Of a stretch of 22,813 bases of DNA, positions 1 through 22,813 are shown piece by piece. The notes beneath the pieces were generated by a model, which was not told where the DNA came from, made no database searches, and was given only the letters and a program-made list of their open reading frames with translations. Where the stretch lies: the IMG/VR virus record IMGVR_UViG_3300027833_000232, positions 1 to 22,813 of that record; one strand, given 5' to 3'. The position numbers and the translations under genes are program-made. Positions within the stretch are counted from its first letter, which is position 1; each line of letters opens with the position of its first letter. This stretch comes from a virus.

Positions 1-240
1 GATACAGGTCATAGGTATACCTTAGAAGAAGCTGAAGAAAGAGCTAGATACTTCAATAACACCTATGCGATAGAAAAGGGCGTATTAGGTATTTCTATTT
101 TTGTTGCATTTAATGTAACTGCTTTAGGTATGAGGCCACCTTATGCTATAGATATGGAAGCAGAATGGAATTATGTTGTTGACCAAGGCAACGAATCAGT
201 GTATACAATAGAGAATACACATTCAACAGGGAGTATATAA
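1..240 (+). CDS. Hypothetical protein, 5'-truncated by window edge
   Basis: An open frame runs from base 1 to a TAA at 238-240, giving the last 79 residues of a longer protein. The visible part starts with a charged, probably helical stretch (LEEAEERARYFNN), then a hydrophobic segment (GVLGISIFVAFNV), then a polar tail. I do not recognise a family. The next gene starts two bases after the stop, so it belongs to the same plus-strand operon of small early genes. The hydrophobic stretch could be a buried strand or helix and is too weak to call a membrane segment. Confidence 0.6.
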   Translation, partial: DTGHRYTLEEAEERARYFNNTYAIEKGVLGISIFVAFNVTALGMRPPYAIDMEAEWNYVVDQGNESVYTIENTHSTGSI

Positions 241-241
241 A

Positions 242-532
242 ATGACTTTACCAACTAACATGGTTACTAACGTATTATCAGAGAACCAAAACAAGTTTAT
301 CACAGTTAAGTTCTTAACTAAAGACAATGAGGAACGTACATACACTGGTCGTATGAATGTTATTAAGGGTCTCAAAGGCAATGAGAGGGGTCGTATAGCC
401 TCTGAAGCACTACGTAAGGCAGGTTACATTACATTGAAGACTAAGCAAGGCTACAAGTGCTTTAATGTGGATCGTGTGATAGGTTTTGTAGCAGGTGGCA
501 GACGTATATTTGGACTAGGAACTGAGGTATAA
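242..532 (+). CDS. Small basic protein of unknown function
   Basis: This is a complete 96-residue protein with an ATG start directly after the previous stop. It is rich in lysine and arginine and has alternating hydrophobic and polar residues (KFLTKDNEERTYTGRMNV, then GYKCFNVDRVIGFVAGG). This suggests a small beta-rich fold that might bind nucleic acid, but that is an inference from composition only. No catalytic motif is visible. It lies in the early small-gene cluster, which in lytic phages commonly encodes host-takeover factors. Confidence 0.65.
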   Translation: MTLPTNMVTNVLSENQNKFITVKFLTKDNEERTYTGRMNVIKGLKGNERGRIASEALRKAGYITLKTKQGYKCFNVDRVIGFVAGGRRIFGLGTEV

Positions 533-534
533 CA

Positions 535-756
535 ATGATTAAACGATGTAAAATGAATTGGGAAACAGAAGATCACACTTTTGAGTTCCATACGTGTGGA
601 AGCTCTCTTGAGTCCCTAGACTTCTTAGGTGACTTTATTGGCTCTCTTAATGATTTGTATAAGAAGATATCAGAAGATCATTACTATGGAGAAATACCAA
701 ATGTATTTAAAGTTAGGGGTGGTTGTATGAGTACGTGGATTGAGGAAAAGAAGTAA
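535..756 (+). CDS. Hypothetical acidic protein
   Basis: This is a 73-residue protein that starts two bases after the previous stop. It is acidic and aromatic-rich in its first half (NWETEDHTFEFHTCGSSLESL) and has three scattered cysteines without a clear metal-binding spacing. I recognise no family. Its stop overlaps the next start as TAATG, which supports translation as part of a coupled run. Confidence 0.6.
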   Translation: MIKRCKMNWETEDHTFEFHTCGSSLESLDFLGDFIGSLNDLYKKISEDHYYGEIPNVFKVRGGCMSTWIEEKK

Positions 757-923
757 TGCCTCTACCCCCTACGATGGAAATGGAGCTTATGGAGCTAGGC
801 ATACTCAAGAGTGATATAGAAGAACTTGAGAGTGTAGCTGAACAAACAGGCTTCTATGCACTAAGAGCCGAGACTATAGCTTGGCATAACACACTAATAA
901 TAGATGGAGAGGTAATGTTCTAA
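756..923 (+). CDS. Hypothetical 55-aa protein
   Basis: A short frame starts in a TAATG overlap with the upstream gene and ends in a TAATG overlap with the downstream gene. That layout is the main evidence that it is real. The 55 residues begin MPLPPTMEMELMEL and continue with a helix-like acidic stretch (LKSDIEELESVAEQ). No family is recognised. Confidence 0.5.
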   Translation: MPLPPTMEMELMELGILKSDIEELESVAEQTGFYALRAETIAWHNTLIIDGEVMF

Positions 924-1075
924 TGGGAAAGATAAAACTACATGGTGACTTCATACTTACAAGTGACCTAATGAAAAGACTTAATGATATTATATACGCT
1001 AAAGAACCCGTAAAGGAAGCTATAGAGCTTAAGAGAGATATTATAGTAGAAGACATAGAAAGAAGCCATAGATGA
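923..1075 (+). CDS. Hypothetical 50-aa protein
   Basis: The start overlaps the previous stop as TAATG and the end overlaps the next start as ATGA. The 50-residue product is highly charged and probably all helical (MKRLNDIIYAKEPVKEAIEL near its middle). No motif or family is recognised. Confidence rests on tight packing between neighbouring genes and the absence of a competing frame. Confidence 0.5.
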   Translation: MGKIKLHGDFILTSDLMKRLNDIIYAKEPVKEAIELKRDIIVEDIERSHR

Positions 1076-1257
1076 GTTTAAGACCAATATTTTACTGCCC
1101 TGACTGTTTGAAAGAGGGCTTCAAGAATAAACTTAAAGTAACACATACAGAAGAATACTTTAAGTTAGGATACCCAAGTATAAGAAGACGCAAGAAGTGT
1201 CTATCTTGTGGATTAATAACTAGAACAATAGAAATGGAGTTACAAGACAATGATTAA
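1072..1257 (+). CDS. NrdR-like zinc-ribbon protein lacking the ATP-cone
   Basis: This is a 61-residue protein with a four-cysteine zinc ribbon: C9-x2-C12 and C43-x2-C46. The second half, SIRRRKKCLSCGLITRTIE, closely resembles the end of the NrdR zinc ribbon, which typically reads IRRRR-x-C-x2-C followed by an aromatic/threonine-rich strand. NrdR is the bacterial repressor of ribonucleotide reductase genes. Its ribbon binds DNA and its ATP-cone senses dATP and ATP. Here the protein ends just after the ribbon, so the nucleotide-sensing part is missing. The phage encodes its own reductase at 9579-11489, which makes a link to dNTP control attractive but unproven. A generic zinc-ribbon DNA-binding protein is the alternative. 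Confidence 0.6.
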   Translation: MSLRPIFYCPDCLKEGFKNKLKVTHTEEYFKLGYPSIRRRKKCLSCGLITRTIEMELQDND

Positions 1258-1420
1258 AGACTATAAACCATACTACAGAACAGATAAGATGAAACAAGAA
1301 GAATTAAGAACAGCTAAGTATGTAAGTATTTTATTTTTTACTATGGTGTTGTTCTCATTCATAGGATTTGCTTTCGTATTAGTTAAGGCAATGTTATATA
1401 TGACAGGTCTATTCTTATGA
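1250..1420 (+). CDS. Small single-pass membrane protein
   Basis: This 56-residue frame starts inside the end of the zinc-ribbon gene (8-base overlap) and ends in an ATGA overlap with the sigma-like gene. The first 24 residues are polar and basic (MIKDYKPYYRTDKMKQEELR). They are followed by a strongly hydrophobic stretch from about residue 25 to 45 (VSILFFTMVLFSFIGFAFVL). This pattern predicts an inner-membrane protein with a cytoplasmic N-terminus. Small early membrane proteins of phages often act in superinfection exclusion or host inhibition, but nothing here shows which. Confidence 0.55.
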   Translation: MIKDYKPYYRTDKMKQEELRTAKYVSILFFTMVLFSFIGFAFVLVKAMLYMTGLFL

Positions 1421-1920
1421 ACAACCAAGAAATATTAGATATGTGTAGAAGGTTAGCAAGTAAATACTATAACCATCAGGACTACGATGATATAGTATCT
1501 GAGGGCGTAGTCTTATGCTTAAACATGAGAGCTGAAGGTATCACAGAACCCCACAAGATGTACTATAGGGCTAGGGATGAAATGTCTAACTACTTAAACG
1601 TAAGATCTTCTAACTTATCTTATCCTAAAAGTAGAGCAGGTCGTAAAGCTGTAAAAGATGACAACACAGAATATGTAGATGCAGAAGATGAGCAAATACC
1701 TGCCGAAGATTTATTTGGTTCGTATGAATTAAAGAATTCTATCGAGGCACTAAAGAAACATTTAAGTAAAAGAGAGTGGGAAGTGTTTGTATGTTTGCAC
1801 AACAATAACAACAACTTAACTCACACTTCTAATGTGTTAGGGGTATCTAAGCAAGCTATAGAACAAGCACTCAATAGAATAAAAAACAAGATTGTAACAA
1901 TTTGTGATGTTGACATTTGA
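1417..1920 (+). CDS. Compact sigma70-family-like transcription factor
   Basis: This 167-residue protein has two parts resembling a minimal sigma factor. Residues about 5-45 (SKYYNHQDYDDIVSEGVVLCL) match the region 2 pattern of acidic residues before E-G and hydrophobics. The last 55 residues (LSKREWEVFVCL, then a helix-turn-helix with LGVSKQAIEQALNRI) look like region 4, which binds the -35 element. Such factors redirect host RNA polymerase, and no phage RNA polymerase is visible in this window. The stop codon lies inside a strong promoter (1910-1938), so the downstream gene has its own start of transcription. The identification comes from motif pattern only. Another HTH regulator with a sigma-like fold is possible. 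Confidence 0.7.
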   Translation: MNNQEILDMCRRLASKYYNHQDYDDIVSEGVVLCLNMRAEGITEPHKMYYRARDEMSNYLNVRSSNLSYPKSRAGRKAVKDDNTEYVDAEDEQIPAEDLFGSYELKNSIEALKKHLSKREWEVFVCLHNNNNNLTHTSNVLGVSKQAIEQALNRIKNKIVTICDVDI

Positions 1921-1938
1921 CGAATTTAGACGTTATAG
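1910..1938 (+). promoter_or_regulatory. Sigma70-like promoter, copy 1, before the primase-helicase
   Basis: A perfect -35 (TTGACA, 1910-1915) is followed by a 17-base spacer and a -10 read as TTATAG (1933-1938), or TATAGA one base on. Bases 1910-1937 are identical to 5661-5688, including the whole spacer, although the flanks differ. Conservation of the spacer suggests it is bound by something beyond standard polymerase or arose by recent duplication. It overlaps the last codons and stop of the sigma-like gene. Confidence 0.75.
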
Positions 1939-2013
1939 ATAAATGAACAACGTAAGTATAAACATAAGTTTTACTCTTACCAGTACAAACTACTAATAGA
2001 AAGAAACGTAAGT

Positions 2014-3585
2014 ATGCCAGATTTAACAAAACAACGTTGCCCTTTTGTGGCTTGTGGTTCTAGTGATGCTTTCTCTTACCACACTGAGAAGAAGGTTGGT
2101 AAATGTTTTTCTTGTGGTACTCACTACCCATCAATAAATGAAACATATGAGTGGGCTAATGATAGCTACCCAAAGAAAAATAGAGATAGTATGAATGTAA
2201 CAGAGTTTACACCTAAGAGAATAGAAAACATCTCTGATGGTCGTCACCTACCCCTACGAGGGATTTTGCAGGGTACAATGCAAGACTTTAATGTACTAAC
2301 ATATGAAGACAGACAAGAGTACGTATACCCGTCTGGGGGAATTAAGGTTCGTAAGTTAGAAGAGAAGGCTTTCTATGCTAAGGGTGGCTTTAAAGGTGAT
2401 GAGCTATTCGGTATGAATTTGTTTCCTGCTGGTTGTAGTAGGATAGTAACAATAACAGAAGGTGAGTTAGATGCTCTGTCAGCGGCACAGATGCTTGGTA
2501 AGCAGTATACTAACCCTGTTGTATCACTACCATCAGCTACACCCTCTAAGAAGCTATGGGAGAACTGTAAGGACTGGTTAGGTAGTTTTGAGAAGATTGT
2601 GTTGTCTGTAGATAATGATGAGGCAGGTAATGCTTTAGCTGATCGTATGGCTAGGTTGTTCCCTAACAAAATATATCGCGTACAGCATGGTGACTTTAAG
2701 GATGCTAATGACTTTCTAAAAGCAGGTAGAAGTGCAGACTTTAAGAGCTTATGGTGGAATCCAGTTAAGCACACACCTGAGAACATACTAAATACTTCTG
2801 ACCAGTTTCTTAAGTTGTATGAGGATACACCTGAGCATGTCTACTATAAGACAGGCATAGAAGCATTAGACGAAAAGATACTAGGTTTGATGCAAGGACA
2901 CTTCACAGTATTTAAAGCACCTACAGGTATAGGTAAGACTGAGCTTATGAGGTATATGGAATATAGTATGTTGCAACAAGGTATACCTATTGCCGCATGG
3001 CATCTAGAAGAAACTAAACTAAGGTCTCTACTAGGTCTTGTGTCGTATGAGGTAGGAGACAACCTAACAAGACGTGACTTGATTGATGAGAAAGATGCAG
3101 ACAGCCTTGTACGTGAAGCTATAGGTAACTTAACTAAAGATGAAAACTTCTACCAGTTTTACTTAGGTGATGGTCAAGGTACTGATGAACTAATAGATCA
3201 GATAAGATTCTTTAGTCAGGCATGTGATTGTAAGTTTGTATTCTTTGAGCCTATACAAGACGTGGTTGTAGGTACATCAGAAGAAAGCAAAGAAGCTATG
3301 TTAGCTGACCTGTCTATAAGACTATCTAAGTTAGCCGCAGAGCTTAACGTAGGCATTGTAACTATTGCCCACACCAATGAAAACGGAGATCCAAAGTATT
3401 GTAAGATGATTGGTCAACGTGCATCTGTTATCATAGATTTACACAGAGACAAAGAAGCTGAGAGTATAGAAGAACGTAACACGACTTACCTAAAGGTTGA
3501 GAAGAACAGACCTTGTTCAGAAGAAGGACAAGCAGGTAAGTTAGCATTTAACTTAGATACATTTATGTTAAGGGAGATATTATGA
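2014..3585 (+). CDS. T7 gp4-type primase-helicase
   Basis: This 523-residue protein combines primase and replicative helicase, as in T7 gene 4 (566 residues). An N-terminal zinc finger uses C9, C14, C31 and C34. The TOPRIM region shows the glutamate motif ITEGELDAL and the DxD-like motif LSVDNDEAGNALADR. The RecA-type helicase domain begins near residue 275, with Walker A APTGIGKT at about 302-309, then a hydrophobic strand before FFEPIQD, and motif IVTIAHT. It unwinds DNA 5'-3' at the fork and makes RNA primers for the polymerase two genes downstream. The first zinc pair is spaced C-x4-C instead of the usual C-x2-C. Promoter copy 1 lies about 75 bases upstream. The next gene overlaps by ATGA. 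Confidence 0.92.
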   Translation: MPDLTKQRCPFVACGSSDAFSYHTEKKVGKCFSCGTHYPSINETYEWANDSYPKKNRDSMNVTEFTPKRIENISDGRHLPLRGILQGTMQDFNVLTYEDRQEYVYPSGGIKVRKLEEKAFYAKGGFKGDELFGMNLFPAGCSRIVTITEGELDALSAAQMLGKQYTNPVVSLPSATPSKKLWENCKDWLGSFEKIVLSVDNDEAGNALADRMARLFPNKIYRVQHGDFKDANDFLKAGRSADFKSLWWNPVKHTPENILNTSDQFLKLYEDTPEHVYYKTGIEALDEKILGLMQGHFTVFKAPTGIGKTELMRYMEYSMLQQGIPIAAWHLEETKLRSLLGLVSYEVGDNLTRRDLIDEKDADSLVREAIGNLTKDENFYQFYLGDGQGTDELIDQIRFFSQACDCKFVFFEPIQDVVVGTSEESKEAMLADLSIRLSKLAAELNVGIVTIAHTNENGDPKYCKMIGQRASVIIDLHRDKEAESIEERNTTYLKVEKNRPCSEEGQAGKLAFNLDTFMLREIL

Positions 3586-3809
3586 GTAAACCAACAGACG
3601 AAAACAAAAGAGAGATTTACCAACTCGTAGCTCAGTCCTATCTATCAGACGGGCTATATATGTGGGAAGATCTTGATGCAAGCTGTGACACTTTAGAAGA
3701 GTGCGGAGAGCTAATGGATTATTATAGTCAAGAACACGTTGAATACACTGGCTATATGATTGAAAAGAGAATAATTACTACAGTATTTGAAACGGGGTAT
3801 CACAGATGA
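3582..3809 (+). CDS. Hypothetical acidic protein between helicase and polymerase
   Basis: This 75-residue protein overlaps both neighbours by four bases (ATGA), so it is translated with the primase-helicase and DNA polymerase. It is rich in acidic and tyrosine residues (DGLYMWEDLDASCDTLEECGEL). No family or catalytic motif is recognised. Its position suggests a replication accessory role, which is inference only. Confidence 0.6.
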   Translation: MSKPTDENKREIYQLVAQSYLSDGLYMWEDLDASCDTLEECGELMDYYSQEHVEYTGYMIEKRIITTVFETGYHR

Positions 3810-5641
3810 ATGTATTTGATATAGAAACAGATGGGTTTAACCCTACAAAAATACACGTTGTGTCATGGATGGATGATGATGGTTATCTACATTCTACTCA
3901 CAACTATGAATTGATGCGTGAGTTCTTTCTCAATGCAGATACACTCATAGGTCACAACATAGTAAGATATGATATCCCTGTAGTAGAAAGAATTCTAGAT
4001 ATAAAGATAGATGCTAGGATCATAGATACATTGCCTATAGCTTGGTACATAAACCACCACCTACAGAAGCATGGACTAGCACAGTATGGTGAGATGTATG
4101 GTGTACCTAAACCTAAGATTGATGACTGGGAAAATTTACGTCCAGAAGAATATAAGTATAGGTGTGAGGAAGACGTTAAGATTAACACAAGACTATGGCG
4201 TGACCTACAACTAAAGTTAAACAAGCTGTACCCCGACAGTGGAAATAAGGATAGACTTATTGACTACATGACATTCAAGATGGAGTGCGCTAGAGAACAA
4301 GAGACCCTTCAGTGGAAATTGGACGTAGAGAAAGCAGAAGGTCATTTATCTGACTGGGAGAACCTAAAGGCTGAGAAGACAGAAATGCTTGCTGATGCTA
4401 TGCCACGTAAAATTATTACATCAGTGCGTAATAGACCAAAGGTTATGCACAAGAAGGACGGATCTCTATCATCTAACGGAGAGAAGTGGGTTGCATTATG
4501 TAAGGAACAGAAACAACCGCAGACTACACAGTCTCTAACAGTTAAGACAGGAGAAGAAAGAGCTAACCCTAATAGTACAGATCAAGTTAAGGATTGGTTG
4601 TTCTCTTTAGGTTGGAAACCACGTACATTTAAGTATCTGACTGATAAGACAACAGGGGATACAAGGAAATTAGAGCAGGTACGTAAGGATGCAGACCTAT
4701 GTGGATCAGTAAAGAAACTATCAGACATAGAACCTGCTATTAGTCTACTCGAAGGTCTATCTGTTTTGTCGCATCGTATAGGTGTTATTAAGAGTATGGT
4801 TAACTCACAAGTGAATGGTTATGTACAAGCTAATATAGCAGGTCTAACTAACACTCTTAGGTTTAAACATGCAAAGCCTCTCGTTAATTTACCTGCTGTA
4901 GATAAACCGTATGGTAAAGAGATAAGAGGTTGTTTGACTTGTCCAGAAGGTTATACATTATGTGGTGCTGACATGACTTCACTAGAGGATACAACTAAAC
5001 GTCACTACATGAAACCATTAGACCCTGAGTATGTAGAAGAGATGTCTAAAGATGGGTTTGATCCACACTTAGACTTAGCTAAACACGCAGGAGTTATTAC
5101 ACAAGATGACATAGACAAACACAACAGCGGAGAAAGATCCTTAACACCCCTGCGTAAAAATTATAAAGTAGTTAACTATAGTGCTACTTATGGTGTCGGT
5201 GCTTCTACTCTATCTCGTAACACTGGGATGCACACTAAGGACGCAAAGAAGCTACTAGAAGCCTTCTGGTCACGTAATTGGTCAGTTTATGAAGTAGCTA
5301 GTAAAGCCCGTACAAGGGACTTATTTGGCTCTACATGGCTATACAACCCTGTATCAGAATTTTGGTACAGTCTAAGGAGTGACAAGGATCGCTTCTCTAC
5401 ATTAAATCAAGGAACAGGAGTATTTTGTTTTGACAGTTGGGTATCTTTATGTCGTGAACGAGGAATTAAAACCATCGGACAATTCCACGACGAAATCATC
5501 GCACTCGTACAAGAAGGAAAAGAAGAACAAACTAAGGTCACAATGGAACAAGCTATTGAAAACCTTAATCAAAAGCTAGAACTAAACGTACCACTAGGTG
5601 TAGATGCACAGTTTGGTAAGAGCTACGCAGACATACACTAA
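3806..5641 (+). CDS. Family A DNA polymerase with 3'-5' exonuclease
   Basis: This 611-residue replicative polymerase is of T7 gp5 type (704 residues in T7, so somewhat short). The exonuclease domain shows Exo I FDIET (D5, E7), Exo II NIVRYD (D56) and Exo III Y118-x4-D123. In the polymerase domain, motif A is DMTSLE (D389, E394), with both acidic positions kept but the usual GLELR run altered. Motif B runs from R450 and K454 to YG at 462-463. Motif C is HDE at 561-563. The residue equivalent to E. coli Phe762 is Tyr458, as in T7, a choice generally linked with fast lytic phages. Codons around motif C are unusually C-ending (see findings). T7 polymerase recruits host thioredoxin through an insert, which I cannot confirm here. 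Confidence 0.93.
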   Translation: MNVFDIETDGFNPTKIHVVSWMDDDGYLHSTHNYELMREFFLNADTLIGHNIVRYDIPVVERILDIKIDARIIDTLPIAWYINHHLQKHGLAQYGEMYGVPKPKIDDWENLRPEEYKYRCEEDVKINTRLWRDLQLKLNKLYPDSGNKDRLIDYMTFKMECAREQETLQWKLDVEKAEGHLSDWENLKAEKTEMLADAMPRKIITSVRNRPKVMHKKDGSLSSNGEKWVALCKEQKQPQTTQSLTVKTGEERANPNSTDQVKDWLFSLGWKPRTFKYLTDKTTGDTRKLEQVRKDADLCGSVKKLSDIEPAISLLEGLSVLSHRIGVIKSMVNSQVNGYVQANIAGLTNTLRFKHAKPLVNLPAVDKPYGKEIRGCLTCPEGYTLCGADMTSLEDTTKRHYMKPLDPEYVEEMSKDGFDPHLDLAKHAGVITQDDIDKHNSGERSLTPLRKNYKVVNYSATYGVGASTLSRNTGMHTKDAKKLLEAFWSRNWSVYEVASKARTRDLFGSTWLYNPVSEFWYSLRSDKDRFSTLNQGTGVFCFDSWVSLCRERGIKTIGQFHDEIIALVQEGKEEQTKVTMEQAIENLNQKLELNVPLGVDAQFGKSYADIH

Positions 5642-5660
5642 CTTTATTTTTTTCGTCAGG

Positions 5661-5690
5661 TTGACATTTGACGAATTTAGACGTTATATA
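5661..5690 (+). promoter_or_regulatory. Sigma70-like promoter, copy 2, before the SSB gene
   Basis: TTGACA at 5661-5666, a 17-base spacer and TTATAT at 5684-5689 (or TATATA at 5685-5690) make a near-consensus promoter. The 28 bases 5661-5688 are identical to promoter copy 1. It lies in the only sizeable gap within the replication genes (5642-5719) and would boost expression of the SSB-like protein, needed in high amounts. A strong ribosome binding site (AAAGGAA, 5707-5713) follows. Confidence 0.8.
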
Positions 5691-5719
5691 TAAGTACCAA
5701 CAGCCGAAAGGAACTCGAC

Positions 5720-6268
5720 ATGGCTAAATACACAATGGATATGATACTAGAATACGCTAAGGTATTTCCAGAAAATGCGGATATGGGAAGTCCAGATGGA
5801 CCTCGTGCCGCACAAGCAGTACATCAGAGTGGTGGACAGTTTATTACTAATGCTTACTTCACTGAAGAAGCACAAATAGGACACCTAGAGAAAGAGGGTC
5901 TAGACCTACATCCTATGAATAGTGACAGGATAAGACAAGGTAATGCAGACCTTGGTATAGGTAAATACATGAAGGTCAAACGTAAGGTTTCTGATGTAAA
6001 GAACTTTACTGATCGTAATGGTGAACCTATCACGATTGATTATGGTGGCGCACCTACAATAGTTAACTTAACTGAAGGGCGTGAGAATAAGAGACTATGG
6101 AACTTCTCAGAAGATGGACCACTAGGTAATGGCACTAAAGCTAAAGTACAGTTTGAAGTGTATGCTAATGGTGCAGGTGTACGTCTACTTAACGTAGGTG
6201 TAACAGATCACGTACCATATGAAGCTAACAATGCTGTGTCAGAAGATGACGAGCTGTTTATTGTATAA
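5720..6268 (+). CDS. Single-stranded DNA-binding protein, T7 gp2.5-like
   Basis: This 182-residue protein sits between the polymerase and exonuclease genes, where T7-like phages often carry their SSB. The body is beta-rich and basic in the middle (KYMKVKRKVSDVKNF). The C-terminus is acidic and ends with an aromatic residue (SEDDELFIV), the tail feature that in gp2.5 contacts polymerase and helicase. It would coat lagging-strand DNA and promote annealing. It has its own promoter and an AAAGGAA ribosome binding site six bases before the ATG. Identification rests on the tail, size and context, because no strict SSB motif exists. Confidence 0.72.
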   Translation: MAKYTMDMILEYAKVFPENADMGSPDGPRAAQAVHQSGGQFITNAYFTEEAQIGHLEKEGLDLHPMNSDRIRQGNADLGIGKYMKVKRKVSDVKNFTDRNGEPITIDYGGAPTIVNLTEGRENKRLWNFSEDGPLGNGTKAKVQFEVYANGAGVRLLNVGVTDHVPYEANNAVSEDDELFIV

Positions 6269-6278
6269 GGAATAGAGT

Positions 6279-6479
6279 ATGAGAATAAGTGTTAATGCCT
6301 ACATGGAAAAGGAAGAAGATGGTTACAGTGGGAGTGTTGATTTAAACAGGGACGATATTACAGAAGCCCATGAACTCGCCCAGATATTTGCTGAAGCCGC
6401 ACACGCCTTTGGTTTCACCTACGTAAAGTCTGTAGGCTTTGAATGTGAAGATGGTGAAATGATCTGGGGAGACACTTAA
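6279..6479 (+). CDS. Hypothetical acidic protein
   Basis: This 66-residue acidic protein (for example MEKEEDGYSGSVDLNRDD) begins ten bases after the SSB stop, behind an AAGGAA-type ribosome binding site, and ends directly before the exonuclease ATG. A helical central stretch (EAHELAQIFAEAAHAFGF) is predicted. No family is recognised. Its place among recombination and repair genes makes an accessory DNA-metabolism role possible. Confidence 0.6.
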   Translation: MRISVNAYMEKEEDGYSGSVDLNRDDITEAHELAQIFAEAAHAFGFTYVKSVGFECEDGEMIWGDT

Positions 6480-7199
6480 ATGGACATGGGGAAGGTACTA
6501 ATTGATGGCGATATAATTGCTTATCGTGCGGCCTTCTCTACTGAACAGATGGGATTGTCAGATACTAAAGCTAAAGTTGATGATCTCATCGAGTTCATTT
6601 TAGATAAGACTGTACTATTCCCTGAGATTGGACTTGACTATGTTGTATACCTTACAGGTAAAGGTAACTTCAGACATGACATAGCTAAGTCTCATGTGTA
6701 CAAAGGAAATAGAAAAAGCGTTCAGAAACCCAGACACTTGCAGACTGCCAGAGATCACATGGAAAGCAAGTATAAAGCCATTATAAGCAAAGGAGAAGAA
6801 GCCGATGATCTTATCGCAATGGAAGCCGCCAAACTAGACTACAAGGCTTGTGTAGCCTCTATAGATAAAGATATGTTACAGATACCATGTTGGCATTTCA
6901 ATATCGTTAGGGGTGACTATTTAAAAGTAGAACCCTTCGGGGGAATTAAGTTCTTCTATAAACAAATACTAACAGGAGATAGAGCTGATAATATTGTAGG
7001 TCTGTGGAAAGTTGGTGAAGTGAAAGCTAGTAAGATACTAGACGGAGCAGAGACAGAAGAAGAACTATGGGATCGTGTAATCAAAGCCTATGATGGTGAT
7101 GAAGATCGAGTAACAGAAAATGCTAGGCTGTTATGGCTTAGAAGAGAAGAGGCAGAGATATGGCAACCACCAAGAGTAAGATCCGACAACAAGCTATAA
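6480..7199 (+). CDS. 5'-3' exonuclease of the FEN/T7 gp6 type
   Basis: This 239-residue nuclease carries the acidic clusters of the FEN family. They are DGD near residue 9-11, GEEADD (E107, D109, D110), SIDKDM (D129, D131) and GDRADN (D167, D170), followed by a helix-hairpin-helix-like GLWKVGEVKASKIL. These residues hold two metal ions that hydrolyse DNA from the 5' end. In T7-type phages the enzyme removes RNA primers and degrades host DNA together with endonuclease I, encoded directly downstream. The start is either M1 or M3. M1 abuts the previous stop. The last 40 bases overlap the endonuclease gene. Confidence 0.88.
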   Translation: MDMGKVLIDGDIIAYRAAFSTEQMGLSDTKAKVDDLIEFILDKTVLFPEIGLDYVVYLTGKGNFRHDIAKSHVYKGNRKSVQKPRHLQTARDHMESKYKAIISKGEEADDLIAMEAAKLDYKACVASIDKDMLQIPCWHFNIVRGDYLKVEPFGGIKFFYKQILTGDRADNIVGLWKVGEVKASKILDGAETEEELWDRVIKAYDGDEDRVTENARLLWLRREEAEIWQPPRVRSDNKL

Positions 7200-7558
7200 A
7201 GAATGGTTATCGTTCTGGGCTTGAGGATGTCATATCAGAAGACCTCAAGAAGAGGGGTGTAGATTTTGGTTACGAGACTGTCAAGATAAAGTGGCAGTTA
7301 ATCGAAAGTAAGACCTACACCCCTGACTTCATACTACCAAATGGTATCATAATTGAATCTAAAGGACGCTTTGTTTCAGACGATAGAAAGAAGCATCTTA
7401 AAGTTAGAGAGCAGAACCCTGAGCTTGACATTAGGTTTGTATTTAGTAATAGTAGGAATAAGATTCGTAAAGGGTCTAAGACTACATATGCTATGTGGTG
7501 CGAAAAGAATAACTTTCTATATGCAGATAAAAGGATACCCGACGAATGGATAAAGTAA
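7160..7558 (+). CDS. T7-type endonuclease I, Holliday-junction resolvase
   Basis: This 132-residue protein resembles T7 gp3 (149 residues) along most of its length. The catalytic set is intact: E22 in YRSGLED, D56 in YTPDF, E66 and K68 in IIESKG. Downstream blocks DDRKKHLKVREQNPELDIR and FSNSRNKIRKGS are also family-typical. It resolves branched DNA and breaks down host DNA to feed phage synthesis. The overlap of 40 bases with the exonuclease gene is long, but the start is supported by alignment to the T7 N-terminus. Here the protein ends just after DEWIK, so the basic C-terminal tail of T7 gp3 is missing. Confidence 0.93.
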   Translation: MATTKSKIRQQAIKNGYRSGLEDVISEDLKKRGVDFGYETVKIKWQLIESKTYTPDFILPNGIIIESKGRFVSDDRKKHLKVREQNPELDIRFVFSNSRNKIRKGSKTTYAMWCEKNNFLYADKRIPDEWIK

Positions 7559-7776
7559 CTTATAATGTACACAGAGTAATACAAGGACCATTTGAGTGTG
7601 ACAATGGTGATTGGTGGTTAACATGCAGTGTAGAAGATGTAGAAGCTAAAGAAATGTTTGAAGACGACATACCTTTTATTAGTTTTGATGCCGCATATAA
7701 GTTTCAATCCCACTTCTTAAATACTATAGATCCTATAGTTATTAATGTACCCTACGAAGGAAATGAATATGTCTAA
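7546..7776 (+). CDS. Hypothetical acidic protein
   Basis: This 76-residue protein overlaps the endonuclease gene by 13 bases and the phosphoesterase gene by 8. It is acidic and rich in tryptophan and phenylalanine (FECDNGDWWLTCSVEDVEAK). No family is recognised. It could be a small partner of either neighbour, which is inference from position only. Confidence 0.6.
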   Translation: MDKVTYNVHRVIQGPFECDNGDWWLTCSVEDVEAKEMFEDDIPFISFDAAYKFQSHFLNTIDPIVINVPYEGNEYV

Positions 7777-8533
7777 GACAGCAGTTGTATTTAGTTGCGC
7801 TCATAGTGACCCGACTACAAGTAATGAAAGATTTGATTGGCTAGGAGAATTAATATATGATGTTAACCCCAATTATATCATCGACCTCGGTGACGGTGCT
7901 GATATGCGCTCTCTCAATACTTTTGATACTCGCAGTCCTGAAGCTATTGTCAGTCAAAGCTATGAACAAGATATCGAGCATTACAATGAATCTATGGATA
8001 GGCTCAGACAAAAGCCAAGTCAAAGAAAGTACAAAAGACCCAGATGGATTGGCTTCGAAGGCAACCACGAAAACAGGATCAAGAAAGCACTTACGAGCGA
8101 CCCCAGACTTGAGGGAGACAAGTACGGGATATCCTTCGGGCATCTTCAAACAGACTACTGGTTCGACGACTACCACGAGTACAGAAACTCAGGACCATCC
8201 ATAGCTGAATATGATGGTGTGTCGTATGCTCACTTCTTTAGTGCAGGTAACTTTGGTTCAGCTATGTCTGGACTACACCACGCTAACACACTACTAGGTA
8301 ATAGGTACAAGAGTTCTACTTGTGGTCACAGTCATAAGCGTGATCTAAAGTTTAAGGATGGAGCTAAAGCTATAGGACTTGTAGCAGGTTGCTTTAAGGG
8401 TGCTGAAGAAGGTTGGGCAGGTCAGTCTAATCTTGACTGGTGGAAAGGTGTAGTAATCAAACGTGAGATAGACAATGGAATGTATGAGCCAGAGTTTGTG
8501 TCACTTAAGAGGTTAAGAGAGATGTATGGGTAA
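7769..8533 (+). CDS. Calcineurin-like metallophosphoesterase
   Basis: The product is 254 residues from the chosen ATG at 7769. That start has a GAAGGAAA ribosome binding site at 7756-7763, whereas the in-frame ATG at 7745 does not. Metal-binding blocks are visible in order: SCAHSD, DLGDGAD, GFEGNHENR and STCGHSHKRD, typical of the calcineurin-like fold with two metal ions. Phage members may hydrolyse nucleotides, DNA ends or phosphoproteins, and the substrate cannot be read from the sequence. The segment 7860-8205 uses many C-ending codons and looks richer in GC than the surroundings (see findings). Confidence 0.85.
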   Translation: MSKTAVVFSCAHSDPTTSNERFDWLGELIYDVNPNYIIDLGDGADMRSLNTFDTRSPEAIVSQSYEQDIEHYNESMDRLRQKPSQRKYKRPRWIGFEGNHENRIKKALTSDPRLEGDKYGISFGHLQTDYWFDDYHEYRNSGPSIAEYDGVSYAHFFSAGNFGSAMSGLHHANTLLGNRYKSSTCGHSHKRDLKFKDGAKAIGLVAGCFKGAEEGWAGQSNLDWWKGVVIKREIDNGMYEPEFVSLKRLREMYG

Positions 8534-9071
8534 ACGTAGTGACTTTGATAGAGTACCCAGAGACTACTACCCTACACCCATAGAAGCTGTTGAGCCTCTA
8601 ATCTCGCACTTGCCATACGCATTTGATTATGTAGAGCCTTGTGCTGGAGACGGACGCTTGATAAGTCACATAACTAAACTAACTCAAGGTACAGGAGAGT
8701 GTATATATGCTAGTGACATTGAACCAAGACGTTCTGACATATTTACTTCTGATGCTCTTAATTTGGGCTTTGGTGGTTATGGAGTAACAGACTATATGAT
8801 AACTAATCCACCTTGGGATAGAAAGATACTGCATCCTCTAATTGACCATTGGCTAGATGTGTGTCCTACTTGGTTATTGTTTGATGCAGATTGGATGCAC
8901 ACTAAACAGTCAGCTATATTTATGTCTTACTGTTCTAAGGTTGTTTCTATTGGTCGTGTTAAATGGATAGAAGGTAGTAAGAGTGTGGGCAAGGACAACT
9001 GTTGTTGGTACTTGTTTGACTTAACTAAAGAGAAAATGAAACCAACAGAATTTTATGGAAGAGTAGTATGA
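8526..9071 (+). CDS. Putative SAM-dependent DNA methyltransferase (NPPW type)
   Basis: This 181-residue protein has the SAM-binding motif EPCAGDG (residues 37-43), preceded by PTP (16-18), and the catalytic motif NPPW (94-97). This pair is typical of enzymes that methylate adenine N6 or cytosine N4 in DNA. It lacks room for a separate target-recognition domain, so it may be relaxed in specificity. No restriction partner is adjacent, so it looks like an orphan that could protect phage DNA. It overlaps the phosphoesterase gene by 8 bases and the MazG gene by 4. Methylation of another substrate remains possible. Confidence 0.72.
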   Translation: MGKRSDFDRVPRDYYPTPIEAVEPLISHLPYAFDYVEPCAGDGRLISHITKLTQGTGECIYASDIEPRRSDIFTSDALNLGFGGYGVTDYMITNPPWDRKILHPLIDHWLDVCPTWLLFDADWMHTKQSAIFMSYCSKVVSIGRVKWIEGSKSVGKDNCCWYLFDLTKEKMKPTEFYGRVV

Positions 9072-9385
9072 CAATAGGATTTAGAGAATACCAACAGAAA
9101 GCAGTTAGCTTTGCTATATACCCTGCAACACATAAAGTTCTATACCCAGCTTTAGGTTTATGTGGGGAGACGGGGGAAGTAGCCGAGAAGGTTAAGAAGC
9201 AGGTTAGAGATGGTGTGTTTAATCGACATGAGGTAGCGAAGGAATTAGGTGACGTACTGTGGTACTTATCTAACTTAGCTAACGATATAGGTTATAACTT
9301 AGATGAAATAGCTGACATGAATATAGAGAAGCTAACAAGCCGTAAGAATAGAGACAAGATAAAAGGGTCAGGAGACAACAGATGA
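9068..9385 (+). CDS. mazG: MazG-like nucleotide pyrophosphohydrolase
   Basis: This 105-residue protein has the all-alpha MazG pattern. ALGLCGETGEVAEKVKK carries the first acidic cluster and KELGDVLWYLSNLA carries the E-x2-D cluster that together bind magnesium. The family hydrolyses NTPs or dNTPs to monophosphates, and phage copies have been proposed to alter ppGpp or to recycle host nucleotides. It overlaps its neighbours by four bases each and lies two genes upstream of the ribonucleotide reductase, which supports a role in nucleotide supply. It is a single-domain, phage-sized form. Confidence 0.85.
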   Translation: MTIGFREYQQKAVSFAIYPATHKVLYPALGLCGETGEVAEKVKKQVRDGVFNRHEVAKELGDVLWYLSNLANDIGYNLDEIADMNIEKLTSRKNRDKIKGSGDNR

Positions 9386-9582
9386 GAATATTGAGAGCGT
9401 TTGGTAGATGGTGGTATAGGTTTATTAACTACATGGTTACATGGCAACTACACAGGGATGCAGTTAAACATCTGAATAAGTTAACTGACAGAGAACTAAA
9501 AGATATAAGACTTAATCGTGGTGACATTGACCGCATGATATGGTTTAAAGAAGACAAGAAAGATAGAGGGGGAAAGAAATGA
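9382..9582 (+). CDS. DUF1127-like small basic protein
   Basis: This 66-residue, strongly basic protein contains HLNKLTDRELKDIRLNRGDI (about residues 30-49). It fits the DUF1127 pattern of L-x-x-L-(S/T)-D-R-E-L-x-D-I-x-L-x-R-x-D-I. DUF1127 proteins are short and are especially numerous in Alphaproteobacteria. Some have been tied to RNA turnover and small-RNA maturation, or to growth and stress physiology. The N-terminal 25 residues (FGRWWYRFINYMVTWQLHR) are aromatic and could form an amphipathic helix. The gene overlaps MazG and the reductase by four bases each, so it is translated with them. The family call is by eye. Confidence 0.68.
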   Translation: MRILRAFGRWWYRFINYMVTWQLHRDAVKHLNKLTDRELKDIRLNRGDIDRMIWFKEDKKDRGGKK

Positions 9583-11489
9583 GTGACAACTACTTACCAA
9601 CAGATTATCAATCCTTTATACACAAGTCACGTTATGCTCGTTGGTTAGAAGCAGAAGGTAGGAGAGAGTCTTGGGGAGAGACAGTAACTAGGTATATGGA
9701 CAACTTAGTTAAACCAGCTCTAGGAGACCACCCTAAGCAGATAGCAGAGATAGAGTTAGCTATTCTAAACCTAGAAGTAATGCCTTCTATGAGAGCTTTG
9801 ATGACAGCAGGTCCAGCTATGGCTCGTGACAATACGGCAGGTTATAATTGTTCTTACTTAGCTGTAGATGACATTAAAGCATTTGACGAAGCTATGTTTA
9901 TTTTGTTGTGTGGTACAGGTGTAGGGTTCTCTGTTGAGAGACAGTCTATACAGAAGCTACCAGAAGTGCCTGACAGTATGTTTAACAGCGACACTACGAT
10001 CATAGTAAAAGATAGTAAAGAAGGTTGGGCTAAGTCTCTAAGACAACTCATAGCGTTGTTGTATAGTGGCGAGATACCTAAGTGGGATGTATCTAGAATT
10101 AGACCAGCAGGTGCAAAGCTAAAGACCTTTGGTGGTAGAGCATCAGGACCAGCACCTCTTATAGACTTATTCAACTTTGTTAGTAAAGTATTTACAGAAG
10201 CTAAAGGACGTAGGTTGTCCTCTCTTGAGTGTCACGACATTATGTGTAAGATTGGTGAGGTTGTCGTAGTAGGTGGTGTACGTAGGTCTGCTATGATCTC
10301 GCTATCTAATCTATCAGATGATCGCATGAGACATGCTAAGTCAGGTTCATGGTGGGACAACGATCCACAACGAGCTTTAGCTAACAACTCTGTGTCGTAT
10401 ACTGAGAAGCCTGACAGTTTATCTTTCATGCGTGAGTGGATGGCTCTAGTGGAAAGTGGGAGTGGTGAACGTGGTATCTTTAATCGTGAAGCATCTAAGA
10501 AGCAAGCGGCTAAGAATGGTAGACGTGATCCTAACTATGAGTTCGGGACGAATCCTTGCAGTGAGATAATCTTGAGGCCAGCACAATTTTGTAATTTAAC
10601 GGAGTGTGTAGTACGTGCTACAGATACAGTAGAAGACTTAGAACGCAAGGTACGTATCGCTACAATACTAGGTACTATACAATCCTCTTTTACTAAGTTT
10701 CCATACTTACGTAAGATATGGCAAAAGAATACTGAAGAAGAAAGACTACTAGGTGTGTCTATGACTGGTATTATGGACAACCCTATAATGACAATAGCAA
10801 ACAAAGGATTGGAGAATACTCTTGGACATCTCAAACAGATCGCTGTCGATACTAATGCTACTTGGGCTAAACGCCTTGATATCCCTGTCAGTACTGCTAT
10901 CAGCTGTGTTAAACCAAGCGGTACTGTCAGCCAACTGGTTAACAGTAGCAGTGGGATTCACGCTCGTCACTCAGCCTATTATATTCGCACTGTACGCGGA
11001 GACAACAAAGACCCGTTAACAAAGTTTATGATGGATCAAGGTATACCTAATGAGCCTGATGTAATGAAACCTGACCAGACTACTGTGTTTAGCTTCCCTA
11101 TGAAAGCTCCAGAGGGTGCAGTGACTACTTCTGATATGTCTGCTATACAACAGCTAGAGATGTGGTTAGCTTATCAACGTAGTTGGTGTGAGCATAAGCC
11201 TAGTGTGACTATTAATGTTAAGAAAGACGAATGGTTTGAAGTAGGAGCATTTGTGTACAAACACTTCGATGAAATGTCAGGTGTGTCGTTCTTACCATTC
11301 AATGAACATACTTATCAGCAAGCACCTTATCAAGACTGCTTACCTACTGACTATCATATACTTTTAGATCAAATGCCTAAAGCTATTGACTGGACTAAGT
11401 TGTCAGAATATGAACAAGAAGATAACACTGCTGGAAGCCAGACATTAGCATGTAGTGGTGATAGCTGTGAGATTGTAGATCTCGTTTAA
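9579..11489 (+). CDS. nrdJ: Adenosylcobalamin-dependent (class II) ribonucleotide reductase
   Basis: This 636-residue enzyme is close to the monomeric class II type that reduces ribonucleotides using vitamin B12 coenzyme. Visible catalytic parts are NCSYL (C91, first redox cysteine) and NPCSE (C327 thiyl-radical cysteine, E329). There is a glycine-rich CGTGVGFSVER near residue 111, a phosphate-binding VKPSGT motif in the last third, and a C-terminal pair C625-x4-C630 that would pass electrons from the glutaredoxin encoded next. It supplies dNTPs for replication and relies on host cobalamin. No metal-radical subunit is needed. Codons in 10819-11010 differ from the rest of the gene (see findings). 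The stop overlaps the glutaredoxin start. Confidence 0.93.
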   Translation: MSDNYLPTDYQSFIHKSRYARWLEAEGRRESWGETVTRYMDNLVKPALGDHPKQIAEIELAILNLEVMPSMRALMTAGPAMARDNTAGYNCSYLAVDDIKAFDEAMFILLCGTGVGFSVERQSIQKLPEVPDSMFNSDTTIIVKDSKEGWAKSLRQLIALLYSGEIPKWDVSRIRPAGAKLKTFGGRASGPAPLIDLFNFVSKVFTEAKGRRLSSLECHDIMCKIGEVVVVGGVRRSAMISLSNLSDDRMRHAKSGSWWDNDPQRALANNSVSYTEKPDSLSFMREWMALVESGSGERGIFNREASKKQAAKNGRRDPNYEFGTNPCSEIILRPAQFCNLTECVVRATDTVEDLERKVRIATILGTIQSSFTKFPYLRKIWQKNTEEERLLGVSMTGIMDNPIMTIANKGLENTLGHLKQIAVDTNATWAKRLDIPVSTAISCVKPSGTVSQLVNSSSGIHARHSAYYIRTVRGDNKDPLTKFMMDQGIPNEPDVMKPDQTTVFSFPMKAPEGAVTTSDMSAIQQLEMWLAYQRSWCEHKPSVTINVKKDEWFEVGAFVYKHFDEMSGVSFLPFNEHTYQQAPYQDCLPTDYHILLDQMPKAIDWTKLSEYEQEDNTAGSQTLACSGDSCEIVDLV

Positions 11490-11725
11490 TGTGGATAGTA
11501 ATAACTAGAAACCAATGTAACTTCTGTGATTCCTCGTTACAATTACTACGAGGGGTTGCAGGTAGTCAGGTAACAACATACAATGTTCAGTCTCCAAGTA
11601 GTAAATGGTTATTGACTTTAATGCGTGAGTCAGGCTATACTACAGTACCTCAAATATTTAAACCAGATGGCACTCACCTTGGGGGCTATACAGAACTAAG
11701 GGAATACTTAAGTAAAAATGGCTAA
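11489..11725 (+). CDS. Glutaredoxin-like thiol reductant
   Basis: This 78-residue thioredoxin-fold protein has the active site CNFC at residues 10-13, the cis-proline motif TVPQIF and the glycine pair GGY near the end. These are the hallmarks of glutaredoxins. Immediate coupling to the reductase gene (TAATG) strongly suggests that it re-reduces the C-terminal cysteine pair of NrdJ. In T4 a glutaredoxin plays the equivalent part. Confidence 0.9.
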   Translation: MWIVITRNQCNFCDSSLQLLRGVAGSQVTTYNVQSPSSKWLLTLMRESGYTTVPQIFKPDGTHLGGYTELREYLSKNG

Positions 11726-11987
11726 GTGGAATTTAGATCAGAAACAACAACAAGAGATGGGCTTCGACCCAGTTAATAAACCTGCTCACTACAACCAAGA
11801 AGGTATAGAATGTATTGACTATATTAGACAAGTGTTAGGTCTTGATGGTTTTATAGCATACTGTCATGGTAACATGATTAAGTATCAACATAGGTATAGA
11901 TATAAAGCTAATCCTGTAGAAGACATGAAGAAAGCAGAATGGTATCTTAAGCGTATGAATGAAGCATTAGCGGAGAAACATAAATGA
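11718..11987 (+). CDS. DUF3310 family protein
   Basis: This 89-residue protein matches the DUF3310 pattern common in phages. It has a DPVNKPAHYNQEGIECID opening, then FIAYCHGNMIKYQHRYRYK, then EDMKKAEWYLKRM. The function is not firmly established. The family is often found near nucleotide-metabolism genes, and that is the context here. It overlaps the glutaredoxin gene by 8 bases and the next small gene by 4. Confidence 0.82.
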   Translation: MAKWNLDQKQQQEMGFDPVNKPAHYNQEGIECIDYIRQVLGLDGFIAYCHGNMIKYQHRYRYKANPVEDMKKAEWYLKRMNEALAEKHK

Positions 11988-12124
11988 CAATAAACGAAGG
12001 AATACTGCTAGGCAATCTAGCTCTATCTACTTACTTAGTGTGGATCATAGCTAGGTTAAATCAAGATATAAAAACTCTATTCGAAGGTCTAGCAATAACT
12101 ATGGATGCAGTAGGTGTTAAATAG
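11984..12124 (+). CDS. Tiny single-pass membrane protein, last gene of the left arm
   Basis: A 46-residue frame begins in an ATGA overlap with the DUF3310 gene. It has a short N-terminus, a hydrophobic segment (GILLGNLALSTYLVWIIA, about residues 6-23) and a polar tail. It is the last plus-strand gene before the terminator. The overlap and the clean membrane-protein pattern support it, but it is short. Function is unknown. Confidence 0.5.
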   Translation: MTINEGILLGNLALSTYLVWIIARLNQDIKTLFEGLAITMDAVGVK

Positions 12125-12146
12125 ACCCCTACAGTGGAAATTAAGC

Positions 12147-12216
12147 GTGGTGTGACAGGTATTGGAGCTTTAGATAGGCTAACCTACCCGCGAGGGAATT
12201 AATAGGCTCACACCAC
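12147..12216 (+). other. Foldable intergenic element, possible structured RNA
   Basis: In the 153-base gap between the two arms, 12147-12155 (GTGGTGTGA) pairs perfectly with 12208-12216 (TCACACCAC). Inside lie two back-to-back hairpins: TAGG/CCTA (12175-12178 with 12183-12186) and CCC/GGG (12187-12189 with 12194-12196) closed by a GCGA tetraloop. A near-direct repeat, ATAGGCTNAC, occurs at 12174 and 12202. It could be a small RNA, a 3'-end stabiliser of early mRNA or a protein-binding site. It does not fit a tRNA. Confidence 0.4.
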
Positions 12217-12230
12217 AAGTATAGAATCAA

Positions 12231-12270
12231 AAAAGCCGTAGGCGTCCTTGAGTGGATACCTACGGCTTTT
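12231..12270. terminator. Bidirectional intrinsic terminator between converging arms
   Basis: A 12-bp perfect stem (AAAAGCCGTAGG, 12231-12242, with CCTACGGCTTTT, 12259-12270) encloses a 16-base loop. Read on the plus strand it is followed by TTTTCTTTT. Read on the minus strand it is followed by a run of six T. It therefore can stop both the left-arm transcript and the late transcript ending with the endolysin, whose stop codon is eight bases away. Confidence 0.9.
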
Positions 12271-12277
12271 CTTTTGT

Positions 12278-12793
12278 TTACTCTTCTACCATTTCCATAG
12301 CTTGATGAAGTGTCTCAGTGTTTCTTCTACTCCACCCTCTACCAAAATGTTTGTAGTCATCTAAGCTCTCATAAAAAGATTTACGTACAGTGTACACATA
12401 ATCAATTATAAACTTGGGATCTTTCTCCATTATAAGACCTAACGTCTGTGGTCCTATAGCTCCATCAGGTGTCGCTCCTACTGCACGTTGTACAGCTTTA
12501 GCAGGTCTACCACTTCCCGAATTCACAGCCCAGTCGAAACAGCTCCAGTCTAAGCCCGATGGAAGTGAATCTCCTTTAACTCGATTCCAGTAGTTCTTCT
12601 TATATATAGGAGCTACATCATCTGGAGTTAAGTCTCTCATCTCTTGTTCAGTAGACTCTCTGCCAATCCATTTGTCGTACACTCTCTTAGTGACTCCCAA
12701 ATTAGTCATACCACCTTTATCGTGGACGTTATTTACGTAACCCCCTTCGTGTTCAAGTAACATATGTAGGCATTTATCAAAGTTGTTCTTCAT
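12278..12793 (-). CDS. GH108-type endolysin (lysozyme-like)
   Basis: This 171-residue muramidase-like endolysin has the N-terminal catalytic motif EHEGGY (E16 as likely catalytic glutamate), followed by HDKGGMTNLGVT. The middle contains WNRVKGDSLPSGLDWSCFDWAVNSG, and the C-terminal half contains a putative peptidoglycan-binding repeat (AVGATPDGAIGPQT). The family cleaves the glycan strand at the end of infection. There is no signal peptide, so release needs the holin encoded directly upstream. It is the last gene of the late operon. Confidence 0.9.
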   Translation of the reverse strand: MKNNFDKCLHMLLEHEGGYVNNVHDKGGMTNLGVTKRVYDKWIGRESTEQEMRDLTPDDVAPIYKKNYWNRVKGDSLPSGLDWSCFDWAVNSGSGRPAKAVQRAVGATPDGAIGPQTLGLIMEKDPKFIIDYVYTVRKSFYESLDDYKHFGRGWSRRNTETLHQAMEMVEE

Positions 12794-12795
12794 AC

Positions 12796-13155
12796 TTATT
12801 TCTTTCCACCAAAGTATTTACTTACACCACGCATACCGATACTAGCACTTACAATACCACCGAGGGAATACTGATACCAGTCAGGCATAATCTCTAGTGC
12901 AGTAAAACCTGCTTGTACTATCTGATTACCCCAGTCTCCACAAAACGCTAGAATTAACGGAATCGAAAAGAGTAGAGTTATCCACTCATCTTTCCAGCTA
13001 TTCTCTGTAGCCTTCATAGCGGCTATGTCCCAGTCTATTTCACCTGTAGCTATCTTCATCTTAGTTTCAGCTTCTGCTTTCTTTACAGCAGTCTTACCTT
13101 CGATCATAGTACCAGCTAAATTAGCTACTTGACCTATCAAGTTTAGTCCTAACAT
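12796..13155 (-). CDS. Holin, 3TM type
   Basis: This 119-residue membrane protein resembles the three-TM holin family first described in gene transfer agents. An N-terminal helix (LIGQVANLAGTMIEG) leads to a charged linker with EIDWDIAAMKATENSWKDEW, then TM segments around LLFSIPLILAFCG and YSLGGIVSASIG. The SWKDEW-x-TLLF-x-IP pattern is the main family sign. It forms lesions in the inner membrane that let the endolysin out. It overlaps the EF-hand protein gene by ATGA and ends two bases before the endolysin ATG. Confidence 0.82.
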   Translation of the reverse strand: MLGLNLIGQVANLAGTMIEGKTAVKKAEAETKMKIATGEIDWDIAAMKATENSWKDEWITLLFSIPLILAFCGDWGNQIVQAGFTALEIMPDWYQYSLGGIVSASIGMRGVSKYFGGKK

Positions 13156-13472
13156 CAGTAGTCATCCTTCTTCTTAATATTAGTAAAACCAAAGAAAGCT
13201 GTAACGATACCAACAACTGCTATACAGTATGTAGGAGCAATAGCAGTTAAGTTATCTGCCGCAACTTCTTGTCCTAGTAAGTTACATATAATAATCATAA
13301 CAGGATAAAGTAGCAACCCTGCTAAAGAGAACCAGACCATCTTACGCTGTTGATCTCTCTTAGAGTTCTCATCTTCTATCTGCATCCTTTTGTCGTCTAG
13401 CAGTAAAGCATCCCATTCAGATTTATCTACTGAACCGTTTCCATCCTTATCTGCTTTTTCAAACTCACTCAT
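13155..13472 (-). CDS. EF-hand protein with two membrane segments
   Basis: This 105-residue protein opens with a canonical EF-hand loop, DKDGNGSVDKSE (residues 8-19). Ligands sit at positions 1, 3, 5, 9 and 12, with glycine at 6 and a hydrophobic residue at 8. A charged linker follows, then two TM helices (about 45-67 and 75-96) and a KKKDD tail. Charge distribution places both ends in the cytoplasm. It precedes the holin gene with an ATGA overlap and has a good AGGAG ribosome binding site overlapping the upstream stop. It may be a second holin, an antiholin or a calcium-responsive regulator of lysis. Only one EF-hand is present, whereas most function in pairs. Confidence 0.75.
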   Translation of the reverse strand: MSEFEKADKDGNGSVDKSEWDALLLDDKRMQIEDENSKRDQQRKMVWFSLAGLLLYPVMIIICNLLGQEVAADNLTAIAPTYCIAVVGIVTAFFGFTNIKKKDDY

Positions 13473-13481
13473 TCTAATCTC

Positions 13482-13991
13482 CTAGTCAGCAAGAGGGTTA
13501 TCTAAAGCCCTCTGTAGTTTATCCATAAGTTTATCTTCGAGTTCTTTCATAGAGCCACTCTGTGATACTCTGACACGTTCCCTTTGGTTCTCAAACCTAA
13601 CTTCTGCATCATCTATCATCTTTCGTACTTTGTCTTCTGACTCACGTACCATGTCTTCTACTCTATCAGTTTGTTTTTCTATGCCAAGAATGTCAGCTCT
13701 TAGTCCGTTCTTAATATCACGACTATACTCTACACTCTCTTCTACCTTCTCAGATATACCTGTCACCTTAGCATCCATTACATCCATCTGTAGTTGGTAT
13801 TCCTCTAAGTCAAGTCCAGCGACTGATTCTATCTTTTGGTACAACACAAAGCCACCATACAGACCACCTACAATAGTAGATAGGAAAGCAAAGATAGCCA
13901 TGATAGAACCAAACGATAATTTCATACCGCCTGTCTTAAACTCACGATCTGCTAAACCATCAATGTTATCTGCTATTTTGGTAGTATCCAT
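13482..13991 (-). CDS. Membrane-anchored coiled-coil protein
   Basis: This 169-residue protein has a cytoplasmic N-terminus of about 26 residues, one TM helix (SIMAIFAFLSTIVGGLYGGFVL) and a long charged heptad-like region from about residue 55 to the end. That region would project into the periplasm as a coiled coil. In layout it resembles an inner-membrane spanin or an XhlA-type protein. No outer-membrane lipoprotein partner is evident. It starts in a TAATG overlap with the exported protein upstream. Confidence 0.65.
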   Translation of the reverse strand: MDTTKIADNIDGLADREFKTGGMKLSFGSIMAIFAFLSTIVGGLYGGFVLYQKIESVAGLDLEEYQLQMDVMDAKVTGISEKVEESVEYSRDIKNGLRADILGIEKQTDRVEDMVRESEDKVRKMIDDAEVRFENQRERVRVSQSGSMKELEDKLMDKLQRALDNPLAD

Positions 13992-14389
13992 TAGTTCTCA
14001 AACTCCATCTCACCACCAGAACTTTGTAGGTTCTTTAGTTGTTCTAGTTCATCTCGTAGCTTCTGTATCTCTAACCTACGTTGAGTTAACTCTATTTGGT
14101 ATAGGTCGTCACAGTTAATACGAGCCTTTGGTTTATCTAAAGGTATAACAATCCTAGCATACACGCCAATATCTTTACCCCTACTATTTGTATCTAAACC
14201 TGACAGTACACCTGTTACACCGTACTCAAGGTTTACACCCCCACCAACAGCATTACTACACCTCATGTTACCAGTGGAAAATGAGTCCGACTGATAGTTC
14301 ATAGGTGGGTTAGGTAATGCTAATGAAAGGGAACTACTATCTGCTACAGCAGAACTAGCTACAAAACAAAGGGTAAATAATAATCTCAT
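13991..14389 (-). CDS. Exported protein with C-terminal coiled coil
   Basis: This 132-residue protein has a clear signal peptide, with a predicted cut after VASSAVA (about residue 16). The mature part contains RCSNAVGGGVNLEYGV and IGVYARIVIPLD, which look like beta strands of a membrane-facing or barrel-like domain. It ends in a heptad-rich helix (YQIELTQRRLEIQKLRDELE). Two cysteines remain in the mature chain. I know of no assigned function. It is the last of five consecutive genes for exported proteins. Confidence 0.68.
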   Translation of the reverse strand: MRLLFTLCFVASSAVADSSSLSLALPNPPMNYQSDSFSTGNMRCSNAVGGGVNLEYGVTGVLSGLDTNSRGKDIGVYARIVIPLDKPKARINCDDLYQIELTQRRLEIQKLRDELEQLKNLQSSGGEMEFEN

Positions 14390-14775
14390 TCGGGTTCACC
14401 ATCTAATCTTGAACATATCTTAGAGGAAATAAGAGTTCTAGACTTATTAGTCTTTCTTACTTTTGACGTAGTACATAAGTATACAGCTTCATCCATATCT
14501 GCTTTACGTATATATACATCAAAAGACTTTCTCTCTTTGTATCCTATATTTATAATTCGGTATGAGGATGCAAAAGGTATGTTCGTCCAATTTAAATCAA
14601 ATAACTCTATCTGATACCATTCTATTTCTTCCCTAGAGTTAAACAGAGACATCTCTACTTTAACTACACCAGCTACATGAGAAGGTTTAACTTCGGGATA
14701 AGCTGGTGTCATTTCATGTGCTGAGGTGGAAAATGAGAGTAGTAGAAAGAGTACTACAAGTCTACTTAGCAACAC
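14386..14775 (-). CDS. Exported Ig-like protein, possibly fimbrial-chaperone-like
   Basis: This 129-residue protein begins with a signal peptide (cut after STSA near residue 19). The mature part opens with a proline-rich strand, then short alternating strands. Patterns such as VVKVEMSLFNSREE, WYQIELFDLNWTNIPFA, FDVYIRKADMDEAVYLCTTSK and ISSKICSRL recall an immunoglobulin-like domain of the PapD chaperone type. Only one domain's worth of sequence is present, whereas PapD-type chaperones have two. The start is GTG (14775) or TTG (14772), as no ATG fits before the signal peptide. The 14-base overlap with the upstream gene supports joint translation. The fold call is inference. Confidence 0.6.
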   Translation of the reverse strand: MLLSRLVVLFLLLSFSTSAHEMTPAYPEVKPSHVAGVVKVEMSLFNSREEIEWYQIELFDLNWTNIPFASSYRIINIGYKERKSFDVYIRKADMDEAVYLCTTSKVRKTNKSRTLISSKICSRLDGEPE

Positions 14776-15250
14776 AGCTAGCCTGTACTAGTGCAGTATA
14801 GACCCCTCCAGCGAAAGGTTTAGATGCTCCGTAAGTAGCACTAGAAGCTGTAGAGAACCATGTTGAACCTGCAATCGTTAGATTAAATATTGTTGTGTTG
14901 TCTACTAATACCTTAGCGGCTTCATAACCTGACATACCAGCGTCAGATGTCTGTGTTACACTAGTACTACCTGTCCAAGCAACTGTATCTGTAAGTGTAG
15001 GAGAAGAACTAAATGATGTAGGGTGAGTTATGTTAGCTGTGTAGCTGTCTGCTATAGATACATCAAACCTGATTACAGGTAGAACACCACCATCAGCAGG
15101 TGTAGTGCTTAACTTACTAGCTATAGGGTTTCCATAGACCCCATCTTTAGTTGTTTGTATTACGCACTTAGCTTCTACGTTACCTGTTATAGGTGTGTTT
15201 GCTAGTGCAGGTAAAGCGAATAGTGAGAGTGCTGTTACTAGATACTTCAT
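14762..15250 (-). CDS. Exported fimbrial-subunit-like protein
   Basis: The product is about 162 residues from the chosen ATG at 15250, which has GAGG six bases upstream. The in-frame ATG at 15262 overlaps the previous stop but lacks a ribosome binding site. The N-terminus MKYLVTALSLFALPALA is a textbook signal peptide. The mature chain is serine- and threonine-rich and beta-like. It has one cysteine near its start (VEAKCVIQ) and one five residues from the end (VQASCVAK), and a final alternating strand (GGVYTALVQASC). This recalls pilin or spore-coat-U-type subunits. With the Ig-like protein next to it, a subunit-chaperone pair is possible. It could also be a surface decoration. Confidence 0.62.
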   Translation of the reverse strand: MKYLVTALSLFALPALANTPITGNVEAKCVIQTTKDGVYGNPIASKLSTTPADGGVLPVIRFDVSIADSYTANITHPTSFSSSPTLTDTVAWTGSTSVTQTSDAGMSGYEAAKVLVDNTTIFNLTIAGSTWFSTASSATYGASKPFAGGVYTALVQASCVAK

Positions 15251-15258
15251 ATTAAACC

Positions 15259-16131
15259 TCATTTATTATACTGCATATCGACCATTTGTTCGTGCAGTAT
15301 CTGTTGTGCTAAATTATTTCTTAGGGCTTTCTTATTGTCAGGTATTGTACCATCTTGTAGTTCAGCCGCATCATTCATTGTACCACCATTTATCTTAGCG
15401 TTGTAATACATATTGATGTTAGTCTGTTGATTGATAGCCAACATAATACTATCTTGACCTTGTGTTCTAAGGAGAGTTAAAGCGTTAGCAGAAGCGGTAA
15501 GTCCCATCTCTATACGTGTATCTTCTTCCTCTTCTTCCTCGTCCTTTATAATGTTACCTTCTTCGTCATACTTAAACTCTGTATTAGTATCTATAGCATT
15601 GAGTACAGATTCATCCTCTAGAGCATCATATACTTCTACTTCGGGTATATCAGGTACAGGTTCAACGTATCCTGAACATGATGGATCAGACTGGGGATCG
15701 TAACACCTGTCAACTCTGTAACTATATATAACAACAGCATCTTCTACTGTACCCTCACCTTCAACCTCAATGAAACCAGTACCCCAGTTGTCCGAGGGAA
15801 TATTTGATAAAGCAAAAGACTTTACAATAGTATTACTAGGAACACCAGACCAATCATCTGTCTCTCTAAATGTATATCCATCACCAGTAGAGTTGTGGTT
15901 GCCAACATGTACTAGCATATCATCTTCAGTATTCTTTACTGTAGTATATCTATAGATCAAACCGTTTATATCTAAACCTGCAACGTCTGGTAACACAGAA
16001 GGCATACCCCAACTTAATGACGTAGATGCCGCATTACCACTTGTTCCATAGTAATATGGCTCACAGTAGGAATAAGAGGGCAAGAGTACTAATGATAACA
16101 CCCAAACCAATTTTAGTTTCAACATCTTCAT
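15259..16131 (-). CDS. Exported protein with central acidic linker
   Basis: This 290-residue protein has an N-terminal signal (MKMLKLKLVWVLSLVLLPSYSYC) and a beta-rich N-terminal domain with GTSGNAASTSLSWGMPSVLPD and FRETDDWSGVPSNTIVKS. A proline/acidic linker follows, with a run of glutamates near residues 195-203. The C-terminal domain is helical and glutamine/asparagine-rich (LLRTQGQDSIMLAINQQTNINMYYNAK). The start is supported by a GGAAG ribosome binding site, although it overlaps the upstream gene by 71 bases. YSYC is not a convincing lipobox. The function is unknown. It would act in the periplasm or on the cell surface. Confidence 0.65.
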   Translation of the reverse strand: MKMLKLKLVWVLSLVLLPSYSYCEPYYYGTSGNAASTSLSWGMPSVLPDVAGLDINGLIYRYTTVKNTEDDMLVHVGNHNSTGDGYTFRETDDWSGVPSNTIVKSFALSNIPSDNWGTGFIEVEGEGTVEDAVVIYSYRVDRCYDPQSDPSCSGYVEPVPDIPEVEVYDALEDESVLNAIDTNTEFKYDEEGNIIKDEEEEEEDTRIEMGLTASANALTLLRTQGQDSIMLAINQQTNINMYYNAKINGGTMNDAAELQDGTIPDNKKALRNNLAQQILHEQMVDMQYNK

Positions 16132-16612
16132 TAAACATCTTCCTTATAGGATTGTTTTGTTCTCGTTGTATTGTTTCTTTTACAGCTTCCATTTCCCATG
16201 CAAGTCTAGCCTTATCCCCCACCAACCCATCCTTGGGACAGGGAGTTCCAGCATTGAGCATAGCTTCAAACACTCTTTCGTCCTGACACATTACAGAGAC
16301 TGCCGCAACCTTCATACCCATATCGTACATAGTCTTAGCGTTCTTTAGCTTCTCACAGTTCATGTCACGTACTGTACGACCAGCAGAAATACCTAGTATT
16401 TGTGTTTGTACAGCACCAGCAACACCTACAGTACATAAGTCACTATTACTTGCGCTGATCTGTGGTGATATAGCTGAAGGTGGTGGGCTGTTGATTGTAG
16501 TATCCATTGAACCATCAGAAATTACTCTGCTTTCTGATCTAATCGTGTCGTCATCTTCAGCAAATACAGGATTACTAATTAGTAGGGTAAGTAGTATAAG
16601 TAAGCGTTTCAT
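16061..16612 (-). CDS. Exported protein anchored by a C-terminal membrane helix
   Basis: This 183-residue protein has a signal peptide (cut after NPVFA near residue 18). A low-complexity proline/serine linker is followed by a cysteine-containing domain (LCTVGVAGAVQTQILGISAG, RDMNCEKLKN, VSVMCQDERVF, GTPCPKDG). It ends in a C-terminal hydrophobic helix (GLGVIISTLALLFLL). The four mature-domain cysteines could form two disulfides in the periplasm. The helix would hold it in the inner membrane. Its DNA for that helix also encodes the signal peptide of the next gene in another frame. It begins in an ATGA overlap. Confidence 0.65.
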   Translation of the reverse strand: MKRLLILLTLLISNPVFAEDDDTIRSESRVISDGSMDTTINSPPPSAISPQISASNSDLCTVGVAGAVQTQILGISAGRTVRDMNCEKLKNAKTMYDMGMKVAAVSVMCQDERVFEAMLNAGTPCPKDGLVGDKARLAWEMEAVKETIQREQNNPIRKMFNEDVETKIGLGVIISTLALLFLL

Positions 16613-16890
16613 GGATTACTCTTTCTCGCCATCCGTTCTATGGTGTCTCTTATAGCTTTTATATTCTCGTCTATACGAGCCATAGATATAGCTTGTTGTT
16701 GAGTAGACCTTTCTGTAGCTTGCACTCTAGCTTGCAGTTCTATAAGATCTTCTCTGTTGTTTTCTATGTCAGACATCATCATAGATACAGTCCATACGAT
16801 AGCCGCACCTTGTGTTATCAGACCTACTATTAAACCAATAGGTACAGTCTTAGATAAGTGCCAATCTGTTACAGTGTTATGTTCTGACAT
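16609..16890 (-). CDS. Small membrane protein with coiled coil
   Basis: This 93-residue protein has a short N-terminus, one TM helix (TVPIGLIVGLITQGAAIVWTVSM, about residues 15-37) and a charged helical tail (NREDLIELQARVQATERS onward) likely to form a coiled coil. This layout is frequent in phage genes between tail fibres and lysis genes and resembles hemolysin XhlA-type proteins. It could assist lysis or membrane penetration. No catalytic motif is seen. Confidence 0.65.
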   Translation of the reverse strand: MSEHNTVTDWHLSKTVPIGLIVGLITQGAAIVWTVSMMMSDIENNREDLIELQARVQATERSTQQQAISMARIDENIKAIRDTIERMARKSNP

Positions 16891-16891
16891 A

Positions 16892-17740
16892 TTATAACTT
16901 CCATATTTTAATTATGGAAAAGGTAGCTAATTCCCCTGATATAACATTTCCGTATCTAAGTGTAACACCCTCACTTGACCAAGCCTGTAACTGAAAGGAT
17001 TTAGTTCCAGCTATCGTAAATGCACCACAACCATGAAAGTTTAAATTCTGCCAGTCACCTATTTTCATTTGTTGACTTGCTCCTATACTTACATTGTCTG
17101 TAACATTTCTAAATCTTATACCTACTTTATCTGCTGTATCTGAGGCAACTCTTGCTATAGGTAATGTCCATTCAGCATAGTAATCTCCAGCAGGTAAATC
17201 TATTTCCCAGTTTGTTGTATCTGTTACCGCCCCAGATAAGTTTACTATTACAGTATTAGTTATAGGAGTTTTAACCCAAGTGTTGTAAGCACTTAGACCT
17301 GTAGCTGAATAAGTAGACACTGAATCTGTAGCTACCCAACTAGGTTTATTTTGTCCACCCTGTGTATCTATCTTAGATTGTAGTTGTGAAGGAGATATTA
17401 GAGTAGCTTCAGTACCAGTACCTGTATTCCAAGTACTTTGTGAGGTAGTAGTTAATCTAGCTACATTAGTGCCAGAAGTGTTAGCTACATATGTACCATC
17501 AATTACCTTAAGTAAATTATTAGATTGGTCAAAGTAAGCTATATTAATCCAAGCATCATCAGCTTCAGATCTTTGCTTCAATATATTATTGGTTGTATCA
17601 TACCAGTGCATGTTAGCATAAGTAGTAGAAGGAGAAGAACTCCCACTATTATTACTACCTAAAGCCTGTAGTGCATTATTTATATCAGACCTTGTAGCAG
17701 AGGCTGTCTGATTAGCAATGTTTAAATCATGTTGGCTCAT
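16892..17740 (-). CDS. Tail fibre protein
   Basis: This 282-residue protein has a phage-fibre N-terminus (MSQHDLNIANQTASATRSDINNAL), which is common in marine phage fibres and probably docks to the tail. A tryptophan-rich motif (MHWYDTTNNILKQRSEADDAWI) is typical of repeats in fibre shafts. The C-terminal 130 residues are beta-rich (EIDLPAGDYYAEWTLPIAR, IGIRFRN-like) and may form the receptor-binding tip. It starts in an overlap with the J-like gene. The host receptor cannot be read from the sequence. Confidence 0.78.
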   Translation of the reverse strand: MSQHDLNIANQTASATRSDINNALQALGSNNSGSSSPSTTYANMHWYDTTNNILKQRSEADDAWINIAYFDQSNNLLKVIDGTYVANTSGTNVARLTTTSQSTWNTGTGTEATLISPSQLQSKIDTQGGQNKPSWVATDSVSTYSATGLSAYNTWVKTPITNTVIVNLSGAVTDTTNWEIDLPAGDYYAEWTLPIARVASDTADKVGIRFRNVTDNVSIGASQQMKIGDWQNLNFHGCGAFTIAGTKSFQLQAWSSEGVTLRYGNVISGELATFSIIKIWKL

Positions 17741-20394
17741 TAGTATTCAATCCTTCCATCTAGGGAAATTACACTTGGTGTAAAGTTAGTGTTCGTGCTA
17801 TCTAGTTCAGCTTTAAATTCAAAAGCTCTCCCAACAACAGTAGCACCATTAGCTAAAGACCAAGCTCCCCAAGTAGGAGTTCCAGCAGGGTCGTCGGGTG
17901 TTGCTCTTACATAGACTAACACATTCACATCACCAAATGCGGCGTTCTGATCTGTCCATGTATCAAAGTTATCAGGCCACGTATCAAATAACTGTGGTAT
18001 AGCATCCCACAATAACGTACCATTATCGTACAGTCTTTCAAACACAACATCTCCAGTAGCTCTAGCGTTTCTAGATGAACCAGTGTCTATGTAGTTAGCT
18101 TGTCCTTGCATGAGATAAGTAGCTGTAGGAGAAGAAGCACTTGTGTTGTCAATCTCAAGTTGATTTGAGACAACAATACAGTTAGTCTTAGTTCCTCCAA
18201 ATGTAGGATCTTCAGTAAGAGTTTGAGAAGTACCTAGTGGTGGTAATTCAGTAGGTAACACAACTAAACTTGTAGCATTGACACTTTCATTAAGATTTTT
18301 ATCAAATGCTTTAATTAAGAATGTACCTGACCTAGCAGGTAAACTTGCATTAGTAGCTGGTCTTGCTATCTTACTTAAAACAATACTACCATCACCCCAA
18401 GTAACACCTACAGTAAGTGGACTATGTTTAACTTGATAGTAAGACAAGTCTAAATCTGGTACGGCTGTCCAGTCTAAGAATAATGTTCCTCCAGACAGCT
18501 CATGTCCAAAGTTAGTTATATCTGCTGGTGGAGCTGATAAGGCATCTACTTCTATGTTAAACAGGTATTCCCATTCACCTATATTACCAAAAGTATTAAC
18601 AGCTCTAGCTCTAGCATCATAGAAAGACTTCTCAAGGTCAATAATAGTAAACTTACCTAAAGGACCATCTGATACATTTTTGTATTCAGTTTCACTTGCA
18701 TCTTTATATTGAACTTGAACTTTATCAACACGTTCAGATGCCGCTGAAGTAACTGTCAAGGTTAATTCATTTACTAACTTCTCAGCAAAGACCTTAGCTA
18801 CTACACTTGAAGAAAGACCTACAGAGGGTACTAAGAAAGGAGATAGTAGTGTTGTATTATCTCTCTCGTATACGACACCATCAGATACTTCATCAAATAC
18901 AGTTTCAGCAGTCTCACGTAAAGTCATTTGTGTTTGTAAATCTAGTCCATCTGTAAGACCAAATGACCAACTGACAACTTCAAACTCTTTGTTAGTCCAA
19001 CCAAACCTAGAATTAGTAAGCCTTATATTGTCTCCAACTTGTAGCTCTAAAGTACTAAGACCAAAACTAGCATTAACTGTAAGCTGTTGTCTATTACGCT
19101 CCAAGGAAATTAGAGCAAGTCTTCTAGCTTCTATAGAGTTGTCAGTAAAGATTAAGTCTACATCAGCTACAGATTCTTGGTTGTTGTCCGCAGATAGAAA
19201 AGCTGAGTTAGTTACTTGTGGATAGTCTGTAGTTTGCCAGTTACTTTCCTCACCTCTAAAAGTACCCTTTATAACATTAAAGTTATCTCTACGAGAGTGT
19301 CTAGTTCCAACACTAATGCTAGAACGTAAGTCGTCTTCATTCAAGTCCATTACTGGTGCAGTCCAGTAAGCAGGTTTCATACGCCACTTACCTTGAGCAT
19401 ACCACATAGAACCACCCATAGACTTAAGTAGTTCACTTAACATATCATAAGGTGTAGATGCAGTAGTAAAAGCACCATTACAAGTATATCTAGTTGTACT
19501 AGCAAGAGTGTTAGTTTGATCACATACATTAGCCGCACTAGATACTAATGTGTCATCTATGTTGTATTCATCTTCTGCTAAACCATACTTGCTTGTTAGG
19601 TAATCTCTTAAGCATAAAGCAGGGTTATCTGACCAAACTGTAGTACTAGTTCTAGGGTCGTATAACTTCTTACCTTTTACTGTAGCTGTAATAACAGGTA
19701 TACCGTTAGGAAATGCGTCAGCATCAAAACCTAATCTTACATACATATAAGCTATACCACGCAGTCTATGATTACCAGTCCACTTATCAGATTCAGATTC
19801 AAGAGAACTATCAGCAGTTTGATCCGAAGATCCATTATGTGTTTTAACTCTAATTAATCTTTCTAGTATAGCCGCAGTAGCCGCAAGTCCATAAGTTGCT
19901 TGAAAAGCATCTATTTCAGCTTGAGATGAAAACTCTTGACTAGGAACAAGAGAATAATACTTACCAGCTTCAACATCAGAAAAACTGCCACCTGTTACTT
20001 TAACATAGTTATCACTAACTAAATAACCGTTTGAAGTTGTAGGAAGTAGTTCGTCGTTAACGTATATCTCATCAAAAGATTGTACTTCATGTCCAGCTAC
20101 AGCAATTATACGATGTAAGAACTTGTTGTTGTCACCTGTAGCTTCGTCAAATACTATAGCTCCACCTACTCTCATCTTACCATATATAATCTGATGGTCT
20201 TGAGCAGGTCCAATGGAATTAGTTTGATATCCTCTACTAGCCCCAGAGGGAATAGAAGGCTTAGGCATAAGAGCTTTCATAGCCGCACCAAGAGCGAAAG
20301 CTACTGCAAAGTTCATAGCAAAAGCCGCCATAGTACCTGTAGCGATAGCAGTAGCCCCAGCACTCATTAAAGCACCTGCCGCAACAATAGCCAT
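17740..20394 (-). CDS. Tail tip J-like protein
   Basis: This 884-residue late protein has a hydrophobic alanine-rich N-terminus (about residues 4-42), then IIYGKMRVGG at 69-78. That is the YG-x-x-RVGG motif common in tail-tip attachment proteins of the lambda J/TipJ kind. Following domains include baseplate hub-like segments (GNHRLRGIAYMYVRLGF, ending near 480). A fibronectin type III-like region spans about 550-720 and includes LFLDWTAVPDLDLSYYQVKHS. A beta-rich C-terminus completes it. The protein would sit at the tip and contact the cell surface. The start has a strong GAGGAG ribosome binding site. It implies a siphovirus-like tail tip combined with T7-type replication. Confidence 0.82.
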   Translation of the reverse strand: MAIVAAGALMSAGATAIATGTMAAFAMNFAVAFALGAAMKALMPKPSIPSGASRGYQTNSIGPAQDHQIIYGKMRVGGAIVFDEATGDNNKFLHRIIAVAGHEVQSFDEIYVNDELLPTTSNGYLVSDNYVKVTGGSFSDVEAGKYYSLVPSQEFSSQAEIDAFQATYGLAATAAILERLIRVKTHNGSSDQTADSSLESESDKWTGNHRLRGIAYMYVRLGFDADAFPNGIPVITATVKGKKLYDPRTSTTVWSDNPALCLRDYLTSKYGLAEDEYNIDDTLVSSAANVCDQTNTLASTTRYTCNGAFTTASTPYDMLSELLKSMGGSMWYAQGKWRMKPAYWTAPVMDLNEDDLRSSISVGTRHSRRDNFNVIKGTFRGEESNWQTTDYPQVTNSAFLSADNNQESVADVDLIFTDNSIEARRLALISLERNRQQLTVNASFGLSTLELQVGDNIRLTNSRFGWTNKEFEVVSWSFGLTDGLDLQTQMTLRETAETVFDEVSDGVVYERDNTTLLSPFLVPSVGLSSSVVAKVFAEKLVNELTLTVTSAASERVDKVQVQYKDASETEYKNVSDGPLGKFTIIDLEKSFYDARARAVNTFGNIGEWEYLFNIEVDALSAPPADITNFGHELSGGTLFLDWTAVPDLDLSYYQVKHSPLTVGVTWGDGSIVLSKIARPATNASLPARSGTFLIKAFDKNLNESVNATSLVVLPTELPPLGTSQTLTEDPTFGGTKTNCIVVSNQLEIDNTSASSPTATYLMQGQANYIDTGSSRNARATGDVVFERLYDNGTLLWDAIPQLFDTWPDNFDTWTDQNAAFGDVNVLVYVRATPDDPAGTPTWGAWSLANGATVVGRAFEFKAELDSTNTNFTPSVISLDGRIEY

Positions 20395-20396
20395 AC

Positions 20397-20858
20397 TTAT
20401 TCTCCTCTAAGGTATTTAGAATATACACGTTCAATGTGTTTAAACTTAAGCCTCTCAAGAACTTTATCGAAGGGCTTATGTACTTTTATATTGATTGTTA
20501 ACACAGATACTCCATCCTCTTTAAGGCACTTCTCAGCGAACTTAATTAGTCGTATACCAGCGAAACCTCTACGGTAGTCTTTGTGTAAGTAGATTACATC
20601 ATTGTTAGCAAACATATGATCTTTGTAGTGTATGTTAGTACCTAGTACTACGACGAAATATCCTACAAGCAATCCATCTTCTCTAGATGTAAATACTTTA
20701 AGTTTACCTTGTTTCTCTAGGCTACTATAGGCATCCCAATCTGGGTTCAACTTAATGCTATCTTTATTAAGAGCTATCTCATCCCAATGGAGTTCTATAA
20801 GATACTTTATGTCGTCTTCTACTTGACTAAGAAACTCTTGTTGATAGCTAAGTGCCAC
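20397..20858 (-). CDS. GNAT-family acyltransferase
   Basis: This 153-residue protein has a GNAT-like body with motif A, LHKDYRRGFAGIRLIKFAEK (about residues 91-110). Its R-R-G-F-A-G binds the coenzyme A pyrophosphate. A central strand (GYFVVVLGTNIHY) and a C-terminal strand (KFKHIERVYSKYL) also fit. It would transfer an acetyl group to an unknown target. The gene sits inside the tail module, between the hub-like and J-like genes, with an 11-base overlap upstream. The target might be a tail protein or a host protein, and that is inference. Confidence 0.75.
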   Translation of the reverse strand: MALSYQQEFLSQVEDDIKYLIELHWDEIALNKDSIKLNPDWDAYSSLEKQGKLKVFTSREDGLLVGYFVVVLGTNIHYKDHMFANNDVIYLHKDYRRGFAGIRLIKFAEKCLKEDGVSVLTINIKVHKPFDKVLERLKFKHIERVYSKYLRGE

Positions 20859-21483
20859 TCTTACGACCCCACGGTATTTGTTTATCTTGTAGATCTTCTA
20901 CGAAGTCTAAACCTAGATCCCCAGCGTAAATTGACTTTTGATAACCAGATGTAAACCTAGCTACTCTAGCTCTCTCTAAGTCTACTAACTTATTCTCTAC
21001 TAGTAATTGTATAGTAGATGTTTCACCAGACTCTTCTATATTCATCTGATCCATGTAACCAGAGAAGATCTCATTGAAACCTTTCTCTCCAGTCTCTAAT
21101 TCAATTCTAGAACCATCTTGTAGTAGTATGTAAGAAGAAGACTCCTGTAGTAAATCACCTTGAGAAAGAGTACCAAAGTATATATTACACACACGACCCT
21201 GATAAGGCTCACTGAGAGCTAGTGAGAGAACTTCAGAGGGTACACCACTCAACGTAAGTGTAGCCCCCTTTACAGCTAATTCAGAAGTCTCTTCTATAGC
21301 AGATATATCTAACAGATTACCTGTGCCTATCCAATTAGTACCATCTTCTAGAACAAGTGTACCTTGACCAGTCCACAACCTTAGTACGTTGTCACCATCA
21401 AATCTTAATTCTGTAGCAAAGAACGGGTAAACAACATCTTGAGATATGTTATCTATTGTATTACTTGATAAATCTCTTGACAT
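20848..21483 (-). CDS. Tail hub or baseplate-like protein
   Basis: This 211-residue protein opens with a pattern resembling DUF2163/baseplate hub proteins. It has YPFFATELRFDGDNVLRLWTG, then LLDISAIEETSELAVKGATL, then VSGVPSEVL-like and IYFGTL strands. The C-terminal part carries IFSGYMDQMNIEESGETSTIQL and a RARVARFTSGYQKS segment typical of hub proteins that precede J-like proteins. It probably helps close the tail tip. The family match is by pattern. Its place before the J-like gene supports it. Confidence 0.65.
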   Translation of the reverse strand: MSRDLSSNTIDNISQDVVYPFFATELRFDGDNVLRLWTGQGTLVLEDGTNWIGTGNLLDISAIEETSELAVKGATLTLSGVPSEVLSLALSEPYQGRVCNIYFGTLSQGDLLQESSSYILLQDGSRIELETGEKGFNEIFSGYMDQMNIEESGETSTIQLLVENKLVDLERARVARFTSGYQKSIYAGDLGLDFVEDLQDKQIPWGRKSGT

Positions 21484-21506
21484 GTTAATTATACCTTAAG
21501 TTAAGT

Positions 21507-21725
21507 TTACTTATCTTCTTCTGGTTTCTCTTCTAGTGAAGTAGCTAATCGTGCAACAAAAGCATCACGACCTACAGCAAGTTGATCTAAGTTAAATCGA
21601 GCATTATCTAATTTACGACCTAGATCATTTATGTGGTTAAGCATTATCTTTTGCTCATCAGTGAAGTCATCAATGTTGTGTTCTTTATCGTTGATTGTAA
21701 TGAGGTTCTTTTCTTTTTTACTCAT
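21507..21725 (-). CDS. Small DUF6447-like phage protein
   Basis: This 72-residue, highly charged, helix-rich protein contains INDKEHNIDDFTDEQKIMLN followed by a long helix (HINDLGRKLDNARFNLDQL). The pattern resembles the DUF6447 family of phage proteins next to tail genes. The function is unknown. It has a GGAG ribosome binding site seven bases before the ATG. It may be a tail assembly accessory factor. Confidence 0.6.
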   Translation of the reverse strand: MSKKEKNLITINDKEHNIDDFTDEQKIMLNHINDLGRKLDNARFNLDQLAVGRDAFVARLATSLEEKPEEDK

Positions 21726-21750
21726 TGTAGTCTCCTTTGGTTAAGTTAAT

Positions 21751-21996
21751 TTAAGAAGCGGTGTATCCGTTCCCTGCTGTGATAGCCGCATTAGCCGCAG
21801 TCATACTTTCTGATGTCCAGTAATCTTTAGCAACCATTAGTTCTAGGTGCTGAGTATTACGATCTACACAGTCTTGTCGATCTGCCGCATCATCATCTGC
21901 CATAGCATTACCTGCTATCACGTCATTGATAAGTGCAACTGAGTCACCCATTGCTGAGTAGTTCTGTGCGATTTGTTCTGCTGTTAATTCATCCAT
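21751..21996 (-). CDS. Small acidic protein
   Basis: This 81-residue, alanine-rich acidic protein (MDELTAEQIAQNYSAMGDSV, then LELMVAKDYWTSESMTAANA) lies directly after the fibre gene. Its ribosome binding site, GGAG, lies within the end of that gene's stop region. No family is named with confidence. Similar small proteins often follow phage fibres and may act as fibre assembly factors, which is inference from position. Confidence 0.58.
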   Translation of the reverse strand: MDELTAEQIAQNYSAMGDSVALINDVIAGNAMADDDAADRQDCVDRNTQHLELMVAKDYWTSESMTAANAAITAGNGYTAS

Positions 21997-21999
21997 TGG

Positions 22000-22813
22000 T
22001 TATGCTCCTTCTAAAGCTGTAATACGAGCCTCTAGCTCTTGGATTGTTTTTACTAATAGTGGTACAAGTTTAGACTGATCTATGCCTTGCATTACTGGGA
22101 TTGTATTACCATCATCGTCTAGCTTGTTATCGCCAATAGAAACACCATCTGGTAACTCGTCACCTTCTTTCCAAACTTCAACTTCGTTGTGTGTTCCATG
22201 TACTGCTTCTGGTACAACTGCTTGTGCTTCATGTGCTAAGAAACCATCGACTGTCGTGTCAGAATCAGATATAAAGTTAAACCTTGCTGGCTTGAGTTGC
22301 TTTAATCGAGTTGTTGCATCCCATGTGTAACTTACGTTTTCTTTTAGTCTGTAGTCTGAGGAAGTATTGTAAGACGTGGTTGACCCAGATATAGAGATTG
22401 TACCCTTTACTACCGCCGCTTGTTTAAACTCAACAATAGTTCCATCATTTAAACTTCTATTAAAAACAGCGACAAGACCATTAGCGTTAATTGCCATAAA
22501 GTTATTACCACTACCCCCAGCCCCAAAATAATAACCTGAGTCTGCTGTTCCAGACCTACTCCACGGAGTATTTGTAACCCCACTTCCCGTTTTAAAGTTA
22601 CCTACACTGTCTACACGCACTCTAGGATTACCATCCCCATCAGCCAGCACGATTTGGTTGCTTGAGGTGCGGATGTCCAAGCCGCCTTGGTTGCCGTTGT
22701 AACGTCCAAGGATAGTGTTACCACCGCCACTAGTTACAGTAACACCAGCTTGTTGACCAATAAATGTGTTAGCTCCACCTGTTGCATAGTAACCTGCCTG
22801 TCTACCGAAGAAA
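22000..22813 (-). CDS. Tail fibre with S74 intramolecular chaperone, start beyond window
   Basis: The minus-strand frame is open from the right edge to a TAA at 22000-22002, so at least 270 residues are visible and the start lies outside. The N-terminal part contains repeated NTFIGQQAG and NTILGRYNG-type motifs, typical of fibre or adhesin shaft repeats, followed by LDIRTSSNQIVLADGDGNPR. The C-terminal domain starts near SSDYRLKENV, the Ser-x-x-x-Lys-type self-cleavage site of peptidase S74 chaperones. It ends in a leucine-rich helix (LVPLLVKTIQELEARITALEG) that trimerises. The chaperone folds the fibre and then cuts itself off. The TTG at 22680 is not the true start. Confidence 0.85.
   Translation of the reverse strand, partial: FFGRQAGYYATGGANTFIGQQAGVTVTSGGGNTILGRYNGNQGGLDIRTSSNQIVLADGDGNPRVRVDSVGNFKTGSGVTNTPWSRSGTADSGYYFGAGGSGNNFMAINANGLVAVFNRSLNDGTIVEFKQAAVVKGTISISGSTTSYNTSSDYRLKENVSYTWDATTRLKQLKPARFNFISDSDTTVDGFLAHEAQAVVPEAVHGTHNEVEVWKEGDELPDGVSIGDNKLDDDGNTIPVMQGIDQSKLVPLLVKTIQELEARITALEGA

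Follow-up and report, generated by a model that had tools for sequence, protein, structure and literature searches.

A stand-alone NrdR-type zinc ribbon with replaced base-reading residues in a phage sequence record

The closest described system for the small phage protein considered here is NrdR, a widespread repressor of bacterial dNTP synthesis. In E. coli NrdR the zinc cysteines are Cys3, Cys6, Cys31 and Cys34, and the face through which the protein pairs is made up of R27, R29 and E42, as reported in PMC12176259. For S. coelicolor NrdR, PMC9110341 reports that R12, R26-R29 and R37 contact the phosphates and that D15 and R17 read the bases. In the same report the R17A change abolished binding and the D15A change led to promiscuous DNA binding; since the D15A protein still binds DNA, loss of D15 alone would not be expected to abolish DNA binding.

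Stand-alone phage ribbons resembling that of NrdR are already annotated in the databases. BFVD entries carry the name 'Transcriptional repressor NrdR-like N-terminal domain-containing protein', and the ribbon of Nohivirus S31C1 is annotated as 'transcriptional regulator NrdR'. An NrdR-named protein is reported for phage S-SRP02 (PMC8790148), and NrdR is given for the STIV-group viruses in a figure legend of PMC5894146; in the main text of PMC9531940 NrdR is not mentioned. No function is assigned to either of the PHROG families with the best matches to such ribbons (phrog_36879 and phrog_10675). In the open-licence literature, no functional study of a stand-alone phage NrdR ribbon was found, and no report of a variant lacking the base readers or of the stepwise origin of such a variant. 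Within that literature, the ribbon variant without base readers described in our study appears to be new.

The ribbon gene and its neighbourhood

The window, i.e. the whole stretch of DNA analysed, consists of 22,813 bases of a virus record (IMG/VR IMGVR_UViG_3300027833_000232). The small four-cysteine protein encoded near its start and the parts of it that are discussed below are as follows.

1072..1257, + strand: stand-alone NrdR-type zinc ribbon of 61 aa with an ATG start (15 loci; PF22811; hhalign; fold search)
1096..1107, + strand: first zinc pair, C9-P-D-C12, both cysteines invariant in alignment A6 (32 sequences)
1141..1152, + strand: T24-H25-T26-E27, at NrdR V14-D15-S16-R17; base readers replaced (MAFFT, L-INS-i and hhalign concur)
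1183..1194, + strand: R38-R39-R40-K41, at NrdR R26-R29; three of the four arginines of the phosphate grip retained, the fourth being K
1198..1209, + strand: second zinc pair, C43-L-S-C46, both cysteines invariant in alignment A6 (32 sequences)
1216..1218, + strand: I49, at NrdR R37; the phosphate-contacting arginine is lost

The SIRRRKKC block (ribbon residues 36-43) and the second CxxC motif are both present in this ORF, just as the preliminary description of the locus had it. The two cysteine pairs are separated by 30 residues in the window ribbon against 24 in E. coli NrdR, which corresponds to an insertion of six residues located after the first pair. The ORF adjoins several other genes, and further genes of interest are found downstream.

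923..1075, + strand: 50-aa ORF adjoining the 5' side of the ribbon, with a 4-nt overlap (ATGA) with the ribbon start
1250..1420, + strand: 56-aa ORF with an 8-nt overlap with the ribbon end; likely a small membrane protein
1417..1920, + strand: 167-aa sigma-factor-like protein (phrog_1190, E=2e-8; TIGR02937 at 39.6 bits, below the cut-off of 42.9)
9579..11489, + strand: class II (B12-dependent) ribonucleotide reductase of the NrdJ/RTPR type (TIGR02505 E=3.9e-95, under the curated cut-off; PF02867 and PF21995 above cut-off)
11489..11725, + strand: glutaredoxin (TIGR02181 E=4e-9, under the curated cut-off)

The ribbon is encoded at 15 loci of the IMG/VR scan with 86-98% identity. In all 15 it is followed in identical order by the 56-aa ORF, the sigma-like ORF and the primase-helicase, and the 50-aa ORF precedes it in each of the 14 clade loci that have upstream DNA. 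Among seven clade members the pairwise dN/dS values, where defined and non-zero, range from 0.04 to 0.24 and are mostly about 0.1 (for the window ribbon and that of L008, dN is 0.049 and dS is 0.455). This conservation at 15 loci, together with the constant neighbours and the low dN/dS, establishes that the ORF is not a chance one and is a real, maintained gene under purifying selection.

The operon of the ribbon is of the early type. A hydrophobic stretch is seen in the 56-aa ORF when its translation is judged by eye. The sigma-like protein (1417-1920) is 68-83% identical across the clade, being more variable than most of its neighbours, and it is possible that it serves as a phage sigma factor or as a decoy. 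The primase-helicase of the window has 82% identity to its counterpart in Roseobacter phage CRP-6, and the class II reductase has 83% identity to the enzyme of Lentibacter phage ICBM2 (Zobellviridae, Cobavirinae). On the basis of these two likenesses the window belongs to a Cobavirinae-like phage, the host of which is most likely a member of the Rhodobacteraceae.

Kinship with NrdR and replacement of the base readers

The ATP-cone of NrdR was said in the preliminary description to be absent, and this holds: the protein has only 61 aa, and PF03477 matched none of the 12 ribbon-bearing records, the window included, while 12 of the 14 control genomes gave a match. At E values up to 10, the window protein has PF22811 (Zn_ribbon_NrdR) as its only Pfam match, at E=0.01 and with 16.2 bits against a gathering score of 27.2, and the NCBIfam model TIGR00244 gave no match to it at E<=1. 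The relatives were collected by a profile scan of IMG/VR, which gave 77 loci. PF22811 is matched at E<=1 by all 18 members of an alignment picked from these loci and from phage records, and its cut-off is passed by the ribbons of RcZahn (39.0 bits), CRP-901 (34.5) and CRP-902 (32.9); TIGR00244 is matched at E<=1 by 26 of the 32 aligned phage ribbons (alignment A6, from which L063 was left out). In hhalign comparisons, where the E-values are pairwise and carry no database calibration, nine proteins of the window clade matched 17 bacterial NrdRs with a probability of 95.0% (E 3.6e-8), and the 32 phage ribbons matched NrdR with 98.0% (E 2.7e-13). Judged from these profiles, the match to NrdR is weak for the window protein alone and clear through its relatives.

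The AlphaFold model of the ribbon (mean pLDDT 77.5, pTM 0.54) has strands at residues 20-29, 36-43 and 49-55. In a Foldseek search of the PDB, NrdR chains formed the first 11 of the 420 matches, at a probability of 1.00 and a best E of only 0.021. VIA-align placed NrdR in the five top rows with Z of 4.9-5.7, the following row having 4.2, and a Z below 8 can reflect a common arrangement. The model was built on a shallow alignment (32 rows) in which NrdR-like relatives were included, and the agreement in fold therefore does not count as evidence separate from the sequence similarity. Within these bounds the model supports an NrdR ribbon fold, and a search for a better structural counterpart in some other ribbon family, by Foldseek and VIA-align, has favoured NrdR. 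The profile comparisons and the tree, with the predicted fold in support, show that the ribbon descends from the DNA-binding ribbon of NrdR or has a common ancestor with it; the earlier assignment to the NrdR type is thereby borne out by both profile (95.0% and 98.0% in hhalign) and predicted fold.

Residue by residue, MAFFT, L-INS-i and hhalign all concur in placing H25 at NrdR D15 and E27 at R17, and I49 occupies the position of R37. R26-R28 are retained, and lysine is found at the positions of R12 and R29, the latter giving the RRRK block. The dimer-face counterparts are the most constant, as every one of the 44 ribbons of the chosen set has those of R27 and E42, and all of them have R or K at the place of R29.

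The tree comprises these 44 ribbons, a chosen subset of the IMG/VR loci and phage records, and has limited resolution because about 45 residues are aligned; three loci with a truncated ribbon (L041, L050 and L015) were dropped from the residue tables. The window clade branches from within phage ribbons in which D15 is intact, the nodes around it having support of 98-99. At NrdR positions 15/17/37, the sister clade L026-L043, several members of which have NrdJ on the contig, has D/R/R, and so does the CRP-901 group. L025 (a phage contig of 57 kb that also carries NrdJ) has D/K/K; L022-L024 have H/K/I; and the window clade itself has H/Q/I or H/E/I. An acidic residue (D or E) is missing from position 15 in 7 of the 44 ribbons, and these make up exactly the window clade and the L022-L024 group. 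Position 37 is other than R in 14 of the 44, further phage ribbons included, so the R37 change says little by itself and is the least informative of the three. The relatives show the base readers being lost in steps, and the order of the states can be read directly from the sequences.

One set of marine phages thus contains, as natural variants, four steps by which a DNA reader has parted from its target. With this series it can be tested directly what an NrdR ribbon does when no nucleotide sensor is attached to it, and likewise whether phages interfere with a widespread repressor of bacterial dNTP synthesis.

A few further ribbons have been observed in the course of the survey. The gp96 protein of Rhodobacter phage RcZahn (L019 3977-4192), which is annotated as Ogr/Delta-like, scores 39.0 bits (E 7.4e-10) with the NrdR ribbon against 14.1 bits with Ogr_Delta; its gene lies directly 3' of thyX. 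Unannotated NrdR-type ribbon genes are found at L020 7977-8174 and L021 2968-3165 (Roseobacter phages CRP-901 and CRP-902, respectively). A Nitrospirota contig (L115 6007-6195) encodes a stand-alone ribbon of 63 aa in which D15, R17, RRRR and R37 are all NrdR-like. Phage NrdR-type ribbons of about 100-110 aa, also without the ATP-cone, are present in L126, L132-L136, L142 and L143, and their tails are of low complexity, rich in K and P and then in D/E.

DNA sites and the link to the phage reductase

NrdR boxes were searched with a general consensus. Among 12 phage sequences, 11 had no site at <=3 mismatches and L051 had one single site, and looser box-like sites in the window numbered 12 where 19.1 were expected. 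Box pairs were absent from all 16 phage sequences searched, the window included; the E. coli nrdA promoter gave pairs as the positive control, a control that was not blind since the mismatch limits (4 and 6) had been set after viewing the nrdA sites.

Other repeated elements are present in the window. The motif AACRTAAGTWT occurs in three direct copies, at 1949, 1961 and 2005, in the stretch that separates the sigma-like gene from the primase-helicase, and the last of them overlaps the start codon; these repeats are kept in the clade and in CRP-6. Two promoter-like elements, located where the sigma-like gene ends (1901-1942) and before a 182-aa ORF (5652-5693), are identical at 38 of 42 bases, read TTGACA, 18 nt, TATAKAT, and are conserved in relatives. 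Both the repeats and the doubled element were considered as sites of the ribbon and rejected, because they have counterparts in CRP-6, where no ribbon was found, and they are therefore no evidence of the target of the ribbon. In L003 (1668-2842) the sigma-like gene and the primase-helicase are set apart by two extra ORFs, of 272 and 114 aa. The third repeat copy in this locus overlaps the beginning of the 272-aa ORF, and the repeats thus track the start of the operon and not the primase.

The window does encode a class II reductase of its own, as stated in the preliminary description, and a glutaredoxin and MazG in addition. NrdJ is also found in five more loci of two cobavirus-type clades (L012, L030, L032, L036 and L041). 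Across the ribbon records, many of which are fragments, PF02867 is matched in 6 of 33 and TIGR02505 in 2 of 12. The complete phages RcZahn, CRP-901 and CRP-902 and the 107-kb contig L082 all carry a ribbon and gave no match to PF02867 or TIGR02505; ownership of a reductase therefore does not explain the family. The suggested tie between the ribbon and a phage with its own reductase is thus true of the window but is not general, as three complete ribbon phages have no detectable reductase. A search of 50,697 phage records with the window protein gave nothing better than E=0.03, and in CRP-6, the nearest isolate, the replication and sigma-like genes are shared and no ribbon was found. Taken with the ribbon phages lacking a reductase, these results lead to the conclusion that the ribbon gene is an accessory one, which some uncultured phages carry and which is not tied to the reductase. 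A link to ThyX was also considered and dropped, PF02511 being found in 1 of 33 records (RcZahn only; the window is not among the 33).

Possible functions and comparison with known systems

The reading which we tentatively favour, at slightly less than an even chance, is that the phage has put a free NrdR-type ribbon to new use as a regulator: the protein would still form pairs and hold nucleic acid, but its target would be a new one and NrdR boxes would go unread. From the conserved residues, the ribbon most likely folds with three strands, pairs via its last strand and grips the phosphate backbone with the RRRK block. As the ATP-cone is missing, it can neither sense dATP/ATP nor build the NrdR tetramer. 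Going by the S. coelicolor mutants (PMC9110341), the replacement of the base readers should leave NrdR boxes unrecognised. From its place in the operon, the ribbon most likely acts in the early phase of infection, beside the sigma-like protein, as a regulator that is small and constitutive and binds DNA or RNA.

The conserved dimer face allows a different role, in which the ribbon forms dead mixed pairs with host NrdR, unable to read boxes or to complete the tetramer, and thereby lifts the repression of the host reductase genes and increases dNTP production. Id proteins provide the logic, as they have kept dimerisation and lost DNA binding. All 44 ribbons have the dimer-face residues (counterparts of R27, R29 or K, and E42), whereas the window clade no longer has the reading residues, the same pattern as in the Id proteins. 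A phage protein that binds NrdR has a precedent in orf6 of phage Cp-1, which binds NrdR SP_1713 of S. pneumoniae by yeast two-hybrid (PMC4840434, Table 1), but Cp-1 orf6 is no zinc ribbon. The retained RRRK block would be unneeded by a pure poison, and most relatives keep the reading residues; this role is considered unlikely. If true, it would mean that the phage raises its dNTP supply by disarming a repressor and not only by its own enzyme. Cp-1 orf6 was also looked at as a possible relative of the ribbon and was rejected, having no CxxC motif. A somewhat smaller chance is given to an activator that touches the host RNA polymerase and turns on middle or late promoters of the phage. The Ogr-type proteins are annotated as stand-alone phage zinc fingers that activate transcription, a control comparison found the NrdR and Ogr ribbons mutually related by profile (95.6%), and a sigma-like protein adjoins the ribbon. 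However, the window clade matched a five-protein Ogr alignment with only 9.6% over 10 columns, there was no Ogr_Delta Pfam match at E<=10, and the second cysteine pair is C43-x2-C46 where Ogr has C-x4-C. Membership in the Ogr/Delta family itself was rejected on the 9.6% over 10 columns, the window protein falling on the NrdR side.

The preliminary description had proposed that the free ribbon could occupy the NrdR boxes of the host reductase genes and so block or relieve their regulation. An NrdR-type ribbon with the RRRK block would be suited to this, and a relative could occupy boxes, since the L026-L043 sister clade and the CRP-901 group keep D/R/R. In the window ribbon, however, H25, E27 and I49 replace D15, R17 and R37, and R17A is reported to abolish binding in S. 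coelicolor (PMC9110341); a lone ribbon moreover cannot form the tetramer that binds paired boxes, and no box pair was found in the window with the consensus used. The proposal has accordingly lost ground and now seems quite improbable. The lowest probability of all is assigned to an accessory ribbon of the replication machine, working with the primase-helicase encoded downstream and not as a regulator. It would fit the gene order of the cobavirus clades, where the ribbon is upstream of the primase-helicase, and that of Nohivirus S31C1, where the DNA primase immediately follows a stand-alone ribbon. Against it, a Cys-rich stretch is already present at the N terminus of the phage primase-helicase, the hhalign match of the ribbon to the primase-helicase is 9%, and CRP-6 has the same replication genes with no ribbon found.

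Set beside the known systems, the window ribbon is nearest to the N-terminal ribbon of NrdR (PF22811; E. coli 9fxk/9gex, S. coelicolor 7p37), with which it shares the two CxxC pairs, three predicted strands, the RRR block and counterparts of R27, T40 and E42. It differs in lacking the ATP-cone, in having six extra residues after the first cysteine pair, in the replacement of D15, R17 and R37 and in falling below the Pfam cut-off. Like the other stand-alone phage NrdR-like ribbons, it is a small gene without an ATP-cone (58-81 aa for several of them), but most of the aligned ones keep D/E-x-R whereas the window clade and its sister (L022-L023) do not. The Ogr/Delta proteins of P2-like phages are likewise small stand-alone phage four-Cys ribbons; theirs, however, has a C-x4-C second pair and no RRR block, and the profile match is weak (9.6%). 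The Id proteins, which are HLH proteins without the basic region, are of unrelated fold and kingdom, and it is the logic alone that they would have in common with the ribbon, were it to act as a poison of host NrdR.
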